Made by a program: the position numbers and the translations under genes | Shown here: positions 1-64,000 of the stretch, in pieces | Position numbering within the stretch: position 1 is the stretch's first letter | Layout of the letters: each line of letters opens with the position of its first letter | Notes under the pieces: generated by a model | Told to the model about the DNA's origin: nothing | What the model saw: only the letters and a program-made list of their open reading frames with translations | Databases searched by the model: none | NCBI GenBank assembly: GCA_903813345.2 | Contig: CAIIXF020000002.1 | Coordinates: 5,062,001 to 5,126,000 of the forward strand | Direction: 5' to 3' | Source of the DNA: Owenia fusiformis | Lineage: Eukaryota; Annelida; Polychaeta; Sabellida; Oweniidae | Length of the DNA stretch: 64,000 nt

Positions 1-86
1 TATATAGGACTGAATTGTACCCTTGCAAAAGACATTAAGAAAATAAAGACTTTTGAAATATTCAAGAGTAAAGTAACGTTACATAC

Positions 87-2704
87 CTGTGTCTCGTTAA
101 TGACAAGGTTGGACTCCTTACAGACTTCCCTAATAGCTGCTGCAAGATCTTCATATTCAATGTCTTTGAACTCCACCCCTGGGAAGACATCCTTTAAGAG
201 AGCGTCAAATCGTATACCATCCGAGAAGGTCAGTTTGGACAAGGTGTTGATCCTCAGTGCCTGTACAACAAGCTTGGCTTCTGTTGCTACATCCACTTTG
301 ACTGAAATAATGGATACATCAAGTCATCAACCTAAGATTAAATTGGTGTAGAGTACAATACAAACATGTTAAAAAACTCAAAATAAAGTTAAAAAGTATT
401 TTGTTTTCAGAAACATAATATTCCAAAATATCAAAATCCTCACAATCGTTCCGCCGCCAAGTCATTGAAATACTGTATTATCGCATAATTTCTGCAAAGG
501 AGACATTCATTTTACTAATATATAGCTAATGATGCTTCTACAAGATCTGCCTGGAAAGCAAGGTGTCGTGGGTTCAATCCCCAGGAGGGTGGACTGACCT
601 TTTCACATCAGCCCTTAGCACAGTATTTCATTCTATATTTTCATAAAATTAGTCAATAAGTCAATACAATACCTCCTTCTGCAAGGTTTTTCTTTGCAGT
701 TTGTAGTAGATTACCACATCCTCTGAGGATTGTCTTCAGTGCTCTCAGGCCCCAGTCATAATGCTGCTGTGGGGTCAAAAGCTCCCTGGAATGATGTTAT
801 GTTAAATAATATTTCTCTGTCAAGATCTTGTATTACACTATATCAGTAAATAGATCCCTGGAGCAGGGGCAGATCTGGAAATTGGCGAGAGGGAGGAGTC
901 CCAAAAAGTAAAGTAAATGTTGAATAATCTTTTTAGGAAAAAATTGGTAACCTTTATGAAATTTGGTTCAGAGTTCTCCGAGAGTTCAGAGTTCTCCGAG
1001 ATATTCTATAAATATACTGTATCAGACATTTTGTATACTTTTATCACAGGATTGGACACACGAGAAAATGACTTACTTAGACAAATTGAAGATGGCGACC
1101 AATTTCCTGCCGAGACTCTTAGCTTGTTTGAAACCCTCTGAGAAGAGAATCACCTCTCCAATCAATTCATTATCGGGTTTAGACATAGCAACAGGGCGGA
1201 ACAATTGTTTCAGATTGTCAGGCAGTTTCTGTCGTCCTCCATATCCTTTTCCTGCGGGGTTCATGGTGATGAAAATTCCAGAGTTTGGGTCGATGTTCAC
1301 CTTTAAAATAGAGAATTTTGTAATGTTTTGTGCATGTTATTTTGTAACAACTGGTTCTCATTTGTTATTACGTTATATCATGGTTAATGGCTCTAAATAG
1401 CTCAATGTGAAAGAATATAAACACTAAAAATTAATTGTTATGAAATTCAAATAACTAAATATACACAAGTTTTATCAACGAATTTCAACCTATTTACATC
1501 TCTGGCCAAATAATGATTGGGTATTTGGTGCACACAAACACTTTTACATAGACATAATAATTCCATATTATCCTGGCCCTTGGTCAATATCAATCTTGCC
1601 CTTGGCATATGTACGCTGTACTTACTGTTCGTCCCAGTAGCTCTGCAGTTGGTGCCCTTTGTTTAATAGCATCCTGGATGACCTGAATCTGCATAGAGAC
1701 AGCAGAAAGCACAGCTTCCTCAAGACGATTGAACTCATCAAAACAGCCCCAGGCGCCACACTTGACCAGACCAATGAATATCCTCCCCATAGACTTAACA
1801 TCTATGCCCTGAAATAAATATATACGAGGGCTGGTCAAAAACTTTTATGAGTTATCAAATGGTGACAATTAAAACAGATTTCTGAAATGAAAATAATGTG
1901 GCTTCTTGATTCAAATTTATTTTTTGTTACATAATGAACATTTCAACAAATAAATCAATGGGCCATGAAAAAAAAAGATGGGAATATTAAGGGGGTTCCT
2001 CTCTCTCTAACCCCAACCCTTTTCCCATTTCCCATTTCCAGTTCTTACCTCGTCACAATTAAACACAAGGACTTGTCTTCCAAAGAGTCCTCCTAGTGCC
2101 TTCACAGACTCAGTCTTCCCTGTACCGGCTGGACCATATGGGTTGCCACCAAATCCCATGTGCATACCTGCAGAACAAATCATATTTGCATGTGTGCCAA
2201 AACGCTAATGTATCAGGAGGATAATATAAAATATAAATGTTTTAAAAATACCTTGTAGCTGTCATGAGAAAATAGTTTATTAAAAGTGACAAGATAATAG
2301 CTTCAAATGTGTCCTGGGAATTGAAAACACAGAATAATATCCTGCCCAATGGTCTGATGTGAAGAAGTCAGTCAGTTTTGAAATAATATCAGAAGAAGTG
2401 TATAGCTTTGAAACTTGCAGGACTTATCTAAATCTTCATGTTACATCACTGTTACTCTCACTGTTCTTGTTCCAAGTAAATGTATGGTACACTATTTTAT
2501 GTTGAAATTTTTTTTTTAAAAAACAGATATTAAAAGAATGAATAAAAATATTGACATTACAAACCTTGCGTCAAAGTGAGGTAGCATTTATCCGTCAATG
2601 GGGTGTGTACCAATTTCCCAGCATTCCCTTGGTACTCATAAGTGTAGTCAAATTCAGAGTCCACCATTCTCATTATGCAGGTCTTCTTTGAGCCCAGATA
2701 AAAC
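87..2704 (-). CDS. DYNC2H1: dync2h1 exons 29-34: AAA1 and start of the AAA1-AAA2 connection
   Basis: Exons: 2565-2704, 2049-2167, 1626-1808, 1077-1300, 673-785 and 87-301. Exon 30 carries Walker [10 protein letters not shown] and exon 31 Walker [11 protein letters not shown]. Exon 32 has the AAA1 sensor-I region [13 protein letters not shown], followed by [14 protein letters not shown]. Exon 34 ends in phase 0 at position 87 with a GTATGT donor. Key ATPase residues are intact, so this is a functional-looking motor. Bases 1-86 are the next intron. Confidence 0.95.
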
Positions 2705-5700
2705 CTGAAATACATTTACAGCCCCGATCACAACATGGTGGTCACACTTTCAGTTTAATATGCAAGCAAAATAGAGGAAAAATAGCGAGATGTCTTGGTT
2801 TAAGGGATTATGCCCCCCTTGACACCTCCAGTGAAGAAGATAGGGCAGGTTTCAGGGACTTGACTATGACATGATTTTTTTGATTTTTTGAGATTTTCAA
2901 GAAAGAGAATTTGAGAGACATAAGCAGTAGTTTCTGCCAAAAAGCAGTTATTTCTGTAAAGATTCTTCAAATAAGCTAAGAAATAATTGCATACTGTTGA
3001 ATTCATGGCTATTCATTGTGATGAAAAAATTCAATTATTCATCTGAAAATGCACAACTTGTGATATTTTGAGCATTTGATTCTCACCTGAGTTGTTTCTG
3101 CCAAGACCAATCCTCGATGTTCCTACACTTGGTCTCTTGTAACTGTGAGATGACATCTATAGCATGAATGGTATCTAGGATCAATGACTTCAACTTTAGG
3201 TCCAGTACATGGGCATCTGCATCTCCTGTAAATGACATGAGAAATAAAGAAGATAAATAGAGGGCAGCACTTTTAATGGGATTCTGGGTATTTAATCCAT
3301 GTATTTTTCATTGTAATACAACTCCATGCATTGTAATAACGTTAACTTATGAATTGAGAAATGAAGGTAAATAGAGGGATTATTAGTACAACCAGAACAA
3401 CGGCAACGCCAAAGCGTAGCGAATCCCATCGAACAGAAATGGCTGGCATTTTTACAAACGAAGCGCAAATACCATAAAACAACACACCAGAAAGGCCACC
3501 ATTTTCAAAATGGTTGCTCACTAGCCAAGTTGTCATCAGAAGAAATAATATGCTTTTAAGTAGCCACCTCTAAAAATTTTTGAAAAATCGCACACATAAA
3601 AATGGTGGCCATTTTTCAAAATGGCCGACTACTCCCCAAAGTTTTATTAGACAATGTGCCATGCTTAAAGTATTCACATACCAAATATGAACAAAATCGC
3701 TCCACTTCTTTTCGAGTTATAGTAAAATACGTTAAAATGGCGGCCATTTTTCAAAATTGTTTTCAAAATGGCCGCCTTCTACCAAAAGTGTCATAGGACA
3801 GTGTGCCATGCTTAAAGTATTCACATACCAAATATGAACAAAATCGCTCCACTACTTTTCGAGTTATAGTAAAATACATTAAAATGGTGGCCATTTTTCA
3901 AAATTGTTTTCAAAATGGCCGCCTTCTACCAAAAGTGTCATAGGACAGTGTGCCATGCTTATAGTATTCACATACCAAATATGAACAAAATCGCTCCACT
4001 TCTTTTCGAGTTATAGTAAAATACGTTAAAATGGCGGCCATTTTTCAAAATGGCTGCCTTCTACCAAAAGTGTCTTTAGACAGTGTGCAATGCTTATAGT
4101 ATTCACACACCAAATATGAACAAAATCGCTCCACTATTTTTTGAGTTACAGCAAAAATCGTAAAATGACGAGTAAAGGCCGCCATTTTTCAAGATGGCTG
4201 CCATGTGCTTTTTAATATCTACATTTGTAGCATTATTAATGTCCTTTATACTTTTTTTACATTTAAAACATATTGCTATTACAGTTTTACATATTGCACC
4301 TAAATTACTGTAAAATCGTCACTAAAATGGCCGCCATTTTGAAATGAGCGGCCATTTTGAAAATCGGCTTTCGAGCAGAACTTCTACCCCCATAGGGTAT
4401 ATGTGTACGAAATATGAACAAAATCGGGCCAACGGTATTTGAGTTATTGCCCGGACGGACAGACGGACGGACGGACGGACGGAGGCGTTCCCTATATCCC
4501 TCCGAACTTCGTTCGATGGGATAATAATTAGTACTGGGAGGTTTTGGATACAGGTTTTATCCCAAGGGAAATATGTGTATATCCCGAGGGACCACAGGGA
4601 CCGAGGGATATACACATATTTCCCGAGGGATAAACCCTGTATCCAAAACCGACCGTACATAACAGATGTATTTCATACCTACTGATGTTCTAGGTACGTC
4701 ATATACCTTTACTTATAAAGTTCCAAAATTCAAAAATATACTTAAGATACGCATTTTCTTGGTGTTATAAAGTGGTTTTTTAAGTTTCTGAGATTTTCAA
4801 ACTCATATAACTCATATTTTGAAAAATAAAAATTGAAAAAAAATTTTGAAAAAATGTGAAAAAAAAATTTGAAAAAGAATGTGAAAAAAAATTTTGGAAA
4901 AAATGGGAAAAAATTTTTTTGAAAGAAAATTTGAAAAGAATTTAAATAAAAAAAGGTTTGAAAAAAAAATTTTGAAAAAAAAATTCAGGAGCGGGACCAG
5001 GATGGATACAGCGTGTATCCATCCTGCCCCGGGCCTTGGCTAGATACAGTATATATTCCCGCTCGTTATGTACCTAGAACCTCAGTAGGTATGAAATACA
5101 GTGAATTATAACATACCTATGATGATGTATAGTGCAAAGTGTACACAAGACAGCGGGCCAATATAAGTTTTGAAAAGCCCGCGCCCGCTAACTTTCTGAT
5201 TGGTCAAGGCGCTGACGTCATAACCAATCAATCGAAGATAAAACTGGGCGAGCAATTTTTCTAAACTCATTTCAATCATTTTCAAATCATTTGTTTGTCA
5301 ATTCTATAAGAAAACGGTACTCTCTGACCAGTCTACATCATCATAGGTATGTTATAAATTGTTTATGTCACTATCGTGGCACATATGCCCTCGGTTCTCA
5401 GAGATCAATGTCCCTCCCAAGGTCGGGCCATATACCACTGAGGTAGTGACATAACCTCTAAATATTGGACCCATAGCCGAAGGCATAACATAACTACAAC
5501 TCAAATTGCATTTCAATTACTTAAGCTTCTAGTTAAGTGCAGATCATATGTATTTCTTAATAATGAGGATTTATGGATGACTGACATAAACCCCAACCCC
5601 CTCTAATGTAGACACGCCCCATACCTGCTCCATTGATATCCACATTAGTATAGGACTCTAGCTGTTGTCCCATCTCGGAGTTGAACCCAAGGAGATTATT

Positions 5701-8700
5701 CGATCGTATCGCATCCTCGCAGCGCTCGGTGAATTGAATCTGCTCACAAAGGCATAGGATCTGGGAGGGGTACTTGTTGGGGTCCATCCCTCCCTGACCC
5801 CCAGACTTAGCGTCTCTCAGGCATTCTACCAGCAGCTGAGTAAGAGTGTCTTTCATTTCTTCAGCCAATCTTGCTAACCATACCTGAATAATCAAAAGCA
5901 TCGGTTTTATGTTTGTTTTATATTTGCTAACGTTATTTTTTATTTTCTATAGTATGATAATGGGACATCATTTGTCCTCTGGCCTTTATAAATATGAATA
6001 TGTTTTTTGAAAATGAAATTCATGCATGAAATCTCTTTTTTTATTCTATTGGAGAGGATAAAACTAATTTTTACTATTCTACTATGTTGCCCTTTGCGCT
6101 TTCTAATATCTCATTAATATGTAATAAAAAACCTTTGAGGCCTGAAATAGGCCTGAGATTGAAACAGACATAACATTGAAAGAAACATTCTCAAAATTCA
6201 TTTCGTTCATTGCAAACCTTCAAAGGCACAAGAGGCATGGATTGCACTGAATGGAGGCTAGGAAATTGTGAAAAGAAGTGATGGGATTGAATTACCTCAA
6301 CTTCTGGAGTGATCTGTACTTGCTTCTTGAGAGGAACAACTTCCCCATCCAGGGACTTCATTGCAATTATATGTTTGCAGCCATCATCAAAATCCACACT
6401 GTGAATGCCTGCAACATAATATATTACATATAGGTGAATTATAATACATGTACAACTTCCCCATCCAGGGACTTCATTGCAACCATTGCAGCCATCCTCA
6501 AACTCAAGTTAAGTGTTTGAATTAGGAGTAACATGGGGATAAATGGGAGAATAAAAAGTGGGACATATACTGACTTTCCTTGTACAGGAATCAGCCTAGC
6601 TAAGAGGCAAAATACAATGCGAGTGTAAATTGTGTGTAATTGAATTGAATGTACATGTTATTGAATATTTACCTGCAAACAGCTTCTTAAGATGTGTTTG
6701 AATAACTGCTGGGTTCTGAGATTGTCCAAGAATCTCAAGCAAATCATCGTCACCAATGAAGTAAAATCTGGGGAATGATGACCTTTTTTCCTGCAAAGAC
6801 ATTTACATAAAATATATTGGAAATCATTTTCATGGTTTTATGAGCAAATTATGGGTAAATATACTTGTATTTTACACTGGAGGGTGAAAATTAAGGTTTT
6901 GATATAAAACACATTGAATATTTAGTCGCAAAACATTTCAAATCCCCTCACGGGCCTATATGAGCACATACCTCTAAGAATTCATTCAGGGATTTCTGGC
7001 AACGTTGGAGCTGGTCTAGCATAGTCACTAGCAGGTTTCTTAGGCCTGTCTTTGCTACGAATGACAAAACACGATTGTCTCTGTTCACATCATTCATTAT
7101 GGCCCTAAAAGTACAACACAAACAATGCAATACATGTGCAATGCCAATTTTGGTGACCCTAGAAATGGCCAAACCTGAGTCTCAAACCAAGCGATTGGTG
7201 AAATTTAAAAAAGACCAAAAAGAATTACAAAATGATATCATGAAAGATGAAACATATAACAGGTAAGACCAGAATCAGTCATCAGGAAAAACAACCCCTA
7301 ATTTTCAAAAATATGATCTAAAGAAACAATGTCTAACATCCCCTCCCCAACCACTCAGAAATTCATACATGCATATCAAGTTGAAACAAATCTTACCTAA
7401 AATCATCATCAACTCGCTTGAACCTTCCTTGTTCCTTTGGAAGGGCCCCTCGGCCAAATATGGGCTCCAAGTAGACCCATTTGCGTTGAATTTGATTGAG
7501 ATTGTGCAAGAACTCATCCAGATCTGCCAATCGCTGTTCCCATATACTGGCCTTGTCCTCAAAGCTTTTGTAATATGGAGAATCTTTCAAGGATTGAAGC
7601 AGACACTGGTTATCTCCAACCTTAATTATAAGTAAGAATTGTATTTAATTTACAGCACCTGAATGATGAGTGGTGTACTTTAATTGGGCACGGTCTAAAG
7701 TATGAAAGGCTGAGTGCACTTAGTTTAAAAAAAATTCATTAAAAGAAGCAAGACTATGGGTTCAAGTTCAATAAAATGGTTCCTAATGCTTATTGAAAAT
7801 TGAGAAAAACAAAAGGATCAAAACATGTTTTTGTTCATTTAATTAGCTCAAATATAGATACACTTATAAATGGTTCAAAGTTACATGCAGCTCTTGCTGT
7901 TTAGAGAATCATATCTGCATGTTCAGTAGTTCAATGCAAGGTTTATTTTTAATTCAAAATAAAACCACAAATCCCTACTTGGTTGACGAGATCTTTCCAA
8001 TCTTTGATGAGCCTTAGGCTTGACTTCTTGCTGTCCTCGTATTCTGTGAGGGCAAACACAGCAGCAGCTCCCCACAGTTCCAGCTCTCTTATAGCTTCAC
8101 GTATTGTCACCTCACCCTGGGCACGCTGGTTCAGTTCCTAAGAAATATAAATGGTTAACTCATAACAGTCTACATTTGCGTATACTCATAAAACACAGCA
8201 GCAGCTCCCCACAGTTCCAGCTCTCTTATAGCTTCACGTATTGTCACCTCACCCTGGGCACGCTGGTTCAGTTCCTAAGAAATATAAATGGTTAACTCAT
8301 AACAGTCTACATTTGCGTATACTCATAAAACACAGCAGCAGCTCCCCACAGTTCCAGCTCTCTTATAGCTTCACGTATTGTCACCTCACCCTGGGCACGC
8401 TGGTTCAGTTCCTAAGAAATATAAATGGTTAACTCATAACAGTCTACATTTGCGTATACTCATAAAACACAGCTGCAGCTCCCCACAGTTCCAGCTCTCT
8501 TATAGCTTCACGTATTGTCACTTCTCCCTGGGCACGCTGGTTCAGTTCCTAAGAAATATAAATGGTTAACTCATAACAGTCTACATTTGCGTATACTCAT
8601 AAAACACAGCAGCAGCTCCCCACAGTTCCAGCTCTCTTATAGCTTCACGTATTGTCACCTCACCCTGGGCACGCTGGTTCAGTTCCTGTTAAATATAAAT

Positions 8701-11700
8701 GGTTAACTCTTATCAGTCTACATTTGCGTATACTCATAAAACATGGCAGTTCAGTTCTTAAGAAATATAAATGGTTAACTCCTCAGTGATACGGGAAGAC
8801 TGCTAAGATTTGAGCTTCTTTATTTTGTATAAGGCTCAGTTACAAGCTTGACAAAATCTTCATGGTTATTCTGGATTGTATAAGGGACTATTCTATCAGT
8901 CTTCTGTTATTATACTTTCAAAACTGGCATTTTTTGTTGTCCACTTAAGAGCAAGTTCATTTTAGTTAGGCTGAATCACTTGAAAAACCCTCCCAATAAT
9001 TCTTTTTATGATAGAAGCACCAAAATTGGTACAAGTGTAGCTGATTGTAATTGCAAAAAAAATGGCTCGAGGCAGCAAGTGATCCGGAGCCTCATTTTGG
9101 AAAAAATTCAAAATGGCCGCCAGTCTGTTTGTGATTTTGTCGATTTCTATTAAAATCTCAAGATCCTCTACCATATTAATAAAAATTGCATAGAAACCTC
9201 AAGAAGTGGCTTTGAAATTAATCTTTTTTGATGAACTGACATTTAACTTGAGTTTCAAATGTAAAACGGCGTGAAACAAGGTTCAGTATTATGACCTGTA
9301 CTATTAAGTTCATAAATGACATATATTGTTATTCATCAAAAATTGTTAACCAAAGACTGAGTACTTACATAATATTGGATAATAAGATCTCTCACTTCTA
9401 CTGAACAACTTGTATAAGAGAATATATTCAGCCACATATCCAAAATAAGGGGGTTATTGTTACAGTACCAGTTAGATGGTGCTACAATGCGAAAATGTCA
9501 ATGCTGGGGCAATTTATGTTTGATAAATTGTCACAATTTATGTTTGATAAATTGTCTATGTTTTACATTTTTGATCACCATCTTTCTCAAATCTCAAATA
9601 TTCTGTCCTTTATTGTTACTCTCACTAATCAGTGCAAAGCCTACTGCACTTACAAAGGTCTGTGCATTTTGCCCAGCCAGCTTTTTTACATAAACAATAC
9701 TAAGGACGACACCCCTTGCTGCATTGACACTTTATGAGTTCTCTGCATGCTATTGACGTTTGCTGAAGAGTAAACCAAAAAGTGGAATCACGTGATCACC
9801 ATCATCCTCCTCCAAGCCAAACTTCAAATAATCCTGGACACCACTTGGGCGAGGATCCAGTATTTGGCCTCAAACAATCCCTCCTAACAATCTCTCCTAA
9901 CAATCTCTCCTAATATGCTGCTCAAAAGCTGCTTTAGTCGGAGGTATCTTGTCAATCTGTCTTCCCTTCTTGGTGAAAAGATATTTTCTGGTTGAGTTAA
10001 TATCAGTTGTTGAACTTGTCCTGTCATAGAGAACAATGGCAAATATCTAAGCACAAGTGCCAAAGGGAAAGGACCAAAAGTTGAAATGGAACTCGGCAAG
10101 AAAAAGCAATCTCTAAGTGCATACCAGTCAAGAAAAGCAAACCCCATATATCCCAAAACCATGATCTAACGTGAAAAGAAACAATGTATAATACCCCCCT
10201 TCCCCCCACCATTCAAGAACCGATATCACAATCCAAGACCAGAACACCAAGGGACATTTCATACTTAAGTCATTACAATAAGAAAAAATTAGAAATTGAT
10301 AGCCAATACTCATAACATTAAAAATAGTTGTAGATACAAGTACTCATACAAGATAGAGCATTCAGTCTCAAATGATGTGGGATAGATAAAATCCAGTCTC
10401 CAAGTCCATAGGCATTTCAAAGGGTCAACATCCATTCAAAAAAGCCGTCGCCATAATCCATAAAACACAATAATTCACAATGGTTGTGAAACGTTCCAAT
10501 AGAAATAGAACTTCTTTTGCTATGTGATGTGGGTTTTGTTTTAAAGCGAGGAATGCTTCTGTTACTTCTGGATATTTATTCCATACTGCAGTACTGTCCA
10601 ACATTATTTTTTCCATGGCCAAAGAATGACGATGTGCTATCACACCCAGTAAACAGTTACAAATGCAACCCATATGCTAATACCTAGTTGGGCAGAGGCA
10701 GCTACAGCAAGGACAACTATATCAGTATCATTGCTTCTGATAAGTATTCTGGCAAACCCTCTTCTAGCCATAAGGGCAATGTGGACAAACATTTTGGTAT
10801 CTGCTTCTTCATGAGAACATGGCTCCAAGTCATTTGTATCACTAATTGCAGGATTGCAAATCACCTTCTCACCAATGGTGGTCACAATCTGTTTATATGC
10901 ATCTAATGGAAGACTTGATAGTTTGTAGGCTAAAATACCAAACAACTCTTGCTTGTTGGAGTCATCTCTCAAGTAAGACTGCCAGTTTCTGGGCACAGTC
11001 TTACCAAGATAGGCCATCCTTCTGTCACCCTTCCCACACTTGTCTCGTTATCGTCTTCAGGCTCCTTGTCAGGTACTCATCCCAAAAATATATCGAGGCG
11101 ATCAACATGTTGCAGCTGACCTTGGATGTAGGGAAGGAAAACATCAGTGGCATAATCCTCAAAGGTCTTTGCTGTAGTTAGTTTTAGAAGGTGTACTGAA
11201 CATGCACCATCTATTATTTCAGGAACAACAACAGGCCTATCTTTTCCCCTAGGGACAATATCCTCCATGCAGTCAAGAAGCTCTGATTTGTCACCATTTC
11301 TGAGGACACCATACTTTGCCAGTAAAGGTGGATACTCCTGGTTCTCATGCATGAAAAAGTCATCAAGATCAATGTTTCTTGTCTGGCATGTGATGTATAA
11401 TTTGGAGAATAAATCACAGTCATTTCTCATTTTCTTGATTTGAGATTTCTGATTTGTTCTTTTGGTTATTTTTTGCTAAACATTGCGATCTTGTGGCGTT
11501 TTATGGGTGTATCCAATGGTTCAGTTCTCTCCACAAGACGTTCAGTTGTATACTTAGTGAAGCTTTGGTTGCCAATGTCTTCTATACTTCTGATGGTGTC
11601 ACTTACTGATACATATAACATCCCTTGTGTCAATAGTAAATACATCTTCACCTGACACAAGGAATGGATTGCCTAGTTTATCAATAGTAGTCACAACAGC

Positions 11701-14700
11701 AAATACATCATCTCTAAATTTCTGTTGGATGCTTGCTGTTTGCTCGTGGTGGCTAAAGTCTTCGTTGGCTTTCATGTCTCCTATACTTGAGACTTCTTCA
11801 AACTCTTTGATGATCTGGGATATTGCAGGACCAGCTATCATCCATCGTTTCAGTGCAGTAGGATTCTCTGTTATTCCTATAGCCCCACCAGAACCCTTAA
11901 TCAGAGCATTATTTGCTCATGGGCCTGGTCTATAGGGATGGTTGAGAATGACCTAGGTGTCTTCTGAACTGTAAAGAGACCTTCATTGAAACGCTGATAC
12001 AGGTCAGGGTGAGTTGTCTCCAATTGGACCATGTCCCTTAGGTGTATTGGGAGCCATCTGGAATAGTGTGTATGATCTAATGCAAAAAACCAGGGCATCA
12101 TCTTGGTCAAAACAGAAATGTAGAGTTTAAAGTCTGCCTCTCTCAGGGATCTAACAAAGATCATAAGCAGCATTTCAAGGCGCTGTGTTATAGCCCAGTA
12201 TTTGAAATGGGGGAATTGTCTTCCCCTTCCCTTTTCCATTCTTCAAAGGATAGGGGGCACAGTACTGCAAATCCTGTAAAATTGGCCAACATTAATGTCA
12301 AACTCAAAAGCCATTAATCACAACATCTGGCTCTGCTGCTGCTAGCAGAAGCCAGCTCTGGCATTAAACCTGGCTCTAAGAATATTCTACTCCCCAACTT
12401 TCTCTCTATTTCTCTGAACATTCTAGTCTTATCTGTCAACAAATTAATTAACAGGCCATTACTTTGATATGTTCCACACTTCCTAGAATTACAAAACTCT
12501 AAGTAGGTGCTTTAGTTTTAAAGATATAGGTTGTTCAAATTAGGAGGTTTACTTTATATCAGCTGATCACAAGCATGATATTAAAAGTGAAATTTCACAT
12601 AAAGATCAAAATTTTATTTCAATAAAAGTTACATCATTTTAAAGTGCAAAGAACATGGATTAAAACTTTAACAGGAATATTTCTGACTCAGATCTTAATC
12701 AACAGTGAAAGAGCGAGAATCAAAGGAATGTACTTACAGTATACAATAAGCTGGATCTAAACTGTTATAATTAATAGCTATGTATGCTTAAAGTACTTTA
12801 CAGGACAATGTAATATTTCTTCAAAGCTTTCAAGATTGCATCAATTAACTATTGATTACAAATTATCACAATGGAAAACCATAAAATGTATTTAGATAAT
12901 ACATGTCGAATCTGTGGAGAAAGGGCACAAAAAGGATCGGATATACGCTATAAGAAAAAGCCATTCTATTGTGAACGATTCCAAATAATGATGTTAGAAT
13001 ATTATGAAATTGATATAAGTAAAGATGTTGGTGACATACACCCCAAAAAAATATGTCAAACATGTTATAAGAGAATGTGCAATGCCCATAGATCAAAAAA
13101 CAAAAAGTCATTTAAACTCTTTAACTTCAAAGAACATACTCGAAGAAGTTGTAGCCTTTGTATTAAGTATGAGGATAGGAAAATTGCAGGAAGACCAAAA
13201 AAGAGTAAAGGTCTTGATACTCAAACAGATGAAATTCAGCATAATGATGGCAGTTCAATAACATCAATGGATACCACACCTGAGATTGTACTCCATACAA
13301 GTAAACATAATGATGACAGTTCAATAACATCAATGGATACCACACCTGAGATTGTACTCCATACAAGTAAACATAATGATGACAGCTCAATAACATCAAT
13401 TGATACCACACCTGAGATTGTAATCCATACAAGTAAACATAATGATGACAGTTCAATAACATCAAGGGTTACCACACCTGAGACTGTACTACGTATGAGT
13501 AAACATAATGATGACAGTTCAATAACATCAATGGATACCACACCTGAAATTGTACTCCATACAAGTAAACATAATGATGACAGTTCAATAACATCAATGG
13601 ATACCACACCTGAGATTGTACCCCATACAAGTAAACATAATGATGACAGTTCAATAACATCAATGGATACCACACCTGAGATTGTACCCCATACAAGTAA
13701 ACATAATGATGACAGTTCAATAACATCAATGGATACCACACCTGAGATTGTACTCCATACAAGTACACCTAAGGAACAAAATCAAGTTCAAATGAAGGAC
13801 TGTGCTACTTCTCCAATTACACTAACTACACCTCACAAGACATCTGCTGCCGATATCATTTCTAGAAAAGTTACATCTCCAACATCGCGGATCGATGAAC
13901 AGGTGGGATTAAATGTTATCAGGAGGAAGCTTAATATGTCGTCGTCTGATACAATTTCATTTCAAAACACAAAAGGTCGACCCGTGGTTCTAAAAAAACT
14001 TGTAATGCCCACAAAAGAAAGTTGTGTAGCAGGACCTTCATCTTTAAAGAAAAGAAATAAAGCAATTAATGATGTATCTTCTAAGATGTCAGGTACCTCA
14101 TCATTCCTCAAACAAAGAAAAAGCTCTACATCAGAGAAAATAGTGATTGACAGCGAACCCTCATTAGCCATGAAAACACTTTTAAATATGTCTTGGACAA
14201 AATATGATGAAGGTAGAGACATGTTGAAAGATCGAGGGGTGCACCTTAAGTCTCAATCCACATTGAGGAAAGAACGAAAAAAACTCTTAACTCCCAATAT
14301 AAAAAATACCACAATAAATGCGAGTGTCAAAGCTGAGGGATCAGCATCAAGCATAAAGGGTTACAAAAATCAGGAGGAAGTTGTATCGCATATTGACGAT
14401 CTACCATCATTTGTATCTAATCTATTAGATGAGTATGACGCAACTGACAAATTGACAAGGTCTTTTCAAGATGATGAGCAATGGCTAAAAATTGGTAAGT
14501 ACAATAGTTGAATAATTGAGTTTTTTTGAAAATATTAATCAACTGAATAATTGATTATTAATTATTGTTACAGTGATACAAAATTAGTTCGAATTTCCAC
14601 CATAATAGATTATTTGATAAATGGTTTTAAATCCTTCCTCTTCAGGCGGGGATCATGGACGGGGAACATTTAAACTGTGCTTGCAGTCATGCAATGTTGA

Positions 14701-17700
14701 AAAACCGAACGCCAAACAAAACACAATAATATTTGCCATTACAGAAGCTAAGGACAGTATTCACTCAAACATTGTAAAATTGAATGACATAATTAGTGAA
14801 GACATCTTCAACCTTCAGCTTTTGACTTGGAGAGACAGGCCCGTTAGAGTATATGTTTATGGAGATTATGCTTTTTTGGCAACGATATATGGTATTTCTG
14901 GAGCACAAGGGAAATACCCGTGTTTGTGGTGCACGATCCGAAAAGATGATCTTGATATTCCCAGTCACCTGAGATCATCACGTGAAAGGACATTAAAATC
15001 GCTATGTGATGATCATACAAAGTTCAAAAACGAAGGTAAAGGAGTCCTGTCAAATGCGTCAAGTTACAACAATGTGATTCATAAACCTTTGTGGCCTATA
15101 GAAATATCTCATGTCTGTCCTCCCTACCTCCATATATTACTCGGCATTGTAAAGGTACATCACGATATGCTTGAACGTGAATTGCATAAGATAGATCTAC
15201 GTATTGCTAAACTGATGGCCAGAAAGAGTAGCCCATTAGGAGAGACACTTTATGATCAATATGTTAAATCCCTCAGAAATAGAATGATCATACTGAGCAA
15301 AACAGGACATCTTGAAAATGAGATTCAATTCATGGAAACTGAAAATGAAAAATTGAAGGCAGGTGCAACATTAGCAAGTTTCCACAAGAAACTGAGGAAA
15401 CTGGAGACCAAACTCGATGTAAAATCTGGACCCATGGTAGAGCACCTAAATCAAGTTATTCTCAAGAAACAAAACATAATTCAGACAGATTACCACAGCA
15501 GGCAATTCACTGGTAATCATTGCCACAGATACATCAAAAAGAAAGTGAGGAAGGAAATTAGACACGGCCTGAATCAAAAAGTTAAAGAGTTAACAAAAAA
15601 TCCCAAAATTCATGAAACCGTGAACACTATTGGACATACATTTGGAACCCTCAATCGGCTGTACTTCAACATTCACAAAGCTGTTAGCCATATGCTACCT
15701 ATACCTGTAACAGAAATACCAGGAATAGAGACAAATATTGAGTTGTACATGCAATTCTTCCGAGATAACTGCAATAGAAAAACTACTCCAAAAATGCACT
15801 TTCTGGAAGACCATGTAGTCCCTTGGATTCAGAAGTGGGGCTATGGACTTGGTCTTCATGGAGAAAGTGGGTGCGAGAGTATCCATCATGAAATCAACAA
15901 GATGACAAATTTCAAGTCTGTCATTGACAAAAAAGTGAAATACATGGGGATTATGAAAGAGCATCACCTGTCTGTTAAGCCAAACTTGCAAAAATATTGC
16001 AAAGCAAAAACAAAAAAATCAAAATTATCAAAACTACTCAACAAGTAGTTATTAAAAACGCAATAGTGACAGAGCATGGAAAAGAAATATTTAGAGATAC
16101 AATGCTACAAATATACACTATAGTGACAAAATAATTCAAGAACAATAATCATGCATATACCATATATCTGATAGTATGTCTCTGAGTGTATGGACTCTTG
16201 ATTGAATGCATAGCTAAACAGACTGTAAGTACAGCTTTTGACTTTTTAGTGACTTTTTACTTGTTTTTGGAAATTAATTAAAATAGTTATAGGGGTTAGT
16301 AAGACATGAGATGAATTGTAAATGGTAGATTTCTCTATTCCGAATAATTCTGTATTTTTTCATAATATATAAATTCTGATCAAGATATGATTTTTTACTT
16401 TAAAAAACATAAGCATACTTCTGAATTGGCCTATATTCACAAACACTGTGCATTTGACCATCAATGGAATGTTCCTATTTATTCACATATTACAAAAGGG
16501 TTCTCTGTGAATTTTATACCATTGTGAAGAGAATTAATTTTATGTTAAATATATATAACTTTTAAAATGATTTGTTGTTCAAGCACATCAAAATAAGGTA
16601 AAGTTGTGAGGCGGTTTAATTCCAAAAGTCAGCTCCTAGCATAACTGATTTTAATGCTATGGTATCAAGTTAAGCCAGTGTTAGCAGTTAAATCTAAGCG
16701 CGCTATCCTGATATGTGGTAATTAATCATTGTAGCAAGCCTGAGATCATGACATTAATGTTAACATAGGCTACAGTACTGTGGGGGGCTACATCACTGAG
16801 TTCGGCAACAGCTAGGTATATGTTGAAAGCTTTCTTCATTAGGATGTGGAGTGCTGCCAACGTAATTTGACGTGCTCTTCGAGTCTTGGTTATATGGCTT
16901 CCTTTTAGGAAGGACTCTGCAGTACCAACTGATGCTGTATTTGACTGAGCAATTACATTTACCCAACCGCTGTCTGTCAGCCAATCACCAATCACCTTCT
17001 GGAATGCCATTTCTATATGGAGACCTCCAAACATGATCAAGTATTTATCTTCCCCATGTGTATCAGGGTATATCTATTGAATGGTTTTCAGGGAAGCAAA
17101 CAATGGTTGGTCAGCCGCAAGAACTGGTATTTGACCAGGATTTACTATATGTATGTCATGTTTGACTATGTACATACCATGTTTTAACATGGCTAGAGAT
17201 TTTTTCCAAAAGAAAATATATTTAAAATCCCTTCAGTGCAGAGTCTATCTTGCATTTATTCTCAATCATATGTGTGACTCTCATATTGATATGTATAATT
17301 ATGAGTAATTCAATAAAAGCTTATAAAATAGTACAAGGCTTAATACTGAGCCTTGCTGAACACCCGTTTTAATGGTTAAATATATTGTAAAGTAGTTCCT
17401 ATATCACAAGCAACTGTCTGGAATTCACTTAAACAAATACAATTGGTTTAGAGCTAAAATACAACACTAATTCAAATTTCTTAAAAATCTATATGTATTG
17501 GCGGCCATCTTGGATTTTTCTAGAACGAGGCTCCGGATCTCTTGCTGCCTCGAGCCAATTTTTTTCAATTGCCTTCAATTACACTTGTACCAATTTTGGT
17601 GCTTCTATCATAAAAAGAATTATCGTAAGGTGATTAGGCTTAGCTATTTGAAATGCATGTTATTTAAAAACAGCAGACAGCAGGTCCTGTCAAGTGAAAT

Positions 17701-20700
17701 AGTCTTAAACATTGGAAAATATTTATATATAATCCAAAATATCTTTACAATTTGAGGAATTATGGTAAATGAAAACACAGAAAGAAATCCTGTGCTAATC
17801 GCTGATGTGAAGTCAGTCCACCCCAGTGGGGATCAGACCCGTGGAGACCCTTGTGGGTTTAATCATATTAACTCACCTTTAATGCATCTGCATTTTTTAT
17901 GATCTCATCCGAGCATCCCAAAATGTCACCAAAAGTCAGTTTCTCAAGTGTAGTGCCTCGAGGCAGACGGACCAATCGGAACAGCTCTAGCCAGTGATCC
18001 TGGGAGAGAGGCTCTCCACGTACCCATTTCAACACTGGCAAGACATGCTACAAAAGAAATCGAAACAATTCAAGAAAATGGTTTCCATAGAACGACAATA
18101 TCTAATTTTCTTGCGTGATTCTATTAATCAATATGAAACTGTTTTTTTTCCATTTAATTCTCTCATAAAGGTTCTATGAAAATGCAATAGCTAATTTTCT
18201 TCAATGATTTCTATTCAATATAGTGTTACACACTTTTGTTTATTCCTTTTTAAAACCTCTCTTTCCAACTCCATTTTATAACAAGACCCCTTGTATCAAC
18301 AAAACCTCCCTTTAAAACTCCAATTTAAAACAAGACCCCTTCCCCTTGTATCAACAAAACTGTTTCTCATTATTTACTGTATTCATATGAAAATAGTCCA
18401 ATCTCTTCATATAGGGTGACATGGTGAGCAGCATTTCTGGAATGTTTTGAGAAAAGAACATGCAGTGAGATATAACTGACTTACCTTGTAAGTATCAATG
18501 TCTTTCTGCAGCCTCACTGTCATTGTAGTTGTGTCTCCAGTCTTCAACTTCTCGTACCACTGACCAAGAAACTCTTCAAACATGTAGGACTTACCCCTGT
18601 AAATATGAGAGCCATTGTAAAATACATGCATTATCATAAACTATATTGGAGATCATTTTGAGAACATGGAAAGTAATGGAAAACTATGTACTCAGAAAAG
18701 AGATATCTTAAGACATTTTGATTTTTGAATTCTTACAAATACAGGGGCAAGAAATTAAAAAAGAGCCAAATTGAAGATAATGATGCACTTCTATCAGGCA
18801 GCATACATTTGAACAGTTTTAGCGTAAAATTAAGTCTAAATATATTTTCTGTAAATGTTTGTCAAGACAAGGCAACTTAGTGACTGCCTAATAACTGCTA
18901 AATCTGTATATAGCACGTATATAGCAGGTTCATAAATTCACATTTTAAATGGAAAAGTAAAGTCTTAAATATTTTCACCTGAATGAGATCCAGTCCTCTT
19001 TGGCCAGCTCCTGTAGACCATTGTTAAACTCTTCGAACAGTCCCCACATAGACTCATACTTCGTAAGGTCTTCACGCACCTCATCTGCTACGGGGAACTC
19101 TGGGACGTCAAGCTCAAAATGTGCGCAATCAGATCTACAATGAAATCAAATGGTTGCTTTACAACAATTTGGTTGTGTAATTTGTGTTCAACCCCTGATA
19201 GGTAGGCAAAATTGGAAGGGAATAGAAAATGCAGCCTGATTGGTAAAAATGATAAACTTTGCGAACCCATCTTTATGACAATAGACAAAATGAGTGAAAT
19301 CAACAGACAGGAATATTGTAAATTATAATTCTATTGTAGAAACTTCAGGAAGTTTGGTTTTAACAATTGGGGAAAATGGCCTGTCATCTATTGCTAGCAA
19401 AATCCCTGGATTATCAAATACCCATGTAATTTATTATGATTTTAACAAATATTAACATGATCCAAAATCATCAGCATAATCCAAAACAGCCTTACACAAG
19501 TTTCTCACGATTAGCGTCAATTTCTTCAAACTCTTGTTTCCGTTCACGAATAGATGTCACTGCCTTCATTGCAGTTTCTCTATCGCCATCTAGTGAATCA
19601 TTTCCTGGTTTCAACTGGTGCCATCTGGCCGCAAACTTCTCAATTTCTTGCTCAAAGGCTTTCACTCGTGACTGGACATTACTTTTCATAACATCAACCT
19701 ACAAAGGAAATACATTGGATTACATTAAAATTGGTTTTATATGTTATATATCAATTACTAAACTTATAACAAATCTTCAGGAATCAAGTATTAAAAACAC
19801 AAAAGAGTGATTTGCAAACATTAAGAATTATTATTGGACTTAGCTTGTGTGTTTTCAGATAAACATGCATCATACTATGAATCTATGATTTCAGATATAT
19901 TTAGGCAAAATTAATCTGATATTCGAAATGTAAAGTGTCTCCGTTTATTTGACTTTTAAGACCTTGCATCATACAGAAAGAAATTTGGGTATTTTTGATA
20001 TAAAAATTGTCAACATAGGTTATCAATGGATGGGCCAAACTATAATAATGTTGGGGATTCTAATTGAAAATACCTGTTCTTTGACCATCAGTTGATGGCT
20101 CTCCATCATAAGTTCAAACTTATCCCAGCGTCCCCGGAGTGTTGTCAAAGTATCAACACCACCTCCTGCCACGGATCTTAGAAGCTTGTTCTTCGTCTCG
20201 GCTTTTTCAAAAAGAGGCTGTACCTGAAAGAATCAAGGCACAATCGGTTGTAATTTTTGGCTGTGGGATGGGAATTTCCTTTTCACATTTTTCAGATTTT
20301 CGTTTCAAACTTCTAAATACTTCTTTAATATTTGGCTCAAACTTCAAATTTTACATAAAAACACTTGTGTATTGACCCTACCTCTGATTTGGTTTTGCCA
20401 AACTCTTGGTGTTTAGCATTAGCCTCCCCAATCTCCTCAACAGTCTGAGGCCTTGCACTAAGAGTCTCCATGGCACCATTTAGGAAGGTGTCTATTGCCC
20501 CAAGGTCAGTTGTGATGGACTTGCGTAAAGCATTCAGGAGTGAGTCAAACAGTCTCTGGATATGGTCATCTACAACTGCTTTAACAGGGTTGCAACTCAC
20601 TGTGATACAGTCAACCTTGATTTGGCTGGAAATGAGATAAGATTGCATAAATATACAATTAGGCATTGAGGAGTGAGTCAAACAGTCTCTGGATGTGGTC

Positions 20701-23700
20701 ATCTACAGTCAACCTTGATTTGGCTGGAAATGAGATAACATTAGAGATGAGATGCAAAATGCAATATAATCTAAAGATTTACCTTCCAGTTATCTAAAAA
20801 TCTGTTTAAAACTATACCATTGGATTTCTATGGGAATTCCGAAGAGAATATTCTAAGGATTAATGTAGGTGTGAGCATTACATAATTTGAGAAATTATTA
20901 GCATAAATGAAATCTATTTAAAACAGAATTCATCTTATTGAAAAGATGATTCCAAGCCCTCTGAAGTTTGAAAAATGAGAAATATTTTTGGATTATATGG
21001 TGTAATCTTATAGTCAATAAAAGTTTTAAAAGTGTATTCATGTTTTTTTAGATGAAAACCATAAGCGAAATGCATGAAAAAACTGCCCCGATTCATTCTT
21101 CATACAACTAGCGGTCCTCTGAACAAAATCCATGGACTGGTATTTCAGTTATTATCTGGACACACTAATGAAAAGACGGATGGCTTCACTGTATCACAAA
21201 AATGTTCATTCATGGGAATTCTAATAATTGCTACTGAATAATATTCTGGTTTGAAAAAGTCACTATACCCCAGTGGGACTAATTGTACTGCTGAATGGAA
21301 AGATTAAGCGAATACTAATTGTATAATGATGTTGATTTTGCATCGACACAATATCCTTTCTCTTTCAATAATTAATCACTTAAAAAGAGTCCAATAATAT
21401 TTGTTCAACATTCATTATTTACAAAGCGGCTATTCAGGAAAAGCATTAAAAAGATCACATAAATTCACATAATATAGTGGATTAGTGGAAGCAATAGTCT
21501 GAAACTGAATTTTCAAATTTTATTGTAAATACAGTGTGCTGATATGTCTAATCAACTTTTGTTGTGATTGTTCGTTAGTTGAAGTTTGTTAGCAAAAACA
21601 GTACAAATATAAGAGAAACACAGCATTCACTCTCACAATGTGGATGGTTGTCTTAGTAACCATTGGCAGATACATTCACAAAGTTTTAGGATAAACTCCG
21701 AGATGGAAAATGTAACATTTAACCTCAGCATGGACAAAATTAACAATTTTGGAAATGATAGAGATATAAGTTTCACAAATATTTCAGTCACACTCTTTAA
21801 CAGCAATTTTCTGAAGATGACAAATGCTGTTCTTTATTCCGTTTTTCAACTGTTGTTGCCTAATATTGTGGCAGGACTTGGACTAATAGGGAACCTACTG
21901 TCATTCTTGGTGCTTTCAAAGGAGAAAGTTTCAAACACAAGAATATTTCTTCTAAAGACGCTAACTATAACAGACTCAACTTTTCTCCTACTGACCATTC
22001 CTTTTTCTGTGAATGGCAGGCACCAAATTGGGGATATAACCTTTAACGTGGACATATCTGATTTTATTTATTTATTACTACCGAGTTTATCTGCAGCATC
22101 TACTCTCACAACTTGGATGGTTGTCTTAGTAACCATTGACAGATACATGCACATAACAAAGCCAATCCGTGTAAAGACACTGTTAACTGTGAAACGAATG
22201 AAATGGACTGTAGGGTGCCTCGTAGTAGGAGCATGCCTCTACAATGTACCTAGATATTTTGAATGGCATCATGGTGATGGTACTTGCTTATTAAGTTGTA
22301 ATCCAAGCTATAACCTTATATATAATGTGATTTTAAATGCAACCTTAAGGTACTTTGGACCAGTTTTCATAGTTTCTATTCTTAATGTGAGATTAGTTAA
22401 GGCCATCCAAAACTCCCAATCAAAACTTAAGCAGATGACATGTAAAGAAATTGAGGAAAGAAATCATGGCATTACAATGATTGCAATTGTGTCAGTATTT
22501 ATGATATGTTCAATATCAAGTTTGGTGACTGAAGTCACAAACATGCTATCGATGTATAATATTATTTCACTGCCAATTTTCAAACAAATTATGATGGACA
22601 CTGTCTCCAATTTTTTTCTTGTATGCAATTCATCGTTTAATTTTGTAATATACTTCATGATAGGAAAATCGTTTAGGAAGAAGTTAAAACAATTATTTAA
22701 GGGAAAGAATAACAATACACCAATTCACTAATGAGTTAGCAATTCATGATTACACTAATTTAAATAATAGTAATTCACAAATGGAAAAACAATTCACAGA
22801 TGGGATACCAATTCACAAATGGAGTAACAATTCATGATTGGAATAACAATTCACAGATGGAATACCAATTCACAAATGGAATAACAATTTACAAATGGAA
22901 TAACAATGCACAGTTGAATAACAATTCACAAATGGAATAACAATTCACAAATGGAATAACAATTCACAGATGGAATACCAATTCACAAATGGAATAACAA
23001 TTCACAAATGGAATACCAATTCACAGATGGAATACCAATTCACAAATGGAATAACAATTCACGATTGGAATAACAATTCACAGATGAAATACCAATTCAC
23101 AAATGGAATAACAATTCACGATTGGAATGACAATTCACAGATGGAATACCAATTCACAAATGGAAATAACAATTCACGATTGGAATAACAATTCACAAAT
23201 GGAAATAACAATTAGCAAATGGAATAACAATTCACAAATGGAATAACAATTCACAGACGGAATACCAATTCACAAATGGAATAACAATTCACGATTGGAA
23301 TAACAATTCACAGATGGAATACCAATTCACAAATGGAATAACAATTCATGATTGGAATAATAATTCACAGATGAAATACCAATTCACAAATGGAATAACA
23401 ATTCACGATTGGAATAACAATTCACAAATGGAAATAACAATTAACAAATGGAATAACAATTCACAAATGGAATAAAAATGCACAATTGGAATAACAATTT
23501 ACAAATGGAATAACAATGCACAATTGGAAAAACAATTCATAAATGGAATAACAATTCACGATTGGAATAACAATTCACAAATGGAATAACAATTCACGAT
23601 TGGAATAACAATTTTCAAATGGAATAACAATGCACAATTGAAATTACAATTTACAAATGGAATAACAATTCACAAATGGAATAAAAATGCACAATTGGAA

Positions 23701-26700
23701 TAACAATTTACAAATGGAATAACAATGCACAATTGGAAAAACAATTCATAAATGGAATAACAATTCACGATTGGAATAACAATTCACAAATGGAATAACA
23801 ATTCACGATTGGAATAACAATTTTCAAATGGAATAACAATGCACAATTGGAATAACAATTCACAAATGGAATAACAATTCACAAATGGAATAACAATGCA
23901 CAATTGAATAACAATTTACAGATGGAATAACAATTTACAAATGGAATAACAATTCACAAATAGAATAACAATTTACAAATGGAATAACAATGCACAATTG
24001 AATAACAATTCACAAATGGAATAACAATTCACGATTGGAATAACAAATTACGAATGGAATAACAATTCACAATTGACCTGCGATCAGAATTCAAGTATTT
24101 TGTTTGTGGATACTGTTGTCATGTATTTCGTCTTATTGGTATGACGTCATATAAAAATGATATTAGACATGATGGAGGGACAAAATGGAGGACACATGGC
24201 AGTTTTGAGCTGAAAATATTATCGTTTCTTTTATGAAAGCAATGGGTCGGATATTTACCAGGTATGCCGATTTGACTAGATCGTGAGTTTATCTTTATAT
24301 GTGTGAAGTTTCGGTGAAATTCAAACTAAACATTGATGCCTATAAGTGCCCCCCATTTTTATCAAAATCGGGGGGCGCTTAACTGCTATCTAAATCATGT
24401 CAGTAGGATCTAAGACTTGGCATGTGCCTAGAATGAATGTTGATCTAGTCAAATCGAACACTTTTGTGAAAAATAAATCAATAAAGCACGAAATATAGAA
24501 GATAATCTCTCAAAATCAAACATCTAAAGATGAGTGGCCTAATTGTGATGTCACTACAAGATAGAATCCATCCAGTGATCGCAAATCATCAATTGAATAA
24601 CAATTCACAAATGGAATAACAACTGATGAATATCATTGTATAATATATTCCAAATGGAGCAATAAGGTATTAATAATATAATAAACATAATAAATTGCTT
24701 AAAATACAAGTTTTTTCATTCCCCTTAAATGTGGCCCAAAGCACAGCCACTTACACATGTACTGTTGTAATCTTTGTACAATGAATCAATAACTGAATAA
24801 AAAAATCCACTTAATATTATACATGTACAAGGTTTCAAAAACAATGGTGCTCTCTAATGTAGAAAAAGATCTTAATGATGTAGAATGAATTTTGAATGAT
24901 GTCCCTAAGATTATTTGCATTCAACAATAAGTGTTTTACAGTGATAACACATAACTGCTCCAAATTAGAAAACAGCAACTCCATGGAGTAGTAGATCTCA
25001 CTGAACAAAACATATAACTCTTTGTCATGCAGTACTCAGTTGCCAGGCATTAGCATATAAAATTGGAACCAAATCCATCAACTATAGTATTTGAGTTATC
25101 AAAGGTTGATTTTTATGAAAAATGGTGACTGTGCAGTGAGTATTTTAAATTAAGTAGCCATATTCCTACTCCAGCAGAGATCCTACAGTCAATATGGTAC
25201 AACGAAAATGGGACTTCTGCGCATGTTAAGATTTTTCGTCAAAACTCAACTTTTGTTCAAGTTGATACGATTGTCTTTCGAACTAGAGACTTACCTCATT
25301 CAAAAGATCATAAAAGACTTTATCTATACTGAAAATCTTAGATCCAAACATAGTAGAATACGCCGTCAGTCCGCATTTGATTTTTTGAAGTGAGTTTCGT
25401 AGATCGTCAGATTTCTCCGACTGATATCGGGTTATCTCAAACTGGTTCGTTTATAAATACGAATTTCTTTACCGTTGTAAGGCGCATGCGCAAAATTGAT
25501 TTATAAACCTTATTGGTTGATGGTTTTTCTCCTGCGCATGCGTGAAGTCTGATGAACACTTATGACGAAGACCGGAGCAAACATTACTAGCTCTCAAACG
25601 AAATTCCAAGATTCAGGTCATTTCGCCGTGTTTGCTAAGCGTGTATACGTGAATGACAAGCTGTTTTGAGTAGATCGGGTACCTGTTTTAGACACAACAT
25701 TGATTTAGCTTGACATTGATGTGCACATTGGTACTTTTGAGCATGTTAATACAAGTTTTTACACGCTTAGCACGAGACGGGTTTTCGAAAAATCTGTTAT
25801 CTGATTCACTCGATTATCGTATGGATATGTATTTCTGCTGACATTTCAACACCACATCACATAGAATTACGATGCAGAATGATAATAAAACACAAAACAA
25901 CTACTAAATTCCACTTGTTATTTCACAGGAGCTAAAAATGCAAACTGCCTAGATTCTTTGTAAGGGTCGTCAGACATCGGATTGGCCGCCATATTTGAAA
26001 TGAAAATATCACTAAATAGAGGTCTGCGCATGCCTCAACATTTCGACTGCCTAGCAAATGCCATAAGGTCAAACAGAGGTCACATGATTCATGATGATGT
26101 CAGAGGTCAAGAAGTAACAACTGAGTAATTCATTTACCAAAATTTTCACAATGAGGATCTCCCAACCAGATCAAAATCTCCTCAGGGCCCATCAATAAAT
26201 CACTAAAAACATCTTACCTTGGTAGTTTCTCAGCATCTCTACCCCTGGCTTTGAGTGCCTTGAAATTCCTCTCCCAGTCTTGCAGTGAGTGTAGTTGACT
26301 CTCAACATATTCATCTAAGTCCAGTGCCCCTAACACAACCCAGTCCTGTAGTGTTAAAGCATATACTTATAACATGTGGAACCTAGTCTTAAAGATTCAG
26401 ATTTACTCCCTGGTAAGAATGGAATTTAGGATTAATTGTCATCAGTTTTCCAAAATAATCAAGGAACATCCACAGGAATTTGTCCAAAACCTTATCTTTA
26501 TGACACATCCACCCAAATACAAGCAAGTTGATCCAATCAAGTAAGGGATGAGACATGTAAAATATGGGGTTTATACTTTCCTAGTTATATTTGATAAAGC
26601 ATTTACACTTTTTGTGAGCGTAACGAATATCTAACAAATTTCCTGACTCATCTTTTCAGTTTAATTCCTAATGATTTACCTTGAACTTTTCTTGGACTGC

Positions 26701-29700
26701 GGACAGTCTACTAAACAGGAAGTCAGCCTTCTTGTAACATGTGATGAATCCTGCTGAATTGCGATCGATGATAGCGGGAAATATGAGATTTTCTGTGGAG
26801 TCACTCACACCTTTGAAATGGTTTGGAATACTGATGAATTTCTTCATCTCTCTGAAGTACTTGGCTTTGACTTCTTCCAGTGCAGGCCTGAACTGAAGTC
26901 TCTGCTGCCTGAAGATGAAATAGATTTCATGTATATTTGTACAAGGATTTTCATTGGTTGATACACATGCAAGGTACTGTAGATTGGGTTAATCTGGCGC
27001 CTGCTTTAATTTGGCGAAATTGAAAAATTAAATAGCCGCCAATATACCAAAAATTACAAAATCGCCAAATTAAGTAGCGCCAAATTAACCCAATCTACAG
27101 TAATACTGTGACAATAAACACCTACCGATGCTTACAAAACTGTAACAACTTGTTACAGATGTGTCAGTTCTTGATAGTGACATAAAATACCATTTCATTA
27201 TTTTATCACGAAAAGAATTCACTCTTATTTTTCAAACTGAGTGTCACTGTTTCCAAAAATTATATGACAAAATAAGGAAATAAATACACATGGACCATTT
27301 CATTTTTCTTTAATACTCACAATTAATGCCAACAGTTCAAAATAGTATTAAATTCTTTTTTCAATAATTGCAGGGAGAAGAAAAAAGAAAAAAAATTAAA
27401 TATGGACTCAAGAGTGAAGTGAGTGGTGGCAGGGAAACCTACACATTTGCACATTTTTCTAAAAATGATGCAGTGAGCTTGAGAATTTTCAAATTAGTGG
27501 ATTTAGTTAAGTTTGAATATCCATAAAGAAATAATTCTACTTTGTCCCTCTTGTGTTTGAATTGAGAATAACCAAAATTAAGAAAAGCTAAATTGTTTTC
27601 CAACTCTTCTATTGTATTAAATTGGACTGAATATATATACAACATACCCTCACCCTCTCTTATTAAAAATTCATGAAAAATTTATTGTTCAATATACATG
27701 TACCTTATTATAAGAAAGAAGGACTTGGCCTAACTTGAAACAAGGTCTACAGAAAACACCTATACCTGTAAGTTAGTTCAACCTTGATTTCAGGTAAATT
27801 CTCATTAAGGGCCTCTAGTCCCATCTGGTACTGGTGCTCTAATGCCTTATACAGCTGTCTGTCCCAGTGAGCCTTCCAAGGTTTCATATTACTTGCAGAG
27901 AACCCCTGCAAGAGAGATAAAATCTTAAAGCAACATTTCATCATCATCTGAATGTCTATTAAAAAAACATTCAAAAAGTGGCTGTCGGGGTCTTTTTACA
28001 AAATTACACATATTCACACGTTTGTTGCCTAAGCTTTCCACAAGCCTGAATATCAACTCTTAACAACATTAAATCTGAAAAAAAATATTTTCATTTTAAT
28101 GTTCTCTCTGTAAACCACATACCTGAGTGACAAGGTTCGCCATGAGCTGTCTTATCTCCATCAAGATGTCCTTCCAGCGAGACTGTTGCCGCAAAAGATC
28201 TATTCCTATTAGACTTGAAACCTGAAATTGTTGACAACACTTTTTGAGTCATGTATCTTATTTTCAGTAGTTGTAGGTGTTGGTAGAGTTCAAGAAATTA
28301 CAAAACATTTCTGTCACTTGGGTAAGATAATTTCTGAATTTCAAGAATTCACAAAACTTTTTCTAAATTACATAATATCTGGAATTTAAGTTGAGTTAAG
28401 GTCTCATGGAAGTTAACAAGAAATGACAAAACAAAAAATGACAAAGCCATGCTGGATTTTGAAAATTTTTTGAACCAAGATAACAGAGTTCTGTTTGGAC
28501 CTCCAGTCAGTTTAACTAGTTCCACATATCATTTACATGACTGGCAACACAATTGAAATGGTCAGAATGACCATAAACATGATAAAATAACCTTTTCAGC
28601 CCTTTGAAAATGTGACTGAAAAATAGCTAAAAGTAGGTGCTCAGGAAAGGTCAATCAACAGAATCTTTTGATTTTTTCAGAAAATGTGTCCAATATATTG
28701 CTCTAAATGACACAATCTTTGAAATTTAAAAAAATTGTCTGAAACAATAATGGCTGTTGTAAAAAGGAAAATAGATCGATTTTCAATTCAGTTTTTTTAA
28801 ATTTTTTCTTTTTCTAAGAATGATATCAAATTTGTTTAAATTGTATCATTTAGAGCAATATATTGGGCACATTTTCTGAAAAAGTCAAAAGATTCTGTTC
28901 AGTGACCTTTCCTGAGCACAGACTCTTAGCTATTTTTTAGTCACATTTTCAGAGGGCTGAAAAGGTTATTCTATCATGTTTATGGTCATTCTGACCATTT
29001 CAATTGTGTTCCCGGTCATGTAAATGATATGTGGAACTAGTTAAACTGACTGGAGGTCCAAACAGAACTCTGTTATCTTGGTTCAAAAAATTTTCAAAAT
29101 CCAGCATGGCTTTGTCATTTTTTGTTTTGTCATTTCCTGTTAACTTCCATGAGACCTTAAATTAATTTTCAGGCTCATCATATCGAGTTTGATTTAGGTG
29201 TTAGCATGTACTTCAGTGCTTTCAGTAGGTTTGTCCAAGGGTGTGTCCCTGGGACGGATTGATTTTCAAAAAGCACTGAGTCTGTACCATGTTTCGACGC
29301 TATTGTTAATGAAACAAATGTTGTTCACATAATCGATGCTTTACCTTGTCTGCCACTATGTGGTGGCTCTTCCTTAGTCGTCTATTCTCTGATGTCAGCC
29401 TGTCTGCAGCTGCTTGGAGCTTCTGGATGTAGTTTTCCAACTCATCTGGGTTATCCCATGTCACCTGTACACCATCCCCTTTAGCTTTTGTACCTAACAT
29501 AGAGCACAATGTGTTCAAACCTGCTTTGTTCTTAATTTAGTTAAACACTTCAGGCCCGTAGCCAGGATTTGCCAAGTTGGGGTTCACTTTTTGAAAAATT
29601 CCAGGGGGGTTCACTTGTGACAATTTTGGTCCAAAAATGGCCAAAATCACTTCAAAAGTGCTCAGAATGGTGAAAAACTGCATGATTTTGAAAGATTTTT

Positions 29701-32700
29701 GTCCAGGGGGGTTTTGCTCCAACCAATCGAACCCCCCATGGCTATGGGCCTGCTCTGAGTGGAAATAATCGGTTGATCTGTTGAATAATTTGAGGGGACT
29801 TAGGGAGGCGGACAAAAATATAATTTCAGCCCCAATTTTACCAAAACAGACAAAATGCATTATAATTATATTCATACAATCATTTAAATGTGTGGATAAG
29901 TTGTTATTAGATACCTGATTTTGGATTCTTGATTAGTTTCTCAAAGGCCAGTGCAGAGTCTAACATCATTGCTTGTTGACTTGGGATCATCTGCTGGTCT
30001 ATGGTGTTGTAGAAGTGGGCAACCTAATGAGTACAATGTAAGGAAGTGGTTTGGGTTTGTTTACAACTGTACAACACAGCGTGAACAAAGTAGAGTTTTT
30101 ACCAAGAAAAAAAACAAGAAATTAATATGGCAGAACATCACCACCTGGAAAGTTATTGCAAATGCTTGCAAAAATGTAACAATATGTTATAGATTGCTGA
30201 ATGCTGAACACTTGTTACAAAAATGTTGGCTATAAGAATATGTTACTGCTACAGAAAATGTGTGTTAAATGTAGCTAAGTGTACCAAAAAAACCTGCTGG
30301 ACAAAAAATCTAGAGTATACAATTTTAAATATCAATGCAATTTATATTATACTAATTCATTTATTTAAGTGTTACAAAATTTCCAACAAACCTGTTTCAA
30401 AATAACGCCATGGCGATAGAACTTCTGACCAATGGCAGCAGTGTGCTGTACTTTGGCCGGAATAGGGAATCCCATGGCTGTCAACTGTCGAACCTCTCTC
30501 AGCAAAGTAACGAGCCTTTCTCCATAATTTACACGCAGTTTCCCATCTGTATGGCTCAGTTCCATCAGACGTCCATTGGTCTCCAGACTGAAAATTAATA
30601 TTCAATCTAGTTTAAATCTGTTTTATCTTCTTAAATTTGAAACAAGAGCAGTTCATAATCTTTGTCAGTTTCTGTCATTATATGACAATCAAAACACATA
30701 AAGCTAGACCCATTCCACCTGTTAAAACCTTAATTGTATACAGTAGGAATGAAAAGTAAAAGTTAGAGCCAGTTTTGATGAAAGATCTAACAGCTAGTTT
30801 TATTGTTTGACTAGAATTCAAGTGAAAATCAACACATTTCAGAACATATATTGCAATATTTTTGAAAAATTAAAAATTAACAAAATGAGGATGTCCCATT
30901 TGCCCACCAGCTGCATGGGAGATAGACACCCTCAAGTGAATGACAAGTACAGATGACCACCCAACAAATCACAAGTACTAGTCAGACAATCTTCATAAAA
31001 TCCATTCTCTCATATATATACAACACAATATCTAATCTTATTATCTGGTGTCTGTTGTTTATACAGACTGAATATCATTTTCATGAAATGTTAGCATTAT
31101 TTCAAGTAATAAGATTACGAAGGGAGATGTACTTGAATGAAATAAAAGATTCCAGTAATGTTGAGAATTCTGTATAACAAATAGGGAAAAAGAACTTCCA
31201 ACATTTATTAAATATCAAAAATCAAACTATATGGACTTCATAAAACACATTAAAATATGTCAGGAGTCTGTATGTGTTTAAAATATATAACGATGACTGG
31301 AATATTATAAGTACAATTCAAGAGATCCTCGAGATTACGGTATTTTATACACTTCATCAACTGATCAAGGTGATATCTTTTAAATGAATAATGCTCTATG
31401 TATATTGATTGGATGGTGAGTGTTTGTATTAAATCAATTTTTATATTTTATGCAGGCCCGTTACCGCATGATTTTGAAAGAATTTTTGGCCAGGGGGGGG
31501 CTCGCCCGAACCCTGCGAACCCCCCCCTGGCCAAAAATTCTTTCAAAATCATGCGGTTTTTCAACATTTTGAGCACTTCTCAAGTGATTTTAGCCATATT
31601 TGAGCCACATTTGTCAAATGTGAACCCCCCCTGGAAATTTTTGAAAAACGAACCCCCCCTTGGCAAATCCTGGCTACGGGCCTGTTATGTCAAACATTTG
31701 TAGCACTAGACAGTTTATCAGGGGTGAAAAATGCATATCTTAAATTTTGTGTATTTTCGAACACTAGGATGAGATGGGGAAGTGGAGGGAGGATATATTT
31801 ATTGTTTGAAGGAAGATGATGCCAGTGTAAGATCGACATGTATTAAGAATCAGATTAAAACAAGACATTAACATGCAAAATGTCACCACTGCCATTTGTT
31901 ACAAACACTGTACGCAGCCTACCGCACACCATCCTTAAAAAAGTGGGAGACTATAACAATATGTCACCACTTGTGGTTTCAGTTAAAATAATTTTTACCT
32001 GAGAGAAGCATCCGAGTCCTCTATTTGAGCCACCATATCTCGGGACCAATCATCAAACTGGTCACGTCGCCAATTTTGCAGCTCTTCTAACAGATCTGAG
32101 GAATCGCGACGGAATTTTCCAAATCCAGAGAGGTCACCTAGCAACGCTTCTGCAGTGTTGGATGTTTCTTCAACCTTTCGAATCACAATTATTTACCTTT
32201 TAATACCATTTAGTGCATAATTCTTAAGTCAGTTAAGCCATTGTCATTCTTTCAAATATCACATACTGATTAATTGAATTCAGGGATAAAGCACTGAAAT
32301 GGACAAATCCACAATACTTAGTGTGTTAAAAGTTTTACATTATTTTACTTTCAAATACATTGTTGGCCAAGTGATCTAGAGCACTGAACTAGTCAAGCTA
32401 GGTGATGTGTCTTAACCATGAGGTCGAGAGTTCGAGAAGTGTAAGCTCCTTGTGTTTATCAGTTTATGATACAAAAATGATATTCTTAGAAACAGAATCT
32501 GGTCTGTTTATGATGCACACTTTTTCTGTTTCGTGTTTCATTGAATCCCACATCTACCTTAAATTATTTACATACAATGAAAACATGATTTAACTGAGAT
32601 AGGATTGAGTGTTGAAGGTTGCTTCTAGTTTGTCCATGTGAGGTTTCATGGTGATTCGGTGGGGGGGATGTTTGGAGCAAGTTTTGAGTTTGTGACTGGT

Positions 32701-35700
32701 TGGTGTGTGTGTGTTGTAAAATATGTTTGGAACAAAAAATAAAATAAAAATGATTTAACCGAGATGAATCCCATACCTTAGCCTCTAGCTGCCTAACCCA
32801 TACAATGTTGTTGACAACCTCTGGGAGGTTCTTTCCCTTAGGGGGTTTCTTCCCACCAGATGTACGCTGAACAAAGTCATCACGTAACTGCTTGATGTAC
32901 ACCTGAAGCTGACCTAAGAGGGTCTCACTGGAAATATAGGATTATACATGTAATTTTAATAAACCTTTATTTGATTACACTCACTAAAATGACTTGAAAT
33001 TTAAATGCAATAAGATACAGTTCTGTTGAATTTCATTGGCTTAATTTTTTAACTTGAGGTGGGCATCACGAGCACATGATTTTTGCAACTACATTTGTGC
33101 ATGATTTCAGTATGAATTTGGACTTTACAGTTTTTATTCCTTACCGTTCAGAGACCATATCTTTACTAATACTCGGTCTCTTAATCAGTTCTTTATACTT
33201 CTGAAACTCTCGTAAAAGCTGCTGGGAATTAGCCTCCATTCCTCTAAACTGCGATCTTAACTTTCCTGCGATTTTTTGCTCAGCTGGCGACATGGCACGC
33301 TCGTACTGGGCCACAGCAGCTTTCCATAGGGGTTGAGTGTATGGGTTGTACTGCAGGGGGTTAAGACCAGAGAAGGGGGAGAATGCATCTGCTGTACCCA
33401 GGTTCTGTTGGTCTTGTTGAGAAAGTAGACGAACAAGTTGTTCATGCACTGATCTCAGCGTTAGAATCTGAAACAAATGATAAAATTTCAAAAAGGCATT
33501 AACATGCAAAATGTCACTACCTGCCATTTTATACGGACACTGACTGCCACTGACACTGACACTGAATGCCCAACTCCAACAGCTGAACACAAGTCCAAAG
33601 TTGGAGAATATTTGGCACCTGCACCACTTCTGGTGGTGAAATCAAAACTATTTTAAGTGGTAAATGTTTCATACTGGAAATAAAGTAGGCTGATGCTACA
33701 TTTGAATGAAATAAGTTAATCAACATGGAGCTACCTCTATTATATTATACAGAAATTATAAAAATACATGTAATTCTTTCAAATTTTAAGAGAAAATGAC
33801 TTCATTTTATAAACACAAGGAGTGGCATTTACAGTTCAAAATCCTAAATTGTACAGAAATTATACTTTTCTCTTTAGAGAAATTTAATTTAATCATTTTG
33901 CAAATATGAAAAATGTATTACCTCTTGTAGACGCTGACCAAGATTGCTTAAATTCTCAGGAACAAACTTCTCTCCCTTCCATGGATGTAGACTGTAGCGC
34001 TTCCAGAACTGAACCGTCAATGTCTCACATGCTTGTACCCATCGGTCACAAATTGCAAGTCCTTGGCGTAAAGCTTCCTTTACTTTACTGAAGGTTCCCT
34101 TCCAAAGATCCTGTTCTCCAAGCTTTCTTTGTACATATCTGCCTAGGGAACCACCTTAATGAAAGATTAAAGTATTTGATATTTGAAATCCCTAAATTCA
34201 TCCTAATAACAATTACAGGATGGGCCAAAAATGCAAGAATGCAATTCTTTAGCAATATTTGGATGAGAAAGGTTAATGGACAATGGGGGTGTGAAACAAA
34301 TTCTCAGTTTCACAGTGATTATAGTTATGTTCCATTATATGTTGATATCAGATGGACCTTTTGTAAAGATTATTCATAAGGCCTATAGCCAGCTTTTGAC
34401 GCATGGTGTTTATAATATTGTAACTAGATTTCTGCTAAAAATGGAACATTCAGGATACTCTACGATGCCTGGCAATTATTGATTTGAAAGGGCACTGTAA
34501 GTTAGATGGGACAATTTTGTGAGTTAGAGGGGACAACTTTGATAGGTAGAGGGGACAATATTGGTATCTAAATCAAATTTGTGTATTCAATATGTGTTGA
34601 CATTTAACAGAGCTACATGTATATCCTTATTTCATGATCATTAGTGTACCTATTACGTCCATCAGATGTCGCATACGATCTTCAGGATACAGTGGGGAAT
34701 ATTCAGCCTGCTTCCAGACATCGTCCAAACTGTCCTGTGCCGTATCTACCAGCTCCACCACTTCAGCCAAAGAGAGTTGTTCTAGGCTATTGAACTCCTT
34801 AGCTATGGGCTAGAAAATTGTCCAATCTCTGAACATTAGAGCATGCACTGCTTATCTGCAGTGATGGCTATCATTTGTTTTAAACTACATGTATTCACTC
34901 TGGCCATTTTAGCTGTGATTGGCGCCTGGGCGCTTAAAGTAAGTCAAAACAGTTTAAAAAGTTGTCCTTTAAGCGCCCATATGAGTCCCGTCTGAGAAAA
35001 ATGCTGGAGTTTCACTTTCAGTTTGGAAAAAAATTGGAAAAAACTTTTACTCTAGCCTAAATAATATAAGCCATTGTAAGGGACGAATAATGTAAGAAAA
35101 TAACATGATAGCCAATATCAGGTTTGTTTATCAGGGGTTTCATTAGCAGCAGGCAATTTTCAGTTTGTTTTCACAAAATCGCCTGTTGTTTTTAGGGATT
35201 TTTTCAACTTTTCCATGTCTTTATGATTTCCATTAATTTGGCCTGTTTTTTTCATTTATTTAGCCTGCTGTGAGAAATTCTGGTGAAACCACTGTTTATT
35301 GACTGTTTATGTATTTTAAAATTAATTCGAATGAATCTTACCTGAAACAGTTCCTGAATATACTGGGCTCTTTCTTTATCATCTCTGTTACGTCCTGACA
35401 TTGCCATTTCAGCCCAGTACTGGAATTCCTCAGATGGTGTAAGAATCCCTGTAATGATAAATTATTGCGCATGAATATAAAACCAACATACAAAACCATC
35501 TTGATTCACAAGGTTTCATTTGTGCAAACCTCTTAAGCATCTATGTTCACTCAGCTCCCCTCAGTATGAACATAGTGAAGACTATATGAGTGTGCAAAGA
35601 TGCCTCTATAGACCAAATGGGAAGGAAAGATGTCATTAACAAAAATGTAAAATATTTTGGACAATTGTAAGAAAATCCAATTGAATATGTTATCTATAGT

Positions 35701-36855
35701 AATTACCATTCTATTTGATAATGCTTTAACATATTTAAATGAATTTATTTCAAATGATTAAAAATTATGTACAATTATATTACTATGAGTTTTCTGGATG
35801 CACAAATCAACTCAAGTCATAATTATTTCTCACCTCCCAATGAATCGCCTACACCTGCATCACCTCGGAACGATGGATCAGTCTTACGTATCACACTCCC
35901 TAGCCCCGCCTCTAGCTCACTCAACAAGCTCTGCAGTTTCGGGTCAAAAGTCTTACTGAACTTTTCATCCTTTAATAACAGTGGTGCATAGATTTTCTGC
36001 ACAGCGTGGAAGAGGGCAGAGATAGGAGAATCCAACATGGTGGACACAAATACATTTTTGTGGACATTCTCCGGTGTGATGACATCTGGTTTGGTTTTAA
36101 AAAACACAATGACTTTGTCATTTGAGTCACCATGGTTTACCTGAAACATACAGCATTGAAATTATTTGAAATAGACTAGGAATAAATCTGTTGGCTCTGG
36201 ATCTGATCATATTACAATTTTCTGTAACTGCATGTACAGTGATCTACCCAGGATTTTTTCTCAGGAGGGTGCAAAATTCTCATCTTCAAAATCATCGACC
36301 AAAATTGGTCAAATTATGCCAATTTTTCATGATTTTCCTCATTTTCGAGTGAGTGCAAATGTATTTTAAGGTGGGTGAAAGCCCATTTTCAAAATTTCAG
36401 GTGGGTGCTGCACCCACTTGCTTTAATGCTGGAGATATCACTGAAATATGAATGGGATAAAACAGAATTACTTTGGAACATGATACTGTAGTATCATACT
36501 AATAACTTATCATAATGACTGATCAGTTTGTATAATTTCTTGTACGAGTAAAGTATATTTCAGGATTTTTCTTATCTTCAGTACTTATTTTGATTCAAAA
36601 TACCTGTACACATACAATTGGATTACATTTTCTATTTAAAACAGAGCATTTACATCTGAAATTTACCTTGTTTGAGAACTGGACTTGTTTATCAACTGTA
36701 TGAGCTGATAAGATGCCACAGTTTCCATCATCAAGAAATGTATTAATAGATGTAGCATCATGCTGTCCACTTAGACCTGGATCATTGGTTGATATTCCAA
36801 AATAATTGCCTGTTGTTGCAAGGATGAATTCCTTCCTCACATCACCGGCAGGCAT
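87..36855 (-). CDS. DYNC2H1: Cytoplasmic dynein-2 heavy chain, N-terminal 1957 codons (gene continues beyond position 1)
   Basis: This is the motor subunit of dynein-2, which drives retrograde intraflagellar transport in cilia. I placed 34 coding exons by GT-AG sites. Their lengths sum to 5871 nt, exactly 1957 codons, with matching phase at each junction. The translation follows vertebrate DYNC2H1 (recalled) collinearly: tail, stem, linker, then AAA1 with Walker A GPAGTGKT (about residues 1684-1691) and Walker B CFDEFN (about 1734-1739). Dynein-2 rather than dynein-1 or axonemal dynein is indicated by segments such as [19 protein letters not shown] and [10 protein letters not shown]. The start is the ATG at 36855-36853, just inside an exon with a clear acceptor, so a non-coding first exon lies upstream. 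The C-terminal part (most of AAA2-AAA6, stalk) is outside the window. Introns host a GPCR gene and nested transposons. No frameshift or stop was found in the exons. Confidence 0.96.
538..602 (+). repeat. tRNA-like SINE remnant (B-box only)
   Basis: A short segment in a dync2h1 intron carries GGTTCAATCCCC, which fits an RNA polymerase III B box, with weak tRNA-like surroundings. No full cloverleaf could be drawn. It is most simply a tRNA-derived SINE remnant. Confidence 0.3.
786..3086 (-). other. dync2h1 introns between exons 33 and 28
   Basis: The introns at 786-1076, 1301-1625, 1809-2048, 2168-2564 and 2705-3086 contain AT-rich sequence and open frames without recognisable products. Near 1826 a stretch opening ACGAGGGCTGGTCAAAAAC resembles a mariner-type terminus, but its partner end was not found. 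Confidence 0.5.
3087..20223 (-). CDS. DYNC2H1: dync2h1 exons 17-28: late stem and linker
   Basis: Exons: 20074-20223, 19496-19698, 18979-19134, 18485-18596, 17877-18047, 7979-8137, 7397-7620, 6972-7104, 6673-6790, 6296-6408, 5625-5883 and 3087-3225. They encode about residues 980-1626 (DHC_N2/linker, the mechanical lever that swings over the AAA ring). Landmarks are KWVKGEP-like and [59 protein letters not shown] and [15 protein letters not shown]. The intron between 8138 and 17876 holds the nested transposons. Exon 22 (7979-8137) has its acceptor end tandemly duplicated. Confidence 0.95.
3590..4525 (+). repeat. Interspersed repeat with ATGGCGGCCATTTT units and GGAC-rich tail
   Basis: About four diverged tandem units of roughly 150-170 bp each contain a GGCGGCCATTTTTC core followed by 'caaatatgaacaaaatcgc' and 'gagttatagtaaaata'. 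The array ends in a GGACGGACGGAC tract and 'cctatatccc..cgaac'. The same family, in the same orientation and with the same tail, runs off the right edge at about 63200-64000. It is non-coding. Confidence 0.8.
4541..4650. repeat. Long near-perfect palindrome
   Basis: Arms of about 45 nt (4541-4585 and 4605-4650) begin and end GGTTTTGGATACAGG / CCTGTATCCAAAACC and enclose a 19-nt loop. The left and right arms differ at only a few positions. It lies directly downstream of the GGACGGAC tract. It is probably a small foldback element or the terminal hairpin of the adjacent repeat. Confidence 0.8.
4668..5101. repeat. Inverted-repeat element with A-rich interior
   Basis: Arms of about 35 nt (4668-4702 and about 5063-5101) read GTATTTCATACCTACTGA and its complement. 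The interior is strongly A-rich (runs of A with TTTGAA) and contains a perfect 12-nt-arm hairpin at 4999-5025 (AGGATGGATACA / TGTATCCATCCT). It looks like a non-autonomous foldback/MITE-type element; no coding capacity was seen. Confidence 0.65.
5106..5357. mobile_element. MITE with 24-bp perfect terminal inverted repeats
   Basis: Positions 5106-5129 and 5334-5357 are perfect inverted copies opening TTATAACATACCTATGATGA. The 252-bp element sits right next to the preceding inverted-repeat element, in dync2h1 intron 27. It holds a GATTGGTC / ACCAATCA pair and a TGACGTCA palindrome but no coding sequence. Confidence 0.75.
6447..6503 (-). repeat. Partial duplicate of dync2h1 exon 26
   Basis: About 57 bp upstream (transcript sense) of exon 26 repeats the exon's internal sequence 6338-6396, including ACTTCCCCATCCAGGGACTT. 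The copy lacks splice sites and is non-functional. Confidence 0.75.
8056..8780 (-). repeat. 137-bp tandem array spanning the acceptor of dync2h1 exon 22
   Basis: Five near-identical 137-bp units each contain about 82 nt of the 5' part of exon 22, its acceptor (TTTCTTAG before GAACTGAACC) and about 55 nt of intron. Predicted acceptors fall at exon starts 8137, 8274, 8411, 8548 and 8685. A sixth, degraded piece ends near 8780. Only the first unit (8137) continues into the full exon. The period is not a multiple of three. Confidence 0.92.
8949..9130 (+). repeat. Left terminal inverted repeat of the TTAA element
   Basis: About 180 bp, inverted relative to 17495-17663. The best-matching core is about 8990-9120 (TTTTTATGATAGAAGCACC to AAAATGGCCGCCA). 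Confidence 0.65.
9131..9879. other. Unassigned interior of the TTAA element, left side
   Basis: This stretch probably holds the decayed C-terminal end of the EEADT gene. A 24-bp tandem duplication (AATTTATGTTTGATAAATTG) lies at about 9510-9556 and an ACAATCTCTCCTA triplication at about 9875-9912. No intact coding segment was recognised. Confidence 0.4.
9880..12252 (-). pseudogene. EEADT-motif repetitive protein, C-terminal two thirds (broken)
   Basis: I recognise a multicopy protein family of invertebrate and fish genomes whose function I do not know. Segments in order on the minus strand: [206 protein letters not shown] and [11 protein letters not shown]. These pieces lie in several frames, with frameshifts near 12200, 11850, 11075, 11050 and 10650, stops, and about 440 bp of extra sequence near 10040-10480. 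About 25-30 residues seem missing between GISIWVAF and FTGCD. It is a dead copy, presumably the main gene of the surrounding TTAA element. Confidence 0.8.
12253..12257. repeat. Target site duplication, left copy
   Basis: GGGGG next to the left transposon end; matches 16783-16787. Confidence 0.8.
12258..12300 (+). repeat. Left transposon terminus (RSS-like)
   Basis: CACAGTA (one base from the V(D)J heptamer CACAGTG), then 23 bp, then AACATTAATGTCA. Both conserved blocks contain palindromic cores (CAGTACTG, ACATTAATGT). Confidence 0.75.
12871..16048 (+). CDS. RAG1-N-like/DDE transposase, two exons, 1008 aa
   Basis: Exons 12871-14494 and 14646-16048 join across a 151-bp GTAAGT...TTCAG intron. 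The junction restores [12 protein letters not shown], a conserved block seen in related proteins. Residues 12-97 carry CRICG, a [11 protein letters not shown] block and HTRRSCSLC (Cys 12, 15, 62, 65, 70, 94, 97), closely matching the layout of the RAG1 N-terminal region (CRICG, IHP..C..C, C.IC). Residues 124-299 are eight 22-residue repeats. A basic, low-complexity linker follows. The C-terminal half has D544 (GGDHGRG), D615 (YGDYAFL), CLWC (634-637) and HGESGCES (Glu 948 and 952), candidates for a DDE triad. No stops or frameshifts break it, so it may be active or recently so. Likely a nuclear DNA transposase; the catalytic assignment is inference. Confidence 0.87.
13240..13767 (+). repeat. 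Eight in-frame 66-bp repeats in the transposase
   Basis: Each unit encodes 22 residues of the form [20 protein letters not shown] plus SK. Units 1-2 and 5-8 are nearly identical, whereas unit 4 is diverged ([14 protein letters not shown]). The repeats are rich in Ser, Thr and Asp, with SP/TP-like phosphosite character (TTPE). They make long open frames on the opposite strand that are shadows. Confidence 0.95.
16749..16782 (-). repeat. Right transposon terminus (RSS-like)
   Basis: Read on the minus strand: CACAGTA, 14 bp, then AACATTAATGTCA. The spacer is 9 bp shorter than at the left end. Confidence 0.75.
16783..16787. repeat. Target site duplication, right copy
   Basis: GGGGG next to the right transposon end. 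In the disrupted gene it lies within an Ala-Pro codon pair read on the minus strand. Confidence 0.8.
16788..17190 (-). pseudogene. EEADT-motif repetitive protein, N-terminal fragment split off by the nested transposon
   Basis: Minus-strand reading gives [19 protein letters not shown], then a stop where family members have W, then [40 protein letters not shown] and AELSDVAP, which ends at the CCCCC target site. The expected next part (PLSFEEW...) resumes at 12252 on the far side of the 4.5-kb insertion. Together the two fragments are one gene interrupted by that insertion. Confidence 0.82.
17200..17494. other. Unassigned interior of the TTAA element
   Basis: Between the N-terminal EEADT fragment and the right inverted repeat there is AT-rich sequence in which I recognise nothing. 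It may hold the upstream part or promoter of the broken gene. Confidence 0.4.
17495..17663 (-). repeat. Right terminal inverted repeat of the TTAA element
   Basis: Complementary counterpart of 8949-9130. The matching core is TGGCGGCCATCTTGG through GGTGCTTCTATCATAAAAAG. It lies about 210 bp from dync2h1 exon 21. Confidence 0.65.
18260..18362. repeat. Short tandem duplication in a dync2h1 intron
   Basis: Two copies of a roughly 48-bp unit end in ACAAGACCCCTTGTATCAAC-like sequence. Non-coding. Confidence 0.55.
20382..30023 (-). CDS. DYNC2H1: dync2h1 exons 10-16: stem
   Basis: Exons: 29915-30023, 29345-29493, 28123-28221, 27766-27905, 26680-26908, 26218-26345 and 20382-20625. They encode about residues 614-980 of the stem, with segments such as [34 protein letters not shown] and [12 protein letters not shown]. 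The 5.6-kb intron before exon 16 carries the antisense GPCR gene and its minisatellite. A partial copy of the 5' part of exon 16 sits 39 bp upstream of it. Confidence 0.94.
20664..20732 (-). repeat. Partial, internally deleted duplicate of dync2h1 exon 16 start
   Basis: The sequence repeats exon 16 positions about 20531-20580 and 20607-20640 (including the acceptor TTTCCAG) but lacks about 25-30 bp between them. It lies in the intron just upstream of the real exon and is presumably non-functional, though its acceptor is preserved. Confidence 0.75.
21622..21683 (+). repeat. Duplicate of the GPCR TM3/DRY segment upstream of the gene
   Basis: About 60 bp, including GGATGGTTGTCTTAGTAACC, nearly repeat 22095-22160 of the GPCR gene (the TM3 end with DRY). 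The copy overlaps the extreme 5' end of the open frame in a different register, which argues that the in-frame ATG at 21640 is not the native start. Confidence 0.85.
21703..22731 (+). CDS. Rhodopsin-class GPCR (FMRFamide/peptide-receptor-like), single exon
   Basis: The frame is open from 21640 to the stop at 22731. I prefer the ATG at 21703 (342 aa) because 21640 lies in a duplicated piece of TM3. An N-terminal tail with N-glycosylation sequons (NVT, NLS, NIS) precedes seven hydrophobic segments. GLIGNLLSF marks TM1 (conserved Asn), [16 protein letters not shown] gives TM3 with [23 protein letters not shown] is TM5, and [10 protein letters not shown] replaces the NPxxY of TM7. A basic helix 8 ([14 protein letters not shown]) follows. 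This pattern fits invertebrate peptide receptors of the FMRFamide type; the ligand cannot be told. It sits antisense inside a dync2h1 intron without introns of its own, suggesting retrocopy origin or a family of intronless receptors. It appears intact. Confidence 0.88.
   Translation: MENVTFNLSMDKINNFGNDRDISFTNISVTLFNSNFLKMTNAVLYSVFQLLLPNIVAGLGLIGNLLSFLVLSKEKVSNTRIFLLKTLTITDSTFLLLTIPFSVNGRHQIGDITFNVDISDFIYLLLPSLSAASTLTTWMVVLVTIDRYMHITKPIRVKTLLTVKRMKWTVGCLVVGACLYNVPRYFEWHHGDGTCLLSCNPSYNLIYNVILNATLRYFGPVFIVSILNVRLVKAIQNSQSKLKQMTCKEIEERNHGITMIAIVSVFMICSISSLVTEVTNMLSMYNIISLPIFKQIMMDTVSNFFLVCNSSFNFVIYFMIGKSFRKKLKQLFKGKNNNTPIH
22738..24076 (+). repeat. 19-bp minisatellite, about 70 copies
   Basis: Tandem copies of AATAACAATTCACAAATGG with variants (CGATTGG, CAGATGG, CAATTGG) form local higher-order patterns. 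It starts almost at the GPCR stop codon, and the last codons of that gene (AATAACAATACACCAATTCAC) already resemble the unit. Open frames in it are artefacts of the repeat. Confidence 0.97.
24077..24590. mobile_element. Candidate 514-bp insertion in the minisatellite
   Basis: The minisatellite stops at AATTGA (24071-24076) and resumes with AATTGA (24591-24596) for about 35 bp. The intervening sequence has TGCGATCA near each end in inverted orientation. This suggests a non-autonomous element, but AATTGA also occurs naturally in repeat variants, so the target duplication is uncertain. Confidence 0.45.
24630..26217. other. Remainder of dync2h1 intron 15
   Basis: No gene was recognised. At 25483-25542 two NRF-1-type palindromes (GCGCATGCGC and TGCGCATGCG) flank an inverted CCAAT box (ATTGG, 25512-25516), a promoter-like cluster. 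The rest is AT-rich. Confidence 0.4.
26977..27100. mobile_element. MITE with TA target duplication
   Basis: Inverted ends CTGTAGATTGGGTTAAT / ATTAACCCAATCTACAG lie between TA dinucleotides (26975-26976 and 27101-27102). The interior has GGCGAAATT-type repeats. A relative with 'tttggctaa' repeats lies at about 40760-40940. Tc1/mariner-type origin is likely. Confidence 0.75.
28400..29156. mobile_element. Foldback transposon with long inverted arms, TTAA flanks
   Basis: Two arms of about 330 bp (28400-28735 and 28825-29156) are about 95% complementary and start GGTCTCATGGAAGTTAAC. TTAA flanks both sides (28396-28399 and 29157-29160). A central spacer of about 90 bp is AT-rich. It is non-coding and a strong hairpin-former in the dync2h1 transcript. 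Confidence 0.85.
29551..29752. mobile_element. CAGGCCCGTAGCC-family MITE, copy A
   Basis: Ends CAGGCCCGTAGCCAGG and GGCTATGGGCCTG are inverted. The interior holds a GGGGTTCAC / GAACCCCCC pair. No clear target duplication remains. Confidence 0.75.
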
Positions 36856-36871
36856 CTTGAATGTTGGCTCC
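30392..36871 (-). CDS. DYNC2H1: dync2h1 exons 1-9: N-terminal tail
   Basis: Exons in transcript order: 36667-36871 (holds the ATG; opens after a TTTGCAG acceptor), 35834-36140, 35342-35448, 34650-34809, 33922-34154, 33145-33467, 32777-32927, 31999-32174 and 30392-30587. They encode the dynein heavy-chain tail (DHC_N1-like), about residues 1-614, used in the family for dimerisation and binding of intermediate chains. Recognisable segments include [38 protein letters not shown] and [17 protein letters not shown]. All junctions are GT-AG and keep phase. Confidence 0.94.
31453..31684. mobile_element. CAGGCCCGTAGCC-family MITE, copy B
   Basis: The left end is CAGGCCCGTTACC and the right end CTGGCTACGGGCCTG, flanked by TTATG on both sides (31448-31452 and 31685-31689), a 5-bp target duplication. 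An internal palindrome GAATTTTTGGCC is repeated inverted. Confidence 0.82.
31862..31975. repeat. Short copy of the GTGACATATTGTTATAGTCTC repeat family
   Basis: On the minus strand it begins near CCACAAGTGGTGACATATTG, with TTATAGTCTCC, and ends with GGTGACATTTTGCATGTTAATG. Related pieces lie at about 33500-33540, 47485-48375 and 51060-51225. Confidence 0.65.
32368..32445 (+). repeat. Degenerate tRNA-like SINE fragment
   Basis: TGGCCAAGTGATC resembles an A box and GAGAGTTCGAGAAG a B box about 60 nt later. No functional tRNA can be folded with confidence. Confidence 0.3.
35132..35294. mobile_element. CAGGGGTTTCA-family MITE (hAT-like)
   Basis: Ends CAGGGGTTTCA and GGTGAAACCACTG are inverted, flanked by TTTAT (35127-35131 and 35295-35299). 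A left-truncated relative lies at about 42625-42779, ending GTGAAACCCCTG. Confidence 0.75.
36237..36443. mobile_element. CAGTGATCTCCCC-family MITE, copy in dync2h1
   Basis: Left end CAGTGATCTACCCAG, right end CTGGAGATATCACTG. The interior matches the copy at 42879-43084 in inverted orientation (GGTGGGTG / CACCCACCT, AATTGGTCAAATTATGCC). No clear target duplication. Confidence 0.75.
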
Positions 36872-37986
36872 CTGCAAATACACATTAGAATTTATGACAA
36901 CAGGCAAAATACTGTAAGTGGTAATTTTGCCTAATCATTTGATTTTCGTTCTTGAGGTTCTATCCAAGATTACTTGGTTAGATGTCATGGCATTTGGAGT
37001 ATTGTGCACTTATGCAAAAGTGTGTCCTGGAGAAATAAATTTAAATGCTATTTGAAAAATCATGATGAGAATATGTCATCAATTAGAATTGAAACAAACA
37101 ATGTCCTCTGTGAGATATTGCATGCCTTTGTCCAGCTTTCGTCTAAAATTGAAATCAACAGGTCTGCTATTTCTAAAACAGTTCTGATATGTTGTTAATG
37201 TCAGACGTTAATAACTGACTGTAATTCCAAAATAGCAATCCAAAGATTTGAACTATAATACATGTATATTGATCACTTGTATGCTAATAAGGCCAAAACT
37301 TGCAATTTAAATTCTGAAGTGAAAAAGTGGCAGCTGTAATTTTGTAATCATGACATGACTCCATGACAGCAGAATATGGCAGTGGTAAAATGCGGTGATG
37401 AAAATCCTCTAAACTCTAAATAAGATTGAATGAATTAAAACCAATGCAGACGGACATATGAACTAACACTATATACAACGATCAATAAAGGTATGTTGAT
37501 TATATTTCAGTTCATCTATAAAAGATAGTGTAAAAAATGTATAAAAAACACAGGGTTTCATGATCAGCGTAAGGCCAGAACACAGTGGAGGTCTTAGAAT
37601 AAGGAGGCAAACACATCTTTGACACAGCATAAGTGCTAGGATATATTGATAAACAGTATTATGTCAGTCAAAACACCGATAGTCTAATTTATCAGAGCTG
37701 GGGCGTCCCCGTTTTAGTTGTGTGCTGATGATGATGGAAAACTCTGATTATGAGATAAGTCCGAGAGCTGGAACTTTGTCTTACGTAAGAATGCTTCAAA
37801 ATCTCAGATGTACGAATAAAGGACTTGTAAGCCGGCTGGACTGTTCTGCTGGTAAGCCTAAAAACTCAGAGTCAGAGTCACTCAGTGAAAAAGTCAAGTG
37901 TGACTGAATATCTAAATTTTCAATTTTGAACAAGATTGAAATTATGAATTTGTAGCAAATAGTGCGTAAATACCTTAAACACTTAC
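36872..37986 (-). other. 5' UTR intron of dync2h1 (inferred)
   Basis: Between the first coding exon (acceptor at 36872-36873) and a good donor read on the minus strand as AACAGG|GTAAGTG (exon end 37987), nothing coding was seen. This would be the first intron. The exon upstream of it is non-coding and its start is not defined. Confidence 0.5.
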
Positions 37987-38327
37987 CCTGTTTGAAGCTA
38001 AATATATATACCAACGATTTATTTATGTTTGCTAGTAAAGTAATATCTCCAATTATTCAATATCTGCAAAATAAAGTGAAAGTTTACATGTTGCTACTCT
38101 CGGTCAAATATTTTACTCTGGAATTTCGGAAGATATAACGAGTTCTATGATTTGTTGATTTTGGTCATGTGACTTTTGTGACCAATCAAAATTAGTGTGA
38201 CAAATCCTTGTTGGGACGTCTCGCGCATGCGGAAGTTGTCTTCCGGCTCAAAAAATTTAGCGATCGACGCAAAATTTTCATTTTATCCGTAATATTTGCC
38301 CATCAGTTATGCTTTACCATCTAAATT
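37987..38327. promoter_or_regulatory. Divergent promoter region of dync2h1 and dcun1d
   Basis: Candidate first exons of both genes point away from each other here (minus donor at 37986-37985; plus donor AATT|GTAAGT at 38328). Motifs between them: CCAAT box (38182-38186), an NRF-1-like GCGCATGCGG (38223-38232) and facing ETS-type GGAAG / CTTCCGG sites (38231-38245). No TATA box is evident, as usual for such housekeeping promoters. The motif reading is direct; promoter function is inferred. Confidence 0.55.
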
Positions 38328-40431
38328 GTAAGTATACAATATGTTAATATATTTTCTCAATATCTACTCTGTTTCTTAAATTCTATTTACCACTTTGGCT
38401 AATTTGTAGGCTGTTAATTTTTTTTTAAATTTTGAGGGGACACTCCTTTCTTTCAGTTTCACTTTCACACTGCCACTTCAGTCAAGGTGACTTGTAGTTT
38501 AACAAGTTAAACCTAGTCTGAGCCTTGCGACTTGTAAACCTGGTTCTATAATGAGTTTTTAAATCCATGTCTTCTAAAGCATCTTCTCTGTCAATTTCTG
38601 CTATGACTCGCTCCTGGGGACAGGCTATGAAATTGGTTGGCAGTTGGCATGACACCCCGGGGTTTCCATCAGAGCAAATACACTGACTTGAGGTTGAAGT
38701 CTTTCAAAAATTACTGCCATATAATTTTACCAGGATTGGAAACAAGAATTCATAAAATGAAGTTACCTGTTTATTTTCCTGAATCTCACTTAATTAGCTC
38801 ATCTTGGTGACTTGAACTTGCATGTAGCTATATTAACAAGAGTTTAATACTATCATATAACTCAAAATTATAACTGTAATTGAATCTATTAGAGCCTCAT
38901 TTGACTGTTTCTTGTCAACAGGTAAGATCCAGTCAGAGTTTTGGCAATTGCATACATTTGTCTGACATTTTCAGAAATATGTACATAACTCTATACGATG
39001 ACCAATCAAATAGCACGATATGATCATGTGATCAATCACAAGCACACATTTTCCAAGAGTTAACCAATGATACCTGTATAAATGTAGAGTTGATAGAAAA
39101 TTCAGTGAAAATATTTTCTGAATTTTTTCACTGAATTTTCTTGTTTTCAATACATTTTATCAAAACATTCTTTTCTACATTCTTTTCTAGGTACATTAGC
39201 GCACTCATTGTGCAAAAGTGAGAGATGTAGACATTGTGGGGAAGGAGTGATTCAAATTTGAAAAATAACATGTGACCCTGTTGAGGGTTGCAGCATAATT
39301 CTGAACATGCACCCTGACCTTAATAATAACAGACAAATGGCTGCAATAAATTATCAATGGGTTTTCAAACTAAATAGAGTGTTCCTCCCGAAATTGATTT
39401 GCATATTGACACCAAAGAATCTTATAAGGGTTGGATGCACAAACGGAGCAAAGGTTTTGCCATAGGCCGATTTTACTTATTAATTCTGCATTCAGTCCGC
39501 CATTTTTATTGGAACTATTCTCGTTCCATGGAAACACAAATTCTATAGAATGAAAAAAAGAAAAAAGGACTAGAAAAAACATATCACACATATGCATGTG
39601 TGACTCTTAAGTTTATATCAATCAGATTGTTTGATTTTCTCGCATGTGAATTATTTCCTTCTGAGCACTTACCATAAAAATCAAAACACGAAAAACAAAT
39701 AAACGAACCTGGTGGACATCACCCCTTCCTTTATCGAAATGTGAACTCAAACTCGTGAGAAATTATCATATCATGAAGCCTTGGATATTATGGATTATTT
39801 CTTGATTCAACTGTACATGAACATCACCCCATTCATCCTCTTGTCAGAATTCTTTCTCATTTTATTTTGCTGTGAAAGGTTTCATGTGATTACGAATCTG
39901 CATATAAGATTTTTATACCTGTATCAGGGCTTGCATTAGGTTTGGAAATTTGTGAGTCCCAAGGAAGTATTTTTTTTAAAAAGCGTGTCTTTTCAAAAAA
40001 AGTGTGTCCCCCAAGCCTGTTTTGAGGTATAACTTTATTTTAAAAGTATTTTCACCAAAACGCTACCTCTAGGTTAATTTTGTCAGCTGATTTTCGTTGT
40101 TTCATTTGACTTCAGATTGATGGTAAGCGTATTGGTTCACGCTGGAGTATACAGACGTGACAGATAGTTCTTCCCTCTATACTGGGTTAACATCATTGGT
40201 AAGTTTTCATAGAGCTGTCATTGATATAATTTTTTGATTAATAATAGAAAGTGGTCATCATGCTATAAAAACAAGTAGAATTACGAGTATCACTATCAGT
40301 TCCACATAAATGACCAATTCCTCAGTTATACAACTGCTAGTAAGAGATTGCTGTTAAAAACATACTTGTTCAGTACAATTTGATTTTTTTATTGAGATGT
40401 ATGTGATGACAAAACAATTAAATATTTTTAG
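38328..40431 (+). other. dcun1d first intron
   Basis: AT-rich, with no gene recognised. A GTTCCATGGAAAC palindrome at about 39514-39526 is half-similar to an RFX X-box but fails the consensus on one half-site. Confidence 0.4.
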
Positions 40432-40491
40432 AGCTTGGAGGAGGTGCAGGGAGCGGCACACACACCTCATCGTCGAAGTCACGACAGTAGG

Positions 40492-43400
40492 ATGCCACCT
40501 AGACGTAAGAGACGCTCACCAGCCTTGGAGGACCAGAAAACTAAACGCCCTAGAACAAGGTAAAATTAATTTTTGATCTTACAATATTTCATGTTCGTGA
40601 TTAAGCATTAAGTCTAACTGCCAGCTGCCAGATAAAGCCCCTGCAACTATGCTTTATTTAGAAGAAAAAAAGAAAAAACAATCATTGAAACATGTTACTC
40701 ACACACTCGCTCAAATATGAAACAAAGCTTGATTTGCTTTAATATTGAACCTACGGCGAATATGGTATTTAGATTTTTTGCTTCAGGATTTTTGAAAATT
40801 TGGCTAAGAACTAATTTGGCTGATTTCAAAATGATAAAAGAAAAACAAAAACAGATTTAATTTGGCTAATTTTGGCAATAAAAACCAAGAGGAGTTTTAT
40901 TTGGCTAAACTTAAAAAAAATTTTCGGCAATTTTGACAGGATTAATCGATATGTTTGCAAAGGAGTGGTATCGATATGGAGAACTGAATTCAACAATGTT
41001 TTCTCTTAAACCAATCATTGAAAACATTCTGTAAAAAAACACGGTATTTTATGTAATGTTGACTGATTGACAACAATTCAATGCAAAAATTATTTAGAAA
41101 TATTTCATATAACTGTTTTTGTTAACATTTTTTGTTTTTTTTAGTGCAATTGTTTTTGCTTCTTTCTACCAACTTTTGAGAATGAAATAAAATGTCTTTC
41201 CGAACCTTGTTGGAACAAAATAGCATATACAACATGTTTTTAGACTTCTCAATATTTTAGTTATATTAAAGAATTTTTGGTTGATTTTAAAAAAGTATTC
41301 AAAGAATTAAAACAAAATCCCCCCAAAATAGATAAAAATCAAGATAAACCTTTTATTTCATTAACAAGATACTTATTTAAAATCAACCAAATTTCCTTGT
41401 ACAATTACAATATTGAGAGACCTAAACATGTTGTGTTTATGTCGTTTTGTTCCAATGAGGTTCTGCAGTGATCTCCCCAGGATTTTTTCATAGCAGGGGG
41501 GGGGATTTTTTAACAAGTTTCGCCGCTCGCTTTCGCTCGCATGATTTTTGGGCCAATTTTTATAAAATGTATATAAACACCAAATCTCATTTAGAAAACC
41601 TTTTATTTAACAATACATGATAATATGCTTGTAGTGCTTTTTTTTGAGTTTCCCGCATAAAGAACCGGAAGTCGAACTTCTTTATCATGACAACCATCAA
41701 AAGCAAGATTTGAACATTAATTCGTGCGCAATTATAATAACTATTTATAAAAAAGAATACTTCATTGTCAAATTGTAGTTTTAGTCGTTTTTTATGTTTG
41801 TTTTATTCCAAATTGGCGATTTTGATGATCGGTGATCATATCACTCCGCGTTGCAGTATAGGGGTAATCTGTGCCAGGTTCAACTGTTAATTTCTAATTT
41901 TCTGAACGCACGCATCAAATGAACGATTTTGATAGGTTAGAATGTTTTGGGCGCATGCGCATACCTAGTCAAATCAAGTGATTGAACCGAACCTGGGGCA
42001 GATTATGTCGATGACGCACGATTAGTAATAGATAATTTGATTGATATTTCGTAACTAATCATGAGTTTTGAGCCAATCAGAAGACATTTAAGATTCGGCC
42101 TTCGCAATGTCAAATCAGGAAAAACTTTTTGAAAAATTTTTGAATTTTATGTGAATTCGTCGAATATCCAGGAGAATAAAATAATGTACGTAAGTTTTGA
42201 AGTAGCGGGGCGCTAAGCAGGGCGGGTGAAGCAAGCAGGGGGGGAACAGGGCGGGGAAAACGAGTGAGCAGGGGGGAGCGCCATGCAATTAGATTCTGGG
42301 GAGAACCCAGTTCTGAAAGATATTTCATTTCACTCTGGAAACATGATACCAAGAACAAAACAAGTGTTTGATGTGTTTTCTAAAACAATATACACCTGTA
42401 GATGAAAGTATATATATATTTTTCAAATTATATTGTTACCATTCAAAAGATGACCATTAAATTGACAATGTGTTAAATTTTTAGATTTTTTTCCTTAAAT
42501 TGCTGACAACCTTAATTGGTGAATTTTAGTAATGTCCTAGCCAAATTCCCCAAATTAAAATAGGTTTCAAATTAAGAAGAATAGACTAGAAGTACAGTAG
42601 GAATCAATCAAACATTGAATCAATGAACAGCAGGTAACAGTTGATTTTCACCGGTAGTTTTTACAAAATCTGCTGTTGTTTTTAGGGACTTTTCAACTTA
42701 TCCATGTTAAATTCCATTTATTATGCCTGTTGTTTTTTATTTATTATGCCTGATGTGAGAAATTCTAGTGAAACCCCTGTAAATATATAAAGTAATGAAC
42801 ATATTTGGAACATATGCTCATGTATTGGTAGGATTTAATTGTGAGTGCTCAATTTCACTGGTATTTTGGATAAGAGTCCAGTGATCTCCCCAGCATTAAA
42901 GTAAGTAGTCGCAGCAACCACCTGAGATTTTGAAAATAGGCTTGCACCCACCTGAAAATCCATTTGCACCCACTTGAAAATGAGAAAAATCATGAAAATT
43001 TGGCATAATTTGACCAATTTTGATCTAAATTGTAAAAATGAGAATTTTGCGCCCACCTGAGAAAAAATACTGGGGAGATCACTGGAGTCAATTACTCTTC
43101 GTATTACCTGAGTATCTCTTTGAGCACTGAAGAATCATGTTTTACAGTATATGAGATAGTATAAGTTGTAAGGTCAAGGTTGCCCTTATCAAGATCATAA
43201 GTTCTATCTATAAAGGTATATTCTTCAATAGACTGATTAAGGACCACACTTGAATAATGTACTCACATGCAGTGCTGTCAATATATGTATAATACATGCT
43301 TTTCGTAAGTGCTTTCGCATATCACGTCATGAAATCATGAAACTTATATGGAGACTATACGAGAAAAATCATCAAGGGAATTCTAAATATATTTTGTTTA

Positions 43401-46400
43401 AATATGTAACTTTGCTCATCTCTGCTCAGCTAAGTAAAACAGCAAACATAAATAAACAACTGTTAGCCAACAAGAAGCAAGAATCCACCCTAAGCAGGTA
43501 TATAAGAAACCTGGATTGTCTAATTAGATTTTGACAGTCAAGATTCTGATGAGATAATCCTCATTTGTATCTAGGGATATTATAGAATATGATGGAATAT
43601 AAAGTTTAAGTTTATGGAGGAATTGTTCAGAACCTGCTATCATAAAGTAATGAGGTGAGTTCTAAGGAAGGAGGGGGGGGGGGAGTTAGGGAGTGGGGGA
43701 TGATTGTGAGTTCTTAACTCTGCTCCAACTAAATAGTATTCAGGCAAGATAATATTCTTGTTGTATAAATAAAGAATTATGACATACAGGAGTTTAATTT
43801 CTTCATGTTGTAAACCAAGATTGATTGTATGATTTACCTTGATGTTGGTAACCAGTGCTAGGCTTTACTGTTTTAAGAAGATTCTGGTTGTGTTATATGA
43901 CATATATTTACCGTGCATCATTTCTTCTTGTTATACGCCAAGGTTGTGCTGTTCAAACTACAAGTTGCTATAAATTGAATTTTCTATTATTGTCCATTGA
44001 AAGTACAGTGGAACATGTGAAGTGGAACACCTCTAGAACTGGAACACCTCTGTAAGTGGAACACTTTCAGAGGCCCAAGACCAATTGACTTAATGTTAAA
44101 TGAACATAAGTGGAACACTTTTTGGAGGTACCAGAGGTGTTCCACTTTACTGTACATACATATACCATTGAAAGTGTTTACTATTTTCAGTGCTGTAGGT
44201 TTAAAGTACCATTGAAAGTTTTTACTATTAAAATGTACATCATTGACAGATCATGTATATGCAGCAATCTCTCCTGCATCAATTGGGGGCTGCATCTACT
44301 ACAGATTGTAATAATAGTTCAGCCACCTGAGAACCTATTTGAAATTTAGAAAAATCATGTAAAGTAGGCAAACTTTTATCAAAGGTCTGAATTGCGAAAA
44401 TTACAATTTTGCATCCACTTGATAAGAAATCCTAGGGAAAACAGTGACATAGGTGTAGCCAGGGGGGTGCGATTTAAAATGCTTTTTATTTGAATCTAAT
44501 CTTCTAGCTCAATTTTGAAGGAAATTGGGTCAATTTTTGTAAAATTCAAAATAAATCTTATTTTTTGGCTTTTTTATGGCACAATCGCAGCCCCTTGACT
44601 GAAAACCAAAAAAATTTGCTCATCACATCCCCATGACTGAAAGCTGGCTACGCCCCTGACTGATCTGCATTTACTATTGAAATTGAAAATGTTTATTATT
44701 GAAAGTGTTTACTTTTATGCTAGCTCATCTGTTACTGTTTGCCAGTATAGCATAAACTTATTCATATTTATCATGTACTTGCAGTACCAAGAGGGGCAGC
44801 AAGGCAGACACAGACACATCATTTAGCATACTTATTCATATTTATCATGTACTTGCAGTACCAAGAGGAGCAGCAAGGCAGACACGGACACATAATTTAG
44901 CATACTTATTCATATTTATCATGTACTTGCAGTACCAAGAGGGGCAGCAAGGCAGACACAGACACATCATTTAGCATACTTATTCATATTTATCATGTAC
45001 TTGCAGTACCAAGAGGGGCAGTAAGGCAGACACAGACACATCATTTAGCATACTTATTCATATTTATCATGTACTTGCAGTACCAAGAGGGGCAGCAAGG
45101 CAGACACAGACACATCATTTAGCATACTTATTCATATTTATCATGTACTTGCAGTACCAAGAGGAGCAGCAAGGCAGACACGGACACATAATTTAGCATA
45201 CTTATTCATATTTATCATGTACTTGCAGTACCAAGAGGGGCAGCAAGGCAGACACAGACACATCATTTAGCATACTTATTCATATTTATCATGTACTTGC
45301 AGTACCAAGAGGGGCAGTAAGGCAGACACAGACACATCATTTAGCATACTTATTCATATTTATCATGTACTTGCAGTACCAAGAGGGGCAGTAAGGCAGA
45401 CACAGACACATCATTTAGCATACTTATTCATATTTATCATGTACTTGCAGTACCAAGAGGGGCAGCATTAGGCAGACACAGACACATCATTTAGCATACT
45501 TATTCATATTTATCATGTACTTGCAGTACCAAGAGGGGCAGCAAGGCAGACACAGACACATCATTTAGCATACTTATTCATATTTATCATGTACTTGCAG
45601 TACCAAGAGGGGCAGCAAGGCAGACACAGACACATCATTTAGCATACTTATTCATATTTATCATGTACTTGCAGTACCAAGAGGGGCAGCAAGGCAGACA
45701 CAGACACATCATTTAGTATACTTATTCATATTTATCATGTACTTGCAGTACCAAAAGGGGCAGCAAGGCAGACACAGACACATCATTTAGCATACTTATT
45801 CATATTTATCATGTACTTGCAGTACCAAGAGGGGCAGCAAGGCAGACACAGACACATCATTTAGCATACTTATTCATATTTATCATGTACTTGCAGTACC
45901 AAGAAGGGCAGCAAGGCAGACACAGACACATCATTTAGCACACTTATTCATATTTATCATGTACTTGCAGTACCAAGAGGGGCACCAAGGCAGACACAGA
46001 CACATCATTTAGCATACTTATTCATATTTATCATGTACTTGCAGTACCAAGAGGGGCAGCAAGGCAGACACAGACACGTCATTTAGCATACTTATTCATA
46101 TTTATCATGTACTTACAGTACCAAGAGGGGCAGCAAGGCAGACACAGACACATCATTTAGCATACTTATTCATATTTATCATGTACTTGCAGTACCAAGA
46201 GGGGCAGCAAGGCAGACACAGACACATCATTTAGCATACTTATTCATATTTATCATGTACTTGCAGTACCAAGAGGGGCAGCAAGGCAGACACAGACACA
46301 TCATTTAGCATACTTATTCATATTTATCATGTACTTGCAGTACCAAGAGGGGCAGCAAGGCAGACACAGACACATCATTTAGCATACTTATTCATATTTA

Positions 46401-49400
46401 TCATGTACTTGCAGTACCAAGAGGGGCAGCAAGGCAGACACAGACACATCATTTAGCATACTTATTCATATTTATCATGTACTTGCAGTACCAAGAGGGG
46501 CAGCAAGGCAGACACAGACACATCATTTAGCATACTTATTCATATTTATCATGTACTTGCAGCACCAAGAGGGGCAGCAAGGCAGACACAGATACATCAT
46601 TTAGCATACTTATTCAAATTTATCATGTACTTGCAGTACCAAGAGGGGCAGCAAGGCAGACACAGACACATCATTTAGCTCAAAACGCTGCATAGCTTGG
46701 TACCATGAATATTCAGGTAATTTTGTGTTAACATTGTATCTTCTTTAATCATTAAATATTTGGATTTAATCTTCACCAATCACCTTTTGTTTATATAAGC
46801 TGATCAGCAATCTTTATTTGTTTGCTAAATGGATTTTTAACTGCGCATACAGTTATTAATTGTCTACCTTTGATATTCTATGATCACTAGTAGTTAACTA
46901 ATCTTTTGCAATCACCAATTTCCATAGATCTTGTTCAATCAAATTGATATCCTTAAATAGTTGGTTGTTTACTTCAGATCCTAACGATGACATTATCGGA
47001 CCTGAGGGAATGGAAAAGTTCTGTGAGGATATTGGAGTTGAACCAGAAAATGTAAGTTATATGGCTTATTACATGTATGTTGCTGGAAAGCAAATGTCTC
47101 TGGAAAACCCCCCTCCACTTAACCGTAGTCAGGGAGGGGGTCAATTGGGCTTGTAGCTAGACTAGAAATCAAGTGCATATTGTCGTTTCCAACCTAAAAC
47201 ATGATATAGGATATATTACTTACTGATTGAGTGTGCTTTGATTACAAGTACATAACATGATTTTGATGGTATCCTTTAATTAAAGGGGTTCACCCTCCAG
47301 ATGAACAAGTTTATTTTCTATAAGGCAATAGAGATGGACTTGATGAACATAAATACAAATAAGGAACATACAGATCTACCACATATTGTTACGTCTCAAT
47401 TAGTGTGACACCTCTGTAAGAATTGTTACACTTGTGTAACCATTTTATTTGCAATAACTAACAGATTGTTGTGCTAATATCTTGTTATGTCACCACCAAA
47501 AATTGGTGACATATTGTTATGGTCTCTGTTTTTTTTACTACAGTTGGTGTTTGGCGATCAGCGGGTGGCAGTTGGCGGTTGGTGTCTGTAACAAATTCTT
47601 AAAACTTCCAATAACTTAACAAATACTGTTCAGGCTGACTTCAGTTTTTTTACAAAATCATCAACAAGTTTTCAGAAGTTCAAATCTCACTTTATATTTA
47701 AGAATTGACCTTCAGTGACCTTTTCAAGGTCAAAAAAGGTCATAAAGGTATTTTTTCAACTTGCTTCAAATTGACCAAATTTATTTTTCAAACTCACCTA
47801 CAAGTTATCAGAAGTTCAAATTTGACTTTAGATTGGAGATTTGACCTTCATTGACCTTCTCAAGGAAAAAAAGGTCAAAAAGGTATTTTTTCAACTTGTT
47901 TCAAATTGCCCAATTTTTTTTCAAAATCATCTACAAGTTATCAGAAGTTCAAATCTGATTTTAGTTTTTATATATGACCTTTATTGACCTTTTCAAGGTC
48001 AAAAAGGTCTTTTTCAACTTGCTTCAAATTGACAAAGCTTTTTTCAAAGTCATTTACAAGTTCTCAAAAGTTCAAATCTGACTATAGATTTTACTTTCAA
48101 TGACATTCTCAAGGTCAAAAGAAATATGTGACCTTCAATGACCTTCTCAATGTCAAAAAGGTCTTTTTCAACTTGCTTCAAATTGATCAATTTTTTCAAA
48201 ATTATCTACAAGTTCTCAGAAGTTCAAATCTGATTTTAGACTTGAGGTTTCACCTTCAATGACCTTCGCAGGGTCAAAAAAGGTATTTTTCAACTTGCTT
48301 CAAATTGACCATTTTTCAAAATGATCTACAAGTTCTCAATAATATTGTGAGCAACTAGGTGGTGACATTTTTTCATGTTAATATCTTGTTTCAGATTGTA
48401 ATGCTAAGTCTAGCATGGAAACTAGAAGCCAAACAGATGGGATTCTTCACTCTGGCTGAATGGTTAAAGGGAATGACTGAGTTACAGTAAGTACAAGTAA
48501 AACATGGTTAAAATAATGCTTAATGGAAACTAGAAGCAAAACAGATGGGATTCTTCACTCTGGCTGAATGGTTAAAGGGAATGACTGAGTTACAGTAAGT
48601 ACAAGTAAAACATGGTTAAAATAATGCTTAATGGAAACTAGAAGCCAAACAGATGGGATTCTTCACTCTGGCTGAATGGTTAAAGGGAATGACTGAGTTA
48701 CAGTAAGTATAAGCAAAACATGGTTAAAATAATGCTCAATTTAAAAATTGATCTTGAAAACAGTTTGAAAAACAGCTTTTTTTTAAAACTCATTTCATAA
48801 TTGGGGCAATTCTTAGAGAAAAGTTGATTTCAATTTTCCAGAAGTAAACTTTGTCACTCAAAGCATGTTGATTATATCAAATTATATTTATCAATTAACA
48901 ATCACATACAATTACATCAAACATATACAACTATACAGTACATGGATATTTCAAAATCTAATCCTATATACTGGTACCTATTGCACAGCAGGGTTTAATT
49001 GCTTCGTTATGATAAAAAAAACTAAACAAAGGATTTAATGCTTGTTTAACACTTTTTGGTCAGAATGTATCGAAGCAATTAAACCCACTGTTCAACTGTC
49101 TAGTAGAACACATTTGGAACCTCTAAAAGGTGTTCTACTTGGGAGATGTTCCACTTATAGAGGTTCATTTAACATCAATTCAATTGGACTTGAAACTCTG
49201 AAAAGTGTTCTACCAGCTGCAGTGTTCAAGTTATAGAGGTCTTCCACCTACATGTTTCACTGTTTGTACTTAGATATAGCGTTTTGTTTGGTCACATGGG
49301 CATCCTAATAAATGTGAAATTTCATGTTTCAGAGTAGACAGTATAGGAAAAATGCAGGGTAGACTGGAGTACCTACGTTCACTTATAGATGAGCCTACAG

Positions 49401-50222
49401 CCTTTAAAAATATATACAGATATGCCTTTGACTTTGCTAGGGTAGGTACAACCTTTAAAAATATCATCTAAGTCAATGGAAGATAACAAATATGGGACCC
49501 AGAAAATGTGTTCACATTGAGAGGTGTTTGGATTGGAGTGGTATACAATGTTTCACTGTACTTAATACTGACATTATTTCTACGATTTCCAGGACAAAGA
49601 CCAGCGAAGCATGGATATAGACACTGCCAAAGCTATGTTAGCTCTAGTACTAGGCCGTCATTGGCCACTCTTTCCTAGCTTCCACCAGTATCTAGAACAA
49701 TCAAAGTACAAGGTGATCAATAAAGATCAGTGGAGTAATGTGTTGGAGTTTAGTAGGACCATACTACCAGATATGTCTAATTATGATGAAGATGGAGCTT
49801 GTGAGTATATTCCCCCATCCCCCATTCCCAAATGTTAAACTGTCAAGTAGAGACGGGAAATTTAATTAGGGATTCATTTAAAATGGATTGGTACTCTATT
49901 CCAGCCTAATCTAGGTCTCTTCTTAAAAATATTGGAAAAAGTTTTTTTGTAAAAAATCAAGAAGTAATATCTTGGATTTAAACAATGGGCCTTTAATTCT
50001 GAATATTTTCTTGTTCTAGAAAGCTGTTTTGGAACATTCACCTCCTTTGCAAGAATTTGGCTAATATTGTTGAACTTGTGTGCATTTTGCACATATGGAT
50101 TTTTCTCAATATTCAAGATACTATAATAAAAGATGCTGAATAACTTTACATATATTATTTCAGGGCCAGTTATGTTAGACGAATATGTAGAATGGTATAA
50201 AGACCAACAAGCTAAGGCATGA
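40492..50222 (+). CDS. DCUN1D5: DCUN1D5-like cullin neddylation co-E3 (DCN1-like protein), complete
   Basis: Seven coding exons: 40492-40559 (exon opens at 40432), 46637-46716, 46978-47051, 48395-48486, 49333-49441, 49593-49800 and 50164-50222. They total 690 nt, 229 aa; human DCUN1D5 is 237 (recalled). The product is a scaffold E3 that docks the NEDD8 E2 on cullins. A basic N-terminus (PPRRKRRSP, nuclear-signal-like) precedes the PONY/DCUN1 domain: [90 protein letters not shown], and the C-terminal [17 protein letters not shown]. All exon phases agree. Exons 3 and 5 (counting the non-coding exon 1) have edges multiplied in tandem. A non-coding first exon ending at 38327 is likely, since using the upstream ATG at 38310 would run into TAG. 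Confidence 0.95.
41466..42309. mobile_element. Candidate 844-bp DNA element, CAGTGATCTCCCC left end
   Basis: The left end is CAGTGATCTCCCCAG. The right end CTGGGGAGAACCCA is imperfectly inverted, and GTTCTG flanks both sides (41460-41465 and 42310-42315). The interior holds a further inverted pair (AATCTGTGCCAGGTTCAA / CCTGGGGCAGATTA) around an NRF-1-like GCGCATGCGC and a G-rich tract. No coding was seen. Confidence 0.55.
42625..42779. repeat. Truncated CAGGGGTTTCA-family element
   Basis: Matches 35145-35294 (CTGTTGTTTTTAGGGA, ATGTGAGAAATTCT, GTGAAACCCCTG). The left end is missing or diverged. Confidence 0.65.
42879..43084. mobile_element. CAGTGATCTCCCC-family MITE, complete copy
   Basis: Perfect 15-bp inverted ends CAGTGATCTCCCCAG / CTGGGGAGATCACTG with GAGTC on both sides (42874-42878 and 43085-43089), a 5-bp target duplication. 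206 bp, non-coding. Confidence 0.85.
44006..44152. mobile_element. CAGTGGAAC MITE (pogo/Tigger-like ends)
   Basis: Ends CAGTGGAAC... and GTTCCACTTTACTG are flanked by TA. Internal repeats are of AGTGGAACACCTCT type. Related degraded copies lie at about 49060-49255 and 53470-53570. Confidence 0.65.
44751..46680 (+). repeat. 74-bp tandem array, 26 copies, each with the acceptor and 5' part of dcun1d exon 3
   Basis: Each unit contains about 30 nt of intron end (CATGTACTTGCAG) plus 44 nt of coding sequence (TACCAAGAGGGGCAGCAAGG...). Candidate acceptors recur every 74 bp from exon start 44785 to 46637. Only the last unit continues into the rest of the exon and a donor. Units 1-4 and 5-8 share the same order of variants (GAGGAGC with CGGACACATAA in units 2 and 6; GCAGTAAGG in 4 and 8), showing a 296-bp higher-order duplication. 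One unit carries a 2-bp insertion. Confidence 0.96.
47485..48375 (+). repeat. GTGACATATTGTTATGGTCTC family, long copy with about five 120-155-bp tandem units
   Basis: Starts near TTGGTGACATATTGTTATGG. Units carry AGGTCAAAAAGGTATTTTT, CAACTTGCTTCAAATTGACC and ACAAGTTCTCAGAAGTTCAA. The end, GGTGGTGACATTTTTTCATG, abuts the acceptor of dcun1d exon 5 (48395), so the polypyrimidine tract is next to repeat sequence. Confidence 0.8.
48414..48737 (+). repeat. 108-bp triplication of dcun1d exon 5 donor side
   Basis: Three near-identical copies of the 3' part of exon 5 with its donor CAGTAAGT and about 45 nt of intron lie at 48421, 48529 and 48637. Predicted donors: 48487, 48595 and 48703. Copies 2 and 3 lack the original acceptor. 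108 is a multiple of three. Confidence 0.93.
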
Positions 50223-50794
50223 CAACAGCTCAATGTTGGGACTGCTCAACTATCTCTGCAACTTAAGAGTGTTACTCTATGATGTCATATGACATTGTGA
50301 TGTCATGCACTGAGACAATGTTACCATTTGGTGTCATGATCAACCAGACAATGTAACCATGTGATGCCATTTATGAGAGAGTGTTACTTTTTTGATGTCA
50401 TGCAATAAGACAGTGTTACTGTACGATGTCATGCAATAAGACAGTGTTACTGTACGATGTCATGCAATAAAACAGTGTTACTGTACGATGTCATGATGCA
50501 AATAGACAATGTAGATTAGTAACTGGGCAGTGTGACTTTATCAGGCCACAATGTAACTAGCGAGTGACTTTGTGATGTCACAATGTAAATAGACAATGTG
50601 ACTGTGATGTCATGAAGCAACTGGCCTATGTGATCTTATGAGGTCATATCAAACTTGACTATGTGACTGCGTGAATCAGAAAGCAACTCAATGAGGATTG
50701 GCTCCCAGGATCAAAACTCGATATTTTCCCTTAATGAAAACGTCGGAATGTCATTATTTTCTGGAATTATAACCAACTATGAATTCAAAATAAA
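50223..50794 (+). other. dcun1d 3' UTR with degenerate repeats and poly(A) signal
   Basis: After the stop codon, units of about 35-40 bp with TGATGTCAT and CAGTGTTACTGTACGATGTC are repeated roughly ten times. A 37-bp unit is nearly perfect at 50395-50490. AATAAA occurs at 50789-50794. The transcript end is not otherwise defined. Confidence 0.55.
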
Positions 50795-51059
50795 CAGTTC
50801 AAAAGATTCGAACTAATATCTCGATCATTTCTTGTGAGTTTTGGAATTTTTTGTTAGGAAATAAGACCAAATTCATAATTCAAATATTGAAGTGAACAAA
50901 ATGGCAGCTATTTGAATTCGAATTTTGTATCATGACATGCCCATATATGGGACAGAATATCATTGTTGCATTCTAGGAGCCAATTATCCTTGAAAGCAAC
51001 TAGATAATATGACTTATGATGTCCAACACTGGTACTTTCTGGTGGCTCGTAACAGGATA

Positions 51060-51225
51060 TGTTATTTTGTTATGTCAACATGCAATAATAGATAATATTA
51101 TATCCTTGTTATTATGTCAACACTAGAAGTGGTGACATTGTTATAGTCTCCAATTTTTATGGACTGTGTTTGGCGGTTGGTGTTCGATGTTTGTAACTAA
51201 TGACAGGTGGTGACATTTTGCATTT
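51060..51225. repeat. Short copy of the GTGACATATTGTTATAGTCTC family
   Basis: GAAGTGGTGACATTGTTATA, GGTTGGTGTTCGATGTTTGT and GGTGGTGACATTTTGCATTT in order, as in the long copy but without the tandem interior. Confidence 0.7.
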
Positions 51226-51396
51226 TAATGCCTTCTTTCTCATGAATTGCAGTTGCCCATGTGTTCTGTTGTTTGCATCTAGACAATATTAAAGTTACTG
51301 AAATGCTTTCTAACAAGATGCTCCATTTTACAGCTCTTATAACTGCCAAACATGCCAAATACTTAATCTTACAGAGAACTTTGTCCAGTTAACTTA

Positions 51397-51455
51397 CGAG
51401 GGGTGTTTCAAAAATTCCTATAAAATTTTGTCCATTACTTTTGAATCACCCCTCG
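51397..51455. mobile_element. Tiny mariner-like palindrome
   Basis: CGAGGGGTGTTTCAAAA and TTGAATCACCCCTCG face each other, flanked by TA. This type of end is known from mariner elements. 59 bp. Confidence 0.65.
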
Positions 51456-51459
51456 TATA

Positions 51460-54305
51460 TTTTAACCTACATGGTATATCAAAAACTGCAATAACCTCTG
51501 AACCATTGAAACTGGCAAAGCATCCTCAAAAAACAGGGTTATCCTTGCTGGATTGACATATGATTTAGCGGAATGATAGATTGTGGAATGACTTACAACC
51601 TTGGAATGACTATTTGGGGGTATTATGAGTCTACAAATGTGATCAAGTTTTTAACAGGGGTCATTAACTGAAACTATGAGGGGACATTAACAAAAGTAAT
51701 AGATTCTGATGTTCAGTCACTATGACGTTTTTTTTTTATTATTTATTATATTCATGGTTACAATTGATTTAAAAATTTAAATTTAAAAAAACTGTTTTAA
51801 CTTCTAGAGTAACTTACCATTAAGGCAGATATATTTTTCACACAATGAAATAATGAAGATATCTTGGTACCTGTTAAACAGTAGGGTTATGGAATGCTTT
51901 GTAACGAAGCAGTTAAACCTACTGTGTTTCTACAGTGTGTCAATTAACTTTGTTGTCCCCCTGTAACTTTAACATCCACATAATGTTGCACAACTTTTTT
52001 CTGTAAGATATCTGAATTGTTCGTTAGCACTTAAAATTTAGGCTTCGTGGAGCAACTCTACAAGAAGTTTCAGATGCCTAGCTAGCTCAAGTAGATGGAA
52101 TTTTATGCATAAAGTTCATACTCTTAAAATTAAGTAGTCTGGGATATGAAGAGATTATCCCATATGAGGTTCAGGATACTGCGATTAACCAAAGGCAGGG
52201 GCAAGAGGAACTTAAAGCTAGGTGATATCCTGAAGTTTTTTTTTTTATTTTAGATTAGTTGAGATGGGTTGCATTTGTGCAAAAAAATGTGCACATATTA
52301 CTGAGATTATGTTCAATTTTAATAGGTGATATGGCCTATTCACTCCTTCAAAAGGCAAGGGGTTTAGTGCACATGTAGTGATTAAACCATCATAGGGGTT
52401 TGTGGTTCTCAAAACGTATAAATTTTAAATGCTTTTTAACACATTGCTGGATGTGATTAACTTTGACTTGCTCAGGTGTTAAAATTCTTTGTCAAAATCT
52501 CATACTGTAGCCTACTTTTGCATTTTTGTCGATAATTAACTTTTCCTTAATTACAAGATATATGTTAATCATCTGAAAATCGGTGAAGGCAAATGACCAG
52601 CCAAAGCAGACTCCAAATTAAGTAGAAGTACAGTATATGTGATATTAGGGAGTTTAAGCTTGCAATGTTTTTCACAACCTAAACGTGAACAGTAAATATT
52701 TAAGCGATACATTTGTATGGGCGATTGGTCATACGTATAGGTTGGTGTTTGGAGTTTATATGCAAGCTTAAACTCCCTATTATTTCTCCTTTGTAAGTTA
52801 ATAGTAGTAACTTTCCCATATCTACTGTTATACAGTAACAATTAGGCACTTCCCAGCCTTTTTTGTATTGCATTGTACAATATAGAATTATTGTACATGT
52901 ATTGTCCTATATAGAATAATTGTACAATACATTTGCCTCTTCAACTTGACAAGTTACATGTAGATGTACAGTTATAAATACAAATAAATACTATTTTAAA
53001 ACTGCCACTCTTATTTTATGATGTTCTTACGTATTGGGAATAAAAGAAAATATTGATAAAAGTTTCTCATTTAATGCGTCCTTTCGGTGGCAAAATATAT
53101 GATTCTACCCTGAGATAGCGAAAATGTGGAAGTGAACTTAAAACTCAAGCAGAGTGTAATAGCATATTTATTACTGATTTTTTCAAGGATTGACACACAG
53201 CAATAATCATTCTGATTAAGCATTAACACAGTGATTCCTCATTTCAAGTGGTATGTATATGCATGGCAATTAGTGCAGGTGTAAAAGGGTAGGAGGTCCC
53301 ATCAAATTATGGTCCTACTCTCCATTGATTTATATGGTGACCTAAATACAACTCTTTTCCTAATTATCTTATACGCAATCAGGGCCAGTAAGGGCCGTTA
53401 AGAAAGGGGACCATAATCCCTGGGGGACCATCATTTCTTTCACACCATGACATCTGTCATGGTTTTATTTACAGTAAAAACTTGTCTTATCCGAACGCCA
53501 GTGGGATCAGAAAAAAGTGTTCAAATTGAAAGGTGGTCATATTAGAGAGGTGTTCGGATATACAATGCGTCCCATAAAAAACGCAACAAACAAAGACATT
53601 GTAAAATCACAAAACCAGTGATGATAACATCAATTTGATTTAGTATACCAGGAAGCCACACGTCTCCACTTTCCAATGGTATGTCAATTATTCATATAAT
53701 ACCACAGGTCACTGTGGCCACACGGCCAATACCCATACATGTAGTTTATACCTAACATAATCACGGTTGCCATTTTGATTATTTGAGAGAATTATAACAT
53801 TTTCATTTGACTTTTGCACTTTGAATCCTTAATAACTTCACCAATTTAAAACATATTGCAGATCTTTTAGGAGGTATTGTATTTGAGATCGTAAGGAATA
53901 GATTGATAGGTCAGTTGTACATATTGCTTGCATTTTTGACACGAAATATAAATCTGTTTATGACGTCCACTATAAAATTGAAAATGTAAATAAAAGATTG
54001 ATACAGGCAATGTTGTTACATTTGCCCTTTCGTGTCTAAATAAAAATACTGCAAATCTCAAACGAAGCATTGTGGTAAATTTTAAATTTAAGATTTCCTA
54101 TTTTTGAAATAACAATTGTCGTAAATTGGGCCTTGTGCCATTTGGGAAACAAATGCTATATCATTCTTTTGTCTACATGTACACTGCAAATATATATTTT
54201 TGAAATGCACTATTAACGAAAAGCCATGCCCGAACATATATTATGCTCTACTTACTATGCCATATACACACTAATTGGTCGGAAAGCATCAAAATCCAAT
54301 GTTAA
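51460..54305. other. Intergenic region
   Basis: No gene was recognised. It contains small repeats, a Tigger-like remnant at about 53470-53570 (ACAGTAAAAACTTGTCTTAT, then GGTGTTCGGATATACAATG) and the MITE at 52648-52777. Confidence 0.45.
52648..52777. mobile_element. GGGAGTTTAAGC MITE
   Basis: Perfect inverted ends GGGAGTTTAAGCTTGCA / TGCAAGCTTAAACTCCC flanked by TA on both sides. 130 bp. A relative lies at 61259-61502. Confidence 0.8.
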
Positions 54306-54514
54306 CAGGCCCGTAGCCAGGGGGGGGGTTCGCAGGATTCGGGCGAACCCCCCCCCCGGCCAAAAATTCTTTCAAAATCATGCAGTTTTTCACCATTTTG
54401 AGCATTTCTCAAGTGATTTTAGTCATATTTGGGCCAAAATTGTCAAATGTGAACCCCCCCCTGGAAATTTTTGAAAACTGAACCCCCCCTTGGCAAATCC
54501 TGGCTACGGGCCTG
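54306..54514. mobile_element. CAGGCCCGTAGCC-family MITE, copy C
   Basis: CAGGCCCGTAGCCAGG / CCTGGCTACGGGCCTG ends flanked by GTTAA (54301-54305 and 54515-54519), a 5-bp target duplication. The best-preserved copy of the family here. Confidence 0.87.
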
Positions 54515-54816
54515 GTTAATATCACATTTGATTCATTCTTTATATTTGAAATTATGTTTAAAACATCAAACAAGAAAAATGTATATACCTCAAAATCTTT
54601 TAAAAACAGCAAATAGGAAAAAAATCAAAGCAAGTGTTGATAACTTCAAGTAAGAAAAACACATCAAACTATTTTTTGTATAAACTCTTGTGCATTTTTC
54701 TTGCTTGAACTTTTCAGTTTTATATTCGAGTTCAAACCTACATTTCCCGTATTCGATCTTTCTTTTTTCTATTCAAACAGTTATCACATTCCTTGTCCAT
54801 TAATTGTTATATATAC

Positions 54817-57069
54817 TTATTGTTCACAAATAAAACCAACTTTATAGGTAGAGCATGGGATATCGGCCCATTTATAATTCCGATAGGAAGATAAAGCAAT
54901 ACAGTGTGAATCATCGTCTGGGTTCGGTTCATCTGTGCCCCAAGCATAATATGTAGCACTTTTCCTCGATCCTGTCCAGATGTAGTCATTCGCAACAGCT
55001 CGGTCATTAAGGCCAATGTGAAAGAATAGATTATCTAAATAAATAAAACCATGAGACCAGTCATTAAGGCAAGTATGGGAAGATGAAGCTTATTTTTTTT
55101 TTAAACATTTTCAAACAAAACTACATCTATGCGGTTTATGCCTACTCGGATTTTATTACTTGTCTGCCTTCAAAAATGTTAGTATTGTTGTAAACTTTAT
55201 ACGATTACCTCTTTAGAAAAGTATTGTTTTTTCAGAATTTTTTTTGAGATATTTGTATGCTTTAATTACAAGTCATATCAATCAATTAAATTATTTATGA
55301 ACATTAATATGCCTTCATGTTTATATCAGACTCTGGGAGGTTAGTATATGGAAGCAATTCTAACATAAATCGTGTCTTACTTTGGCCATATGTAAATGCA
55401 TGAGTCTCTAGGGCTATTTCTTCACTTTCGGTCTCTATGGTTACCAAATGCGCTCCATACTCAAGGCATTTGATCTCTGCGTCAGTCCAATTCAAGGGCC
55501 CTTGGTGAAAGCAATACGCTGACCCGTTGTAAATGTTTGTTAGAAAACCGCCCTTGCATTCTTAAAAATCAAGAGACGTTATGCCAGATGCAAGCAGATC
55601 TAATATTGATTAAAGTCCCCGTCTAAAGTTTGAAAATATTTTTTTATCATTCATTTACTATTTGTAAGGACTTAAAAAGTGATTTTAGAGATTTTTGAAC
55701 AAAAAAAAATTTTTGAACAAAAAGTTGTGAGCATTTCATTTCTCAAATATTCAAATTTCTCGCCATTTTTCAAAAAAAGTTGAAATTTCTTAATCATCAA
55801 ATATTTCTTAATGCATTTCAAAAAAGATTATCTTTTTAACACCAATGCAAAGATTGAACAAAAGAGACACTATTTCAATAATAAAATTTCATATTTAATG
55901 GGCCACTTCAATGTTTTAGCTCATCAAAAATATTTTGAAACATTAGTGATGTCACTAAGGTAACAAAAACTTTTTGAAAAAAATTGAATTTTTTTTTCGG
56001 TGTCAATCTTTTCTAAATATGCTTGACTTTCATAAAAAACCAATGTTGATTGTCTAACCAGGTTAAAAGGAAGAATAAATTATGTTTTAGATATCATTGT
56101 ACCATTGGTTTCTATGAGAACTAAAATTTTGAAATGCATTTTTCTCAGAACCATTTTCATGCACTGATAAGTTCATTTCTCGCTTGTTTATCAACCAATT
56201 TTCTTAATTTTTTTGGCAAAAAACATGGGAGGATGAATGCTATGCATTGGTATAAATTGTGGCTAATTAGAAGACATGAGTGACCTCTTAAAGTTGGTTT
56301 TAAATAAATTCACAAATTTTGGAACAAAAAGTCTATCAAAAACCACTTTTTGAAATTTAAAAAAAATATCACACTTTGATAACATTGGGAAAGACTACAA
56401 TATAAGCCAAAGTGGTTTAAACTTTACATGGGGCCTTTAAGTAATTAAATATCCAAAATTCTGTCAAAGTGATATCATATTTGAAATCTACATGACAATT
56501 GCATTAAGGAATTTGGTTTTAAAAATTGTTTATCAACTTTGAAAATCGAATTTCTTTTAAAATGTATCCTCTAGGTCGGGGAGATATCCATAGACCCCGT
56601 GAAATAAAATCAAAAAGAGTGAAATATCTTCTTTTATTAGACAGATATTTTCGTAATGTTAAGTGTCTGTATTATTTATATTCTTTGGATTTAGAATATT
56701 CTATATTTCAAACAGAACTCACCACTAAACATCATAGTGTAATGTTGATGACCCGGACTGCTTACTTTTGAGCCAGTGCCCCATCCAAATAAATCGCAAT
56801 TCCATGTTCTCTCTGTCACTTTTTCAACGTTAATCTGGGCGCATTTTTTTGTTTTTACACATTGGAGACTGCATTCCACAATAGAACGGGTTATCATATT
56901 CTTTATGTGTCCAACCCCAGGAATCATGTTGTCAGGTATAAACTTCATATCACCTACTTTGTGAAATAGTTTTCCAATTTGAGTAGGATGATTCGAACTC
57001 TCGATCAGCGATAACAGCGTATGAAGTGACCAAGTAGAATATTCCTGCTAAGATCTGAGTCGCCATCAT
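54817..57069 (-). CDS. Secreted PAN/apple-like plus C-type lectin protein
   Basis: Three exons: 56723-57069, 55381-55560 and 54817-55034 (stop TAA 54817-54819), with phases agreeing across both introns. Exon 1 opens with a signal-peptide-like MATQILAGIFYLVTSYAVIA. A PAN/apple-like module follows (PDNMIPGVGHIKNM, CSLQCVKTKKCAQIN, WNCDLFGWG). Exons 2-3 give a C-type lectin fold: ECKGGFLTNIYNGSAYCF, WTDAEIKCLEYGAHLVTIET, HIGLNDRAVANDYIWTGS, YYAWGTDEPNPDDDSHCIAL, WADIPCSTYKVGFICEQ. EPN is the mannose-type calcium site motif, so sugar binding is plausible. The signal peptide frame and the PAN frame differ by one base at about 57000, so either an indel breaks the gene, the first exon is structured differently, or the start is elsewhere. 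Confidence 0.75.
55561..56722 (-). other. Intron of the PAN/C-type lectin gene
   Basis: AT-rich with repeated TTTTTGAACAAAAA-like tracts. Nothing recognised. Confidence 0.4.
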
Positions 57070-58729
57070 TTTGACTTTTAATTTATTAACTAATATGTAG
57101 CTTTCAAGCGAATATTTCAATATTTCTTTACCATGAATAACATGTTCAATAGAAATTAGGCAAAGCACATATATCTTATGTACAAGGCTCAAGTTCTCAC
57201 TTTATTTACATGTACCTTAGAGGATGGTAGAAGCCTGTATCCATATGCTTCATCGTAGTTGTTTTGGTCAATTTTTGATCGAAATATCAAATAGAATATA
57301 TGATATAGTACAAACTAGAAACTCTATTATGCCATTAGAGCTCATTAGATCATTCGATAGTGATATTAAAATACAATTACCATGAAATATTAATGCGTTA
57401 CAGTTATACTGATAAAAAACAGAGCGTTCTGACGAAGAATATGTTACAATTATGGAGTCCATTGAATAGCATACAAAGCTTGTTTTGTGTAAATATTACT
57501 CGGTGAAGAATACAAATAAAAATGGCAAATTTTTTATTTAGATAGAAAATAAAAAGATTAAAGAATGTTTATTTGATTTGTAATTGCAAGCTGCGAAGTG
57601 GTCATTTGCTATTCTGGTATCAAATGCCAAGTGCGAACCAATTCATTTCAAATAGGCTTTGTATAAAAAACCTCCTACCTCATACCCACGTACGTGGGAC
57701 ATGATACAGTCTTTGAAAGGTTTTATCATAATTAGAAAGTTAAAACCATTTCTAAGAGAATGCTGTTTTTATTTCACATGAAATCGTATTTGTTTTCATC
57801 AAATTAATTTTTTTAAAACCCTAGTCATAGTTTTTGCGTCACCGTACAGAAAATTGTACTCCGCTATTATTTGACGCTGATGGTTAGGCGTGATTAACCC
57901 ATCGATGCAGTATGTTGCGATAATGGTATTAAAATACATATTCCATGAAATATTAATGCGTTACTGTGTCTAATATATGATATAAAAGCATTAGAGAGTT
58001 GAAATAAGAGATAAGTAGGAAAATGAAAGCCATTATACAAGATATATGTGGGCGTGTAGGCAAAACATCGACACCTGATGCGTTCAAGTTTGACTCCAGA
58101 GGCGAGACCGGCATCATTTTGAACATGTTTTGTAAAATGACCATTATAAAATCGTGACCATTTAAAAAAACAACAATAAAAATTGGTAGAATTAAAGAAC
58201 AAATATTCAATTGAATTCAGCACTATGTGCAGGGTCCTCAAAACGGACATAGCATTTAATGACTTTTGAGATCTAGGAGTAGAGAAATCATTGCCGCCTG
58301 GCGCCTACGCGTCACACACTCTCATACAAAATATCCATATTTCTTAAAAGTTGTTAATGCTGTAATAGACCTTTCGAGAAAGTAAACAAGAAAATTCATA
58401 ATATTGAGAAAATTTCACCAAAATGGAATAGTAAATTTTTCGTGTCATGTTGTACAATGTCACATTATTGATTATACAGCTACAGATATCAGGTTATAAG
58501 CCTATGGCAGACATTTTACACTTTAATTTTGAATTGCAAATTATTTATTTTAATGTTATGCTGATGGTGCTTAAAGTTAACTTATATTAACTGTAAAGAA
58601 TAAATCATATTTTGTATCTAAGTAATCAGACGCAAATGATAATAAAATTTTAAGCGGGATTTCTGATCCAATCAACCTTTTATCTGAAACCAATCCAATC
58701 ATGCAATGATAAATACTGTCTAGTATTTA
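57070..58729. other. Intergenic region
   Basis: No gene was recognised. A stretch at about 57280-57415 is partly repeated at about 57915-58000 (CCATGAAATATTAATGCGTT), indicating a local duplication. Confidence 0.4.
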
Positions 58730-60225
<1,496 letters not shown>

Positions 60226-61258
60226 TAGTTAAATAAGACCAAAATTCACGTACATATATTTTGCATATTAGTGTCTTGTATTTTTCTGAAAGACTGAGAT
60301 TTACGGCAAAATGTCATAATACAGTACATTGCAAAAATTCCAATCCCATGGTAATACATAATAGATAAATTGTACCGAAATCATCCATTGACTATTCAAG
60401 CTATTGAATCAAGATGTAATAAGCAGGAAGATTGCCCAGAGAAGAAATTCTGTAATGCTTATCACAAGTGTGTACCAAGAGGAGCCTGTCGTTTTCGTAA
60501 TATGTATATTTTTTATTATTTTATTTTCATCATCTTTAAGTAAAATACATATCTTTCGAAATTTATGATTACACAGTACACTTCTTTTTTTCTTTGATTG
60601 TATTGACATCAAAAATGGGGATTTCAAACTTGCTAGCAAAACCCATTGAAAAATCAGGCTACATCCAAGGCCCATAGCCGGTTTTTTCCAAGGGGAGATT
60701 TTTAAAATATTCCAGGGAGTTCCCATTTGATAATTTGGGCGCAAAATCACTGAAAACTTATCAAAATAGTGGAAAACTGCATGATTTTGAAATTTTTTAA
60801 CTGCAGATTATGAACATCAAAACATCGATCAAATGATACACATAGCAAAATTGGAAGCAATATCTCAATCAATTTGAAATTTGTGACCTACTTTGTGAAA
60901 ATTCAAAAGATTCTGTTATTTTTGCTGTTCCATTAATCTGTCTTCTATTCATACATTAATAAATCTCTGATTTAGCTGATTGTGCCCCTGGATGCATGAA
61001 AGACATTGAATGTGATGTCAATACCTACTGCCATTTTAATTCGACGATTGGAGTTGTGAGAAATAACATTACGTATGGCGACTGTCTTCCTGTGAAAATC
61101 ACTGGGGAACCCTGTATTAGCCAACGGGAGTGTACTTAAAAAAATGAATGTTATAAATATAAATGTTCTAAGCTTACAAAGAGATTGAAATTAAAATCCA
61201 TCGACAGACAAATGAAACGTAAGTATCTAATTATAGCAAGGACAGCACTGGACATATA

Positions 61259-61502
61259 GGGAGGTTAAGCTGCGCGTTTCTAATCTTGTACGTGAACGTG
61301 TGGAAATATTTCCTTTGTGGATTAATTCTCCACTTTATAGTAATTGCTATCCCAGTTCAAGTATAAAAGTATTCAGAAACTTGTAGTAATTCATGTAATT
61401 AGTCACTGGAAAAAACAATTGAGAGACGGACAGTAACACCTGGGGTCATAAAATTACACTAAATACGTACAAGTTCTCTTAAAACGTGTAGCTTAATCTC
61501 CC
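61259..61502. mobile_element. GGGAGNTTAAGC MITE, diverged copy, in an intron
   Basis: Inverted ends GGGAGGTTAAGCTGCGCGTT and ACGTGTAGCTTAATCTCCC. The sub-terminal CTTGTACGT also matches on both sides. The TA flank is present only on the left. Confidence 0.6.
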
Positions 61503-61919
61503 TCACGTTAGCACTGTTGAACGTGAAAATGAATCTAGTTTTAGTACATAGAATATGATCTCTTTCTAGTCAAACTGATCGTGTGTGCTTTTCAAATAAC
61601 CCAGATGCCACACAATATGGCCACCAAAATGTAACGTTATACACGCATCTTTGCGACGGGGTATCATTATAGTTTTACAAGGCAACATTCAACATAAATA
61701 ATGTTGAAAAATTTCATAAGGTTAGGTTTGATATGATAGCGTAATAGTTCATCTATAAGTCCCTGTGCCCCCCCCCCCTTACTACCTGTCAACGCAGTAA
61801 TGAAAACTTGTTAAACAGACTGTGGAGAGGTATGTAGTGGGGTGGGCACAAAGGCTTGTAGCTAGACTCTGAGACTAATTATCATCATGTTCATTCAAAT
61901 CAGGAAAGTGGGATTATTA

Positions 61920-62050
61920 TACAATATCCAGGACCGTAGTAGCCAGCTTTTGCCAAGGAGGGTCACTTTGAAAGAAATTCCAGGGGAAGGTCCACATTTG
62001 ACCATTTTGACTACATTTGACCATTTTGATGGACTTGATACCCACTTGTC
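61920..62050. repeat. Degraded CAGGCCCGTAGCC-family fragment
   Basis: CAGGACCGTAGTAGCCAGC followed by TTTGCCAAGG and GTCCACATTTGACC, matching the left half of copies A-C. Another fragment lies at about 60668-60795 (AAGGCCCATAGCCGG). Confidence 0.5.
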
Positions 62051-62843
62051 CCTTATCACTTCTAAGAACTGTCGACACCAAAACTGATTACTGTTATAGC
62101 ATGTTCAAAAGACAGTGACTGTAACAGTAGTGAATTATACTGCCCAATGGGAGAGTCTGAGACACGCTATAAGGGGGAGGACCTTGGAAACTGTCGAAGG
62201 CGTCTCATTCATGAGTTGGCTTGCACCAGAGACGGGGAATGCTGAATAGATAACATGTGCCATAGGAACCAATGTTACAAGAACACGACAAATTACATGC
62301 GTGGTAGGATGCTTAATTATTTGGGACTGTTTGTAAGAAAATGATAACATGAAATGTGCTCGTGTATATAAGTAAATAGATACTTAATATGGTCTTAAAA
62401 TATCGCCTTATATTAGAAAAACATGTGTAGCAAACATTATTCAAGTGCACTAAAACATGTTTTCAGGTAAGCAATGAACCAGCAACAAAGATTGCTTTTA
62501 TGAAGATTTAATGTACTGCCATTCTCAAATTTCCACATCATACCCCAGAAGAGTTATTAAAGGTTGTAAGCTCCGAGTTAAAGATTGGAAGAAATGTTCT
62601 AATGATGGCCAATGCCTGAAAGACCGGAAATGTCACTGGAATCACAACCGATTTAAGCAGTGTATACCCCCACCTCATGGGCCTAACTGGAAATCCGTGT
62701 GGCGAGAACCACCTCCTAAAGCGCCGCGGGCATGTACACAAAATAGTACATGCCGGACTGGACAAATCTGTTACCATAATGTGTGTAGGAAAACGTCTGA
62801 TGTTTTGTATGCACATGCAAAGGCTGCGCTTTTGTATAGTTAG

Positions 62844-63170
62844 TTTTACTTATAAATAATTTATTGAATTCTAATTCAGAATCTGTATTAGATCGTGTGA
62901 TACGAAGAATGGAATTATACGATAGAAAAGGGGTGCATAATTTTCACTGAAAATGGACTCTAAATATATATTGCGGGCTACTTGTTGGGTGTATACTAGT
63001 ATAACCTTTTGAGTCATTTTCAAATCCTTTAAAATTATTTTATATTTACCGAAGCAATACTCAAAACACATAAACTCTTTAATCATCTTCTATGTAAAAT
63101 ACCACTTGGTGTAAAGGAAAACCCCTTCAAGATCTTAAATAAATCTAAAAATGACTTTTTCATAACTAGA
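62844..63170. other. Downstream flank of the Cys-rich gene
   Basis: Nothing recognised. An AATAAA-like AAATAAT is the only possible poly(A) signal near the stop codon. Confidence 0.3.
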
Positions 63171-63179
63171 AATAATTAG

Positions 63180-64000
63180 TAAACAGCCCCAAGGAGGGGC
63201 AAGTCTCACCGAAGAAAACATATTTTAAAGATGAAATGAACACAGAATTCTATAACTGGTATTAAGTTATCAAAAATACTTCACATATTATATATGAAAA
63301 GTGGTAGCCATTTTGAATGAACAGCCATCTTGAGTAGAGCTTGTATGTCACCAGGCATTATTCAGTATAAGAATTTGAAACAACTCAGTCGACTGGTATT
63401 GGAGTCATCAAATTTACGAAAGATGGCAGTCATTTTGATTCAAATATTCATATCAGTCATTTTGAATTGAGCAGCCATCTTGGAAATTTCCCCTCGAGCA
63501 GATGTATGTTCCAAAAGTACCAGTATATAAAATTTTAACAAATTCTTCAACTGGTATTTGAGTTATCAAACAATACATTTTTCATTATGAAAATGGCGTC
63601 CATTTTGAAATGAGCGGCCATATTGAAAAAACTCATTAAGCAGAGGTCCTTACAATATTAGCCTATACAATTTTGACCAAATTATATAAATTGGTCCATA
63701 TAGCTTTTGAAATCCAATGGTCATCTTGAAAATTTCTTCTTGAGCAGAGCCCTGTTCCTAGCCATAAGCACTAGACTTTGAACCAAATCCGTCAAATGGT
63801 ATTTGAGTTATCAAAGATTACGTTTTACAAAAAATGGCAGTCATTTTGAATTGAGTGGCCACATTGAAAATCTCTTGTCAAGCAGAGGTCCTATACTTCA
63901 GCCTATAGAATTTGAAAAAAGCAGTCTACTGGCAATTTTAGTTATCGTCCGGACAAACGAACAGACGGACAGCTTCTCTATATCCCAACGAACATTATAC
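63180..64000 (+). repeat. Interspersed repeat of the 3590-4525 family, cut by the window end
   Basis: Several diverged units have AAAATGGCAGTCATTTTGAA, GAGCGGCCATATTG, GAGCAGAG and 'gtatttgagttatcaaa', ending in CCGGACAAACGAACAGACGG and CTATATCCCAACGAAC, like the left copy. Confidence 0.75.

Follow-up and report, generated by a model that had tools for sequence, protein, structure and literature searches.

A complete unit of 4525 bp, found in a 64,000-nucleotide stretch of the Owenia fusiformis genome (the window), is very probably an intact, recently mobile and autonomous cut-and-paste transposon of the Chapaev superfamily, whose transposase combines a RAG1-type N-terminus, a repeat linker and a DDE domain. 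The placement in this known superfamily follows from the termini of the element, its target-site duplication, its similarity to DUF1280 and its catalytic motifs. The predicted features and their positions are presented in Table 1.

Table 1. Features of the Chapaev-type element and its flanks (positions within the window)
Feature	Position	Strand	Basis
Left flank, run of 5 G, 4 of which form the 4-bp target-site duplication GGGG	12253..12257	.	Empty sites
Probable Chapaev-type DNA transposon, autonomous and complete (4525 bp)	12258..16782	+	Same ends as C10 copy
5′ terminal inverted repeat CACAGTACTG (10 bp)	12258..12267	+	
Second block, 5′ end, AACATTAATGTCA, terminus positions 31-43	12288..12300	+	
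Transposase exon 1 (541 codons + 1 base)	12871..14494	+	Reading across splice site matches intronless L004
Zinc-binding N-terminal domain ('Chapa domain'), homologue of the RAG1 N-terminal region	12871..13230	+	PF12560, profile A3
Tandem array, 66 bp x 8.1, in frame (22 aa per repeat); separates the two domains	13240..13772	+	
Intron, GT..AG	14495..14645	+	Absent from L004 open frame
Exon 2, DDE-type transposase domain, stop 16046-16048	14646..16048	+	Invariant residues; DUF1280 match below cut-off
Second block, 3′ end, same 13 bp inverted, terminus positions 22-34	16749..16761	-	
3′ terminal inverted repeat (CAGTACTGTG on +; 10 bp)	16773..16782	-	
Right flank, run of 5 G, 4 of which form the 4-bp target-site duplication GGGG	16783..16787	.	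Empty sites

The genome contains a second full-length copy (G000:C10:35780433-35784958; the C10 copy), which shares both boundaries, 12258 and 16782, and the inverted ends originally predicted for the element. The two copies are 99.14% identical over 4527 aligned bp, with 15 differences (including one 1-base indel) in the 3992 sites outside the coding tandem array, and both transposase exons are open in each of them. This near-identity supports recent movement, in line with the young age that had been proposed, and the element is apparently intact. It sits within another multicopy repeat between two exon-sized matches to DYNC2H1 (cytoplasmic dynein 2 heavy chain), both on the - strand, at 5560-5946 (E=3.4e-20) and 20340-20702 (E=8.9e-22). 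Judging from these bracketing similarities, the element is located inside the DYNC2H1 gene, which agrees with the dynein location assigned to it earlier.

The original prediction also held that insertion had generated a 5-bp duplication (GGGGG/CCCCC), to be checked against other copies and empty sites. Empty sites were indeed found, but they do not support this length. Five paralogous empty sites read ATA-GGGGGG-CTAC (four sites) or ATAT-GGGGG-CTAC (one site); since six G are present in 4/5 of them and the filled site carries 5 G + 5 G, the duplication in the window is 4 bp long. The 5-bp reading was therefore rejected, since insertion among six consecutive G makes the duplication look longer than it is. 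The C10 copy is flanked by GTAC/GTAC, and a 4-bp repeat accompanied 11/11 insertions placed by copy comparison or by the family terminal repeat. This count includes one family-D copy found by ranking for a 4-bp repeat, which matches the family terminal repeat at 14/14 positions (10/10 insertions without that copy). The duplications of six families (L003, L005, L043, L044, L045 and L046) were left out of the independent 4-bp evidence, because their candidate ends had been ranked by having such a repeat.

The uninterrupted two-exon gene of 1008 aa, as first proposed, agrees with an intronless relative (L004), whose 904-aa open frame reads KIGGDHGQG without interruption over the intron position. 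The 66-bp array is carried by the C10 copy as well, with its marker units shifted. No separate second gene was found among the open frames of at least 80 aa within the unit. As regards a RAG2-like convergent gene, the other frames of this size either share positions with the exons or extend across the right boundary; spliced small exons would escape such a search.

The N-terminal domain encoded in the window matches PF12560 above the cut-off (E=3.2e-6, 27.4 bits; cut-off 23.3), and 5/8 members of the N-terminal domain set match it at E<=1. Profile A3, comprised of 8 sequences including the outlier L042, matched two RAG1 chains, 21wb_A (E=1e-8) and residues 102-216 of 6oem_A (E=1.6e-5). The zf-AD domain is also resembled by seven of the eight members (best E 3.3e-6); the window domain matches it below the cut-off (E 4.9e-4), and untrimmed exon 1 gave a weak zf-AD match only. 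As indicated by these profile matches, the N-terminus of the element and the N-terminal region of RAG1 are homologous, which bears out the RAG1-N-like layout initially noticed. A RAG1-like N-terminus, termed the 'Chapa domain', was earlier reported for Chapaev, Chapaev3 and TransibSU (PMC4411706). Because this domain was already known, the copy alone is silent on how RAG1 gained its N-terminus, a question on which it had been expected to be informative.

The C-terminal half is DDE-like, as predicted, judging from its motif and its similarity to DUF1280. The proposed catalytic residues D544, D615 and E948 are invariant in alignment A2 of nine transposases, as are C634/C637, LH704 and H926/H931; the columns conserved in 9/9 are D2, D73, C92, C95, L161, H162, H384, H389 and E406. 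DUF1280 was matched by all nine proteins at E<=1 (best E=2e-9), the catalytic half from the window itself scoring under the cut-off of 25 (E 0.0013, 18.8-20.9 bits). Searched as a profile against solved structures, the catalytic half gave 0 matches, and the single-sequence structure prediction of exon 2 had a mean pLDDT of 34.8, too low for a reliable fold. Viral contigs, and likewise bacterial and archaeal contigs, were searched for relatives; both searches yielded pattern matches, none of which was confirmed.

The element was placed by its features and by published criteria (PMC4079192, PMC3985635, PMC12730594) rather than by a reference tree. The hallmarks given for Chapaev are C(2)C, LH and H(4)H motifs, 3-4-bp duplications and CAC/GTG ends (PMC4079192), and DUF1280 has been described as Chapaev transposases, in one clade with RAG1 (PMC3985635). 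The element resembles this superfamily in (i) its CAC..GTG termini, (ii) the 4-bp duplication, seen at every one of the 11 insertions, (iii) a DDE domain that carries all three of the Chapaev motifs in 9/9 transposases, (iv) similarity to DUF1280, below the cut-off for the window's own protein, and (v) the RAG1-type 'Chapa' zinc domain, above the PF12560 cut-off. It differs in its 22-aa coding repeat array and in the 9-12-bp asymmetry of its ends described below. Chapaev3 shares the superfamily motifs, but its duplications are 3-bp TWA (PMC4079192), whereas those found here are of 4 bp at all 11 insertions and lack that consensus.

It is improbable that the element represents a lineage of its own, not yet described, within the wider CACTA-Mirage-Chapaev-Transib group but outside Chapaev proper. 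The weak DUF1280 score of the window protein and the treeless placement would suit such a lineage, and the wider group itself shares C(2)C, H(3-4)H, mostly CA..TG ends and 2-5-bp duplications (PMC12730594). On the other hand, DUF1280 was matched in 9/9 transposases with E values down to 2e-9, the RAG1-type N-terminal domain is one reported for Chapaev, Chapaev3 and TransibSU (PMC4411706), and the 4-bp duplication and CAC/GTG ends also point to Chapaev.

Less credible still is the original assignment to the RAG/Transib elements, by which this would be a RAG-like or Transib-family transposon of the type directly ancestral to RAG1. The homology of the N-terminus to RAG1 speaks for it, as do the D-18-C-2-C and H-4-H spacings, matching D708/C727/C730 and H937/H942 of mouse RAG1, the GESG motif, matching the region of mouse RAG1 E962 (the second H lies 17 residues from E in the element vs 20 in mouse RAG1), and the start CACAGT, resembling the RSS heptamer CACAGTG. 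However, the duplication is of 4 bp and not the GC-rich 5 bp expected, none of the nine transposases scanned matched the RAG1 core (PF12940) at E<=1, no separate second frame of at least 80 aa was found, and the RAG1 N-terminal region is reported to be missing from Transib (PMC7204232). Moreover, since the sister families start with CACAT, CACTG, CACAC or CACAGC, CAC alone is common to all nine families. An hhalign profile comparison gave weak similarity to the core of mouse RAG1 (E 0.077, probability 0.7%). PF12940 had no match genome-wide, which is uninformative because 14 control genomes were equally empty. The RAG/Transib filing was consequently rejected in favor of Chapaev, given the 4-bp duplication and the features fitting that superfamily, and the element is no longer to be counted as a RAG/Transib ancestor.

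The ends of the Chapaev-type families were also compared. CAC...GTG termini are present in the window and C10 copies; CAC was the seed of the end search, so that among the other families only B and D, whose ends come from copy comparison, count in this respect. In all nine families with mapped ends, which share one genome and common ancestry and are thus not independent, the distance from the terminus to a second shared block is 9-12 bp greater at the 5′ end than at the 3′ end. This block starts at positions 26-32 (5′) and 17-23 (3′), values that are approximate and weak in B and D, and in 9/9 families these positions agree with 12/23-type spacing (~31 bp at one end and ~20 bp at the other, as computed from 7+23 and 7+12). 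The difference would correspond to roughly one helical turn of DNA, close to the geometry of 12/23 signals. When the ends were anchored on CAC without gaps, between-family identity reached 0.58/0.78/0.78 at 5′ positions 34/35/39 and 0.61/0.78/0.78 at 3′ positions 24/25/29. The core of the block is TTAGTT-like in 7/9 families and, compared by eye, the block is unlike the RSS nonamer ACAAAAACC. We found no earlier description of this asymmetry for Chapaev in the literature searched, as far as the sources consulted extend.

The asymmetry was first spotted by eye in families A and B (D was also inspected), and the six families tested afterwards (L003, L005, L043, L044, L045 and L046) all fell in the range 9-12. 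For each family, 2000 dinucleotide shuffles, which test only whether shuffled sequence attains the best match, whatever its offset, gave p<=0.0135 for the best block offset in 7/9 families (scan from position 17). Taken alone, B and D were not significant (p 0.19 and 0.63), and the best offset of D was -3 when the scan began at position 20. The per-family scan comprised all nine families and the summed offset scan eight, L005 being left out as uncertain: its ends come from one copy with a 10/14 repeat, and none were found for L010, a sister nearly identical to it. The first end search covered 12 loci and ends were accepted for nine, one family being represented by two copies; none were found for L004, L010 and L047. 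A follow-up took in 10 further loci, of which C106 was dropped (the contig ended), and ends were not found at 8/9 of those scanned. The sole locus accepted was another copy of family D, which for this reason adds no independent family. C25 offered a weak end candidate (9/14, 4-bp repeat, best offset -2), which was left out.

These features are consistent with the following mode of transposition. The RAG1-type zinc-binding domain would probably serve in dimerization, recruitment or DNA contact; a linker of low-complexity repeats connects it with a DDE nuclease domain that has putative zinc-binding pairs as in RAG1. Each end may be read by the transposase as a two-part signal made up of CAC and the second block. 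A 5′ end with the long spacing would be paired with a 3′ end with the short spacing, and both would be cut and joined to the target with a 4-bp stagger. The difference of one helical turn could favor correct 5′/3′ pairing, much as in the 12/23 rule of V(D)J recombination. We tentatively suggest, while regarding it as rather doubtful, that a 12/23-type rule (long plus short bipartite ends differing by one turn) operates in Chapaev elements bearing the RAG1 N-terminal domain. If so, asymmetric pairing and the RAG1 N-terminus would both belong to the common ancestry of Chapaev, Transib and RAG, and neither would have arisen with vertebrate immunity or with the acquisition of RAG2.

A real possibility, though short of even, is that the asymmetry is inherited drift, left by an old insertion of ~10 bp beside one end and playing no part in end pairing. 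The families are related, all come from one genome, and their offsets range from 9 to 12, as drift would allow. Yet the 5′ spacer is random (between-family identity 0.25 at positions 15-28) while the block has kept its position at both ends. Spacing and polarity are shared, moreover, although the eight other families have transposases only 33-42% identical to that of the window (six families from alignment A2, L044 and L046 from a separate comparison).

The origin of the 12/23 rule is under debate (PMC8355894, PMC8289069). Asymmetric ends have been argued for ancient RAG transposons (PMC8289069); ProtoRAG (27/31) provides the only asymmetric invertebrate RAG-like ends named in the text of PMC8355894, which adds an oyster RAG-like element in a figure legend and also names some 12/23-spaced Transibs. 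The one-turn asymmetry in nine Chapaev families, from a lineage bearing the RAG1 N-terminal region, together with intact near-identical copies, makes this origin testable by an excision assay. With RAG1/RAG2, ProtoRAG and RAG-like transposons the element shares RAG1 N-terminal homology, the spacing of catalytic and zinc residues and the CAC start, and with RSS pairs and ProtoRAG its bipartite asymmetric ends, those of ProtoRAG being spaced 27/31 (PMC8289069). The RAG-like transposons, in contrast, have 5-bp duplications, a RAG2 partner and nonamer or TR5 elements, against a 4-bp duplication, a second gene not found and a different second block here. Transib resembles the element in its CAC ends and CMCT catalytic motifs, and some Transibs in their 12/23 spacing (PMC8355894). 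It differs in its 5-bp duplications and in being devoid of the RAG1 N-terminal region.

N-RAG-TP of Aplysia, reportedly described by Panchin and Moroz in 2008, is said to have RSS-like ends. Compared by description only, it is likewise a transposon encoding a RAG1-N-like protein, but is described as consisting entirely of RAG1 N-terminal-like sequence (PMC8355894).

The element was resolved into a transposon unit with a two-exon transposase gene of 1008 codons up to the stop. The exon junction is spanned without interruption in an intronless relative (L004), which shares the KIGGDHG motif. In total, 96 stretches of the searched genome (G000) were scored as transposase matches. The further copy with the same ends, anticipated in the original prediction, was found at G000:C10:35780433-35784958 (99.14% identity across 4527 aligned bp), with exons 1 and 2 both open. 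When a 66-bp tandem array is excluded, the two copies differ at 15 of 3992 positions, including one 1-base indel; the array is of equal length in both, with marker repeat units displaced by two units.

Features of the transposon and its gene
Feature	Position	Remarks
Transposon unit	12258-16782	5' start CACAGTACTG, 3' finish CAGTACTGTG
Transposase exon 1	12871-14494	
Transposase exon 2	14646-16048	
Coding 66-bp tandem array, transposase linker	window 13240-13772; locus L013 1416-1948	~8 units in both copies

The predicted location within a dynein gene was borne out by two DYNC2H1 matches, one on either side of the element and on the strand opposite to it. A weaker dynein match (DHC_N1, 33144-33641) scores 25 bits, below the cut-off of 28.3. 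Between this and the DYNC2H1 match at 20340-20702 lies a rhodopsin-type GPCR open frame (21613-22731, strand +; 7tm_1, E=1.2e-18). The host DNA of the element is a multicopy repeat (25 match rows, including the window's own), which the element breaks into two parts (about 11900-12257 and 16783-17183). The repeat carries an open frame on the - strand, which runs on unbroken across the insertion site in another locus (L034); the pieces of the repeat tested against Pfam gave no match.

The insertion site reads GGATA-GGGGG-element-GGGGG-CTAC, originally interpreted as a 5-bp duplication. Five host-repeat paralogues lack the element: the site is GGATA-GGGGGG-CTAC in four of them and GGATAT-GGGGG-CTAC in the fifth. 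Since the filled site contains 10 G and the empty site 6, 4 bp were duplicated. We also analyzed 11 insertions (window, C10 copy, three ~1.1-kb non-autonomous copies, and three each of families B and D), placed via copy comparison or the terminal repeat of the family, trying repeats of 2-6 bp. A 4-bp flanking repeat was present in all 11; 5 bp was also possible only for the G-run of the window, and the L022 insertion, within an AT run, additionally permits 2 and 6 bp. The duplication is thus one of 4 bp, which removes the main argument for the proposed RAG/Transib membership.

A 9-member alignment shows no variation at the residues proposed as D544, D615, C634, C637, H704, H926, H931 and E948. 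The D-18-C-2-C and H-4-H spacings are identical to those of D708/C727/C730 and H937/H942 of mouse RAG1, whereas the second H precedes E by 17 positions (by 20 in RAG1). Profile searches of solved structures and of the mouse RAG1 core revealed no significant direct similarity between this core and the catalytic half. DUF1280 was detected at E<=1 in all nine transposases (best E=2e-9), with that of the window at E 0.0013, below the cut-off. In PMC3985635, DUF1280 corresponds to Chapaev transposases, of the same clade as RAG1. In PMC4079192, Chapaev is recognised by CAC/GTG ends, a duplication of 3-4 bp and the motifs C(2)C, LH and H(4)H. All of these were found in the element, while the TWA 3-bp duplication given there for Chapaev3 is absent. 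On published criteria, the element is filed as a putative Chapaev.

The prediction of a RAG1-like N-terminus held. The trimmed domain (residues 3-100) matches Pfam RAG1_imp_bd with 27.4 bits (cut-off 23.3), and a family profile of eight sequences, including the outlier L042, hits two RAG1 chains of known structure: the N-terminal chain 21wb_A at E=1e-8, and mouse RAG1 at E=1.6e-5 (residues 102-216). Entries ranking below these are at 0.0021 or weaker. RAG1_imp_bd was found at E<=1 in 5 of 8 relatives and zf-AD in 7 of 8 (the window's own score is under the cut-off); for untrimmed exon 1, zf-AD is the sole Pfam match at E<=1. A PF12560 search of the genome yielded four places above the cut-off. 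According to Kapitonov and Koonin (PMC4411706), this region was already known as the Chapa domain in Chapaev and Chapaev3, and in truncated form in TransibSU. The locus L042 (G000:C3:4985700-4989500) contains a 1034-aa open frame (251-3355) with an N-terminus resembling the RAG1-type zinc domain and a DUF6589 match (E=1.2e-9) towards the C-terminus; it is apparently a different kind of element sharing the RAG1-type front end.

In the window family (A), a 13-bp word is found in both subterminal regions, 31-43 from the 5' terminus and 22-34 from the 3' terminus. Of 12 loci examined, nine yielded terminal repeats flanked by a 4-bp repeat (none was found for L004, L010 and L047); together with the window element, nine distinct families with ends were defined: A, L003, L005, L043, L044, L045, L046, B and D. 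The best ungapped match of the two subterminal stretches (from position 17, offsets -25 to +25) had an offset of +9 to +12 in all nine families, the end upstream of the gene having the longer spacing in every case. The match is significant alone in seven families (shuffle p 0.0005-0.0135), and not in B (p 0.19) or D (p 0.63); scanning D from position 20 gave -3. In cross-family comparisons of a 5' with a 3' end, offsets of +9 to +12 were obtained for 39 of 72 pairs, whereas like ends gave offsets near zero (22/36 and 21/36 at -1 to +2). Nine further loci provided only one accepted extra pair of ends, belonging to family D.

Between-family identity, computed without gaps and anchored on CAC, peaks past the terminal bases (1-4; 11 at both ends) at 34, 35 and 39 (5') versus 24, 25 and 29 (3'), a displacement of exactly 10; it also rises to 0.58 at 5' position 60. 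At 5' positions 15-28 it is 0.25, the random level, and in the short 3' stretch 15-18 it is 0.31. Between families, the spacing is conserved and the spacer sequence is not.

The second block starts at 26-32 (5') and 17-23 (3'), compared with expected nonamer starts of 31 (23-RSS) and 20 (12-RSS); its sequence, TTAGTT-like in seven families, differs from that of the nonamer. PMC8355894 names ProtoRAG (27/31) as the only case of asymmetric invertebrate ends, a figure legend adding an oyster RAG-like element, and mentions 12/23 asymmetry in some Transibs; ProtoRAG depends on its asymmetric ends (PMC8289069). No earlier report of end asymmetry in Chapaev was found in a search of openly licensed papers, although e.g. 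Repbase Reports may hold one; the words "subterminal" and "asymmetr" are absent from PMC4079192. We infer that, most probably, the transposase recognises a signal of two parts at each end and that pairing is between unlike ends.

The ~1.1-kb non-autonomous relatives L022-L024 (G000:C12:10229113-10230206, C11:2375161-2376254 and C6:1725576-1726671) have the termini of the window element and 4-bp duplications; the end offset of L022 is +9, and the shared word occupies identical positions in L023 and L024. A near-identical left flank occurs at G000:C3:1207446 (L016, L048), C32:38261 (L017, L049) and C86:15105 (L018), the first two loci retaining only the 5' part, which ends inside the tandem array. 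These three loci are probably duplicates of a single truncated insertion.
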